NCBI GenBank assembly: GCA_027371845.1
Contig: DAHXLD010000019.1
Coordinates: 1-44,489, forward strand
Direction: 5' to 3'
DNA length: 44,489 nt
From: Candidatus Saccharimonadota bacterium
GTDB lineage: Bacteria; Patescibacteriota; Saccharimonadia; Saccharimonadales; UBA4665
The notes below the pieces were generated by a model. The model was not told the origin of the DNA, made no database searches, and was given only the letters and a program-made list of their open reading frames with translations. The translations under genes were made by a program, and so were the position numbers. Every line of letters begins with the position of its first letter. Position 1 is the first letter of the stretch. This document shows positions 1 through 44,489 of this stretch, in pieces.

Positions 1-64
1 CTACTTGGTCGCTTAAATTAACTTCGCTAGGTTGTGGGGCAGTCTTTAAACCTTCAATTGCCAT
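1..64 (-). CDS. 5' end of an unknown gene (partial)
   Basis: A minus-strand reading frame starts with ATG at 64 and runs off the left edge without a stop; 21 codons are visible (MAIEGLKTAPQPSEVNLSDQ and on). A strong Shine-Dalgarno (TAAGGAG) lies just upstream, near 66-72, which supports this start. The visible part is polar and has no signal peptide. It loosely resembles the N-terminus of the FHA-like protein at 43254-43832, but this is too short to claim homology. Function unknown. Confidence 0.55.
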   Translation of the reverse strand, partial: MAIEGLKTAPQPSEVNLSDQV

Positions 65-140
65 GTCTTTAAACTCCTTACTTCTATCTCTAGAAAATTC
101 ATGCTTAATTATACATGTTTTTTACTATACGTCAACATAT

Positions 141-174
141 TGTGGTGGTTCAATACCTGAGCGCCACTTTCTTA
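141..174 (+). repeat. Solo insertion-sequence end (copy 1)
   Basis: The segment beginning TGTGGTGGTTCAAT and ending GCGCCACTT(T)CTTA recurs at 43941-43974 with four or five differences. It can fold (GTGGTG with CGCCAC, 6 bp). At the second copy it lies just downstream of a dead transposase C-terminus, which identifies it as an IS terminal sequence. No transposase remains beside this copy; the shared sequence continues weakly to an ACTTTAAATT motif near 190-199. Confidence 0.6.
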
Positions 175-212
175 GCTATATTTCTTAAAAAACTTTAAAT
201 TAAATTTTCAAT

Positions 213-218
213 TATAAT
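213..218 (+). promoter_or_regulatory. -10 box of leaderless gene 225-1175
   Basis: TATAAT lies 6 nt before the ATG at 225, so transcription should start at or beside the start codon. No Shine-Dalgarno is present. Confidence 0.55.
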
Positions 219-224
219 AATGTT

Positions 225-1175
225 ATGAAGTATCGTTTTATTTTAATCGGCGGTTTAATTGTGGCCATCATAATAGGTGCTATTTATATTCTCATTTCTT
301 ACCAAAAACCAATAACTAACTTTCCTAAGTATCAAACAAAAAAAACAGTAGTTCAGAATAAAACTACAGTTCCTAAGCGATCAGCTTCACTCGTTCATGT
401 TTTTATTATAATGGAAGAAAATAAACCCTTAAGCGCAATAGAAAACAATCCATCTGCACCATTTCTTAATAGTCTAATCAGGGAAGATTCTTTGGCTTCT
501 AATTATTATGGAGTAACTCATCCGAGCTTACCTAATTATCTAGCCCTAACTAGTGGTTCAACCGATAATATAACAAACGACTGCAACCCTCCTAGTGCCG
601 GATGTGAGGTCAATGTTCCAAATATTGCTGATCAAATCGAAAAATCTGGAAGGACGTGGAAAGAATATGCTGAGAGTATGCCCTCTAATTGTTATGCCTA
701 TAACTCAGGACTATATGTTACAAAGCACAATCCATTCATTTACTATTCAGACATTATTAATAACCCGTCTCGATGCCAAGCTCACGTAGTACCGTTTCAT
801 CAACTTAAAACCGATCTTCAATCAGTTACCACAACCCCAGATTTTGCCTTTATTACACCTAATATCTGCAACGACATGCATGATTGTTCAGTTGCTACTG
901 GCGACACCTGGTTATCTCAAACTGTGCCTATGATACTTAATTCAAAAGCCTTTACTACCCAAAACTCCTTATTAGTTATAACTTGGGATGAAGGATACGC
1001 AAGCACCAATCACATTCCTACTATCTTAATTGGTAATGATATTAAAAAAGGTTTTTCTTCATCACTTAATTACAATCATTACTCTTTACTACACACCATA
1101 GAAGAAAAATGGGGACTAATGCCGCTAACCCCCAACGTTCAACAAGCTCCTTTGATGAATATTTTCTTTAATTAG
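225..1175 (+). CDS. Membrane-anchored phosphoesterase (acid phosphatase/phospholipase C-like)
   Basis: This 316-residue protein has one N-terminal membrane helix (about residues 5-25), then an extracytoplasmic domain of the alkaline-phosphatase-like phosphoesterase family (PF04185 type). Visible family signatures are MEEN near residue 63, THPSLPNYLALTSG near 98-111 (Ser/Thr nucleophile region), a PNICNDMHDCS stretch near 212-222, ITWDEG near 252-257, and NHYSLLHTIE near 283-292. It should hydrolyse phosphate esters outside the cytoplasm; the substrate cannot be read from the sequence. It is slightly short for the family. A TATAAT box 6 nt before ATG predicts a leaderless transcript. Its last 8 nt overlap the convergent gene at 1168-1656. 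Confidence 0.8.
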   Translation: MKYRFILIGGLIVAIIIGAIYILISYQKPITNFPKYQTKKTVVQNKTTVPKRSASLVHVFIIMEENKPLSAIENNPSAPFLNSLIREDSLASNYYGVTHPSLPNYLALTSGSTDNITNDCNPPSAGCEVNVPNIADQIEKSGRTWKEYAESMPSNCYAYNSGLYVTKHNPFIYYSDIINNPSRCQAHVVPFHQLKTDLQSVTTTPDFAFITPNICNDMHDCSVATGDTWLSQTVPMILNSKAFTTQNSLLVITWDEGYASTNHIPTILIGNDIKKGFSSSLNYNHYSLLHTIEEKWGLMPLTPNVQQAPLMNIFFN

Positions 1176-1656
1176 CCGTTAAAATACCCCTATCAGAAGC
1201 TTCATTTCCGTTTTGAAACTGCCAAGTACCTTTTATGGTCAAGGTAAAGGATTTTTCTTGACCCATTTCAATAATTCCTAAATTAAGCTCAGGGTTAGGG
1301 CTAGACTGGTGGGGTAACTCATTAAAAACCATCGGCCCATCAGTTGCAGAGTTTTTTACAAAGACAGTTGTCCCTACCGGAACATTAACCGTATTCGGAT
1401 CAAATCCATAGTTGTTATAAAGAATAGTTATAGTTTTTGGTAACGAGGCCGTTAAAGAAGAAGAAGGTTTAGATAAAGTTTTTTGATTACGCATATTCTG
1501 GATCTTTGATTGAAGAACAGCTTTAGATTTAGATAAAGACTTAAGTTCTATGTATTGTTTATGATTCTCATAAACTAGCCATCCTGCACCAGATATTAAC
1601 CCTACATTAAGAATAATTAAAATCAATACTAAAATATTAAAGCCCTTATTATTCAT
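1168..1656 (-). CDS. Membrane-anchored cupredoxin-like protein without a normal copper site
   Basis: The 162-residue protein has an N-terminal membrane helix (about 7-28), a short charged/coiled segment and a beta-rich domain from about residue 72. The stretch GFDPNTVNVPVGTTVFVKN is characteristic of cupredoxins. One candidate ligand histidine is present (NELPHQ), but the C-terminal Cys-x-His-x-Met ligand loop is replaced by GTWQFQNGNEASDRG. It therefore probably does not bind copper as a blue copper protein does. It is convergent with the phosphoesterase and overlaps it by 8 nt. Function unknown. Confidence 0.6.
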   Translation of the reverse strand: MNNKGFNILVLILIILNVGLISGAGWLVYENHKQYIELKSLSKSKAVLQSKIQNMRNQKTLSKPSSSLTASLPKTITILYNNYGFDPNTVNVPVGTTVFVKNSATDGPMVFNELPHQSSPNPELNLGIIEMGQEKSFTLTIKGTWQFQNGNEASDRGILTAN

Positions 1657-1856
1657 TGGATTAGCTTATATTAATTATTAAAATCCCTATTAAATAGTGT
1701 ACGGATATTATTTAAAAGTTAAAGAATAAAATAAATATCTTGAATATGTTTTTAGTACCACTTATAAAAAATGATTTCTTAACATTGTTAGCGGCTAAAT
1801 GCCCCATTTATGTTTAAAGGCCCAAGGAAATTATTACTTTTGGTCTAAAACATTAA

Positions 1857-2558
1857 CTATTGATCTTTTAATATATTTTTTTTGATTTTTTCTATTTCTA
1901 AATCTTTTAATTCAATTGCTTGATCTATAGAAAAAGTTCCAACTTGAATTCTCTTAAGGTCGGTCATATAGGCGCCACACTTAAGTTTTAAACCAATATC
2001 ATTTACTAAACTTCTAATATAGGTACCGCTTGATACTTTTATTTTAAAACTTAAGTAAGGATAACTATATAATATGTTCTTAATGTAATAAATCTCTATT
2101 GGTCTTTTTTTTAATTCGAATTCTTTTCCCTGCCTAGCTAATTGATAAGCTCTTTTACCGTTCATTTTTATAGCAGAATAAACAGGAGGGATTTGCGTGG
2201 TCTTACCTTCAAATGAAGTCAAAGTACTTAACACGGATTCTTCAACCGGAATATTTTTAGAGTAAAATTCTTCCGGAAATTCTAGATCATAACTCTTAGT
2301 TACATATCCTAGCTTTGCTTTAACTTCATAAATTTTATCCATTTTAGATAATTGCTCGGCTTTAGTTGTAAATTTTTTACCCACCAGAATAACCATTAAT
2401 CCTGTAGCTAGCGGGTCCAGGGTTCCGGTATGTCCCACTTTGATTAACTTAGGTTTAAGGTTTTTAGATCGAGCAATAATCCCCCTAACATTATTAACTA
2501 CATCAAAAGATGTCCAATTTATGGGCTTATTTACTAAAAGTATTCCCTCTTCAGGCAT
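1857..2558 (-). CDS. truB: tRNA pseudouridine(55) synthase TruB
   Basis: TruB converts U55 in the T-loop of tRNAs to pseudouridine. The N-terminus GILLVNKPINWTSFDVVN and the catalytic motif KVGHTGTLDPLATG are clear; the nucleophile is Asp48, the same position as in E. coli. At 233 residues it is shorter than E. coli TruB (about 314) and appears to lack the C-terminal PUA-like domain. It starts 5 nt after the NrnA-like gene, repeating the widespread nrnA-truB order, so the two are probably co-transcribed. Confidence 0.95.
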   Translation of the reverse strand: MPEEGILLVNKPINWTSFDVVNNVRGIIARSKNLKPKLIKVGHTGTLDPLATGLMVILVGKKFTTKAEQLSKMDKIYEVKAKLGYVTKSYDLEFPEEFYSKNIPVEESVLSTLTSFEGKTTQIPPVYSAIKMNGKRAYQLARQGKEFELKKRPIEIYYIKNILYSYPYLSFKIKVSSGTYIRSLVNDIGLKLKCGAYMTDLKRIQVGTFSIDQAIELKDLEIEKIKKNILKDQ

Positions 2559-2563
2559 ATTAA

Positions 2564-4240
2564 TTAACGACTTGAACTTGATTGATCGTTATTATTAAAA
2601 GGTAGTTGTACTACCGGGGGCGGAACTGGTGGAGCTTTGGAGTTATCGTATTCTCGTTTCTCTGGCTCACTAAATAAAGACGGGTCTAAGCCCGTTTGAT
2701 TGGTCGTAGGATTTTCGGGAACTGTTGCTTGATTGACGGCATTCGAATCACTAGATTCTAGGTTACTAGAATTTGGGGGAGTAATATCTCCTGCTGGTGA
2801 GTTTTGAGGGGCTCCCGAGGGCATCTCTTCTTGATCCCCTAAAGCACTTTCAACACCATTTCTTGCTTCGTTTAACATTAAATTGGGTTCATCGCCAGTT
2901 AATTCATTATTATTGTGGTTGGTTGAAATAGCCGGATAAGTCGTATCTAAAGAGGGGCTCTTAGGTGGTTGCCAATCTGGTGGCGGAGGAGTAAATGATT
3001 GATTTTGAACATTTATAGAAGGCTCGGTTGGATTTGATATAACTTGATCTGAAACGATATCATCTAAAGGTTTAATTGCTTGAGCGCCCTGATCTTGAGC
3101 TGGTGGCACGTAAGCTGTTAATTCTTCGATGTTATCATTATTTTTACCCATATCTTGATTAGGGGTGTTATTGCTAATTTGATTCAAGGCATCTTTAAAA
3201 CTATCTGCTTGATCGGGTTTTTCAGGATACTTACTTACAATGGAATTACTTGAGCTTTGTTCTATATTAGATTGAGAGGGGGTTTGATCAATTAACTCAT
3301 TAGTAGTCAAATCTTGATCTTGCTCGGTTTCAGATGAATCGCTACTTAAAGCTTGGAGATCTTCGGCTTGATCTTGATCTTGATCTTGATCTTCTTCACC
3401 CAATAATTCATCAAGGTCATGATCAATATTTAAAGTTTCGGGTTCATTAGAATTAGCCCCTGTAACACTAATAGTATTATCAGAACTCGGGATTGAGGTA
3501 CTTACTCCAAGCTCAGATGCTATTAACTTAGGATTAGCGCCAGCAACCATTAATTCTGAACTGGTGCTCATAGTTTGCGGGGTCGTTTTATCATTACTAA
3601 ACCGATCGGTCTCAGCCACAATGCCGGTTAGTAAAGCTGTGGCAATTTGTTCATCAATTAAATTATTTCCTAAAGATTTAGATAATATAGCCGTTAATTC
3701 ACAAAAACTACTAACTCTTGAATCATTGACGTTTATTGAGCCTAGTTCACTTGGGTCATTTATGGTAACGGTTGCTATGGTAGCATCGTGAAGAATACCT
3801 CCATGATTTGTAATTGCCGCATCCAGTTCCTCTTTTTTATAAACTCCGAGTGCAATTATTAAATCTACATTAAAATCGCCTTGGCTAAATTCTAAATCAT
3901 TTTCAGTTAAAGATGTTTTGTAGGGAGTAATGAAAATTTTAACCGATTGCTCGTCAACCTTGGTGCGTAACTTATCAGCCTTATTCTTATCTAACGAAAT
4001 AATAAAATCTTGTAAGGAATCAGTGTTTTTTTCAAGCGTCTGTTCGGGTTTTAAAAACTCAATTGTTGAGGGGGTTTGACCACTGTATAAAGCTGATCCA
4101 GTTTTATTAAGCTTATTAAACAAAAGCGCAAATGCAATACAGGCCGACAATTGATCTACAGTAGGATTATTACTAACAGTTATCAAAATCGCGTTTGATG
4201 CTTTAATTTTTTCTAATAATTTATTTTTTGAATCATCCAT
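2564..4240 (-). CDS. NrnA/DHH-like protein, degenerate, with long disordered tail
   Basis: Residues 1 to about 250 resemble a DHH-type phosphoesterase fold: an N-terminal strand/loop (ITVSNNPTVDQLSA), and a stretch GIVAETDRFSNDKTTPQTM matching the family's G-I-x-x-D-T-x-x-F region. The metal-binding motifs are lost: the usual DGDA is PTVDQ, and no DHH triplet is found around HGGILHDA. Residues about 250-558 are low-complexity, rich in Gln, Asp, Ser, Pro and Asn, with a DQ repeat (DQDQDQDQ). Its place directly upstream of truB is where nrnA normally sits, so it is probably an NrnA descendant turned binding or scaffold protein. Catalysis is doubtful. Confidence 0.65.
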   Translation of the reverse strand: MDDSKNKLLEKIKASNAILITVSNNPTVDQLSACIAFALLFNKLNKTGSALYSGQTPSTIEFLKPEQTLEKNTDSLQDFIISLDKNKADKLRTKVDEQSVKIFITPYKTSLTENDLEFSQGDFNVDLIIALGVYKKEELDAAITNHGGILHDATIATVTINDPSELGSINVNDSRVSSFCELTAILSKSLGNNLIDEQIATALLTGIVAETDRFSNDKTTPQTMSTSSELMVAGANPKLIASELGVSTSIPSSDNTISVTGANSNEPETLNIDHDLDELLGEEDQDQDQDQAEDLQALSSDSSETEQDQDLTTNELIDQTPSQSNIEQSSSNSIVSKYPEKPDQADSFKDALNQISNNTPNQDMGKNNDNIEELTAYVPPAQDQGAQAIKPLDDIVSDQVISNPTEPSINVQNQSFTPPPPDWQPPKSPSLDTTYPAISTNHNNNELTGDEPNLMLNEARNGVESALGDQEEMPSGAPQNSPAGDITPPNSSNLESSDSNAVNQATVPENPTTNQTGLDPSLFSEPEKREYDNSKAPPVPPPVVQLPFNNNDQSSSSR

Positions 4241-4363
4241 TTTTTGTTTTTACTACTCCCCTTTAAATTACCATAAACGCTTAAAATATTCAATAACTAT
4301 TTACAAAATCTGTTAATCTCTTGTATATTAAGTTAATTATTAACAAACCTTAAGGTAAAATAT

Positions 4364-4690
4364 ATGCCAATCATAAAATCAGCTAAAAAACGAGTTAAAG
4401 TTGCCAATAAAGCAGCGGTTAGAAATTCTAAGACTAAAAGGAGCTTCAAAAAAGCTATTAAGCTTTTTGGATCTAAAACTAATGATAAAAATTTGAAATC
4501 AGCTCAAAGCTCTATTGATAAAGCGTCTAAAAAAGGAGTGATTCATAAGAAAAAAGCTTCTAGAATTAAAAGCCGCCTAGCTAAAAAGGCTAAAGCTGAG
4601 AATGTAAAGATAACTTCTAAGAAATCAGCTCCCAAAAAAGTAACTAAAACAACTAAAAAAGCACCAGCCAGAAAAACAACTAAAAAATAA
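4364..4690 (+). CDS. rpsT: 30S ribosomal protein S20
   Basis: The start MPIIKSAKKRVKVANKAAVR is the S20 signature. The 108-residue product is longer than usual (about 85-90) because of a Lys/Thr/Ala-rich tail after about residue 80. S20 binds 16S rRNA early in 30S assembly. A TAAGG sequence at 4351-4355, 8 nt before ATG, serves as ribosome binding site. The stop codon directly abuts the stop of convergent holA, an rpsT/holA neighbourhood found in many bacteria. Confidence 0.95.
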   Translation: MPIIKSAKKRVKVANKAAVRNSKTKRSFKKAIKLFGSKTNDKNLKSAQSSIDKASKKGVIHKKKASRIKSRLAKKAKAENVKITSKKSAPKKVTKTTKKAPARKTTKK

Positions 4691-5593
4691 TTAGTTATAA
4701 GAAAGTTTTATTAAGAAATTTTTCAAATATTCATCTAAAGAGATGTATTTGGTTTTAGATTCTAAATCAGCTTTTTTTAGATAAGTTATTAAGCCCTTAA
4801 GTTTATTAAGGTCTATATTCTTACTTAATTTGATAGACTTTTCTATCACATAGGGATTAAGAGATAATTCTTTATAGAAATCATGACTATTCCCTTTATA
4901 GGTCTTGATTAAAGCTAAAATGTGTAACTGCCAAATAAACATTCCCAGAATAGTCTGTGGCTCAACCTTTTGAGATCTTTGAAGACTATATATCTTAAAA
5001 GCTTTCTTTAGGTCTGAATAAAGCGAAGCATCTATTAATTCAAATATTGTGCTCGAAGGTACCGGCTCAACTAGAAGCTCAATACTTTCTCTGTTAATAT
5101 CTGAATTATAGGTTAACAATTTATCCAATTCATTTTTAATGAGAAATTGATTATTTCCTATTAAACTAATTAATAAACGAATATCGTATAATGAAATAGT
5201 TCCCTTTTGCTGTTTAACATAGTCTTTAATCCATTCCTGGATTTTACCGGACTCTAAAGCATTAAACTCATAGAATTCACTATATTTATGCAAATATTTG
5301 TAATAACTAGATCTTTTATCAAATTGGTGCTCGATAATTATTAAAATAGTTTTATCTGGTAAGTTATTTGTTATTTCTTCGATATCGTTTTTAAAATCTT
5401 TATTTCTTGAGGGTTGATATAAAATAATGCATCTACTTTCACTAAAAAGTGACATATTTTGAAGATTAAATTTTAATTCTTTTAAATCAACACTCAAGAT
5501 ATCGATATCTTCATGGTCTTGATACCTAATCTTGTAATGATCTAGTTTATCTTTTATTAAATAATCGTTTTCTCCCGATAAAGTAATGATCAT
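4691..5593 (-). CDS. holA: DNA polymerase III delta subunit HolA
   Basis: HolA is the clamp-loader wrench that opens the beta clamp. The N-terminus MIITLSGENDYLIKDKL, the central KTILIIIEHQFDKRS strand, GNNQFLIKNELDKLL and the C-terminal helical collar domain match the family; 300 residues is slightly short. No Walker A motif is present, as expected for delta. It follows mutM by 7 nt on the same strand, so the two are probably co-transcribed. Confidence 0.88.
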   Translation of the reverse strand: MIITLSGENDYLIKDKLDHYKIRYQDHEDIDILSVDLKELKFNLQNMSLFSESRCIILYQPSRNKDFKNDIEEITNNLPDKTILIIIEHQFDKRSSYYKYLHKYSEFYEFNALESGKIQEWIKDYVKQQKGTISLYDIRLLISLIGNNQFLIKNELDKLLTYNSDINRESIELLVEPVPSSTIFELIDASLYSDLKKAFKIYSLQRSQKVEPQTILGMFIWQLHILALIKTYKGNSHDFYKELSLNPYVIEKSIKLSKNIDLNKLKGLITYLKKADLESKTKYISLDEYLKNFLIKLSYN

Positions 5594-5600
5594 GCTAAGT

Positions 5601-6476
5601 TTATTTTAACAGTTTTTGGCACTTAGGGCATATATGAGTCCCACGAGATGCGACTTTTATTCTAATTATATTTGTAGAGCATCTTTTACACGGCATCCCG
5701 GCTTTTTTATAAACATTGGCAAAATCTATATAAGTACCTTTTTTACCGACAATATCGATATAATTTCGATCTGACGATCCACCCCTAGAAATAGAAAGAT
5801 TTAAAACCTCAAGCATAGATTCATAAAGCTTTTGGATTCGGCTCTGACTTAATTTATTAATGACTTCAAGAGGATGAATTTTAGCCATCCAAAGACTTTC
5901 GTCCGTATAGATATTACCTAAGCCAGCAATTATCGATTGATCTAATAAAACGGATTTTATTTTTGAATTCTTTCTTAAATCTAATCGGGCTTTAAATATT
6001 TTTAATGAAAAATCTTTATCTAAAGGCTCAGGACCTAATTTATTAAGGTACTCGAATTCTTTAAGACTTTCTTGATCAAGGATTTTGGCCCAACCGAATT
6101 TTCTTTGATCATTAAAAAATAATTTACTATTATCATTGAAATAAAAAATTATTCTGGTCGACTTATCTGGTAATTTATTAATTAGAGAATCAGATGGGTG
6201 CCCCGCTCCAAATCTTTCCTTATCTGATTTATAGACTAGCTGACCAGTCATCTTGAGATGAAAAAGCAAATTAAAATTATTACTCAAGCTTATTATTAAA
6301 ACCTTGCCACGTCTATCAATCGAATCTATCCTAGCATTTATAAGATGCTTATTAATAAATTTTTGGTCGTAAGCCAAACTCTTAAACCAGTCTACCTCAA
6401 CTTTCGAGATAACTTTGCCTATAAGATACTTCTTCATCCCTCTATTAATCGTCTCGACTTCAGGTAACTCTGGCAT
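5601..6476 (-). CDS. mutM: Formamidopyrimidine-DNA glycosylase MutM (Fpg)
   Basis: This bifunctional glycosylase/AP lyase removes 8-oxoguanine and formamidopyrimidines. The catalytic N-terminus PELPEVE (Pro2, Glu3) is intact, as is HLKMTGQL with its conserved Lys. The H2TH helix is around residues 165-200, and a four-cysteine zinc finger ends the protein (Cys263, Cys266, Cys283, Cys286). Length 291 is normal. It shares a 36-bp intergenic region with the divergent gene at 6513. The Nudix gene at 41492 is a plausible partner in 8-oxoG defence. Confidence 0.95.
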   Translation of the reverse strand: MPELPEVETINRGMKKYLIGKVISKVEVDWFKSLAYDQKFINKHLINARIDSIDRRGKVLIISLSNNFNLLFHLKMTGQLVYKSDKERFGAGHPSDSLINKLPDKSTRIIFYFNDNSKLFFNDQRKFGWAKILDQESLKEFEYLNKLGPEPLDKDFSLKIFKARLDLRKNSKIKSVLLDQSIIAGLGNIYTDESLWMAKIHPLEVINKLSQSRIQKLYESMLEVLNLSISRGGSSDRNYIDIVGKKGTYIDFANVYKKAGMPCKRCSTNIIRIKVASRGTHICPKCQKLLK

Positions 6477-6512
6477 TTCTATATTTTAATATATGTCATA
6501 ATAAAAATAGCT

Positions 6513-6749
6513 ATGGATTCTATTAATCAACTTTTAAATGATTATCGCCCCAAAGACTCGGATGAGTTATTCGCCTTAAAAAATTACTTGGAGCAGAAAT
6601 ACTCTCAACCCCTTAACCTTTCCTACTCTTCAAATAAGATTTTAATTGAAGTTAAGAGTGCCGCATTTGCAAATGTTTTAAGAATGAATTTAGTGAATAT
6701 ATTAAAAGAGCTTAAGATAACTAAAAAAACACGCTTATTAATTCGTTAA
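6513..6749 (+). CDS. Small DUF721/DciA-like protein (tentative)
   Basis: This 78-residue protein has a helical N-terminus and then a segment, ILIEVKSAAFANVLRMNLVN, with the strand-helix pattern of DUF721/DciA (a strand followed by a residue-rich helix that in DciA reads like spxWaxeL). DciA loads the replicative helicase in bacteria lacking DnaC/DnaI. Identification rests on this short pattern only. A CATAAT box preceded by TG lies 10 nt before ATG, giving a leader of a few nt at most. Its stop shares TTAA with the convergent gene at 6746. Confidence 0.4.
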   Translation: MDSINQLLNDYRPKDSDELFALKNYLEQKYSQPLNLSYSSNKILIEVKSAAFANVLRMNLVNILKELKITKKTRLLIR

Positions 6750-7306
6750 AAATTAGCATTAGAAGTCAAAGAATAATAATCTGGAACTTGTTGTTTAAAT
6801 AAACTAATAGTTGAACCTAGTTGTCCGTTATATGTGCTAGGTGTAGAGGAACAATTAGAAGCCCAGTATTTAGAAATTGTTTGATTATTATTAGTTAAGG
6901 TGAAGATATAGACGTCTCCCTGGGCGCAATATCCAGTACTATTACTTAACTTGGGATCGTTGTTTCCTTGATCAAAGCCAGCATAAAAAAGAGCGTAAAG
7001 CAAAGCCCTATATGAGTTTTCGGTGTTGTTATAAACCTTAGATTTAACTACATTACCATCATAGCCCAGATAAAGATTATAGGTTACATCACTAGAGGAA
7101 GCTGTGATAGTAAGTGAATTGTGTGTCTGATTTGAAACAATCGGTCCATTCATGGTCATGCTAACTGAACTATTAATTTTGTTGGCATAATTTGGTAAAT
7201 AAATAGATTTAGGGGTGGAGCCATGTTTTGAACCGCCCAAAAGAAGAACTATTAATAAAACTAATAGCCCTAGAACAATAAAAAAACCAATTATATACTT
7301 ATTCAT
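6746..7306 (-). CDS. Membrane-anchored extracytoplasmic protein of unknown function
   Basis: The 186-residue protein has a single N-terminal membrane helix (about 4-25, very Leu/Val/Ile rich) and a Ser/Asn/Thr-rich extracellular domain. Two cysteines (in STGYCAQGD and ASNCSST) could form a disulfide, as expected outside the cytoplasm. No family is recognised. Proteins of this layout are common in Saccharibacteria. The stop overlaps that of 6513-6749 by 4 nt. Confidence 0.7.
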   Translation of the reverse strand: MNKYIIGFFIVLGLLVLLIVLLLGGSKHGSTPKSIYLPNYANKINSSVSMTMNGPIVSNQTHNSLTITASSSDVTYNLYLGYDGNVVKSKVYNNTENSYRALLYALFYAGFDQGNNDPKLSNSTGYCAQGDVYIFTLTNNNQTISKYWASNCSSTPSTYNGQLGSTISLFKQQVPDYYSLTSNANF

Positions 7307-7487
7307 GATTAATTACTCCAAACATTACCTATATTAACATATTTTTTATATTTTTCAATACTCTCAATAAATATCACTTATTTCAACCTTTTAAATGCCT
7401 TAGGTGGCAGTATAAGTTTTGAATATTATGCTAAAGTTTATTTAGGATATCTAAAAAATTATTAAATAAATCAAGAGGGATAGGTAA

Positions 7488-8912
7488 ATGGAAGACAATA
7501 ATCAACCTAACATTCCGACAAATAACAATCAAGTTACATCTCAAAATAATTTTAACGCCAATAAACAAGTTGTTAATAACAACATTAACCCAGCACAAGT
7601 TAATACTGACCAAGTTCAGACAACCCAAACTATAGATAATAATTATCAAAATAATATAGTATCATCTGGGAAATTAAACCCTAAAAAATCACACAAATCA
7701 CTAATAGTATTGCTGATTATTTTGGTAGTATTGTTAATTGCTGGCGTTATTGGATTTTTATTCGTTTATCATAAAAAAGCTAGCTCTAATAAAACTGTTT
7801 CTACAAACATAAGTTCAGGAGACTACACTTTTTATAATCAAGCTAAACCATTAAAAAACCTTAATTTCTTCAAAACTTCAGGGTCTGCGGATTATATCAT
7901 TAACACTAATTTAAACTATGAAAATGGTACTAGCGTTCTTGTAACAAAACAACAATGTGAGAGTTTGGACAGTATCTGTATTCCAAAGATTAATTATTAC
8001 CAGATGGGATTAAGTCCTAATAATCAACCTATTATTGGCATATCCCTTTCTCCAGACAATTACAATATAGTTTTGATAGCTATTGAAAACTCTACTAATA
8101 AATATCAAATTGCTTGGAATTTAGTCAATAACGAAGGAACTTCACTTTCTCAAAGTCTTTATTCTAACTCGAGCCTCATTGGATCGGTACTAAATAATAA
8201 CGTAGTTATAAGTAAAAGTTTGAATATTAAGCCTCTAGACTTTCCCAAAACCTTAACCTTTGAAAATACTAACTTTATCTCTAGTTCTAATGAAGCCGCT
8301 CCAATTTATTCAATAAATATGAATAAATATTATAGTTTTAATAATATTACTAATCAAAACTTAAAACTATTAACCCAATCTGGTCCCTTATCCTATTATT
8401 CTCTTGGTGTGCCCTTCAATAATTCGTCAAGCATTAATCAATCAAATTTAGTGGTGGCCGTAGGAGGAGTTGCGGTTAAAGATTACACTCTTGCTAATAG
8501 CTTAAATTACAATAGCAATAATCCTAACAGTAATCCGGTAGCATTAAATATTACCTGGAATAATAGTCAAACTAATAACAGTATATATATGTCGGCTGAA
8601 TCATTTTGCAATGTTTCGTCAAAATATTTGACCGTAAACAATAATAACTTTAATTCTAGCTCATTAACTCAAACTGGATCTACCCCTCAAGGATTAGCCG
8701 TGTATCAACTTCCAATTAATAACCCGATACTTAATTCATTCTATCAATACTATAAAGCCAACAACCAAGGAATGGTGCCTATTGCAAAAAACCTATCAAA
8801 CATGACAATCCAACAATATCAGAATAATCATGGCCTTATAGTTACAAAAAACGGTCTTGAACAATACGTACTATACACAAGATCAGATTTAGTTTCAGAT
8901 GGTGGATGTTAA
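7488..8912 (+). CDS. Asn-rich single-pass membrane protein of unknown function
   Basis: The 474-residue protein has an Asn/Gln-rich, disordered cytoplasmic N-terminus (1 to about 65), one membrane helix (about 70-93) with flanking lysines, and an extracellular domain of about 380 residues rich in Asn, Ser and Thr. Two Cys (CESLDSIC) and two late Cys suggest disulfides. The N-terminal style is shared with 15697-16335 and 22209-22724. Unlike many genes here it has a Shine-Dalgarno (AGAGGGA, 7474-7480) and an untranslated leader. No known domain is recognised; a surface role is inferred. Confidence 0.7.
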   Translation: MEDNNQPNIPTNNNQVTSQNNFNANKQVVNNNINPAQVNTDQVQTTQTIDNNYQNNIVSSGKLNPKKSHKSLIVLLIILVVLLIAGVIGFLFVYHKKASSNKTVSTNISSGDYTFYNQAKPLKNLNFFKTSGSADYIINTNLNYENGTSVLVTKQQCESLDSICIPKINYYQMGLSPNNQPIIGISLSPDNYNIVLIAIENSTNKYQIAWNLVNNEGTSLSQSLYSNSSLIGSVLNNNVVISKSLNIKPLDFPKTLTFENTNFISSSNEAAPIYSINMNKYYSFNNITNQNLKLLTQSGPLSYYSLGVPFNNSSSINQSNLVVAVGGVAVKDYTLANSLNYNSNNPNSNPVALNITWNNSQTNNSIYMSAESFCNVSSKYLTVNNNNFNSSSLTQTGSTPQGLAVYQLPINNPILNSFYQYYKANNQGMVPIAKNLSNMTIQQYQNNHGLIVTKNGLEQYVLYTRSDLVSDGGC

Positions 8913-8992
8913 AGCTATTATGTTTAGTTAAGGTCTTTATGGAACGAAGCTACTTTAAACTTTAATTCTTTTTAATGATTGATTATATTAGT

Positions 8993-8998
8993 TATAGT
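8993..8998 (+). promoter_or_regulatory. -10 box deciding the start of 9006-9452
   Basis: TATAGT lies 7 nt before ATG 9006. It falls inside the longer frame that would begin at a TTG at 8979, which argues for the ATG as the true start. Confidence 0.5.
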
Positions 8999-9005
8999 AA
9001 ACATT

Positions 9006-9452
9006 ATGAAAATTAGATATCAAACCGGATTCGCTAGCCTCATTCAATTTATAATAATTTCTATTCTAGGAGTCCCGCACGCATTAGTTTCTATAATATC
9101 CACTTGTAGCTCCGATCATACGAACTGTATAAGTAATATGGTAGTATCTTTAATCTTCTTTATTTTAACCGTAATCTGGTTTGGCTTCATGGCAGCTCTC
9201 GGCTTCTTCGCTCAAGACAAGAGAAATACTAAACTAGCCTTTATACTAATGGGGTGTGAGGCGGCCAATGCGGTTGTAGCGGGATATATTAATTTTCCCG
9301 GCGATACTAACATCTTAGATAAAGGGATAAGTTTAATTGATACGGTTTTAAGTATTTGGGTAATAATTCTCGCTTTTCAATTAATGCGAGCTAAGGGTGG
9401 AAGAGTCGTAAAGAAACATCACATTATTCAAAATATAAAAAAGAATTTATAA
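9006..9452 (+). CDS. Four-helix membrane protein of unknown function
   Basis: The 148-residue product has about four hydrophobic helices (roughly 8-30, 42-66, 74-95, 105-128) and a basic C-terminal tail (VVKKHH). The frame can be extended to TTG 8979, but the -10 box at 8993-8998 favours ATG 9006. It is convergent with polA and overlaps it by 6 nt (TTATAA). No family is recognised. Confidence 0.65.
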   Translation: MKIRYQTGFASLIQFIIISILGVPHALVSIISTCSSDHTNCISNMVVSLIFFILTVIWFGFMAALGFFAQDKRNTKLAFILMGCEAANAVVAGYINFPGDTNILDKGISLIDTVLSIWVIILAFQLMRAKGGRVVKKHHIIQNIKKNL

Positions 9453-12089
9453 ATCTCCCCAATTACTGGCAATCTTAACGTCTACTTTTAACTTTACGTC
9501 TAAATTATAGACATTTTCCATACAGTCTTTTAAAAGCTCGGCCACATTGTCAGATATTTCTACCGGAGATTCGACTAAGATTGAGTCATGAACTTGAAGT
9601 AAAATATGACAATCGTTATGCAAATTATCAATAGTTTTCAAAGACTTAATCATAGCTAGTTTCATTAATTCAGCTTCCGTGCCTTGAATGGGCATATTTA
9701 TAGCGGCTCTTTCAGAGGCCTGTCTAATAATATAATTGGATGAATTAATCTCCGGGAAATACCTGCGTCTCCCCATTAATGTTTCGGAGTAACCTTGAAC
9801 TCGAACATTCTTTAAAACATTTTCCATATAATCGAAAAGTGGTTTTCTGATTTCTTTATATTTTTTAATAAAATCTGAAGCTTGCTCATACGTCATTGAC
9901 GAAGCAATACTTAAACCATGAGGACTCATACCATAAAGAATACCGAAGTTAATAATCTTTGCAGCTCTTCTCATCGGTTCTGTAACGTCTTCTAATTCTC
10001 TCTTGTAAACTTGAGCGGCGGTGATAGCGTGAATATCTACATCGCGATTAAATTCTTCAATTAACTCTTTATCGTTGGCTAATACAGCAGCTAATCGTAA
10101 TTCGAATTGCGAATAGTCTAAACTAATTAAAACCTTCCCCTTATCGGCTACAAAGGCTTTCCTAATACTTTTGCCAAGCTCGCTTCGAATAGGAATATTT
10201 TGTAGATTCGGGTTTATTGAACTTAATCTCCCGGTTTGGGCTGAAGTTAAACTAAAGGTAGTATGAATTCTCCCATCTTCTTCAATGCTGTTAGGTAAAG
10301 TGTCAACATAGGTATTCTTAAGCTTGGTAACTTCCCTATATTTTATTATTAATTCTATTATTGGATGAACCAAATGGATCTTTAGAAGTTCTCCAATGGC
10401 CGTAGAATAACCAGACTTAGTCTTTTTAATTCCCCTCGCTGAAATATTTAGATTATCTTTTGAAAAAAGTATTTCGGCTAGTTGAGAAGGACTTGAAATA
10501 TTAAATTGCTTATTAGCAAACCCGTATATTTGCTGCTCTAAGTCCATGATTAAATCATCAATCTCTCGACTTATTTCAGTAAGTTTCATTAGATCAACTT
10601 TTATTCCAACCTTTTCCATTCTAGACAACACCTCTATGATAGGGAGTTCTATATCTGTAAAAAGTTTTTTAATTTTTGGAAGTTTACTTAATTCTTTTGT
10701 TTGATACTCATAAATTTTAGTAACAATATACACTATCTGAACAGCTCGTTCTTTAAATTCTCGATCATCTAAATCATCAACTGCAAAATGATTTTGTAAG
10801 TAAGAATTAGCCATTTCAGAAAGTGGCCTTTCTTTTAGGGCGGGAGATATTAAATAATCTGCTATTTGAATATCGTGAATAACCTTAGGTAATTTATTTA
10901 AACCTAACTCCAGTAGAACTTCTAGATTATTTTTCAAGTCATAGCCAATAATTTGTTTTATGTTCTTTAAATATTCTATTAATTTATCACGGTTTATTTT
11001 TTCAATATCTACGAAATAAATGTTATTCGTCAAGAAATTAAGTATTAGATATTTTGGACTTTTCCCGTGTTTTTTAAGAGACCTGAAATAAATAATAGCC
11101 TTGTCTGTCTTATTTTCAGTAATTTTATTTAGTTTTTCTAAAGAATCTATTAAGACTAGTTCCCCACTTACAATTAAAGGATTTTTATTCCTAAAATCGT
11201 CTTTATGAACGTTCGGCATTATGTCATAAATCTTAGTTACAAGACTTCGAAATTGAAGCTTATTAAGTAGTTTAATTAAGTCGTCAACCTTCAACTTACT
11301 ACCATCCATAGCTTTAAGATCTAATTTGATAGGAGCATTTGTCCAAATACGTGCTAGTTCCTTACTTAAATAGGCCATTTTTTTATCCCTAATAAGCTTT
11401 TCGCTAACTTTAGGATTAATTAAAGCTAGATTGTCATAGATATTATCTAGATCGTTAAATTCTGTTAAAAGATCCGTGGCTGTTTTTTCTCCAATACCAG
11501 AAACTCCAGGTATATTGTCTGAACTATCACCCTTAAGAGCCTTTAGGTCTAAAAATTGCTGAACCTTTAAGTGGTGTTTAGCTTCAAAAGTCTTTGGAGA
11601 ATAAAGTTCAATGTTACTAAGTCCCGTTTTAAGGACATAGACCTTGATGTTGTCAGAAACTAATTGTAGTAAATCAAGATCAGAAGTTATAAGAATAGTT
11701 TCAATTCCTTTTCTAGAAGCTTGAATGGCCAGCGTCCCCATAATATCATCAGCCTCGAAATCGTCCATTTCGTAAAGGGGCCACCCTAACGCTTCCAGTA
11801 ATTCATGCAGTATCGGAATCTGCTCATAAAAATCTGGTGGAGCGGGTTTTCTTCCGGCCTTATATTCAGGATAAAGTTTAAGTCTTTTTCTAATATTAGT
11901 CTTAGGTTTATCCCAAGCAACTGCTATATACTCCGGATTAAGTCGTCGTATAACCTCTATGGCCATTGTGGCAAAACCGTATACCCCACCCGTTGGAATA
12001 TTATCCGAAGTTCTTAGTCCGGACATAGCGTAATAGCCTCTATAGAAAACGCTTTTGCCGTCAATAATAACTAATCTCTTTGAACTCAT
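9447..12089 (-). CDS. polA: DNA polymerase I, proofreading site lost
   Basis: The protein has a full three-domain layout in 880 residues. The 5' nuclease domain is residues 1 to about 290 (LVIIDGKSVFYRGYYAM; ITSDLDLLQLV; LKALKGDSSDNIPGVSGIG). A 3'-5' exonuclease-like domain spans about 300-480 and the polymerase domain the rest (DYSQFELRLA, the RRAAKIINFGILYG O-helix, QVHDSILVE). In the exonuclease fold the first motif, normally D-x-E, reads AIIYFRSL, so proofreading is almost certainly dead, as in Taq and Bst enzymes. It fills gaps and removes RNA primers. TATACT at 12103-12108 predicts a leader of only a few nt. Confidence 0.95.
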   Translation of the reverse strand: MSSKRLVIIDGKSVFYRGYYAMSGLRTSDNIPTGGVYGFATMAIEVIRRLNPEYIAVAWDKPKTNIRKRLKLYPEYKAGRKPAPPDFYEQIPILHELLEALGWPLYEMDDFEADDIMGTLAIQASRKGIETILITSDLDLLQLVSDNIKVYVLKTGLSNIELYSPKTFEAKHHLKVQQFLDLKALKGDSSDNIPGVSGIGEKTATDLLTEFNDLDNIYDNLALINPKVSEKLIRDKKMAYLSKELARIWTNAPIKLDLKAMDGSKLKVDDLIKLLNKLQFRSLVTKIYDIMPNVHKDDFRNKNPLIVSGELVLIDSLEKLNKITENKTDKAIIYFRSLKKHGKSPKYLILNFLTNNIYFVDIEKINRDKLIEYLKNIKQIIGYDLKNNLEVLLELGLNKLPKVIHDIQIADYLISPALKERPLSEMANSYLQNHFAVDDLDDREFKERAVQIVYIVTKIYEYQTKELSKLPKIKKLFTDIELPIIEVLSRMEKVGIKVDLMKLTEISREIDDLIMDLEQQIYGFANKQFNISSPSQLAEILFSKDNLNISARGIKKTKSGYSTAIGELLKIHLVHPIIELIIKYREVTKLKNTYVDTLPNSIEEDGRIHTTFSLTSAQTGRLSSINPNLQNIPIRSELGKSIRKAFVADKGKVLISLDYSQFELRLAAVLANDKELIEEFNRDVDIHAITAAQVYKRELEDVTEPMRRAAKIINFGILYGMSPHGLSIASSMTYEQASDFIKKYKEIRKPLFDYMENVLKNVRVQGYSETLMGRRRYFPEINSSNYIIRQASERAAINMPIQGTEAELMKLAMIKSLKTIDNLHNDCHILLQVHDSILVESPVEISDNVAELLKDCMENVYNLDVKLKVDVKIASNWGDL

Positions 12090-12112
12090 CTCTCTAGCTT
12101 ACAGTATACACT

Positions 12113-12139
12113 TTGAAAACTTCCATAAGTATGTATAAT
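12113..12139 (+). promoter_or_regulatory. Promoter of leaderless GTG-start gene 12147
   Basis: TTGAAA at 12113-12118 and TATAAT at 12134-12139 (preceded by TG) are separated by 15 nt. The -10 box ends 7 nt before the GTG start codon, so the mRNA should begin at or next to GTG. No Shine-Dalgarno is present. Confidence 0.6.
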
Positions 12140-12146
12140 ATTTTAA

Positions 12147-12716
12147 GTGAAAGAAGATAAAAAAGCCTTAGTATTTGTTGGTATGGCCGGTGCCGGAAAA
12201 ACTGTCTGTGTAGAATATCTTAAATCCAAAGGTCTCCCATCGGCTTATTTCGGAGGGATAATTCTTCAGGAAGTCCTAGACCGAGGAATGAAGTGGAACG
12301 AATATAACGAGAAAATGGTTAGAGAAGAACTTCGACAAAAAGAAGGTAATGGTGCTTTAGCAATTAGAATATTAAAGCAAATCGAAGAGTTTTTTGAACA
12401 AAATAAAAACTTAGTTGTAATTGACGGTCTCTATAGTTGGAGTGAGTATAAGATGTTTAAAGAAGTTCTGGGTGAAAATGCAATCGTAATCGCTATCGTT
12501 ACGCCAAGAAGAATAAGACACCAAAGATTAGCCAAACGACCAATACGGCCATATAACGAAACTGATGCGAATTTAAGAGATTATAATGAAATTGAAGGTA
12601 TTAATAAGGGTGGACCAATTGCTGATGCCGACTATTACCTAGCTAATGACATGACCAAAGAAAGTCTTATTAAAGATCTTCAAAAACTATTGGATAAATT
12701 AAAGATTAAAATTTAA
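12147..12716 (+). CDS. UPF0200-like P-loop nucleotide kinase
   Basis: The 189-residue protein has a Walker A loop at residues 12-19 (GMAGAGKT), a Walker B-like strand LVVIDGLYS, a basic LID-like stretch (RRIRHQRLAKRP), and ADADYYLAND near the end. This pattern matches the UPF0200 family of P-loop kinases, mostly known from archaea and related to dephospho-CoA and adenylate kinases. The substrate is not established. The start is GTG, supported by the promoter 7 nt upstream. It is convergent with rpoD with 3 nt between stops. Confidence 0.65.
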   Translation: MKEDKKALVFVGMAGAGKTVCVEYLKSKGLPSAYFGGIILQEVLDRGMKWNEYNEKMVREELRQKEGNGALAIRILKQIEEFFEQNKNLVVIDGLYSWSEYKMFKEVLGENAIVIAIVTPRRIRHQRLAKRPIRPYNETDANLRDYNEIEGINKGGPIADADYYLANDMTKESLIKDLQKLLDKLKIKI

Positions 12717-12719
12717 GTT

Positions 12720-13844
12720 CTATTTTATATAATCGTGAAGTTTTTTGGCGTCTTTATGCTTTCTTAACTTCGCTAAGGCCTTAGCTTCAATCTGTCTAAT
12801 TCTCTCCCTGGTAACAGAGAACTCTTGACCCACTTCTTCAAGAGTATGACTTTTACCATCTTCAAGACCAAATCTTAATTTTAAAATCTTTTGTTCCCTT
12901 TCGGTTAAGGCCCCAAGCATATCTTTAACTTGTTCTTTTAATAACTGCCCGGTGGCAGATTCTTCAGGAGAAATAGTATCTTCATCTTCAATAAAATCCG
13001 AAAGAACTGAATCCTCTTCATCGTCTCTAATAGAAGCATCTAGTGAACTAATATCTTGTTTAATTTTCATGATATGTTCAACTTTATCTACTTCAAGTTC
13101 CATAGCTTTAGCTATCTCTTCGTTAGATGGCTCTCGATTCAATTCTTGGGTTAATCGTCTTTGAGTTCGAAGTAATTTATTGATAGTTTCAACCATATGA
13201 ACAGGTATTCGAATAGTTCTAGCTTGATCGGCAATAGCTCTTGTAATGGCTTGTCTAATCCACCATGTGGCATAAGTAGAAAACTTAAAGCCTTTATCTG
13301 GGTCAAACTTCTCAACGGCTCTTAGTAAGCCAGTGTTGCCCTCTTGGATTAGATCTAAAAGATCTAAACCTCTTCCGACATATCTCTTAGCAATTGAAAC
13401 GACTAAGCGCATATTAGCTTCTGCCATTTTAGCTTTGGCATCTTTGTCCCCGCTCACAACTTTCTTGGCTAAAGTTAGCTCCTCGTCGGCTGAAAGAAGT
13501 GGAATCTTACCTATCTCTCTTAAATAAAGCCGGACTGAATCATCAGCGATATCGTCGTCAACATAGGCTACGGCGTTTTCATCGGCGGCTTCTTCGCTAT
13601 CTTCGTCAATCCATTCATCACTAAACTCAGTTTCATCGGGTTCAGTAATAATTTCGACATTAGCGTCAGCTAACTCTGTATATAAACTATCTATGGCTTC
13701 GGCGTTCTCTGGAGCATCAGGATATATTTCACTAATTTCTCTTTGATTGATAGTATGATCGGCTTTGGCTTTTTCTATTAAACTAGCCCTAAGCTTAGCG
13801 ATGTCTTTAGAATTATCTTTAGCGTTCTTAGTCTTCCTTGGCAT
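12720..13844 (-). CDS. rpoD: Primary sigma factor RpoD (sigma-70)
   Basis: All core regions are present in 374 residues: region 1.2 ([18 protein letters not shown]), region 2 ([36 protein letters not shown]), region 3 ([13 protein letters not shown]) and region 4 ([20 protein letters not shown]). The N-terminal 90 residues are acidic and variable. It directs the TATAAT-type promoters seen throughout the window. Its start overlaps the end of dnaG by 17 nt, the conserved dnaG-rpoD arrangement. Confidence 0.97.
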
Positions 13845-15627
13845 AATTAATACTTTCCTCTTTAGTTTGGTTTAATAATTTATCTAATTTTTTGGCTTCT
13901 TCTAATAATTTTCTAATTTTAATAGGATCGGCCATTTTTAATTCTTTACTTATATTTTCTTTTTGAATTTTTACATATAACTCGACTATTCGAGATCTTA
14001 ATCTGGAAGCTTCGTAGTGTAGCTCGTTCAGATCTAAACTACTATAAAGTTCTTCGTATAATAATTGTTCTATTTTAACATAATTTTCAATGTTTTTAAA
14101 CTTTTTCAAATTAATATTCTCTAGATCTTGATCGATATGAGACTTAATTATTTCAAAAAGCTGGGAAGCTTCTTCTTTAGTAAACATTTCTTTTATTAGT
14201 CCCTTAAACAAGTCTCTTAGAGTTTGCCTTTCAAGCATTAAAGACAAAAAGTTATCTTGTAACTTATAAAATTCTATACTTTTAGTGTCCACTAATAGAT
14301 TCTTAGGAATTTTTCTGGGAATTTTTCTGGGAATTTTTTCATCTTGTCCCTGCATTTTAGACGCCAAAGACTGGTAGCTAACGTCTAATAACTTAGATAT
14401 TTTGTTTAAATAGTGATCTTTTTCAACCTCATCATCAATGTTTTTAATGAGATCTAAGACTTTATCGCTAAAAATTCTTTTACCTGGCGCACTACTAAGA
14501 TCTAGTTTCTCTTTTAAAGCATCGATAAACCAATCAATCGCATATTGAGCGTCTTTAATGGCCTTAGTCCAAAGACTAAGATCTTTTTTTATAAGCTCAT
14601 CAGGATCTTTAGCCTTATCTACGGTAACTATATTCAAGTTAAGCCTCATTCGAGAAGCTAAAATAATAGCTCTCTGGGTAGCGTCCAGCCCAGCTTTATC
14701 AGAATCAAAAGCCAATCTAATATCTCCACTCAAATAACTTAAAGACTTTAAATGATTTTCAGTTATAGCCGTTCCGGCAGTTGCAACCACCTCGCTTACT
14801 CCGGCTTGATGACTAGAAACTACATCTAAGTTACCTTCGCAAATTACTACATAATTATTCTGTCTAATAGCAGTTTTAGCAAAATTAAGCCCGTAAATAT
14901 GACGGCTTTTATCATAAATAATAGTATTGGGGGTATTAATATACTTAGGGCCCAAATCATTCGCACTTAAAGCCCGAGCCGTAAAGCCCACAATTCCTCC
15001 TTGAGGATCAAAGAGTGGAATCATCAGCCTAGATCTAAACATGTCTATATACTGCCCAGACTTATAGGTAACCAAACCACTATGCCTAAGTTCTTTGTCC
15101 GAGAAACCCTTAGTTATCAAAAACCTGTAAAGAGCCGTCCCGGTATTTGGAGAATATCCAAATTTCCATTTTAAAATGGTTTCCTTATTAAAAGATCTTT
15201 CTTTAATAATGTAATTTAGAGCTAGGTTACTTTTTGTAAGCTGAACTTGATAGAACTTAACGGCATACTCATTGGCTAGATATAGTCTCAGTTTCGTTAA
15301 AGGTAAGCTCTTAGCTGGTTTCTCTTTAAACTGTTCGGGATCTAGTCCAGCTTTGCGACTCAGCAGTTCCAGAGTATCTTTAAAATCTAAACCCTCAACC
15401 TCCATCACAAAGCTAAAAATATCCCCTCCCTTGCCTGAGCTAAAATCATGCCATATTTGTTTTTCTGGACTAACAATAAAACTAGCTGTTTTTTCGTTTG
15501 TAAAAGGACTCTTGGCCTTCCAGTTTCGACCAGCTCTTTTCAACTCTAAATAAGACCCTATTACATCTTCAATAGATAGTCTATCCTTAACCTCTTGCTT
15601 AAGATCCATAATCCAAGTATTTAACAT
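13828..15627 (-). CDS. dnaG: DNA primase DnaG with zinc ligands lost
   Basis: DnaG lays the RNA primers for replication. The N-terminal zinc-binding domain is present as a fold ([11 protein letters not shown] at 40-50; [12 protein letters not shown] at 60-71), but the four usual ligands C, H, C, C are Ser40, Thr43, Asp61 and Ser64. The TOPRIM catalytic core follows ([27 protein letters not shown], intact acidic residues), then a C-terminal helicase-binding region. A short tandem repeat encodes [13 protein letters not shown] near residue 440. Length 599 is normal. ATG codons at residues 1 and 7 are both possible starts. Confidence 0.95.
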
Positions 15628-15681
15628 TTAACAAATAATGACAAGTTATTAACAAAAAATATGGAAGATAGCTTAAGCTTA

Positions 15682-15690
15682 TGTTTAAAT
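15682..15690 (+). promoter_or_regulatory. Possible extended -10 box favouring start at 15697
   Basis: TG-T-TTAAAT (15682-15690) lies 6 nt before the ATG at 15697. Together with the product's Gln/Asn-rich start this favours 15697 over the upstream ATG at 15661. Confidence 0.35.
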
Positions 15691-15696
15691 ATAGAA

Positions 15697-16335
15697 ATGC
15701 AAAACGATAATCAAAATGATCAATTTCAGCAATCTCAGATCTCTCCCAATCCAAACTACGACTTTATACTTAATCCCCCCTCAGGACCTAAAAAAATTCT
15801 AAACTTATCAAGTTTAAAATCTAAAATTTTGACTATTTGTGCTGGACTGTTGATTTTAATAATAGTCTTTGTAATATTTGAAAACTTAATTTCGACACCA
15901 ATATTTAGTAGCACTGACTTTTTGGCTGTTTTAAGAGACCAACAAGAGATCTTACACGTTATTTCTACTGACACTACTACTAATCAAGAAATTGGGCTAC
16001 TTAGTTCTACAAATAAAAACTTAGTGGCATCAACCAACCTGGTAATATCTTCTGATCAACAGAACACTTTGTCTTACTTAAAAAATAATGGCGTTGTCTT
16101 TCCGCTTGCAACTATAAGTCTGGGAATCAATCCATCTTTAGATAATCAAATAAATAGTTCGATTAATTCTAATAACTATAATCAAACCTTAGACCAGGTT
16201 TTAGCTAATTTATTCTCTACTTATGATAGAGATCTTAAATTAACATATAATTCTGAACATGGTTCAAAAGGAAAGGCTTTACTGAAGTCAGAATATAAAA
16301 ATATTTACTTATTAAACAAAGGCCTAAACGCTTAA
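15697..16335 (+). CDS. Single-pass membrane protein with Asn/Gln-rich N-terminus
   Basis: From ATG 15697 the product has 212 residues: an Asn/Gln/Asp-rich cytoplasmic start (MQNDNQNDQFQQ), one membrane helix (about 47-68) and an extracellular helical/Ser-Asn-rich domain. An in-frame ATG at 15661 would add 12 residues. The layout resembles 7488-8912. The stop overlaps the convergent YjbR gene by 4 nt (TTAA). Function unknown. Confidence 0.6.
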   Translation: MQNDNQNDQFQQSQISPNPNYDFILNPPSGPKKILNLSSLKSKILTICAGLLILIIVFVIFENLISTPIFSSTDFLAVLRDQQEILHVISTDTTTNQEIGLLSSTNKNLVASTNLVISSDQQNTLSYLKNNGVVFPLATISLGINPSLDNQINSSINSNNYNQTLDQVLANLFSTYDRDLKLTYNSEHGSKGKALLKSEYKNIYLLNKGLNA

Positions 16336-16661
16336 GTTTCTACTTTAATTAATTCGTAACTATGACGAATAAGGTCTTCGATTTCCTTTTCACTTAATTG
16401 CCCAGTAATTAAAATCGTATTCCAATATCTTTGATTCAAATTGATTCCGGGCATAACCTCCTCATAACGTTCTCTTAAAATGGTGGAGAGTTTTGGGTCA
16501 CATTTTAAACTTAATCTAATTGGTGTTTTATCTTTTTCGATAAGAGCAAACATTTTATTGTTAAAACTAAAAACATAAACTTCTTTTCCAAAAGGAAATG
16601 ATAAACTAACGTTCTTAAATTTTTTTAAATGCGTTACTAAATATTTCTGATTAAATTTCAT
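16332..16661 (-). CDS. MmcQ/YjbR family protein
   Basis: This 109-residue protein matches the YjbR/MmcQ family over its whole length: FPFG near residue 23, NKMFALIEKD, LSLKCDPKLSTILRERYEEV, the RYWNTILITGQL segment and a final SYELI. The fold is CyaY-like and proposed to bind DNA; no reaction is known. Its start overlaps the end of orn by 11 nt, so the two are probably co-transcribed. Confidence 0.85.
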   Translation of the reverse strand: MKFNQKYLVTHLKKFKNVSLSFPFGKEVYVFSFNNKMFALIEKDKTPIRLSLKCDPKLSTILRERYEEVMPGINLNQRYWNTILITGQLSEKEIEDLIRHSYELIKVET

Positions 16662-17205
16662 TTTTAAAAAAATCTAAATAGGCCTGGACTTCAGCTATTG
16701 ACGCTTGGATATCATCAAACGCTCTATGAACTTCTTTTTTTTCAAAGTTATAGCCATACTTACCTTGCATTAAGATCTTAAACGAACTAACATCGAGCAT
16801 TCGGTAATGTAACCTCAAATCTAATTTCGGCCAGTATTTAGCAATAAATTTACGATCACTATGAATACTATTACCCGCCAAATAAACCGGTTCGCTCGAA
16901 AAGTACTCTCCAACAAGAGCAATTAACTCCTCTTCGACTTCTTTAAGGTCCTTCCCAAATTTAAGCTTCTCAATAAAAAGGTCTCTATTTTCTGGAAAGT
17001 TTTGCCACCAAGAGTTTGCCGACATTAAAGCTATAACCTTATCTTGTGGTTGTTTAACAATAGCTTCGTATGTTGCAAGAGTCTTAAAATCAAAATCGGT
17101 GATCTCGGCCGCTATCTCTAAAATAAGATCTTTATTAGGATCTAAGCCGGTCATCTCAAGATCAACCCACAAAAGTCCTTTCGGTTTAATATAATTCTTA
17201 GCCAT
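16651..17205 (-). CDS. orn: Oligoribonuclease Orn
   Basis: Orn is a 3'-5' exoribonuclease of the DEDDh family that degrades 2-5-nt RNA remnants. Motif I is VDLEMTGLD (Asp15, Glu17), motif II GNSIHSDRKF (Asp117) and motif III HRAFDDI (His160 and following Asp). Length 184 is typical. TATACT about 10 nt upstream of ATG suggests a very short leader. With a degenerate NrnA-like protein at 2564, Orn is probably the nano-RNase of this organism. Confidence 0.95.
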   Translation of the reverse strand: MAKNYIKPKGLLWVDLEMTGLDPNKDLILEIAAEITDFDFKTLATYEAIVKQPQDKVIALMSANSWWQNFPENRDLFIEKLKFGKDLKEVEEELIALVGEYFSSEPVYLAGNSIHSDRKFIAKYWPKLDLRLHYRMLDVSSFKILMQGKYGYNFEKKEVHRAFDDIQASIAEVQAYLDFFKNEI

Positions 17206-17255
17206 TTAATCCCTAAGTATAAACCAAAATATATCTTATTTAAAAGACTCGGAAA

Positions 17256-17837
17256 TTATTTTCTAGCAGATGCTAAAGCGTCACTATACCACTTTAAGTC
17301 AGCTAAAGCCGCTTTAAGTGTACTTTGAGGGCCGTATGGATTGGCTTTTATCTCTTCCCCTAGCTCGCCTTCTTCGTCAATAATGTTACCTACTCGATCT
17401 GTTATCATTACAGCCGTAGGGTTCGTTACTGCGGCTAATCCAGGTAAAACAGCTCTTAAGTGACTAATGGCTTGAGCTCCTCCGGTTGATCCATGCGCAA
17501 CAAGCTGTACCGGTTTCTTTTGTAACTGAAAATCTAAATAATCTAAAGCGTTTTTTAGAACCGAAGAATAAGATCTATTATATTCAGGGGTAACTATCAC
17601 TAGAGCGTCTAAAGATCCGATTACGTCAATAAATTTTTTAGCGGTAGGATCTGTCTCTCTTTTTGGATTATATTGAGGCGATACGGCTTCATCAAAAAAC
17701 GGCATTGGATAATCCAAGAGGTCGATCATAACAACTTCAGTATCGGGCAAGTTCTGAGCTTCCTTGGCAACCCATTTAGCGACTCGATCTGAAACTCTTT
17801 CTTTTCTAACTGAACCAATAACAATACCTAATTTCAT
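17256..17837 (-). CDS. NADPH-dependent FMN reductase
   Basis: The 193-residue flavodoxin-fold protein begins LGIVIGSVRKERVSDRVAKW, the phosphate-binding loop for FMN, and contains TPEYNRSYSSVLKNALDYL, the family's active-site signature. It should reduce quinones, azo compounds or similar electrophiles using NAD(P)H. It is divergent from an HxlR regulator at 17910 with a palindrome-rich 72-bp gap. This resembles Bacillus YodB/AzoR-type circuits, in which the regulator controls the flavin reductase. Confidence 0.88.
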   Translation of the reverse strand: MKLGIVIGSVRKERVSDRVAKWVAKEAQNLPDTEVVMIDLLDYPMPFFDEAVSPQYNPKRETDPTAKKFIDVIGSLDALVIVTPEYNRSYSSVLKNALDYLDFQLQKKPVQLVAHGSTGGAQAISHLRAVLPGLAAVTNPTAVMITDRVGNIIDEEGELGEEIKANPYGPQSTLKAALADLKWYSDALASARK

Positions 17838-17865
17838 TTTTATACCTTTCTAGTTTATATTAATG

Positions 17866-17894
17866 CTATATAGGATTATAATATAGGTACTATA
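17866..17894. promoter_or_regulatory. Overlapping inverted repeats: likely HxlR operator
   Basis: CTATAT (17866-17871) and ATATAG (17881-17886) form an inverted repeat with a 9-nt spacer. The second arm also pairs with the next sequence: TATAG-GTA-CTATA (17882-17894). A TATAAT -10 box for the HxlR gene sits at 17877-17882 inside the structure, so binding would block transcription. Confidence 0.55.
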
Positions 17895-17909
17895 CAAAGT
17901 AAAGCGAAT

Positions 17910-18230
17910 ATGACTAAAATAATTGAATCTAAAAATGGTTGCATAGCAAAAGCAATGGAAATTTTGGGTAATAAGTGGACGGCTTTAATTATTAGAGACC
18001 TTTATTTAAGCCCTAAAAGATTTTGTGAACTAGAAAGATCTGTTACTAGAATTAATCCAAGAACCCTTACCAAGAGGCTAAGTTTACTTGAAGAAGAAAA
18101 TATCATTAGAAAAATAAGAATTAATAATGATTCCTTAACTTATTGTTACGAACTAACAAGTAAAGGCTCGGATCTATTGCCTATTTTACAAAGAATGTCT
18201 GAATGGGGAAATAAGTACTTAAGAGATTAA
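17910..18230 (+). CDS. HxlR-family transcriptional regulator
   Basis: The 106-residue winged-helix protein fits HxlR: NGCIAKAMEILGNKWTALII, RFCELERSV, NPRTLTKRLSLLEEENII, then the wing (YCYELTSKG). Cys11 precedes the first helix at a position similar to the redox-sensing Cys of YodB/QorR-type members. It probably represses the divergent FMN reductase and itself; thiol modification would release DNA. That role is inferred from context. Confidence 0.88.
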   Translation: MTKIIESKNGCIAKAMEILGNKWTALIIRDLYLSPKRFCELERSVTRINPRTLTKRLSLLEEENIIRKIRINNDSLTYCYELTSKGSDLLPILQRMSEWGNKYLRD

Positions 18231-18237
18231 CTAGACT

Positions 18238-18669
18238 TTAACTTTTATTTAAACGGTCCAATTTAAAAACTTTAACTATTAGGTAAATTGCTACTAAAAC
18301 GAATATAAGGTTTATAAAGCCATTAATAAATTGGCCCCAGCTATATATTATTTCTCGACCATTAACGTGCCAAACTAAGGACTCGTTTTCTAGGGCATTT
18401 TTAAAGAAAAATTTAAAAGTAGGAGTAATAAAGCTACTAACCAAAAGCTTTACAAGAGCCTGGACTTGAGTAGCTATAACAAAACCAACGGCTAAGCTAA
18501 CAACCCCGTGTTCTTTAATAAAATCAATAAATCCCGTAACAATTACTTCAGGCGCTACGCTGACCTTTGGTCGTTTAGGAGCACGTCTTTTAGATGACGG
18601 GGATTGCATTCTAATAGAATGGCTAGTTGTCGCTACCTTTGATGAACTTCCCTGTTCCTTTTTGGGCAT
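18238..18669 (-). CDS. mscL: Large-conductance mechanosensitive channel MscL
   Basis: MscL releases solutes on hypo-osmotic shock. After an unusual basic, Ser-rich N-terminal extension of about 40 residues comes FIDFIKEHGVVSLAVGFVIA, the amphipathic helix plus pore-lining TM1, and a second helix (FINLIFVLVAIYLIVKVF). The periplasmic loop is present. It lies 12 nt downstream of argS on the same strand and is probably co-transcribed. Confidence 0.88.
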   Translation of the reverse strand: MPKKEQGSSSKVATTSHSIRMQSPSSKRRAPKRPKVSVAPEVIVTGFIDFIKEHGVVSLAVGFVIATQVQALVKLLVSSFITPTFKFFFKNALENESLVWHVNGREIIYSWGQFINGFINLIFVLVAIYLIVKVFKLDRLNKS

Positions 18670-18681
18670 GTCAAAAGTATT

Positions 18682-20355
18682 TCACATTTTATCAATAGTA
18701 TCAATTCCTAATATTTTTAAGCCTTTTTTTAAAACGGCTAGATATTCTTTGATTATAGCAACCCTATTTACTTCTCGAGGATCTTCTAAAACTCTTACTT
18801 TCTCATAAAAAACATTAAAACTCTGAGCTAGTTCATATAAATAAATTGCTAAGATATGAGGTTTAAGCTCATTTATGGCAAGCTTCAATATCTCTTTATA
18901 CTCACTAATTTTAAAAATTAGTTTTCTTTCATTCTGGTCAAAATTAAGATTATTCGAATCGGTAATTCTGGGATCATTTTTAAATTTCGAACTATTAAGA
19001 ATTTTTAAGGCTCTTACAAAAGCATAAAGCAAATATGGGCCACTTTTACCCTCAAGTGAAACAGCCTCTTCGGAGTCGTAAATTATATCTCCAGTATATT
19101 TTTGTTTCAAAAAACTATATTTAATAGCAGCTCGAACCAAACTTAAATCATCTCCTAGATCACCAAATTTTTTAAAAGCCTCTTTGGTTTCGGATATTAA
19201 ATCAGTTGCTAAGGGGGCATTACCTAATCTACTACTAAATTTAGTGCCCCCTACGCCCTTAACTAATCCGTGAGTTAGATGAATGGTGTGGCTACTAAGC
19301 TTAGGCTCTATCTTGGATACACTCATCAATACCGTCTTCATATAGTCTGATTGTTCGTTACCCGTAATAACGACCGAGTAATCAAAATTAAAGTCTTGAT
19401 ATTTCTGGAAGATTAATCCGAGATCTTTAGCGGAATAAGTTGGGACTCCTTCGCTATTAACGAATACGTAGGTGTTTACGTTATCTTTTGAGCCATCAAA
19501 GATTATCGCTTGATCACTTTTAGTAAAAACTTTACCAAGGTTTTCATTAACTATCCTAAGTCCCTGCTCAGCTACAGAGCTCTCTGGGTAATATTTATCA
19601 AAAGCTATCTTAAGATTAGAATAAAAATCTTTGAAATAATCATAACTCCATTCCCTTGTGGTCCAATAGATCTTGGCCAGATTAGAATCTTTAATGCCTT
19701 TAACAGCTATTTCATAAATATCCTTATTGAGCTTATTGATTCTAGCCTTTGATTCTTCACTCGATTTATAAGCTTTGTAACCTTTTACATAATGCTCGGA
19801 CAACCAGCTTGACCTGTCTTTGGCTTTTATTTTATTTAGGTTTTCCGGGTTCTCGTTAACATCCTCCAAGATAGAGAACAGGTTTATGGCTACATGAAGA
19901 CCGATATCTCCCCCGAAATTAACTCTAAACACCCTTGTTCCAACTTCGTTAAGTAAATTAGATATTGCATCCCCTACTACACTAGTAAAAAGATGGCCAA
20001 CATGAAGCTGTTTAAAAGGATTGGGATTAGAGTATTCGCTAACAATAATCTTATTATTAAAAACAGTCTCAATATTTTGATCTAGAAGTTTTAAAACTTC
20101 TATGTCTTTTAATCTGACATTCAAAAACCCTGGCTCAACAACCTCAGCGCCTGAATAAGCATTTTTTTGAGTAAGTTCAGACTTTAATAGTTCTGCTATA
20201 TCTTTTGGGGACTTCTTGACTTCTTTAACTAGTTCAAAAGCTAGATTTGTCGAATAGTCTCCGAAATCATAATCAGGCCTAGTTAAAGTAGGATTACAGT
20301 CTATACCAAACAGCCTAGAAACGACCTCTCTTAAATCTTCCTTTATACTATCCAT
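18682..20355 (-). CDS. argS: Arginyl-tRNA synthetase ArgS
   Basis: ArgS is a class I synthetase charging tRNA-Arg. The N-terminal Add-1 domain is residues 1 to about 90. The HIGH-type motif is NPNPFKQLHVGHL, followed by NFGGDIGLHV; the KMSK counterpart reads KFSSRLGN. The helical anticodon-binding domain is C-terminal (from about 430, ending KKGLKILGIDTIDKM). Length 557 is normal. The gene ends in TGA, showing that UGA is a stop here. TATAAT at 20363-20368, 7 nt before ATG, predicts a leaderless mRNA. A cognate tRNA-Arg(GCG) lies at 41327. Confidence 0.95.
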   Translation of the reverse strand: MDSIKEDLREVVSRLFGIDCNPTLTRPDYDFGDYSTNLAFELVKEVKKSPKDIAELLKSELTQKNAYSGAEVVEPGFLNVRLKDIEVLKLLDQNIETVFNNKIIVSEYSNPNPFKQLHVGHLFTSVVGDAISNLLNEVGTRVFRVNFGGDIGLHVAINLFSILEDVNENPENLNKIKAKDRSSWLSEHYVKGYKAYKSSEESKARINKLNKDIYEIAVKGIKDSNLAKIYWTTREWSYDYFKDFYSNLKIAFDKYYPESSVAEQGLRIVNENLGKVFTKSDQAIIFDGSKDNVNTYVFVNSEGVPTYSAKDLGLIFQKYQDFNFDYSVVITGNEQSDYMKTVLMSVSKIEPKLSSHTIHLTHGLVKGVGGTKFSSRLGNAPLATDLISETKEAFKKFGDLGDDLSLVRAAIKYSFLKQKYTGDIIYDSEEAVSLEGKSGPYLLYAFVRALKILNSSKFKNDPRITDSNNLNFDQNERKLIFKISEYKEILKLAINELKPHILAIYLYELAQSFNVFYEKVRVLEDPREVNRVAIIKEYLAVLKKGLKILGIDTIDKM

Positions 20356-20362
20356 TTCAACT

Positions 20363-20368
20363 ATTATA
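20363..20368 (-). promoter_or_regulatory. -10 box of leaderless argS
   Basis: TATAAT on the minus strand with 7 nt to the ATG; no Shine-Dalgarno. Confidence 0.55.
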
Positions 20369-20378
20369 TAAGATTTGA

Positions 20379-21065
20379 TTAATTATCAGATAATTTTAGT
20401 TTCTTATAAAGTTTTAAGCCGATATATAGCAGTAAATAGATTGAGAATATTAACACAAAAAACAAAAAGCTTGTAAAAACAGAATTTTTCAAAGAATTAA
20501 AATGTAAGAAGTTATCACTAACATCAAATAAAATACCACCAGGGTTAGTAAGAATATTCCAACTATTCCAGCGCAGTACTCGCCCAATATATATAGCATA
20601 GCCAGAAATTAAACAAATTAGAGCCACTAAAAACCAAGAGGCTTTAAAACTAAATCGTTTATTAATCTCTCGATGAATTAGATAGAGACTAAAGTATCCG
20701 TTAATCGAAGCGCTATAGATAATAGCCGTAAAAGCCACCGTAAAATATAAAATATAGTTAATTGGTACTTCAATTAAATGAATGAAGTCACTTATCATAT
20801 AAAAACTATTAGGTATGAAGATTAACCAAATAAAACTTAGGATTAAAGCTGACCAGGAAGACCAAAGCTTTTTTCTTAACAAATAAATTAATATAACAGA
20901 AACTATTAGAGGAACCCACGATAAAAATAAATTCCAAATAAAATATAAAAAAGAAAAATTGTGACTATAAACAGAAACTAGTATCAATAACAAAGAAGCT
21001 ACTAAAGAGTTTAGAATCAGCAGAACTATATATTTAATAAAATTATTAGAATTTAATTTAAGCAT
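20379..21065 (-). CDS. DUF1361 membrane protein
   Basis: The 228-residue protein has about six hydrophobic helices and the DUF1361 signatures: WNLFLSWVPL, FIPNSFYMISDFIHL and the G-x-YIGRVLRWNSWNI segment near residues 158-172. The function of the family is unknown. It lies 7 nt downstream of the isomerase gene at 21073, so it is probably in the same transcript. Confidence 0.85.
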   Translation of the reverse strand: MLKLNSNNFIKYIVLLILNSLVASLLLILVSVYSHNFSFLYFIWNLFLSWVPLIVSVILIYLLRKKLWSSWSALILSFIWLIFIPNSFYMISDFIHLIEVPINYILYFTVAFTAIIYSASINGYFSLYLIHREINKRFSFKASWFLVALICLISGYAIYIGRVLRWNSWNILTNPGGILFDVSDNFLHFNSLKNSVFTSFLFFVLIFSIYLLLYIGLKLYKKLKLSDN

Positions 21066-21072
21066 TAATTAT

Positions 21073-22107
21073 TTATCTTAATAATTCTTTCTTAAACTTT
21101 TCAATCAACTCAACAGGCTCGGGGTTAACCCCATTTAAAATAGCGCTATACAGTGACACAAAGTCCCCTAAGTTAATGGCGTAAAGAATTTCCTCTATAA
21201 GAGAGGAGCCTTTTGGTTTAACAATAATAGGATAAGGCATGTTCCCCGAAAGTAACTTATTACTTAATTCAAAACGTTTTAATATTCTAGGATATTCGTA
21301 GTTGCTAATTATTTCTATAATGCAGTATGGCTTAATAACTGGTTGTTTTGTCCAACCAATAAATTCATTGTGATTAAATTCCGAAAACTGGTTCCACCAA
21401 GCAACCTGTTTGGCGTTTTCATTAAAACTAATCTTCCACTTATAAGCTACTTGGGACATTAAAGACCCACCATAAATCACAACCGATTTACCCGAAGCTT
21501 CTTGAGCTATCTGTTTAGCTAAATTTAAAGAAGTTCTAATTTCACTAGACCAATCTTTTACGGCTTGCTTGATAAATTCAGAGGCTTTTATTAGCTCTTC
21601 TAGTTTATCGGGTGTTGTGAGCTTTAATTCGACTAAAACCTCTAAAATGGCCCGTAAACCATAAAAAACCGTATATCTAGGCTGTAGGCCTGGAGGTATA
21701 AGGATTAAATCCAATTTTTTTTGATTAGCAATCTCTTGTAATTGACCTCCACTGCATAAAACTATGATCTGAGCCTTTTTTTGAATTGCAAGTTCTAAAG
21801 CAGATAGGGTTTCCTCGGTATTACCAGAATAGCTTGAAGCAATAAATAAGGAGCTATCATCAACATAGCTTGGAATTTGGTAATCCCTGACCACTTCAAA
21901 CGGCAGATTATATCCCGGAAAACTTTTACTTATAAGGGCCGCTAAGGCTGATCCCCCCATCCCAGAGAAAACAATATTTTTAATCTTTTGAGAGTTAATA
22001 GAAGTTTTATAGTTAAAGTTATATTTAAGTTGAGCCCATTCATTTAAGGCAATCTCTAAAGTCGAAGCTGGATCTTTCTCGTTAATAAACTTTAAATCAT
22101 CTAACAT
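21073..22107 (-). CDS. Bifunctional phosphoglucose/phosphomannose isomerase
   Basis: Two SIS domains are seen. The first carries FSGMGGSALAALI and SSYSGNTEETLSALE (sugar-phosphate binding). The second carries the invariant Glu/His region FNENAKQVAWWNQFSEFNHNE, characteristic of the archaeal-type PGI/PMI family. It interconverts fructose-6-P with glucose-6-P and mannose-6-P, feeding glycolysis and surface-sugar synthesis. Length 344 is normal. TATAAT at 22114-22119, 6 nt before ATG, predicts a leaderless mRNA. Confidence 0.9.
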   Translation of the reverse strand: MLDDLKFINEKDPASTLEIALNEWAQLKYNFNYKTSINSQKIKNIVFSGMGGSALAALISKSFPGYNLPFEVVRDYQIPSYVDDSSLFIASSYSGNTEETLSALELAIQKKAQIIVLCSGGQLQEIANQKKLDLILIPPGLQPRYTVFYGLRAILEVLVELKLTTPDKLEELIKASEFIKQAVKDWSSEIRTSLNLAKQIAQEASGKSVVIYGGSLMSQVAYKWKISFNENAKQVAWWNQFSEFNHNEFIGWTKQPVIKPYCIIEIISNYEYPRILKRFELSNKLLSGNMPYPIIVKPKGSSLIEEILYAINLGDFVSLYSAILNGVNPEPVELIEKFKKELLR

Positions 22108-22113
22108 GGTTAT

Positions 22114-22119
22114 ATTATA
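22114..22119 (-). promoter_or_regulatory. -10 box of leaderless isomerase gene
   Basis: TATAAT on the minus strand ends 6 nt before the ATG at 22107. Confidence 0.55.
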
Positions 22120-22208
22120 TCAAGATCTAAACATAAAAATTTTGTTAAAATATTAAAAAGAGTTATTATTTTATAAAAAGCGTAAGTATTTATTTGGTGG
22201 GAGGATAA

Positions 22209-22724
22209 ATGCAAGATAATCAACAATATGGCAACGATTCAATAAACGGACTAGGAACACCTCCGGTCTTACAGGATTCATCCACCCTAAGTACAGACTA
22301 CCCGACTTTACAGCCAACAACACCCGTAACATCTCAAGATCAGAGCTTTAATTTAAACTCAAGCGACGACTCCGTTAACAATGTGGCGATTCCTAACAAC
22401 ATTTCTAGAACACCCCTAAATAGCGTTTCAGAGCCTTCTTTGAAATCAGATCCTATCACCTTAGGAGACGATGGAGATGATTTGCTGAACATTAAAAAAC
22501 AAGCACTTCAACAACTTCAGCCATTAGTTGATAGACTAGATTTAGATCCAGAAGAAAAGTTCAATACTACTATGATGATGATTCAAGCGAGCGATGATCA
22601 AACCCTTATAAACAAAGCTTTTAAAGCGGCCCAACAAATCACTGACGAGAAAGACAAAGCCCAAGCTCTACTTGATATAGTTAACGAAATTAACTATTTC
22701 ACCCATAACGAAGAAATAAAATAG
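22209..22724 (+). CDS. Soluble low-complexity/helical protein of unknown function
   Basis: The 171-residue protein has a disordered Gln/Ser/Thr/Asn-rich first half (1 to about 95) and an acidic helical C-terminal half (about 100-171; LDPEEKFNTTMMMIQASDD). No membrane segment is seen. A strong Shine-Dalgarno (GGGAGG, 22199-22204) precedes ATG. Its stop codon forms one side of a perfect palindrome shared with the groEL stop. Function unknown; the N-terminal composition recalls 7488 and 15697. Confidence 0.65.
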   Translation: MQDNQQYGNDSINGLGTPPVLQDSSTLSTDYPTLQPTTPVTSQDQSFNLNSSDDSVNNVAIPNNISRTPLNSVSEPSLKSDPITLGDDGDDLLNIKKQALQQLQPLVDRLDLDPEEKFNTTMMMIQASDDQTLINKAFKAAQQITDEKDKAQALLDIVNEINYFTHNEEIK

Positions 22725-22742
22725 TAGACTAGAAGTCTACTA
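22722..22742. terminator. Hairpin built from two stop codons; terminator of groEL
   Basis: TAGTAGACT-AGA-AGTCTACTA is a perfect 9-bp inverted repeat with a 3-nt loop. Its outer triplets are the TAG stops of the two convergent genes. On the groEL strand it is followed by a T-rich run (TTTTATTTCTT), fitting a rho-independent terminator; the plus direction has no T run. Confidence 0.7.
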
Positions 22743-24386
22743 CATCATCCCTCCCATGCCTCCGCCCATATCTGGAGTTGGCATAGATTTTTCTTCCTTT
22801 GGTTCGTCAACTACAAGAGCGCCCATAGTACAGGCTGTAGCCGCGATTGACACAGCATTTAAAAGAGCCTCTTTAGTAACTCGAGCAGGATCTATAATCC
22901 CAACCGATTTAAGATCAACTAATTTATCTGGATTCAAAACATCAACCCCCTGCCCGTCTTTAGCTTCTTTTATCTTAGGTAACCATTCATCGGCATTTAG
23001 TCCAGCGTTACTTAATAAGATTCTAAAGGGTTGTTCTAGGGCGTTCTTAAGAATTTGTGCTCCTATAGATACTGAATCACTGCTTTTAACATTAATGGTC
23101 TTAGCTAAATTAATTAAAGTAACGCCCCCACCTGGAACGATTCCTTCTTCAAGAGCAGCTTTTACGGCAGCTACGGCATCATCTACTCTATACTTCTTTT
23201 CTTCAATTTCTGTCTCCGTAGCCCCACCTACTTTAATAACGGCAACTTTTCCTGAAAGCGCAGCTCTTCTCTTTTCAAGATTTTCTTTATCATATTCACT
23301 GGTCGAAACGCTAATCTGGGAATTAATCTGATCAATTCGAACTTTAACTTCACTAGAATTACCCGATCCTTCAATGATAGTAGTCTCGTCCTTATTTACA
23401 ATAATTTTTCGAGCACTTCCAACAACATTTAAATCAACGTTCTCAAAATTCATGCCTTTCTCTTCAGATATAACTTCCGAACCCGTCAAGATCGCAATAT
23501 CATTTAGAATATCTCTTCTTTGATCTCCGAACTTAGGAGCTTTAATAGCTATCGTATTAAATACTCCCTTTAATCTATTAAGGACTAAAGTAGCCAGCGC
23601 TTCACCATCAACATCATCAGCAATTAGAACTAAATCTTTTTTGCCAGCTTGAGCCAGCTTTTCTAATAAAGGTAGGAATTCTTGAATGCTAGATATCTTT
23701 TTATCGGTAATTACAATTGCTGGTTTTTCATAAACAGCTTCCATACGCGCCGTATCAGTTACCATATATGGACTAATAAAACCCCTATCAAAAGTAAAGC
23801 CCTCAACTACTTCGCTTTCAAGATCTAGGCCCTGCCCTTCTTCGACTGTAACAATTCCGTCTTTACCTACTTTTTCAATTACATCGGCAATTAGTTGCCC
23901 GATTTCATTATCGCCAGCAGAGATTGTTGCTACTTCCGCAATTTTTTGAGTTTTTCCTTCAATCTTTTCGGCTAAAGTACCCATTTTTATAATAATATCG
24001 TTCGCCGCGCTCTCTAAGCCTTTTCTAAGTAGCATAGGATTATGGCCGGCTGCTATTAATTTATTAGCCTCATTAAGAATGTGGTAAGTTAAGACCGTAA
24101 CGGTGGTTGTACCATCCCCGGCCACGTCGTTCATTTTTGAAGCAGCTTGTTTAATAAGCTCTGCTCCCACCTTATAGCCTAATGTTTCTTCATCAGAATC
24201 GCTTAATTCTACACCCTTGGCCACTGTGACACCATCATGGGTAACGGTGGGATTTCCATAACTCTTGCTTATTACAACATTACGACCTTTTGGCCCCATA
24301 GTTGTCTTAACGGCATTATATAAAATTTCAGCTCCAGCCAAGAGCCTTCTTCTTGCATCTTCATCATAAAATATCTTCTTTGCCAT
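22740..24386 (-). CDS. groL: Chaperonin GroEL
   Basis: GroEL is the 60-kDa ring chaperonin. Clear signatures are TMGPKGRNVVISK, the ATP site AGDGTTTVTVLTY, VPGGGVTL and a C-terminal Gly-Gly-Met tail (GGGMGGMM). Length 548 is full. A strong Shine-Dalgarno (AGGAGG) precedes ATG. It is the second gene of the groES-groEL operon under CIRCE control. Confidence 0.99.
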   Translation of the reverse strand: MAKKIFYDEDARRRLLAGAEILYNAVKTTMGPKGRNVVISKSYGNPTVTHDGVTVAKGVELSDSDEETLGYKVGAELIKQAASKMNDVAGDGTTTVTVLTYHILNEANKLIAAGHNPMLLRKGLESAANDIIIKMGTLAEKIEGKTQKIAEVATISAGDNEIGQLIADVIEKVGKDGIVTVEEGQGLDLESEVVEGFTFDRGFISPYMVTDTARMEAVYEKPAIVITDKKISSIQEFLPLLEKLAQAGKKDLVLIADDVDGEALATLVLNRLKGVFNTIAIKAPKFGDQRRDILNDIAILTGSEVISEEKGMNFENVDLNVVGSARKIIVNKDETTIIEGSGNSSEVKVRIDQINSQISVSTSEYDKENLEKRRAALSGKVAVIKVGGATETEIEEKKYRVDDAVAAVKAALEEGIVPGGGVTLINLAKTINVKSSDSVSIGAQILKNALEQPFRILLSNAGLNADEWLPKIKEAKDGQGVDVLNPDKLVDLKSVGIIDPARVTKEALLNAVSIAATACTMGALVVDEPKEEKSMPTPDMGGGMGGMM

Positions 24387-24397
24387 TTAAAATCCTC

Positions 24398-24667
24398 CTA
24401 TTTAACGATTGCTAGAACGTCTTCTTCTTTAACAATAATATATTCTAAATTATCTAATTTAACTTCTGTGGAACTATAACTTTTGTAAACAATACGGTCG
24501 TTAACTTTTATATTTTTCACGCCCTTACCGACAGCTAAAACCTTACAAATTTTAGGCTTTTCACTATTACCGTCAGTTGGAATATAAATCCCACTTTTTG
24601 TAACACTCTGAGGCTCTTCGTTCTGAGCTACTATGTGGTCTGTCAATGGTTCCAATTTTACTGGCAT
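24398..24667 (-). CDS. groS: Co-chaperonin GroES
   Basis: The 89-residue protein matches GroES: KLEPLTDHIVAQNEEPQSVTKSGIYIP carries the mobile loop, followed by CKVLAVGKGVKN and VNDRIVYKSYSSTEVKLD. It caps the GroEL ring. It is the first gene of the operon, 11 nt before groEL, with GGAG upstream of its ATG. Confidence 0.97.
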   Translation of the reverse strand: MPVKLEPLTDHIVAQNEEPQSVTKSGIYIPTDGNSEKPKICKVLAVGKGVKNIKVNDRIVYKSYSSTEVKLDNLEYIIVKEEDVLAIVK

Positions 24668-24698
24668 ATTTAATTCTCCATCTTAAAGTTAATCTTTG

Positions 24699-24725
24699 TT
24701 AGCACTTAATTAGTTAGAGTGCCAA
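24699..24725. promoter_or_regulatory. CIRCE element (HrcA operator)
   Basis: TTAGCACTT-N9-GAGTGCCAA is the classic CIRCE inverted repeat (consensus TTAGCACTC-N9-GAGTGCTAA) with one change per arm. It lies between the promoter and groES, so the organism should encode HrcA and derepress groESL on heat stress. Confidence 0.9.
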
Positions 24726-24739
24726 CTATCACAATTAAC

Positions 24740-24767
24740 TATATATTAGCCTCGCAAATCCTGTCAA
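24740..24767 (-). promoter_or_regulatory. groESL promoter
   Basis: On the minus strand TTGACA (24762-24767) and TATATA (24740-24745) are separated by 16 nt, just upstream of CIRCE. Confidence 0.65.
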
Positions 24768-24783
24768 TAGAATTTTATATCCC

Positions 24784-25278
24784 TTAAGAAGGGATGATTA
24801 AAAGATCACACTCTTCCGACGCAAGATCACTTTCTTTTTGATAAAGCGCTAGTCTACTAGAAGTAACAAGTCCGTAGATTTTAGGATAATCTTTCAAAAA
24901 ATTGAAAAACTCTCCAATCTTGCTAGTTATAATCGAGTTTCTAGAGAACAATAGATCTTCATTAATGCCTGAGATTATATCAAGTTTTTGAGCATTCAAG
25001 GGTACTCTATAAACTCTTTGGGAACTATTAATAGAAATTCTATCCATTAAATAAGGCCCGATTAAAGGCTCATGATCAAGCAAGGCCGCTTCTAGCTCTG
25101 ACATTGGACCATCTAATACGAATACTCTGGAACTGTTATCTGGGCTAATTAAATCTCGTCCAACCTTTATTCCATCCAACACTGAAAGATTAAACAAATT
25201 AATAACCTCCTGGTAGCCCCTAAATTCATCTGGAGGTGCTAATATGTCTCCTGAACTTAATAGTCCCGGATTAATCAT
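24784..25278 (-). CDS. Orphan soluble protein
   Basis: The 164-residue, mildly acidic protein has no signal peptide, membrane segment or recognised domain. It alternates strands and helices (RVFVLDGPMSELEAALLDHE; GEFFNFLKDYPKIYGLVTSS). TATAGT at 25285-25290, 6 nt before the ATG, predicts a leaderless mRNA and supports a real gene. Its size and style resemble other orphans here (33349, 34633), though no shared motif could be aligned by eye. Confidence 0.6.
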   Translation of the reverse strand: MINPGLLSSGDILAPPDEFRGYQEVINLFNLSVLDGIKVGRDLISPDNSSRVFVLDGPMSELEAALLDHEPLIGPYLMDRISINSSQRVYRVPLNAQKLDIISGINEDLLFSRNSIITSKIGEFFNFLKDYPKIYGLVTSSRLALYQKESDLASEECDLLIIPS

Positions 25279-25284
25279 AATTTA

Positions 25285-25290
25285 ACTATA
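25285..25290 (-). promoter_or_regulatory. -10 box of leaderless gene 24784-25278
   Basis: TATAGT on the minus strand lies 6 nt before the ATG. Confidence 0.45.
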
Positions 25291-25335
25291 AAATAAGTTT
25301 AATTATTTAACAAACGATTGCAATAAATTGTGAGG

Positions 25336-25341
25336 TATAAT
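25336..25341 (+). promoter_or_regulatory. -10 box of leaderless gene 25350-26237
   Basis: TATAAT lies 8 nt before ATG 25350; no Shine-Dalgarno is seen. Confidence 0.5.
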
Positions 25342-25349
25342 GTCTTTTA

Positions 25350-26237
25350 ATGATTTATATAAACAAAAAAGTATTAATGTCAGACGCCCGTTATTTTACA
25401 AATAAAAATGCTATAAACGCGCTTATGAATTCTAAAGATAAGGTAAACCAAATTAAGGCGATCAAGGAACACGACTCTATTGTAAAAGCCTTACGTCAGG
25501 TCGGCATAGAGGTAATGAAAGTCCCTTCACCCACTAACTGCCAGGATGGAGTATATGTAGCTAATTGGGCCTTTATATTGGATGGTAAGGCCCTGCTCTC
25601 AAGATTACCTAATACCAGAAGGCCCGAAGAACTCTATGCTAATAAAGTTCTTAAACAATTTAATTTAAAGATCATTAATATGCCCCAAAACATTAAGTCA
25701 TTCAGCGGTCAAGGAGATACTTTAGTATGCGGTGATTATATCTTTTGTCAATCACCCTACAGAACTTCTATAAATGCTCACCAGGAATTAAAAAGATTAT
25801 TCCCAGATAAGAAAATTATTTCTCTTCAAACCAAACCTAAACGCAAGTTTTGGATTGGCCCTAAGAAGATAAATAAAATAACTGGCTGGCCCGATAGTCG
25901 TACCTATGATTTAGATTTAGCTTTAGCTGTATTGAAGCCAAAAATAAATAACAAGAATTGTTTAATTGCCTATAGTTTAACCCTTTTCACAAGAAAGAGC
26001 AAAAAGCTCCTAAAATCACTAAAAGACGTCGATAAAATAAAAGTTTCAAAAAAAGAAGCAATCAAGTACTACGCCTTAAACCTAGTTTCAACCGGGGAGC
26101 ATGTCATTTTAAATAGCGGAACTACCAAATTCATTAAAAGCCTAAAAGAACATGGATTAAAAACAACTGAATTAGATCTACCGGAGTTAAGAAAAGGTGG
26201 TGGCTCAATAAGATGTACCACTTTAACGCTCAAATAG
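25350..26237 (+). CDS. Arginine deiminase/DDAH-fold protein, catalytic His replaced
   Basis: The 295-residue protein belongs to the amidinotransferase superfamily (dimethylarginine dimethylaminohydrolase and arginine deiminase relatives). Signatures are NCQDGVYVANWAF (64-76), FSGQGDTLV (118-126) and the C-terminal GGGSIRCTTLTL with the nucleophile Cys289. The position that normally holds the catalytic His (HLD motif) reads TYDLDLALAVL, i.e. Asp187. The codon is GAT, one base from CAT. Hydrolysis of guanidino compounds may be altered or lost. It faces the Mur ligase tail-to-tail with 2 nt between stops. Confidence 0.72.
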   Translation: MIYINKKVLMSDARYFTNKNAINALMNSKDKVNQIKAIKEHDSIVKALRQVGIEVMKVPSPTNCQDGVYVANWAFILDGKALLSRLPNTRRPEELYANKVLKQFNLKIINMPQNIKSFSGQGDTLVCGDYIFCQSPYRTSINAHQELKRLFPDKKIISLQTKPKRKFWIGPKKINKITGWPDSRTYDLDLALAVLKPKINNKNCLIAYSLTLFTRKSKKLLKSLKDVDKIKVSKKEAIKYYALNLVSTGEHVILNSGTTKFIKSLKEHGLKTTELDLPELRKGGGSIRCTTLTLK

Positions 26238-26239
26238 TC

Positions 26240-27538
26240 TTATTCTTTATTGTTAAGGGCTAATCGAGCTTGTTTGATCTCGTTCCAGGGATGCTCTCCG
26301 TCGGCATGTTCAATAGTTTTTTCATGTCCCTTACCTAACAAAAGAACAGTATCGCCCTTTTTGGCAACATTAACAGCGAACTGAATAGCCTTAGCTCGAT
26401 CATGAATCTTATACAAACTATCTTGTGATAACTTGTTAGCGTCTTTAACTCCCCGAGCGATATCCTCAATGATTTTATTACCATCTTCTTTGCGATCATC
26501 TTCTTCGCATAAAATAACAATGTCGGCAAACTGACCTGCAAGCTTCCCCTGTAAGTACCTCTTGTCTAAATCACCTCCCCCCAAAGAGCCAAACAAAACG
26601 ATTAAACGACCTCCTAAAATAGGTTTTAAATCGTTAAACAACTTCTCAAAACTGTCTGGAGAATGTGCGTAATCGACAATTAAGTCAAAATCGACAGCTT
26701 CACTAATTCTTGTCATTCGGCCTTCAACGCTTTTTAAATTGTTAATTCCTTTGGCAATTTGTTGATTATTTAAATTGAGCGCTAAGCCAACGCCGCACGC
26801 AGCTAAAGAGTTATAAACGTTAAAGCTACCTGGAATATTACAATGAACTTTAAATTCATTATCTTTATACTTAATTTTAAAATCTGAGCCCTTAGAAGAT
26901 AGATTAATATCCGAAGCCCTTAATTGACCGTTCTTAACACCGTAAGCGATAGGGTTAGATATGTTTGATGAAAAAAGTTTAAAACTTGCATCATCGGCAT
27001 TAATAAGACCAGTTCTTAAACCTTTTTTGTTTCGATTAGCTAACTTAAACAGCTTAAGCTTGGCTTCTCTGTAATTTTGAAAGTTGCCGTGATAGGCAAT
27101 ATGCTCGTGAGTAATATTAGTTAAAACAACAATAGAGAAGGGAACTCCCCAAACTCGATTCTGAGCCAAGGCGTGACTAGTGGTCTCTAGGATCAAATAA
27201 TCAATACCCTGTTTCTTCATTTCCTTGACTCGAGATATTAATAGGGGAACTGAAACGGTTGTCATATGATGCATTTGAGGTTTTATATTCTCTCCAATGC
27301 CATAGCTAACAGTGGTCATTAAGCCGCATTTATATCCACTGTCTTGGAGCATTCTATGTATCATTAAAGAAGTTGTTGTTTTGCCGTTAGTGCCCGTAAC
27401 TCCAATAACTTTTAAACCACGAAATGGAAAAAGATTAATGGCATTAAAAAATACAGCTTCAATCAAATGGCCGAATGGTTCAATTTTCTTAAAAAGTTTT
27501 TTTGGTATAAAAAATTTAACAATTCTTCGAAGATTCAT
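26240..27538 (-). CDS. MurE-like Mur ligase (short N-terminus)
   Basis: This ATP-dependent amino-acid ligase is of the Mur family. The P-loop is GVTGTNGKTTT (47-57), followed by ETTSHALAQNR, NITHEHIAYHGNFQNYREAK (the Lys that is carbamylated in MurE) and VDYAHSPDSFEKL in the C-terminal domain. It has 432 residues against about 490 for MurE because the N-terminal UDP-MurNAc-binding domain is reduced to about 40 residues. The DNPRxE specificity motif reads DDRKED, so the amino acid added cannot be predicted. It probably adds residue 3 of the peptidoglycan stem. Confidence 0.82.
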   Translation of the reverse strand: MNLRRIVKFFIPKKLFKKIEPFGHLIEAVFFNAINLFPFRGLKVIGVTGTNGKTTTSLMIHRMLQDSGYKCGLMTTVSYGIGENIKPQMHHMTTVSVPLLISRVKEMKKQGIDYLILETTSHALAQNRVWGVPFSIVVLTNITHEHIAYHGNFQNYREAKLKLFKLANRNKKGLRTGLINADDASFKLFSSNISNPIAYGVKNGQLRASDINLSSKGSDFKIKYKDNEFKVHCNIPGSFNVYNSLAACGVGLALNLNNQQIAKGINNLKSVEGRMTRISEAVDFDLIVDYAHSPDSFEKLFNDLKPILGGRLIVLFGSLGGGDLDKRYLQGKLAGQFADIVILCEEDDRKEDGNKIIEDIARGVKDANKLSQDSLYKIHDRAKAIQFAVNVAKKGDTVLLLGKGHEKTIEHADGEHPWNEIKQARLALNNKE

Positions 27539-27675
27539 GGTAATAAATTATTATTCTATGTTAAAGATTATACTATAACAATACCCTTAAAGAGTTATTA
27601 AATCCTTGACTAAAAGCTTATGGCTTAATATATTAATATAAGAGAATCTATGTAAAAAATAATAAGGAAAAATAA

Positions 27676-28614
27676 ATGAAAATAAAATTTAAAATGTTAT
27701 GTGGAAAAATTAGTATATTAACTTTAGCGGTTTTATTCTCGAGCTTACTAACAGCCTCGAATGTATTCGCGGCCGTCACTATTACAGAATATACTTTGCC
27801 TACTGCCTCATCGGAACCAGCTGGACTAGCTTACGGGCTCAACGGAGACGTCTGGTTTACCGAAATGGCTGGAAATAAAATTGGAGAAGTGACCCCAACG
27901 GGTACTTTTACCCAATTTAGTCTACCAAATGCCAGCTCGCAACCAAACGATATTACCTTAGGGCCAAATGGCAATTTATGGTTTACCGAAATGGCTGGAA
28001 ATAGAATTGGAGAAATTACAACCAGTGGAACTATTACCGAATACCCACTTCCGACCGCTAACTCTGATCCTTACGGCATTACCTTAGGGTCTAATGGCAA
28101 TTTATGGTTTACCGAAATGAATGGAGATAAGATTGGACAAATTACGACTAGTGGAACTATTACCGAATATCCAGTTCCGACCGCTGGCTCCCAACCACTT
28201 GGGATTACACCAGGGCCTAATGGCAATTTATGGTTTACCGAATCAGCCGGGAATAAGGTTGGACAAATTACGACCAGTGGAACTATTACCGAATATCCGG
28301 TTCCAACCGCTAGCTCCCAACCATTTTACATAATAAATGGACCAAGTAATAGCGTCTGGTTTTCAGAGCTTGCGGGCAACAAGATCGCTGAGATTAATGG
28401 TATAGTTGTCTCTACTGGCTCTTCTAACACTTCAACAACCTCGTCTACATCAAGTTCATTAACTACACCGACTAGCACGACAACTAAAGCTCCCAATACT
28501 GGGTATGGAGAAAAAGAACCTAGCTATATGCCGGTACTGATCTTCTCGACGCTATCACTAGGATTAGGATTAATGATATCTTACAAAAAAAGATTTTCAA
28601 CTAAAACAAAATAG
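27676..28614 (+). CDS. Secreted surface beta-propeller (Vgb-like repeats), anchored C-terminus
   Basis: The 312-residue protein has a signal peptide (1 to about 32, ending NVFA), then about five repeats of 42 residues (NGNLWFTEMAGNRIGEITTSG and similar) of the streptogramin-lyase/NHL-like propeller type. A Ser/Thr linker, a sortase-like APNTG motif near 273-277, a membrane helix and a basic tail (KKRFSTKTK) follow. Vgb lyase has seven blades and specific active-site residues not evident here, so antibiotic lysis is unlikely; binding or adhesion is inferred. The ribosome binding site is AAGGA. Confidence 0.75.
   Translation: MKIKFKMLCGKISILTLAVLFSSLLTASNVFAAVTITEYTLPTASSEPAGLAYGLNGDVWFTEMAGNKIGEVTPTGTFTQFSLPNASSQPNDITLGPNGNLWFTEMAGNRIGEITTSGTITEYPLPTANSDPYGITLGSNGNLWFTEMNGDKIGQITTSGTITEYPVPTAGSQPLGITPGPNGNLWFTESAGNKVGQITTSGTITEYPVPTASSQPFYIINGPSNSVWFSELAGNKIAEINGIVVSTGSSNTSTTSSTSSSLTTPTSTTTKAPNTGYGEKEPSYMPVLIFSTLSLGLGLMISYKKRFSTKTK
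27841..28390 (+). repeat. 126-bp tandem DNA repeats in the propeller gene
   Basis: GGCAATTTATGG recurs at 27970, 28096 and 28222, exactly 126 bp apart, with flanking sequence largely conserved at the DNA level including third positions. A partial upstream unit starts near 27841 and a diverged one ends near 28390. This implies recent duplication or gene conversion. Confidence 0.85.
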
Positions 28615-28634
28615 AAAAATATAAGTTATATCTT

Positions 28635-28640
28635 TATACT
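28635..28640 (+). promoter_or_regulatory. -10 box of leaderless tsaD
   Basis: TATACT lies 7 nt before ATG 28648; no Shine-Dalgarno. Confidence 0.5.
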
Positions 28641-28647
28641 ATCTTTA

Positions 28648-29706
28648 ATGATAGTACTAGGGATTGAGACAAGCTGCGATGAAACAGCTGTTGGGATTGT
28701 TGAAGACGGTAATAGGCTTCTTAGTAACAGTGTAGCCAGTAGCATGGATCTTCACGCCAAATATGGAGGGGTCGTTCCAGAGATTGCTTCGAGAAGTCAT
28801 ATTGAAGCAATCATACCAACTATTAAAAGCTCATTAGAAATAGCAAAAATTAGCTGGAAAGATATCGATGCTATTGCAGTTACGTACGGGGCAGGGCTAA
28901 GCGGTAGTTTACTAATAGGCGTAATGACCGCAAAAACACTTGCTAAAACATTTAATAAGCCCCTTTATGGTGTTAATCATGTTATGGGACACATTTATGC
29001 TAACTTCTTAACCAAAACGAACTTAGACAACTACCAAATGCCTAGAGAAAATCCAACCTTTCCAATGTTGGCTATCATAGTTTCAGGGGGGCATACGCAA
29101 CTTGTCGTTTTTAACAGTTTTTTTGACTATCAGGTTCTCGGAATAACTCTTGATGACGCCATAGGAGAAGCTTTTGACAAGGTTGCCAAGATGTTAGGGT
29201 TGGGCTACCCAGGAGGGGTAGCAATATCTGATCTAGCCTTGAATGGAAACGATAAGCTGTATAATTTGCCAATCGCAAAAGTAAATGGCTTCAACTTTAG
29301 TTTCTCTGGCTTAAAAACAGCCGTTCTAAGGCAAGCTCAGGCTCTAATAGGAGAAGATTACACATTTCCGTCCATAAAGCTATCAGAAAGGCTTAAAATG
29401 AGCCAGAAAGCAGACTTAGCTGCCAGCTTCCAGTATGTAGCCGTTAGAACTGTCGTCGATAAAGTAAAAAAAGCCTATTTAGAATATCACCCTAAAAGCG
29501 TTGTTATAGCCGGTGGGGTGGCGGCTAATCAAGAATTACGTAAGCAGCTACAAGAGGTTTTGGGGTTTGAGATAGAGTTCTTAGATATAAAATTATGTAC
29601 GGACAATGGCGCAATGATAGCTACCCTAGGGAGCTATATGCATAAAGAGGGTAGGGGACAAGTTAATCCTGATCTTTTACAAATTGAACCTAATCTTAAA
29701 ATGTAA
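28648..29706 (+). CDS. tsaD: tRNA N6-threonylcarbamoyladenosine transferase TsaD
   Basis: TsaD transfers the threonylcarbamoyl group to A37 of ANN-decoding tRNAs, with TsaB/TsaE (not in this window). The ASKHA fold begins VLGIETSCDETAVGIV. Metal ligands His111 and His115 are in NHVMGHIYANF. Further motifs are IVSGGHTQLV, GEAFDKVAKMLGLGYPGG and VVIAGGVAANQELR. Length 352 is normal. Confidence 0.96.
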   Translation: MIVLGIETSCDETAVGIVEDGNRLLSNSVASSMDLHAKYGGVVPEIASRSHIEAIIPTIKSSLEIAKISWKDIDAIAVTYGAGLSGSLLIGVMTAKTLAKTFNKPLYGVNHVMGHIYANFLTKTNLDNYQMPRENPTFPMLAIIVSGGHTQLVVFNSFFDYQVLGITLDDAIGEAFDKVAKMLGLGYPGGVAISDLALNGNDKLYNLPIAKVNGFNFSFSGLKTAVLRQAQALIGEDYTFPSIKLSERLKMSQKADLAASFQYVAVRTVVDKVKKAYLEYHPKSVVIAGGVAANQELRKQLQEVLGFEIEFLDIKLCTDNGAMIATLGSYMHKEGRGQVNPDLLQIEPNLKM

Positions 29707-29745
29707 AATAATAACAAAACCTTTTTAAAGATATGGTACTTTTGT

Positions 29746-29751
29746 TATTAT
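29746..29751 (+). promoter_or_regulatory. -10 box deciding the start of valS
   Basis: TATTAT, preceded by TG one base upstream (extended -10), lies 8 nt before ATG 29760. It lies within the longer frame starting at 29733, so ATG 29760 is the likely start. Confidence 0.55.
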
Positions 29752-29759
29752 GGCCTTAC

Positions 29760-32369
29760 ATGAACCTGCCAAAAACCTATATCGCCAAAGATTATGAAAA
29801 AAACATTTATCAGAAATGGTTAGATAGTAAATGTTTTGAAGCCAATCCAAAATCAACTAAAAAGCATTACTCGATTAGTTTGCCTCCCCCTAACGAAACT
29901 GGAGTGCTTCACGTTGGACATTCCCTTGGTCTAACCTTAGAGGACATTTTGATTAGACATCATCGGAGCTTAGGATACGACGTCTTGTGGCTTCCAGGAA
30001 CCGATCATGCTGCTATAGCTACAGAGAATGTAGTTGAAAAGATCCTTCTCAAAGAAGGTTCGAGTAAACATAAGCTTGGAAGAGAGCAGTTTATTAATAG
30101 AACCAAACAGTTTGTGGCTGGAAGCCGAGAAACCATAAACTCACAAATTAAAGCTATGGGGGCTAGCTTAGATTGGTCAAGATCTCGATACACTCTTGAC
30201 GATACCTTGAGTCGAGTCGTATCAGAGGTTTTTGTTAAAATGTACAACGATGGTTTGATTTATAGAGGTTACCGAATTGTTAACTGGGACCCAAATCTTC
30301 AAACCAACGTTTCAGATGACGAAGTAGAATACATAGAAGAGAAAGCCAAACTTTATACCTTTCAATTCGGACCCTTTGAAATTAGTACCGCTCGACCAGA
30401 GGTTAAATTTGCCGATAAATACATTGTAGTTAATCCGAAAGACAAACGATATTCAAAATATAAACACCTAGAAACCTTTGATATTGAATGGATTAACGGC
30501 AAAGTTAAAGCCACTCTAATAAAAGATGAATCGGTTGATCCTAAGTTCGGAACAGGTGCAATGACTATTACCCCATGGCATAGCCAAGTCGATTTTGATT
30601 TAGCTTTAAAGTATAATTTAGACAAAGAACAAATCATTGATCTTAATGGAAAGCTCCTAGACATAGCTGGAGAATTCAAAGGAATGACCATCAATGATGC
30701 TCGACCAAAAATAGTTCAAAAATTACACAGTAAAGGTTTACTACTTAAGGTTGAGGATAACTACCTTCATAAACTAGCGGTCAACTCTAGGGGAAAGGGG
30801 ACTATAGAACCTCAAATTCGGCTTCAGTGGTTTATAGATGTAAATAAAGAGGTGGTTTTGTGGAAGGGTCAAAAGAAGTCATTTAAGCAAATTTTGCAAT
30901 CTGTTATTAGAGAAGGGGATATAAAAATAATTCCCAAACATTTTGAGAAAACTTATTTCAACTGGATAAATAATCTTAGAGACTGGTGTATTAGCCGTCA
31001 AATATGGTGGGGGCATCAACTGCCAGTCTGGTATAAAGATAATGTCGATAAAAACGAAATATACGTTGGGTTAAAACCGCCAGAAGATCAAACAGGATGG
31101 AAGAGAGACCAAGACACATTAGATACTTGGTTTAGCTCTAGTCTTTGGACTTTTAGCACCTTAATCGATCAAAAATTCGCTAAAGATTATTCGGTTAGTC
31201 TTAAAGATATGTTAAACCAAAGCTTAGACTTTAAGACATATCACCCAACTAATGTGCTAGAAACCGGATGGGATATTATTTTCTTTTGGGTCGCCAGGAT
31301 GATTCTCTCGACAACCTATACCACCGGTCAAATCCCATTCAAGGAGGTTTATTTGCACGGATTAATCCGATCAGAAAACGGTAAAAAAATGAGTAAATCG
31401 GATCCTGAATCGAACATTGATCCCTTGGAAGTTATCGAGGAGTATGGAGCTGATTCACTAAGATTGGCCCTAATTCAGGGATTAACAGCCGGGAGGGATA
31501 TTAGATTAGGAAAAAGTAAGATTATAACAAACCGCAATTTTTGTAATAAGCTCTGGAATGTAGCCCGCTACATCGAAGACCAAGAAATTTCAGATGACGA
31601 CAGGGTTGAGTTAAAATCAGAGGCTGATCACTGGATTATTTCAAGATTGAACCTTACCTCAAAAGGGGTTATTAAGGACCTAAACAATTATCGATTTAGC
31701 GATGCTTATCATAAAATTTATCACTTCCTAAGAGATGAGCTAGCCGATTGGTACATTGAGGCTAGTAAAGTTCAAGAAAACCCTAATTTGCTTAAGTATA
31801 TTCTTAAGAACTTTCTAATAACCTGCCATCCGATTGCTCCTTTTATCACCGAGGCTATCTGGCAATCTCTTGACCAAGAGGATCTACTGGCCTTAAAGAC
31901 CTATAAAGAAATTATCGAATTTGATTCCAGTAAAGCTCAAAACTTTGAAAGATTAGTAACGATAGTTAAAGAATTAAGACTGATAAAGAAAAGCTTAGAT
32001 ATTAAAAAATTGGCTATAAATAGTAGCTCGGGACTAATAAACAGAAACTTTGAGACTATTAAAAAACTTGTAAGAATCGAAAAATTGGAAGATGGAGCTT
32101 CAACTTCTAATAAAACATTAACCATAGCCGAAGAAAGCTTCACGCTCAATATCGATAATACTGTCTTTAAAAAATATTTATCTGACTTAGAAATTAAAAA
32201 GGGCTTGTTAGATAATTTTATTAATAATTTAAACAAAAGACTCCAAAATAGATCCTATTTAGATAAAGCTCCAGAAGAATTGATTGAAGAATCAAGAAAG
32301 CAACTTCAGGATGCTCTTAAAGATTTAGAGTTAATTAATTCTCAAATTATTATTATCAAGAACTCTTAA
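29760..32369 (+). CDS. valS: Valyl-tRNA synthetase ValS
   Basis: From ATG 29760 (MNLPKTYIAKDYEKNIYQKW, the usual ValS beginning) the enzyme has 869 residues. The HIGH motif is HVGHSLG; the GTDHAAIATE stretch, the editing domain (about 200-340), CISRQIWWGHQLPVWY and the KMSKS motif (GKKMSKSDPE) are intact. The C-terminal region ends in a coiled coil (ALKDLELIN). An upstream in-frame ATG at 29733 would add MVLLLLWPY, not seen in the family. The stop overlaps the convergent gene by TTAA. Confidence 0.96.
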   Translation: MNLPKTYIAKDYEKNIYQKWLDSKCFEANPKSTKKHYSISLPPPNETGVLHVGHSLGLTLEDILIRHHRSLGYDVLWLPGTDHAAIATENVVEKILLKEGSSKHKLGREQFINRTKQFVAGSRETINSQIKAMGASLDWSRSRYTLDDTLSRVVSEVFVKMYNDGLIYRGYRIVNWDPNLQTNVSDDEVEYIEEKAKLYTFQFGPFEISTARPEVKFADKYIVVNPKDKRYSKYKHLETFDIEWINGKVKATLIKDESVDPKFGTGAMTITPWHSQVDFDLALKYNLDKEQIIDLNGKLLDIAGEFKGMTINDARPKIVQKLHSKGLLLKVEDNYLHKLAVNSRGKGTIEPQIRLQWFIDVNKEVVLWKGQKKSFKQILQSVIREGDIKIIPKHFEKTYFNWINNLRDWCISRQIWWGHQLPVWYKDNVDKNEIYVGLKPPEDQTGWKRDQDTLDTWFSSSLWTFSTLIDQKFAKDYSVSLKDMLNQSLDFKTYHPTNVLETGWDIIFFWVARMILSTTYTTGQIPFKEVYLHGLIRSENGKKMSKSDPESNIDPLEVIEEYGADSLRLALIQGLTAGRDIRLGKSKIITNRNFCNKLWNVARYIEDQEISDDDRVELKSEADHWIISRLNLTSKGVIKDLNNYRFSDAYHKIYHFLRDELADWYIEASKVQENPNLLKYILKNFLITCHPIAPFITEAIWQSLDQEDLLALKTYKEIIEFDSSKAQNFERLVTIVKELRLIKKSLDIKKLAINSSSGLINRNFETIKKLVRIEKLEDGASTSNKTLTIAEESFTLNIDNTVFKKYLSDLEIKKGLLDNFINNLNKRLQNRSYLDKAPEELIEESRKQLQDALKDLELINSQIIIIKNS

Positions 32370-33241
32370 AGATCTAATAGTTTCTTTATATTATCAATAG
32401 ATAGTTTAGGATTAGTATAATCAAACCACATGCTATGCCATCCATGTCTTTCGGCGGCCACTAAGTTGGGTCTGGAATCATCAATTAAAAGAATACCAGC
32501 TGGATCTGTATTGGCTTTCTTTTGAGCGATTTCATAAGCCTTGTTCTCGGGCTTAATATAGCCTATCTTTGAAGAATCAACTATAGCGTCGTATTCTAGA
32601 TTAGGTACTTTTGATAGTTTGATTAACTCATCTAAGAATCCAGGCATAATATTAGTAAATAATCCAACCTTATAATTATTAATAACCTGAGGCAATAAGT
32701 CTTCTACCCCAGGAACCTCTGAAACAGCTTCAAGATAATACTTAGACCAATCTAACGAATTAATACCGAGTTTCCTGGCAAAACTATCACTGAACTGATC
32801 ATTGGTAATAATAGATTTGTTAATTTTTTCAGAATAATTCCAAAAAACAGCCTCAACCCTATCCGAAGATACGCCGTAATCCTGTGATATAGCTAAAAAA
32901 GCTTTTTGATAAAATCTTACTAAGCAACCATTAACGTCAAAATAGACAAACCTAATTCCATCTTTAGATCTTTTTAAATTACGATTATTTTTAGATTCTC
33001 TATGGTTATCAAGCTTTAGTCCGACTAGTTCATTAATGGTTATATTTAAAGATTCAGCAATAGAAATAATAGTAAAGATTGAAGGAGATTTAATGGCACC
33101 CCTTTCAATCTTGGCTAAAGTTGAGTAACTTAGATGAGCTTTGTAACATAAGCCTTGCTGGGTTAACCCACTATCTTGTCGAAACTTTTGAATTCTTTTA
33201 CCAAGAATCAGTTCAGGATTAGAAACACCACCATTTTCCAT
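32366..33241 (-). CDS. XRE helix-turn-helix fused to a HAD-like domain
   Basis: Residues 12-75 form an XRE HTH (LGKRIQKFRQDSGLTQQGL; LAKIERGAIKSPS). Residues about 95-291 form a HAD-IA domain: motif I is YFDVNGCLV (Asp102, but Asn104 replaces the second Asp), motif II FTNIMPG, motif III GYIKPENKAY and motif IV LLIDDSRPNL. Loss of the general acid/base Asp suggests a weak or dead phosphatase used as a sensor of a phosphorylated ligand. TATTAT at 33248-33253, 6 nt before ATG, predicts a leaderless mRNA. Confidence 0.85.
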   Translation of the reverse strand: MENGGVSNPELILGKRIQKFRQDSGLTQQGLCYKAHLSYSTLAKIERGAIKSPSIFTIISIAESLNITINELVGLKLDNHRESKNNRNLKRSKDGIRFVYFDVNGCLVRFYQKAFLAISQDYGVSSDRVEAVFWNYSEKINKSIITNDQFSDSFARKLGINSLDWSKYYLEAVSEVPGVEDLLPQVINNYKVGLFTNIMPGFLDELIKLSKVPNLEYDAIVDSSKIGYIKPENKAYEIAQKKANTDPAGILLIDDSRPNLVAAERHGWHSMWFDYTNPKLSIDNIKKLLDL

Positions 33242-33247
33242 AGCCTT

Positions 33248-33253
33248 ATAATA
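33248..33253 (-). promoter_or_regulatory. -10 box of XRE-HAD gene
   Basis: TATTAT on the minus strand lies 6 nt before the ATG at 33241. Confidence 0.45.
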
Positions 33254-33348
33254 CTAGTTAAATCTACTTTGGGACAAGTTATTTTTTAATTCCAATAACC
33301 CATCCTTCAGGTACGGGGGATAATCAATTGCCGTTTTCTAAGATTATA

Positions 33349-33948
33349 TCAATCTAGTTTCTGTTTAATACCCTCAAAATTGGGGTGTTCGGCCTTAAAA
33401 AGATACTGAAACAATTTGTTCTCATCATCATCACTCAGCTTTAAGCCCATTTCAGCTTTATTTCTAAGAATCTCCTCAATAACTATTCCCGATGATGATA
33501 ATAAGCGTATAAATCCGCTTCTTTTATTAGCCCCCTCTATTTTTATAATAGGTAAGAATTCAATAACTTTCTTTAAGGGTAGTAGCAAATATCTATTAAA
33601 AACATCCTTTTCTTCGGCTAAAGTTCTAAAGCGGTTGCTTGACATTAATTCATTTTTTGGTTGGCTTAACGGATTAAAAAAATTTAAATTAAGACCCAAC
33701 CCAAGAGTTTTCAAAAAAACATCTTTAAAATCACCACCTTGTAATATACCGACGTCAATATTAGATAGCAACAGATCTGCGGCCAAAAGCCCGTTACGGG
33801 CAACGGTTATACTACCTGGCTCTACGTAAGAACTAGATAAATTATCTGCTTCTCTACGAGCGGTTTCTTCTAGAACGTTTCTAAAGTTTTCTCCAAAAGA
33901 CATCCATTCATCAACAACCTCGCCAGAGCGATTCTTAATAACTTCCAT
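33349..33948 (-). CDS. Orphan protein, helical
   Basis: The 199-residue protein has no signal peptide or clear membrane helix. It is mainly helical (NVLEETARREADNLSSSY; LRNKAEMGLKLSDDDENKLF) with a hydrophobic middle (NGLLAADLLLSNIDVGIL). No family is recognised. A TATAAT box 7 nt before ATG supports expression. Confidence 0.6.
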   Translation of the reverse strand: MEVIKNRSGEVVDEWMSFGENFRNVLEETARREADNLSSSYVEPGSITVARNGLLAADLLLSNIDVGILQGGDFKDVFLKTLGLGLNLNFFNPLSQPKNELMSSNRFRTLAEEKDVFNRYLLLPLKKVIEFLPIIKIEGANKRSGFIRLLSSSGIVIEEILRNKAEMGLKLSDDDENKLFQYLFKAEHPNFEGIKQKLD

Positions 33949-33955
33949 TTTGGGA

Positions 33956-33961
33956 ATTATA
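33956..33961 (-). promoter_or_regulatory. -10 box of leaderless gene 33349-33948
   Basis: TATAAT on the minus strand lies 7 nt before the ATG at 33948. Confidence 0.5.
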
Positions 33962-34086
33962 ACATCTTATTATAGATTATTCAAGTATGGGGTGGGTTTA
34001 TATTTCTTTAAATTTAATTCAAAATGTTTACGTTTACTTTGTTTTGAACTAATATGCTATTTAGACGATATAACAAAGGAGGTGAT

Positions 34087-34632
34087 ATGCCTAAGAATAA
34101 TAGAAAGAAAATAGATAGAAATTTAACCTCAATAGGTTTTGTGGCAACAATTGCGTTAATTATAATCGGATTTTTAGCTTGGTGGGCTTATTCTTTCATA
34201 AGTACCAACGTATATAACGAGCTAGCCTCTCAAAAAATTTACTTTCCAGCTGCCAATAGTCCAGCTCTAAATAATCCTGAGATCAAACCTTATTTAGAAA
34301 AGTACGCAGGTCAGCAACTTTTAACTGGCCCCGAAGCCAAGGCTTATGCCAATCACTTTATAGCGGTTCATCTTTCAGAAGTAGCTGGTGGTAAAACATA
34401 CTCTCAGGTTAGTGCCGAATCTCTTGCAAACCCCACCAACCCAACCCTTAAAGCTCAAGCTCAAACCCTATTCCAAGGGGAAACTTTAAGAGGTCTACTG
34501 TTGGGAGATGCTTACGCTTTCGCAACTATCGCTACAATCGCTAAAATAGCAGCAGTTGTTTGTTTTGTAGCTGGCGGAATAATGTTTATATTAGTAGTTT
34601 TGGGTTTTTGGCATTACTCGACATTAAAATAG
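34087..34632 (+). CDS. Two-helix membrane protein resembling an actinobacterial family
   Basis: The start is ATG 34087, chosen because a full anti-16S complement (AAGGAGGTGAT, 34076-34086) directly precedes it; an upstream in-frame ATG at 34054 would add 11 residues. The 181-residue product has membrane helices at about 13-36 and 148-172. The extracellular loop contains PAANSPALNNPEIKP, KYAGQQLLTGPEAKAYANHF, IAVHLSEVAGGKTYSQ and LFQGETLRGLLLGDAYAF. From memory this closely matches actinobacterial membrane proteins often mislabelled LigA (aromatic ring-opening dioxygenase). No enzymatic function is implied. Confidence 0.7.
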   Translation: MPKNNRKKIDRNLTSIGFVATIALIIIGFLAWWAYSFISTNVYNELASQKIYFPAANSPALNNPEIKPYLEKYAGQQLLTGPEAKAYANHFIAVHLSEVAGGKTYSQVSAESLANPTNPTLKAQAQTLFQGETLRGLLLGDAYAFATIATIAKIAAVVCFVAGGIMFILVVLGFWHYSTLK

Positions 34633-35139
34633 TTAAAACCTATTAGAAGAATCAGTAGGTACGCTTACGATGATATTATTTGATGTACTTTCAAAAGCCG
34701 TTAACAATCTATCCATGTGTTCGGTTAGACATAAAAGCTTATCATAAAAACTTGAGAAATCAGACACCGCAGGCCCTAACTCAGAAACCCCATAAGTAGC
34801 TCTTATGGTTAAATCCTCACCCTCAGAAAGTGCCAAATCGCCAATATCGTCATCGTGTAATAAATAACCTCGTGGCCCAGCTCCTAGAATAGTGTATCTA
34901 GAGCTTATATTAGAAAGAAAAGCTTCCGTATTTTGATAATTTGAGAATGTCATTAAAAAACCAGCTTGATCGTGTTCGAAAGACATTGATACTTGGCAAT
35001 ATAAACCACTATCAGGGTCTTCAAATTCAGAGATATTACGACGTTCTTTAGCTAAAAAATACTTATGAATCTTTAAATCATCGTCTATAAGGATCATGTT
35101 TCTAGTCGGAGCTTGTTCAAATGTTTGTTTTGGTTTCAT
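34633..35139 (-). CDS. Orphan soluble acidic protein
   Basis: The 168-residue, acidic, Ser-rich protein lacks a signal peptide or membrane helix. Strand-rich segments (YCQVSMSFEHDQAGFLMTF) are followed by a C-terminal helix (FYDKLLCLTEHMDRLLTAFE). No family is recognised. An extended -10 box (TG-T-TATTAT, 35149-35157) lies about 9 nt before ATG, so the leader is very short or absent. It directly abuts the stop of 34632. Confidence 0.6.
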   Translation of the reverse strand: MKPKQTFEQAPTRNMILIDDDLKIHKYFLAKERRNISEFEDPDSGLYCQVSMSFEHDQAGFLMTFSNYQNTEAFLSNISSRYTILGAGPRGYLLHDDDIGDLALSEGEDLTIRATYGVSELGPAVSDFSSFYDKLLCLTEHMDRLLTAFESTSNNIIVSVPTDSSNRF

Positions 35140-35480
35140 TTCAAATAAATAATAACACTAATGAATAAAAATTATTATAGAGTTATATTGTGATTAATAC
35201 AAAGCTCTTAAATTAAGCCCTCAATTTAAAGTATAAAACGCTATTATATTCAGAAATAATTATTACCAAATGATTATTGAATTAACTAAAGAAATTGTGA
35301 TTGCTAGCTTAGCGCAATGTGTTTATATATAGAAAGTATGTATATGTCAATTTAGCTATATCATCGATTGCAGGTCATGGGTCAGGCAAGATTATAACCG
35401 ATTATAACCCGTTAACTAAGGGTTTGAGGTGCCCCCTCTGCCAAATCTAATACAGTAACCATAGTGCTGGATTAGAACCG
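35140..35480. other. Left boundary region of the accessory island (no gene)
   Basis: No coding frame is supported. It contains the promoter of 34633-35139, a 24-nt stretch at 35245-35268 (TATATTCAGAAATAATTATT and on) that recurs imperfectly at 40068-40091, two tandem copies of GATTATAACC (35390-35399 and 35400-35409), and the A1 repeat core (35423-35479). Confidence 0.6.
35423..35479 (+). repeat. Island repeat A, copy 1 (core only)
   Basis: The core TTTGAGGTGCC...CTGGATTAGAACC matches cores of A2 and A3. An imperfect 12-bp stem forms between TCTAATACAGTA and TGCTGGATTAGA. It ends 1 nt before the stop codon of the minus-strand deacetylase gene. The 5' half seen in A2/A3 is absent. Confidence 0.7.
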
Positions 35481-36206
35481 TTATGAAAGGCGTGCGGATT
35501 CCTCCCTAACTAGTTCCATTTCACTTAACTTGCAGATTCTAAAGCCTTTTTGCAAGATATTATCAATAATTATTGGTAATGCTTCTAAAGTTGGCAGCGC
35601 TCTATTCATCCAATTATCATAGTGTTTATTACCCGGTAAATTATGCTCTGAGCTATCATGAAAGCCCACCAAAGTACCGTTTTCAATTATTTTCATCCAG
35701 GCATCTACAATGCGCTTTGCGTATGCGCTGATAGCCTGGGTATCCTGCTCGTCCCACTTGTGATCTGCGTCCCAATCATAGTCGCCTATAGCTAGCCCAG
35801 ACATCACTACATTGTTGCCATAAAGAGGTTCTATAATTCTTGCGACTTCATAATTCCAACTGAAATATGGTGGTCTTAGGAAGATAATTTGGTCTTCTTC
35901 TATACCTGCAGCTTTTGCAATAGCATCCCGGCCTTTTATAACCTCGTCAGTTACTGCTTGATCGCCTTGTTTCTGAAGAATCTCGACAAGTTTTTTATGT
36001 GTATAAGTATGGTTACCGATTTCGTGTCCTTCTGTAGCAATTTGTCTAACAATATCAGGGGACTTTTCTGCCCTCATACCAATTAAAAAGAAGTTTGCCT
36101 TTACGTCTTTAAGTCTAAGAATATCTAATATCTTAGGTGTTATTTTTGGGTTAGGTCCGTCGTCGAATAATAAGGCTACATCATTTTTAGCTTTATATAT
36201 AACCAT
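35481..36206 (-). CDS. Polysaccharide deacetylase (NodB domain)
   Basis: This is a metal-dependent N- or O-deacetylase of carbohydrate (CE4 family). Motif 1 is LLFDDGPNP (Asp15, Asp16), motif 2 HEIGNHTYTH (zinc ligands His66 and His70), motif 3 RPPYFSWN and a late LVGFHDSSEHN histidine. The 241-residue protein has no signal peptide or membrane anchor, so it would act in the cytoplasm or be exported otherwise; the N-terminus starts only 10 residues before the domain. TG-T-TAAACT 6 nt before ATG suggests leaderless expression. It is the first gene of the island, with A1 at its 3' end. Confidence 0.88.
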   Translation of the reverse strand: MVIYKAKNDVALLFDDGPNPKITPKILDILRLKDVKANFFLIGMRAEKSPDIVRQIATEGHEIGNHTYTHKKLVEILQKQGDQAVTDEVIKGRDAIAKAAGIEEDQIIFLRPPYFSWNYEVARIIEPLYGNNVVMSGLAIGDYDWDADHKWDEQDTQAISAYAKRIVDAWMKIIENGTLVGFHDSSEHNLPGNKHYDNWMNRALPTLEALPIIIDNILQKGFRICKLSEMELVREESARLS

Positions 36207-36338
36207 GTAATTAGTTTAACAAATTTTGCTAACAGGATTTAAATCAATTTAAGAAATAAATGTGCTTTGGTAGCCGTATTCGTTAATTACTTGGAACTTC
36301 AACAACAGAGATTATCGCTATAAAAGTCTTGATAGTGC

Positions 36339-36369
36339 AGTGTAGTCCGAAAAGTCCAAAACTCAATAT
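36339..36369 (+). repeat. Island repeat B, copy 1
   Basis: The sequence CAGTGTAGTCCGAAAAGTCC continues to CTCAATA and is nearly identical to B2 (37357-37387). It lies 3' of fic. B1 and B2 are direct repeats about 1,018 bp apart that bracket only fic. Confidence 0.8.
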
Positions 36370-36403
36370 GCACAGATTTGCACCAGAAATTAAGAGATTG
36401 TTT

Positions 36404-37273
36404 TTAGGTGCCTACCTTCCAAATGCCTTTTTCACGAAATGCTGGAATTGTTTGTCTTCTCGCAGCATTTATTAGTGTATTTACTGACCGTTTGTTTTGC
36501 TTAGCATAGTCGGACAGTCTTATAATATTCTGCCCTTTAAGGTATGAAATCCGTTTATTTAGTGATTCCATAACGGATAACATTATAAGATTTTCCATTC
36601 TTCCCGTGTGTTTAAGTTGTTGATATTCAACAAATGCAGGGTAGTATCTATCAAACTTACCCTTGTTACGAATAATGATCGGCGGGTACCCAAGTTGCTT
36701 GAGTTGTAAGTTCATGAGGACACGACCTATCCTACCGTTACCATCAACAAAAGGATGAATCCGTTCAAATTCTAGATGGAAGTATGAAAAACGGTCTATA
36801 AAATGTTGCTGGTCATTAGCCCTATAGTCTACTAACAGACGGTTGACAAGCTGTTCGATTTTATCAGGAGCAGGTGCTATATGTGTACCAGCTCGTACAT
36901 ACTCGCTCGGACCTCTCAATCTACCGGCAATTGTGTCATTTATCCCACCAATTAACATTTGGTGTAATAGCAATATATTTTCGACAGATAGTTCAAGATT
37001 AATATGATTATTAATATACTCAGTAACTCTGGCTAGATTTTTAGCTTCAAAAAGTTCTCTTACACTAATGTTCCGTGAAACTTCTTGTTCAAGAAGTATT
37101 CGCTCCGTTTCTTTGAGGGTAAGTTTCGAGTTCTCAATAGCGTTAGAGTTATAGACCAGTTCCGGAAGTTCAGACTCTTCAAGTAATATCAGCAGTGAGT
37201 CTTTGCCAGTTTTCAGCCTCTCAAATTCTTTTTTGAGCTGAGCTATTTTAAATCTATTTAAGGCACTAGGCAT
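36404..37273 (-). CDS. Fic-domain AMP-transferase, self-inhibited type
   Basis: Fic proteins transfer AMP from ATP to protein hydroxyls. The catalytic motif HPFVDGNGRIGR lies at 173-184. An inhibitory helix motif (S/T)xxxE(G/N) is present before it as SNAIEN (Ser43, Glu47, Asn48), the class II arrangement in which Glu blocks ATP positioning. The C-terminus (RLSDYAKQNKRSVNTLINAA) looks like a small DNA-binding winged helix, suggesting autoregulation. Length 289. The promoter is TTGACA-17-TATACT, 6 nt from ATG (leaderless). Confidence 0.92.
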   Translation of the reverse strand: MPSALNRFKIAQLKKEFERLKTGKDSLLILLEESELPELVYNSNAIENSKLTLKETERILLEQEVSRNISVRELFEAKNLARVTEYINNHINLELSVENILLLHQMLIGGINDTIAGRLRGPSEYVRAGTHIAPAPDKIEQLVNRLLVDYRANDQQHFIDRFSYFHLEFERIHPFVDGNGRIGRVLMNLQLKQLGYPPIIIRNKGKFDRYYPAFVEYQQLKHTGRMENLIMLSVMESLNKRISYLKGQNIIRLSDYAKQNKRSVNTLINAARRQTIPAFREKGIWKVGT

Positions 37274-37279
37274 GCTTCA

Positions 37280-37347
37280 AGTATAACTAATTAACGATAT
37301 AATGTCAATAAAGCGTTAATATTATCCGTTTTTTATATATATTAACG
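37280..37347 (-). promoter_or_regulatory. fic promoter with three ATTAACG operator-like boxes
   Basis: On the minus strand TTGACA (37303-37308) and TATACT (37280-37285) have a 17-nt spacer. ATTAACG occurs at 37290-37296, inverted (CGTTAAT) at 37314-37320 and again at 37341-37347, overlapping and flanking the promoter. The C-terminal HTH-like segment of Fic is a candidate binder. Confidence 0.6.
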
Positions 37348-37356
37348 ATAATGGTA

Positions 37357-37387
37357 CAGTGTAGTCCGAGAAGTCCAAAACTCAATA
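37357..37387 (+). repeat. Island repeat B, copy 2
   Basis: It is nearly identical to B1 and preceded by ATGGTA, which is also seen before B4. It lies 15 nt from the stop of the minus-strand gene 37403-37687. Confidence 0.8.
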
Positions 37388-37402
37388 GGATTAGAGTACG
37401 GT

Positions 37403-37687
37403 CTAGTGACTAGTGCCTTTTAAGATTGAGTTATTGTAACCGTCAGGGTCAGCTAGATTATGCTTGACTCTGTCTACTAATTCAAATTGGGAAATCCATC
37501 GGCTAAACACTGCTATTCGTCCTTCAAGATGTCCACCATCTACTCTAGTATGCAAAAGTCTTCCATTAGCAATTTCAACTACTTCAACCCCGCTAACATC
37601 ATCTTCGGCAGTATGAGCATTATACCGCCCGCATACACAATGTTCGTTCTCGTTTATTGGAGTTATTCCCAAAACTAGTCTTTCCAT
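37403..37687 (-). CDS. Small island protein of unknown function
   Basis: The 94-residue protein contains a Cys-x-Cys (EHCVCGRYNAHT) and a VDGGHLEGRIAVFSRWISQF segment. It has no signal peptide or membrane helix, and no family is recognised. It sits between repeats B2 and B4 in the same orientation as fic. That repeat-bracketed placement, more than its sequence, supports it being a real cassette gene. Confidence 0.5.
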   Translation of the reverse strand: MERLVLGITPINENEHCVCGRYNAHTAEDDVSGVEVVEIANGRLLHTRVDGGHLEGRIAVFSRWISQFELVDRVKHNLADPDGYNNSILKGTSH

Positions 37688-37736
37688 AATCTTTGACAGT
37701 TTAATACGTAGTTACAGAATTCACAATCATAAGTAT

Positions 37737-37772
37737 GATGGTACGGCATTGTCGACAAGGTTAGAACTTTAT
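37737..37772 (+). repeat. Island repeat B, diverged copy (B4)
   Basis: ATGGTACGGCATTGTCGACA and the following GGTTAGAACTTTATT align with B2 at roughly two of three positions, and its GTTAGAA end resembles B3. It overlaps the 3' end of the broken kinase gene. Confidence 0.45.
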
Positions 37773-38269
37773 TGTCGCGAGCTTATTACGAATGGAGTCA
37801 ATCAATTCGCCATAATCCGTAGTTCGAGAAAAAACTAAGTAGTCTGGTTTTAGTAATCTTATCGCTTTATGGTAAGCATCTAGTTGAGCGGGCAGCAACT
37901 GAAGTAATTCATCTGTATCGTAACGCTTTCTTGCCTTGATACGTGCTATGAGTTCATCTTCTGATAAGTCTATTGCAATTACATACGTCTCATATCCGTT
38001 GCGCAAGGCAGTATAAACAAAACTACAACAAGAAAAAGTTCATTGGAAAGATTTCATTAACAGAGGTCCAAGACAAAGTGCTGTCAATTTCGGGGACTTG
38101 ACACCTCATCATTGCAAAAGTATGTAGCCCGCAAATTGCTAACGAGCAATTGCCGAATTGAGGACTTGCCTGAGCCGGAACAGGCTAAAAAGAATATGGC
38201 AAGTTTAGGATAAGATTCATCCTTGTTTGGCCGAGTATTAAGATACTCGTCTGCAAGCTGTGGAACCAT
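37761..38269 (-). pseudogene. Broken P-loop kinase / zeta-toxin-like gene
   Basis: The N-terminal part (start 38269) reads LAIFFLACSGSGKSSIRQLL, a Walker A motif, then ATYFCNDEV, as in zeta-toxin/AAA_33 kinases. It hits a stop near 38084. A second in-register fragment, from about 38030 to 37761, reads FVYTALRNGYETYVIAIDLS, then ARKRYDTDELL and YLVFSRTTDYGELIDSIRNK, the expected C-terminal half. The two halves are joined through stops and a frame change, with part of the middle missing. It is most likely inactivated. Confidence 0.7.
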
Positions 38270-38313
38270 AGTTTGATAATAGCATAGACGCTGTATAGTA
38301 AACCACTTATGCT

Positions 38314-38435
38314 TGGTACACCTTCCTGTCTCCGCTTAGAACCGCCTCAAAGCTGAAATATTGCGGTGGCATGAAACGTTTGGGGCACTATTTCTGCCAA
38401 GTCTAGCACAGTAACTACCGTACTGGATTAGAACC
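38314..38435 (+). repeat. Island repeat A, copy 2
   Basis: The 122-bp sequence starts TGGTACACCTTCCTGTCTCC and ends CTGGATTAGAACC. It aligns without gaps to A3 at roughly three quarters of positions, and its second half to A1. The first 9 nt equal the CCA end plus acceptor of tRNA-Arg at 41327 read on this strand. The core folds (CAGTA with TACTG, extended to a 12-bp imperfect stem). It lies between the kinase pseudogene and relBE. Confidence 0.85.
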
Positions 38436-38480
38436 TTGTTGGTCTATCTGAATTCTATAGAGGTATGAATGACGAGCATA

Positions 38481-38509
38481 TTGATGCATTGATGCAGCTA
38501 TGCTATACT
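38481..38509 (+). promoter_or_regulatory. relBE promoter
   Basis: TTGATG (38481-38486) and TATACT (38504-38509, with TG two bases upstream) are 17 nt apart. The -35 lies in a tandem pair TTGATGCA-TTGATGCA, a possible antitoxin operator. Confidence 0.65.
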
Positions 38510-38533
38510 AACCACATAAGATGAGGAACGGTT

Positions 38534-38752
38534 ATGCGCACTACTATCACCATTAACGATAAAATATATAAAGCTTTGAGGATACGAGCTGCTGAATGCG
38601 GAGAGTCCGTTTCTTCTGTAATTGAAGATGCGGTCAAGGAACAAGTGCTTGAGGATTTAGAAGACCTTCAAATTGTTAAAGAACGTGAGAATGAATCTGC
38701 TATAGACTTCCACTTATTCGTTAAAGAGCTTAAAGCTGATGGCCTCTTATAA
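38534..38752 (+). CDS. Antitoxin of a RelBE/ParDE-type pair
   Basis: The 72-residue protein starts with a ribbon-helix-helix pattern (MRTTITINDKIYKALRIRAA; ESVSSVIEDAV) and ends with an acidic toxin-binding tail. It should neutralise the toxin encoded next, bind the operator upstream and repress both genes. A good Shine-Dalgarno (GAGG, 38524-38527) is present. Its end overlaps the toxin gene by 14 nt, indicating translational coupling. Confidence 0.85.
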   Translation: MRTTITINDKIYKALRIRAAECGESVSSVIEDAVKEQVLEDLEDLQIVKERENESAIDFHLFVKELKADGLL

Positions 38753-39008
38753 AGTTAAGATTAAAAACTCTGCCCAAAAAGAAATCCGTAAACTTCCAAG
38801 TAAAGAGTTGCGAGATAGTATTGTGGGCATAATCGGTGGCCTATATATAAATCCCATACCAGATGATTCAAAAAAGATTAAAGGTTCCAATAATATCTAT
38901 CGTATAAGGCAAGGGGTTTACCGAATCGTTTATCAGATTTATAAAAATGAGTTACTGATTCTAGTTATAAGAGTTCGACATCGTAAAGACGTATATAAAG
39001 GGCTGTAA
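38739..39008 (+). CDS. RelE/ParE-family toxin
   Basis: The 89-residue protein fits the RelE/ParE fold: YKVKIKNSAQKEIRKLPSKE, IKGSNNIYRIRQGVYRIVYQ and a final VIRVRHRKDVYKGL. Basic residues in the central strands and the C-terminal Arg/His resemble ribosome-dependent mRNA interferases (RelE type) more than gyrase poisons, but this is not certain. It is followed 6 nt later by repeat A3. Confidence 0.88.
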   Translation: MASYKVKIKNSAQKEIRKLPSKELRDSIVGIIGGLYINPIPDDSKKIKGSNNIYRIRQGVYRIVYQIYKNELLILVIRVRHRKDVYKGL

Positions 39009-39014
39009 ATTATG

Positions 39015-39135
39015 TGGTACACCTTCCTGTCTCCGCTTGGAACCGCCTCAAGAATGAACTACTGCGCTGGCACGAGACATTTGAAGTATCACCTCTGCCA
39101 AGTCTAGTACGATAACTATCGGGCTGGATTAGCAC
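39015..39135 (+). repeat. Island repeat A, copy 3
   Basis: It starts TGGTACACCTTCCTGTCTCC, like A2, and the preceding TTATG also precedes the tRNA-Arg end. It fills most of the gap between the convergent relE and vapC stops. The core hairpin CGATA/TATCG keeps pairing with different bases from A2, which suggests that the structure is conserved. Confidence 0.85.
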
Positions 39136-39141
39136 AAAACA

Positions 39142-39540
39142 CTAAATTACACTAAGCCCGTGAGGTTTATAAGCATCGAACTTGCTATCGCTAGATAATA
39201 AAGTCATGCCGCTTTGGATAGCTAGCCATATGATCATCCTGTCAAAAGGGTCTCTGTGATCCTTTATCTTGGGTAGTAAGTAATAGGTGGACCACTGTTC
39301 GGAAGAAGGAGTGATATCCTTTAGCCCAATTTTATATATTCCGGCCAGGAATTCATCTAGAGTATGACTGCCAAGTTCTAGCTTACCTAGAGCATATTTT
39401 AAGCTAATCTCCCATTTCGATATAGAGCTAACAAACTTTTCATTTTCAGATGACTTAATAATTTTTTTGTGTTCCGGGCTCAACTTCTCTGGGCTTAGTC
39501 TAAGCCAAAGCAGAATATGAGTATCCAGTAGATAATTCAC
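39142..39540 (-). CDS. VapC-type PIN-domain toxin
   Basis: The 132-residue PIN ribonuclease has the acidic quartet: LLDTHILLW (Asp6), SKWEISLKYALGKLEL (Glu), KDHRDPFDRMIIW (Asp residues) and SSDSKF. VapC toxins cleave specific tRNAs or rRNA. Its start overlaps the end of the antitoxin gene by 4 nt. Confidence 0.92.
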   Translation of the reverse strand: MNYLLDTHILLWLRLSPEKLSPEHKKIIKSSENEKFVSSISKWEISLKYALGKLELGSHTLDEFLAGIYKIGLKDITPSSEQWSTYYLLPKIKDHRDPFDRMIIWLAIQSGMTLLSSDSKFDAYKPHGLSVI

Positions 39541-39779
39541 GAATTAATAAGCTCTTCTTCTGTTATTTCAAAGCCGTTTAACGCATATGTCCAACCTTGA
39601 GACTTTAGGTCGCCTATTTTTACAGAGTGGTTTGGTTTTTCTAGTTGATTTTGCGGAATAATTGTCGCCAATGGTACTTTTTTGCGACCATAAGTAATTA
39701 CAACTTTATTTCCATGCTTAAGCTCATCTACAACGGATGAAAAGTTGGCTTTGAAGTCAGCGGTAGTCATTATTTTCAT
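39537..39779 (-). CDS. Phd/YefM-family antitoxin
   Basis: The 80-residue protein has the Phd/YefM N-terminal DNA-binding pattern (TTADFKANFSSVVDELKHG; VVITYGRKKVPLATIIP) and a C-terminal toxin-binding tail. It pairs with the PIN toxin that follows. A palindrome and promoter lie directly upstream, consistent with autoregulation and a leaderless start. Confidence 0.9.
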   Translation of the reverse strand: MKIMTTADFKANFSSVVDELKHGNKVVITYGRKKVPLATIIPQNQLEKPNHSVKIGDLKSQGWTYALNGFEITEEELINS

Positions 39780-40223
39780 AATAAACTATACTAGCAAAGT
39801 GAGTATAAGTTGTCAAGTTGACACTTTCATAGACAAACGGATATGATCTGCTTTATACAGAATCGCCAATAAAAATTAATCTTAATCCATCCTCGGTTAC
39901 TAGTCTCAAGTCAGCAGCTTAAATAATAACGTCTTGAGAATTGATCTAACAGGATTCGAACCGATTTTAGGAAGTAAAAGCTCTAAGTTGGTAAAATCAC
40001 TAAAATATTTAGAACTACAGAAACAAAAGTTGTAAAGTCAACGAAAATAATGGTACTCCCTAATAGATATATTCAGAAATAAATATTATCAGACTATAGT
40101 TAGTATTGCTGATGAAGTAGAGATGGTTATAGAATATTTAGGCAACAGTTTTAGCTTGAACTTACAAATTTAACGTGGGTAAACCCAAACCACTCGGTTT
40201 ATAAAGAATTTCTAATGAGATAC
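39780..40223. other. Island intergenic region with remnants
   Basis: No gene is supported. It holds the Phd promoter, a 15-nt fragment AACAGGATTCGAACC (39948-39962) matching the T-arm of the tRNA-Arg gene as read on this strand, an ATAATGGTAC motif (40047-40056) like the one before B2, and a 24-nt stretch at 40068-40091 similar to 35245-35268. A minus-strand 21-codon tail (ending RLIFIGDSV) near 39860-39925 may be the remnant of a lost gene. Confidence 0.45.
39787..39816 (-). promoter_or_regulatory. Promoter and operator of the Phd-VapC operon
   Basis: On the minus strand TTGACA (39811-39816) and TAGTAT (39788-39793) are 17 nt apart, 8 nt before ATG. TATACT-N9-AGTATA (39787-39807) is a perfect inverted repeat over the -10. 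TGTCAA-G-TTGACA covers the -35. Confidence 0.65.
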
Positions 40224-40394
40224 TTAGTTGGAATTAGATTTTGAAGACAGCATATTCCGCTCCACTGACAGTTTCGAAATATCTAAACTGCAACTACTAT
40301 ACTTTTTACACCATGCTTCGCATTGCTTTGCGGTTTCCTCGTTTTCATAGTGCAGTCCGCACTCAGAACATTGAAATAGCTTTTTATCTACCAT
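40224..40394 (-). CDS. Tiny Cys-rich zinc-finger-like protein
   Basis: ATG at 40394 begins a 56-residue frame: FQCSECGLHY, then AKQCEAWCKKYSSC. The Cys pattern C9-x2-C12 ... C25-x3-C29-x5-C35, with His15, suggests a structural zinc site. Similar short proteins (a QCxECGxxYE...CEAWC layout) are known from CPR genomes; their function is unknown. A Shine-Dalgarno-like AAGGAG lies about 12 nt upstream. The opposite-strand frame at 40241-40450 is its shadow. Confidence 0.65.
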   Translation of the reverse strand: MVDKKLFQCSECGLHYENEETAKQCEAWCKKYSSCSLDISKLSVERNMLSSKSNSN

Positions 40395-40455
40395 ATTTAA
40401 ATTTTACTCCTTTTAAAAACAATGGTGCATTAATCGTTCTTGACAACTAAAATGC

Positions 40456-40481
40456 CAGTCCGAGAAGTTAGAAACTCTATA
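40456..40481 (+). repeat. Island repeat B, diverged copy (B3)
   Basis: CAGTCCGAGAAGTTAGAAAC and the following TCTATA match B2 at about 21 of 26 positions. It lies just 3' of the second vapC gene. Confidence 0.6.
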
Positions 40482-40489
40482 ATAACAAG

Positions 40490-40897
40490 CTATACTTTAA
40501 CTAAAGTAGAATTTGGAGCCTGATTGGCCAATTTTTTATCAAAAGTCCATAAAGGTTCAGCATCATTGAGTTGTGCGTATACAGATAAACAACAATCCTC
40601 AAAAGATAAACCACTATGTTCAATATATAATGGCAGTGCTTTTTCAAAAAGAACTCTATTGCAGTTTATTTCTTTTAAATTCATAAGACCCTCTATTGCT
40701 TCGCTAGTCTGTAAACGACTAAATCTGTAGTATCGGTCAAGCACAAACACCAGCTCAATTATTGCTATGTCAGCAACAGCAAACTGATTAGCAGTTTGGC
40801 TTAATAGTTTCTTTACAGCAGCATGCTGCTCAGTTATGTCGTTAAGTAGTAGACGTAATAAGACATTAGTATCCAATGAGCCTACACATTTCGTCAT
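40490..40897 (-). CDS. VapC-type PIN-domain toxin (second)
   Basis: The 135-residue PIN protein has SLDTNVLLRLLL (Asp9), IIELVFVLDRYYRF (Glu), SGLSFEDCCLSVYA (Asp) and WTFDKKLA (Asp), the usual acidic site. It starts 3 nt after its AbrB-type antitoxin gene and is probably translationally coupled. Sequence similarity to the other VapC in the island is limited to the motifs, so the two are not recent duplicates. Confidence 0.92.
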   Translation of the reverse strand: MTKCVGSLDTNVLLRLLLNDITEQHAAVKKLLSQTANQFAVADIAIIELVFVLDRYYRFSRLQTSEAIEGLMNLKEINCNRVLFEKALPLYIEHSGLSFEDCCLSVYAQLNDAEPLWTFDKKLANQAPNSTLVKV

Positions 40898-40900
40898 ATC

Positions 40901-41149
40901 TTATTTAGACCTATTTGCCTGGTAAAATGCGTCTGCGTCGATAAGAGGACTTATTCCAGGCTTGATATACCCACTTAGCTTTTTGCTAAGTTCATCTATA
41001 CTGGTGGGCTTTGATATTACAAGTTCGCCCTTATGTTCGTTAAAGCTGATTCGTAACGTGCCACCACCTTTACTTAAGCCGAGTTTATGACGCACTGGAG
41101 CTGGTATGGTAGTTTGACCCTTGCTCGTAATTGTAAGCGTAGCCTTCAT
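40901..41149 (-). CDS. AbrB/MazE-family antitoxin (VapB type)
   Basis: The 82-residue protein from ATG 41149 begins MKATLTITSKGQTTIPAPVR, the SpoVT-AbrB swapped-hairpin DNA-binding domain, followed by an Asp/Ala tail for toxin binding. In-frame starts at 41155 and 41185 exist, but TATAGT at 41157-41162 ends 7 nt before ATG 41149, favouring the shortest form as a leaderless message. Confidence 0.88.
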   Translation of the reverse strand: MKATLTITSKGQTTIPAPVRHKLGLSKGGGTLRISFNEHKGELVISKPTSIDELSKKLSGYIKPGISPLIDADAFYQANRSK

Positions 41150-41156
41150 ATCCATT

Positions 41157-41190
41157 ACTATAGCAAAACCTATTACTAAATACAATAGGT
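41157..41190 (-). promoter_or_regulatory. Promoter and operator of the AbrB-VapC operon
   Basis: TATAGT (41157-41162) and TTGTAT (41180-41185) are 17 nt apart on the minus strand. The perfect inverted repeat ACCTATT-N9-AATAGGT (41168-41190) covers the spacer and -35, a probable autoregulatory site. It would overlap the coding sequence if the 41185 start were used. Confidence 0.65.
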
Positions 41191-41326
41191 AATGTAAGTA
41201 ACTTTTTTATTACTAAATGTAGTGACCAGATTGGAAACGATTTTAATCTGCTAGCATAGGTAAGACTTAAAAATTGCGAAAATATCAGAAATCTCTGAAT
41301 GTTGTATTAGAAACTAAATTCTTATG

Positions 41327-41403
41327 TGGTACACCCGACAGGATTCGAACCTGTGACCTTTGGCTCCGCAAGCCAACACTCTATCCAGCTGAGCTACGGG
41401 TGC
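41327..41403 (-). tRNA. tRNA-Arg (anticodon GCG)
   Basis: A full cloverleaf is seen on the minus strand: acceptor GCACCCG / CGGGTGT (one G-U), D-arm GCTC/GAGT, anticodon stem TTGGC/GCCAA with loop TTGCGGA (anticodon GCG, decoding CGC/CGU), T-arm ACAGG/CCTGT with TTCGAAT, discriminator A and encoded CCA. Repeats A2 and A3 begin with its 3' end, so it probably anchors the island. Confidence 0.95.
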
Positions 41404-41477
41404 AAGTTATATGTATTATACTTTTTATAACCTATTTTGTTTAATATCTAAACATTTTTTAATAAATAATACGGAAG

Positions 41478-41483
41478 TATAAT
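41478..41483 (+). promoter_or_regulatory. -10 box of leaderless Nudix gene
   Basis: TATAAT lies 8 nt before ATG 41492. Confidence 0.5.
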
Positions 41484-41491
41484 TACTAGGC

Positions 41492-41953
41492 ATGAAGCAA
41501 TTAACCTTACTAATTTTAATTAAAGAAAATCAGATTCTCTTAGCCATGAAGAAAAGAGGCTTTGGTGTCGGTAAGTGGAATGGCATTGGCGGAAAACAAG
41601 CTGAAAATGAGACTATAGAAGAAACTTGTGTTAGAGAATGCTGGGAAGAAATAAATGTTAAACCTAAAAATCTATCTAGTGTTGGGATATTAAACTTTTA
41701 CCTTAACAACCAAAAGACTATTGGTCAAAAGGTCTTTGTTTATGTCGCTAAAACTTGGGAGGGGGAGCCATCTGAAAGCGAAGAAATGGCTCCAAGATGG
41801 TTTAAGATTGATGAAATCCCTTACCAAAATATGTGGCAAGACGATATACACTGGTTACCGTTGGTTCTAAACGGTAAGTATGTAGAGGGGGACTTTTGGT
41901 TTGATGATAAAGATCAACTTCTAAAATATAGCTTGAATAAAATAAACAACTAG
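41492..41953 (+). CDS. MTH1-like Nudix hydrolase
   Basis: The 153-residue protein carries MKKRGFGVGKWNGIGGK, a stretch typical of MTH1/NUDT1, and a Nudix box from Gly34 (E40, R48, E49, E52, E53); the usual Gly near its end is Asn55. It probably hydrolyses oxidised purine nucleotides such as 8-oxo-dGTP, complementing MutM. The stop shares CTAG with the convergent HAD gene. Confidence 0.88.
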   Translation: MKQLTLLILIKENQILLAMKKRGFGVGKWNGIGGKQAENETIEETCVRECWEEINVKPKNLSSVGILNFYLNNQKTIGQKVFVYVAKTWEGEPSESEEMAPRWFKIDEIPYQNMWQDDIHWLPLVLNGKYVEGDFWFDDKDQLLKYSLNKINN

Positions 41954-42798
41954 AGACTTAAAAGATAGTCTCCAAGTTTAGAAGGATTTTCTAACTCTAT
42001 GATCCCATTTAAATCCGAGAGATAGGATTTGATCGTTTCTCTTGATTCCTTTGGCCCTACCAACAGGGTTTCTTTGGAGTCAAAATCCAGCATTTCAACA
42101 TCATTTATAGCGTTACCAGCTACTAAAAGCTTGCTTGAACTTATTTTCAAATAATCTAAAAGGTATTTAATGGCCAGAGCTTTATTGGCGTTTTGTTTAA
42201 CAAATACCATTTCTCCATCTTGAAATACAATTTTTGTTTCAGTTCTTGTGAATAATAATTTAAGATTTTCCACTTTAATATATGGCTTTAATTTTAGGGT
42301 AACATTTGTTAGTTCTTCTTTCCTTATTAAAGAGCTTAATTCTCCTAAAGAGGCGTAGAAAACGTCAGCATAGTGACCTCGTTTTTTAATTTCCATTTCT
42401 AGATCACTCTCATTAAAACAACAAATTTTAACTTTTTTATTTGGATCGTTAGGATAAAACAAAAGCATTTTAAATAAATCTATATTGTTCCTGGTAAAGT
42501 CTACGATGTGATCGATTTCTTGATCAATTAAAAAATCGGCAAATATTGTATTTCCTTTTTTATCTACAATTTTTGTACCGTGTTCCACGATAATTGGTGA
42601 TTTATCTGAAATTAAATCATTAAAAGAGCTCCCTAACGCTTCTCTTAATCTAATATAGCCCCTACCTGTTGAAATAGTAGTTAGGGTATTATTTTTATGT
42701 AAGTGTTTAAAGCCCTTAACGACAGAATCTGGGACAACTCCGTTTTCCCAGATAGTTCCATCTACGTCAAAAATTGCAATTTCAATTAAATCGTTCAT
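41950..42798 (-). CDS. HAD phosphatase, Cof-like (IIB)
   Basis: The 282-residue protein has motif I FDVDGTIWENG (Asp11, Asp13 intact), motif II TISTGRG, an inserted cap domain (about 85-200), a conserved Lys (NANKALAIKYLL) and motif IV GNAINDVEML. It should dephosphorylate small metabolites such as sugar phosphates; the substrate is not predictable. TATAAT at 42805-42810, 6 nt before ATG, predicts a leaderless mRNA. Confidence 0.85.
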   Translation of the reverse strand: MNDLIEIAIFDVDGTIWENGVVPDSVVKGFKHLHKNNTLTTISTGRGYIRLREALGSSFNDLISDKSPIIVEHGTKIVDKKGNTIFADFLIDQEIDHIVDFTRNNIDLFKMLLFYPNDPNKKVKICCFNESDLEMEIKKRGHYADVFYASLGELSSLIRKEELTNVTLKLKPYIKVENLKLLFTRTETKIVFQDGEMVFVKQNANKALAIKYLLDYLKISSSKLLVAGNAINDVEMLDFDSKETLLVGPKESRETIKSYLSDLNGIIELENPSKLGDYLLSL

Positions 42799-42804
42799 TT
42801 AAAT

Positions 42805-42810
42805 ATTATA
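42805..42810 (-). promoter_or_regulatory. -10 box of leaderless HAD gene
   Basis: TATAAT on the minus strand lies 6 nt before the ATG at 42798. Confidence 0.5.
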
Positions 42811-42839
42811 ATATTTTTAATCTATATTTAATATTAAGT

Positions 42840-43214
42840 CTAGCTAATAAGCTCTATGTAAATAGCTAAGATTCCATATGTTTTTTCTTCTTGAAGTGTA
42901 TAAAATCCTCTGTATACGCTTAACGCTTCCTTAAAAGACTTTGCTCTAGGTACAGCTTTCTTATAACCAACTTTTTTAAGCATCTCCTCAAAACTTAAAA
43001 ATTTTTCAATCTTTAAAATTTTTACATTTACGTTTTCAGTGTTTTTCTTAAGTTTAGAAGTTTTCTTGCTATAAATGCTTGGCCGAAAACATATTAGATC
43101 TAAAGGCTTATAGCCTGCATATTTACCACGGTTAAGTCTACCTTCAACGGTTTTATCTCCACTTTTTATATCCTTAAGATAAGGAATTTCAATATTTACT
43201 TCGCTATATTTCAT
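42840..43214 (-). CDS. ASCH-domain protein
   Basis: The 124-residue protein matches ASCH: IPYLKDIKSGDKTVEGRL, RGKYAGYKPLDLICF, then a basic Lys-rich loop and the YTLQEEKTYGILAIYI end. The fold resembles PUA, and members bind RNA or act on modified nucleosides; the precise role is unknown. It stands alone between the HAD and FHA genes on the same strand. Confidence 0.8.
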   Translation of the reverse strand: MKYSEVNIEIPYLKDIKSGDKTVEGRLNRGKYAGYKPLDLICFRPSIYSKKTSKLKKNTENVNVKILKIEKFLSFEEMLKKVGYKKAVPRAKSFKEALSVYRGFYTLQEEKTYGILAIYIELIS

Positions 43215-43253
43215 AAAAAAGATATTTTTTGTTCTTTTTAACTAATCTACAAA

Positions 43254-43832
43254 TTAGATGCTGGGGCTAGACACCGTGGACTCTAAAGCATTAACAAATT
43301 TAGTAATCTTATCTGATTTTGGCGCTATTATCTTAGTACCGTTAGTTGAATGATCGCTAATATCAAGATTACCAGATTGATCTAAATAAATTATCAGGTG
43401 TTCTCCAGATGTTTGACTACCAAATCCGTCTATAATGCTTGGAACATGATTCGAATCTACTCTACTTTTTAGAACTCTACCGTTCCCACCAAGAGACTCT
43501 ACATACATTCCGTCTCTTCCTAACGTCAATTTAGTTCCTTTATTAAAGAGGAATGGTTCAACGCCATCTTCACCACTACTAATGTAAGTTTGGCCATCAG
43601 AGCCCTTGAAAATACCTAGAACAGTGTCTCTACCTTGCTCGCTTGGGACTGCTAAAAAAGCTAAATAATCGACACCATTGTCACTAATTCCGGGCACATC
43701 CTCAGGAATCACTACTCTTAGGACACTATTTAGGTTCATTTCATATATGTCTGCATCAGGACTAAAATGTAATCTACTATAAGCTTCTTCGACGGGGTTA
43801 TTTGGAGCTGCTTTTAATGTTTCGGGATTCAT
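43254..43832 (-). CDS. Protein with C-terminal FHA-like domain
   Basis: Residues about 95-185 carry FHA features: GTKLTLGRDG (Gly105, Arg106), SGEH (Ser142, His145) and ISDHSTNGTKII (Ser162, Asn164, Gly165), the phosphothreonine-binding loops. The N-terminal 90 residues are unassigned (DYLAFLAVPSEQGRDTVLGI). FHA domains bind phosphothreonine peptides; no Ser/Thr kinase is present in the window. An extended -10 (TG-C-TAATAT, ending 7 nt before ATG) predicts a leaderless message. Confidence 0.65.
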   Translation of the reverse strand: MNPETLKAAPNNPVEEAYSRLHFSPDADIYEMNLNSVLRVVIPEDVPGISDNGVDYLAFLAVPSEQGRDTVLGIFKGSDGQTYISSGEDGVEPFLFNKGTKLTLGRDGMYVESLGGNGRVLKSRVDSNHVPSIIDGFGSQTSGEHLIIYLDQSGNLDISDHSTNGTKIIAPKSDKITKFVNALESTVSSPSI

Positions 43833-43940
43833 AAGTTATATATTAGCATAAGCTTGTTAGTAAGTCAATATGCTGGCAGGGCACTTGGGTCTGATACTTT
43901 CCATCTATTCTAACTCTTCTTTGCTATCTATCAAAACGAG

Positions 43941-43974
43941 TGTGGTGGTTCAATGCTTAAGCGCCACTTCCTTA
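43941..43974 (+). repeat. Insertion-sequence end (copy 2)
   Basis: TGTGGTGGTTCAATGCTTAA and the following GCGCCACTTCCTTA match 141-174. It lies 3 nt beyond the stop of the transposase remnant, so it is the element's terminal sequence on the 3' side of its gene. Confidence 0.65.
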
Positions 43975-43976
43975 TC

Positions 43977-44078
43977 TTATATAAGGACTTTAAATTCACT
44001 AGGAGTTAAGTAATTTAAAGAGTAATGGGGTCTAGCATTTTACTGATTTGGAGCACAACAAGCTTTTACCAAGTTCAC
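43977..44078 (-). pseudogene. Remnant of an IS3-type transposase (C-terminus)
   Basis: The minus strand encodes NARPHYSLNYLTPSEFKVLI followed by a stop, the classic end of rve-type IS3/IS150-family transposases (RPHxxLxYLTPxEF). An in-frame TAA precedes it, and before that only VNLVKACCAPNQ is readable up to another stop. Nothing upstream resembles the catalytic domain, so the element is dead. Confidence 0.7.
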
Positions 44079-44118
44079 TCATTGTCTTTAGCCTCTTTCA
44101 AAAGTTTCATAATCTATA

Positions 44119-44150
44119 TGGAAGAAAGGGTGGGATTCGAACCCATTAAT
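44119..44150 (-). other. tRNA 3'-end fragment
   Basis: On the minus strand TGGGTTCGAATCCCA (T-arm) is followed by 3' acceptor-like sequence ending in TTCCA. No matching 5' acceptor strand, D-arm or anticodon arm is present upstream. It is probably a leftover from integration at a tRNA gene. Confidence 0.55.
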
Positions 44151-44229
44151 TGTAATCTTAAACTTAGCTAATCATAAATCTAAGCTATTTAAGATGCTCA
44201 TTGACAATAATGTCATGATTTGATAGCAT

Positions 44230-44252
44230 ATAGGGTAGTAATCCTGCCCTAT
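44230..44252. promoter_or_regulatory. Inverted repeat over the AbiEi-like gene start
   Basis: ATAGGG-N11-CCCTAT is a perfect 6-bp inverted repeat whose spacer contains a -10-like TAGTAAT. Its end touches the ATG at 44251. An autoregulatory operator is plausible, as AbiEi-type antitoxins bind inverted repeats. Confidence 0.4.
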
Positions 44253-44472
44253 GAATAACCAAACTAATATGGAGAAACTTATCACTAGTAATAAAAAGGT
44301 CTTCACAATAGACGATCTAGCTGTTATTTGGGAGATCTCTGATAGAAAAAGACTTACGGGGCGCATTAAGTACTATTTGAAGCAAAGAAGACTTATACAT
44401 ATCTATAAAGATGGCAACACGAATTTTTCTTCCAGTGATCAACTTGTTCGTCATTTTACCTCATCTCAATAA
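44251..44472 (+). CDS. AbiEi-like N-terminal HTH protein, short or truncated
   Basis: The 73-residue frame reads KKVFTIDDLAVIWEISDRKR, then GRIKYYLKQRRLIHIYKDG, the winged-helix N-terminal domain of type IV AbiEi antitoxins and related regulators (usually followed by Gly-x-Tyr and over 100 more residues). Here it ends in an unrelated Ser/Gln tail and stop. It is probably truncated by a frameshift; the window ends 17 nt later, so the rest cannot be checked. A toxin partner (AbiEii) is not visible. Confidence 0.45.
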   Translation: MNNQTNMEKLITSNKKVFTIDDLAVIWEISDRKRLTGRIKYYLKQRRLIHIYKDGNTNFSSSDQLVRHFTSSQ

Positions 44473-44489
44473 ACCGAATTCACAAGCGC

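Follow-up and report, generated by a model that had tools for sequence, protein, structure and literature searches.

The window analysed here, a 44,489-nt stretch of a Candidatus Saccharimonadota genome, comes from an assembly of 530 kb that is 66% complete. Between about 35.4 and 41.335 kb it is tiled by small cassettes that end exactly at a tRNA-Arg(gcg) gene, in the order A' arm-deacetylase, B1-fic, B2 with a 94-aa ORF and a remnant, A1-RHH/ParE, A2-Phd/PIN, a tentative small unit, B3-AbrB/PIN and finally the tRNA gene. The orientation of the cargo relative to the sites is mixed (minus for fic and AbrB-PIN, plus for RHH-ParE). The features of the array are listed below, with LSR standing for large serine recombinase.

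35422-35479, plus strand: decayed A-type right arm (A') at the left end of the array; 76% identity over 58 nt to A1/A2, 3' part only
35481-36206, minus strand: cassette 1 cargo, polysaccharide deacetylase (Pfam PF01522, E 6e-28)
36222-36331, plus strand: second-type left arm L2 closing cassette 1; 83% identity over 119 nt to the left arm of the L135 Phd-PIN cassette (8981-9099)
36332-36368, plus strand: B1, core (TAGTGCAGTG) and B-type right arm opening the fic cassette (site model E 6.8e-9)
36404-37273, minus strand: cassette 2 cargo, fic, 289 aa (Pfam PF02661, E 1e-20)
37351-37387, plus strand: B2, core (TGGTACAGTG) closing the fic cassette and B-type right arm opening cassette 3 (site model E 1.8e-10)
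37403-37687, minus strand: cassette 3 cargo, 94-aa ORF without a Pfam match; a decayed ORF follows, to ~38270
38314-38436, plus strand: A1, core TTGGTACACC and A-type right arm (displaced 3' end of an LSR gene)
38534-39008, plus strand: cassette 4 cargo, RHH antitoxin (38534-38752) and ParE toxin (38739-39008) (Pfam PF05016; weak RHH_1/VAPB_antitox)
39013-39137, plus strand: A2, core TGTGGTACACC and A-type right arm, reading VHLPVSAWNRLKNELLRWHETFEVSPLPS...
39142-39779, minus strand: cassette 5 cargo, PIN toxin and Phd antitoxin
39939-40060, plus strand: L2 left arm and core (TGGTACTCC) closing cassette 5; L135/L057 homology stops here
40061-40450, no strand assigned: cassette 6 (tentative), third-type right arm and small zinc-ribbon-like ORF (by eye); partial L137 homology
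40457-40481, plus strand: B3 right arm opening the AbrB-PIN cassette (site model E 8.9e-9)
40490-41185, minus strand: cassette 7 cargo, PIN toxin and AbrB/MazE-type antitoxin (Pfam)
41278-41335, plus strand: first-type left arm L1 and core TGTGGTACACC (left-arm matrix score 37)
41327-41403, minus strand: tRNA-Arg(gcg), its 3' end being the core of all sites (ARAGORN)

The left boundary of the array is uncertain and lies near 35358, with synteny to an array-less locus of the same genus (G001) extending up to ~35290, and the right boundary of cassette 6 is likewise tentative. The decayed ORF of cassette 3 (37761-38270) appears to be of P-loop type (GSGKSS by eye) and is interrupted by frameshifts.

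A sequence-only reading had drawn attention to fic as flanked by two nearly identical 31-bp repeats, and these are indeed noncoding direct repeats on either side of the gene (36404-37273, minus strand) that share 30 of 31 bases (36338-36368 vs 37357-37387). Within-window comparison of the longer spans starting at 36332 and 37351 gives 92% identity over 37 nt, with a BLAST E of ~3e-8 for the search within the window. Of the two diverged copies proposed at the same time, B3 (40457-40481; 84% to B2) is a true third member with a single mismatch to the 21-base consensus of the family, but "B4" (~40350) is not matched by the site model and, by eye, looks like part of the small zinc-ribbon ORF. Other B-like matches inside the window stay at chance level (19/31 at most), and B1, B2 and B3 are the only site-model matches across the 530-kb assembly. 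Recent copying of B1 and B2, as that reading had proposed, fits the comparison with other sites: of the roughly 32 distinct sites in that comparison, only these two carry the variant GTCCAAAACTC, which gives them the look of sister copies. They probably descend from a single local copy, whether through duplication, through conversion or because both came from the same source.

Each B site consists of a core, TGGTACACC, and a conserved right arm, and the core is the 3' end of tRNA-Arg including CCA, read on the opposite strand. A pattern search of 149 relatives recovered the consensus TGGTACACC-GYAGTCCGAGAAGTCAGAAMCTC elsewhere, and the family numbers about 45 sites, spread over some 18 related genomes of Saccharibacteria. 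With a profile built from 30 sites (site model R1), strong matches among 393 genomes of the order are found in 18 genomes, all belonging to the window's own family and only to a few related genera. Arrays beside tRNA-Arg in these relatives carry one to six B sites, and in the locus stretches examined a tRNA-Arg gene lies within 6 kb of 25/44 B arms. Left of the core, many sites have a left arm AAAATATCAGAACC..GTATTAGAGACTAAATTCCTGTG in common, and the L1 arm directly abuts the tRNA-Arg 3' end in 8/28 cases from the same locus stretches. All of these genomes are MAGs, and many arrays run to contig ends. The 30 sites have no consensus secondary structure; half-sites with dyad symmetry were seen by eye, but we dropped them since the score for dyad symmetry or inverted half-sites of the B consensus was not above that of shuffles. 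This speaks against LSR-type attachment sites, in which inverted half-sites around the crossover would be expected. Neither the sites nor an LSR relative were found in viral contigs. The essential part of a site is thus the core formed by the tRNA-Arg 3' end, to which either of two types of right arm, B or A (38314, 39015), can be joined.

What recurs among relatives is more than the repeats. The AbrB-PIN cassette is a single unit of ~880 bp present in ten contexts (the window and nine other loci), with homology that starts at the right arm and stops at the core. Its first 100 bases are 74-91% identical to the window in the nine other loci, and the sequence upstream of the unit shows 33-55% identity to the window against a random baseline of 49%; past the core follows a tRNA-Arg of the (gcg), (tcg) or (ccg) type, a B arm or an A arm. 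Likewise, the Phd-PIN unit (39014-40059) has 88-90% identity to its counterparts in L057 and L135 with its edges at the cores, making three genomes in total. Copies of the tRNA 3' end thus mark the unit edges in all ten contexts of AbrB-PIN and all three of Phd-PIN, and because both units recur with their edges at cores, it is whole units that recur as blocks and not the repeats alone. Other cassettes in relatives carry MazF-like, PIN, DUF1653 and kinase-like genes. The converse situation is seen in G001, where homologs of window positions 34007-35290 and 41327-42263 (the latter being tRNA-Arg(gcg) plus a NUDIX gene) lie only 241 bp apart, so that the whole 6-kb array is absent there, with a short remnant or another arm kept at the locus. 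A third type of left arm, found in G055 and at the array-less G001 locus, is also present in the 3' flank of a tRNA-Arg(tcg) gene of the window's own genome (G000:C18, L004), which probably therefore holds another insertion.

Read from the core onward, the A arms, which number about 30 in relatives besides A1 and A2, code for VHLPVSAWNRLKSELLRWHETFEVSPLPSLAQ and then a stop codon; ..VHLPVSAWNRLKSELLRWHETFEV.. likewise belongs to their coded sequence. Matches to the peptide are found in 31/93 genomes of the family, some of them weak. Their variability per codon position is 0.10, 0.065 and 0.207, and since variation follows codon positions we regard the A arm as coding; an attC-like hairpin, also considered, was rejected on the same pattern. 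The source of this peptide is apparent in G083, where an LSR with Resolvase, Recombinase and zinc ribbon domains ends at tRNA-Arg(gcg) and reads ..ENSALVHPTGFEP.. into the antisense tRNA, in the A-arm frame and across the same core. This LSR and an A arm lie 14.4 kb apart and join in frame to 548 aa. In these elements attP thus lies inside the recombinase gene, with the A arms as its displaced end. Full-size LSR elements at tRNA-Arg are present in G083, G084 and G033. The one at G083:C7 55042-69418 (L133, L065), a 14.4-kb element with type III restriction-like genes (by eye), a tyrosine recombinase and the LSR, is likely an autonomous relative of the cassettes.

The same gene architecture extends to other tRNA genes, as 27/30 related LSR ORFs enter an antisense tRNA (Arg, Met, Glu, Gly, Leu), and at L189 an LSR away from any tRNA has a natural C-terminus with a related WNxI motif. 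Across loci L174-L203 and L216-L242, LSR genes stand at the 3' ends of Arg, Met, Glu, Gly, Leu, Pro, Gln, Lys and Ser tRNAs, most of them in frame into the antisense tRNA, as in a general tRNA-targeting LSR clade. No LSR gene is found in the window cassettes, which is why we did not file them as autonomous LSR elements, and no LSR of the tRNA-Arg type was found in the window's genome at 66% completeness. The sole LSR match there, G000:C14:21591-21800 (L239), is a fragment cut by a contig end that stops 88 bp from the 3' end of tRNA-Gln(ttg). No LSR joined to a B arm was found either, and upstream frames at B sites reach at most 70 codons. The B arm could be the coding end of a second LSR, as its frame is mostly open (..VHRSPRSQKL..), but its variation is not codon-biased.

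The spacing of a short motif differs between arms and tRNA genes. The distance from the end of GAACC to the TGG of the core is 25 bases in tRNA-Glu and in all tRNA-Arg genes examined, while the corresponding motif (GAAMC) ends at 30 in all 22/22 B arms that have it, in most A arms and in the Glu-type arms. Serine integrases have their zinc-domain motif 5 bp nearer the centre in attB than in attP (PMC3783163), and the values of 25 and 30 correspond to an attP-like arm motif displaced 5 bp outward relative to the tRNA as attB, for one motif noticed post hoc. We take this offset as support and not as proof because of that post hoc origin and because the A-arm value may partly reflect the coded Trp-Asn.

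It seems likely, on balance, that the array is a stack of small non-autonomous cassettes at the tRNA-Arg(gcg) 3' end, with an LSR from full-size relatives acting in trans. What such a reading builds on are unit boundaries and spread, the association with tRNA-Arg, the absence of the array from a relative and an LSR gene split at the core, all as read from the assembled sequences. Each unit would open with a right arm (A or B), continue with the cargo and close with a left arm followed by the tRNA 3'-end sequence TGGTACACC, so that the fic unit would comprise the B1 right arm, fic and the B2 core. A circular unit would carry left arm, core and right arm as attP, and integration at the tRNA 3' end (attB) would restore the tRNA and place the unit beside it; repeated entry at this one spot would push earlier units away and stack them. 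The catalyst would be the LSR of full-size elements in relatives, which has the same core and its attP within the 3' end of the recombinase gene and which would be supplied in trans to the recombinase-free cassettes. We infer mobilisation in trans, circular intermediates and the same enzyme class for B and A sites. Relatives suggest that the cassettes are moved by a serine recombinase of an unusual kind, one that targets tRNA genes and splits its own gene on insertion. The normal LSR reaction pairs attP with attB and does not extend to a second attP or to attR as partner, and the model therefore does not explain in detail how the array grows or how B1 and B2 might recombine to excise fic.

Tyrosine recombinases offer a different catalyst. 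The units could have been moved by a lost phage-type integrase or by housekeeping Xer, with the tRNA-Arg 3' end as attB and the LSRs merely sharing this target; tyrosine integrases classically insert at tRNA 3' ends (PMC4383910), Xer-like housekeeping proteins are present in most genomes of the family (PF00589 match in 79/93), and the G083 element itself carries a tyrosine recombinase. However, the site-bearing genomes have no consistent dedicated tyrosine integrase, with one Xer-like PF00589 match each in G072, G081, G084 and G062 and none in G052, G067, G079 and G085, and this explanation would leave aside that the A arms, read through the same core, are the ends of LSR genes and that the 5-bp arm offset fits LSRs, which makes it unlikely in our view. 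Alternatively, successive full-size LSR elements at tRNA-Arg may have decayed by deletion, with no movement of small cassettes at all. Toxin-antitoxin genes are often the last survivors of mobile elements, a pattern that the leftover toxin-antitoxin genes of the array would fit, and decayed units are indeed present (the leftmost A' arm and cassette 3). Yet the same compact units are found intact repeatedly: AbrB-PIN has exact edges in each of its ten contexts, three isoacceptors among them, and Phd-PIN is shared at 88-90% by three genomes. Since independent decay would not yield identical minimal units we consider this scenario rather improbable.

Two further explanations concern the B sites themselves. 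An array of small, toxin-antitoxin-rich units with one site per unit resembles sedentary chromosomal integrons, with B sites as attC and units as gene cassettes, but the 30 sites have no consensus fold, the target is a tRNA gene, the cargo orientation is mixed and a PF00589 match (IntI-type tyrosine recombinase) is absent from the genome at 66% completeness, so that an integron is very hard to believe. Similarly, the position of the B repeats at gene ends would suit ordinary shared sequences with a regulatory or terminator role, or a chance resemblance. We give this next to no credence, as the roughly 45 sites of the family end in a tRNA 3' end, have no consensus hairpin, mark where unit homology stops and form the edges of whole recurring units.

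Compared to known systems, the cassettes and their presumed LSR combine familiar traits in a different way. With LSR elements such as those of the phiC31, Bxb1 and A118 integrases, the full-size relatives have in common a Resolvase-Recombinase-zinc ribbon protein adjoining the attachment site and the 5-bp motif offset between attB and attP (PMC3783163), but here the target is a tRNA 3' end, attP lies inside the recombinase gene and cassettes come without a recombinase. Serine integrases have been described as "not known to specify" tRNA genes (PMC4383910), and such targets are not used by mycobacteriophage Int-S either (PMC9262239). "Suicidal" archaeal integrases (SSV1, pTN3, pT26-2) are similar in that integration at the attachment site splits the gene, leaving one part at each end of the element; such self-cutting integrases are, however, tyrosine enzymes and stated to be exclusively archaeal (PMC8371274), whereas here we see serine recombinases in bacteria that lose only ~33 C-terminal codons. 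Acinetobacter dif (pdif) modules are likewise small, often toxin-antitoxin units that have short recombination sites at their borders and are mobilised in trans (PMC13141974), but these are XerC/XerD sites on plasmids, while the core described here is a chromosomal tRNA-Arg 3' end with no evident dif-like palindrome. Sedentary chromosomal integrons have the array of single-gene or toxin-antitoxin cassettes with one site each, in contrast to which there is here no integron integrase, no folded attC, mixed gene orientation and a tRNA target. Tandem tRNA islands in Islander also arise by tandem insertions at one tRNA gene that each restore its 3' end, yet each member has its own tyrosine integrase and tDNA fragment (PMC4383910), unlike the units described here, which lack an integrase and have only ~9-11 bases in common with the tRNA. 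By analogy, the cassettes would work like Acinetobacter dif modules or integron cassettes, yet by the features that define integrons they fall outside that class.

Our search of the open literature, with subscription papers outside its scope, found no report of such an arrangement. The loci suggest that serine integrases that target tRNA genes and serine integrases that cut their own gene both occur in Saccharibacteria, and that one core may also support the stacking of small recombinase-free cassettes. In its most general form, the proposal is that LSRs drive an integron-like accumulation of cassettes at tRNA genes of Saccharibacteria, with attP in the recombinase's own gene, integration replacing the recombinase C-terminus and attP-bearing cassettes (mostly toxin-antitoxin, also fic) stacked in trans; for this whole we see the case as evenly balanced. 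If true, ultra-small genomes would have a way of taking up and reshuffling toxin-antitoxin and Fic modules, and the serine integrases, with tRNA 3' ends as predictable targets, would be useful as tools.

For fic, the idea of a unit moving by recombination at B sites appears largely right, as B sites are cassette boundaries, although fic is one of about seven tiled cassettes. The empty site expected from that idea has a counterpart in the array-less syntenic locus of G001, but neither a site lacking fic only nor a B-fic circle was seen. Simple excision of fic between B1 and B2 is the least certain step, because serine integrases usually need unlike sites and two identical sites are normally not recombined unaided. 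A second Fic family occurs within B or A units of five genomes. The nearest relative of the fic gene itself (67%; G049:C66, L141 5936-6851) lies outside any B array and begins 29 bp past the 3' end of tRNA-Ile(gat), with no core found nearby. The Fic protein has the catalytic motif HPFVDGNGRIGR and the class II inhibitory motif SNAIEN (by eye). Several ATTAACGATA/CGTTAATATTATC-like repeats, likewise noted by eye, lie upstream of the gene (37285-37350) and are possibly operator sites for autoregulation.
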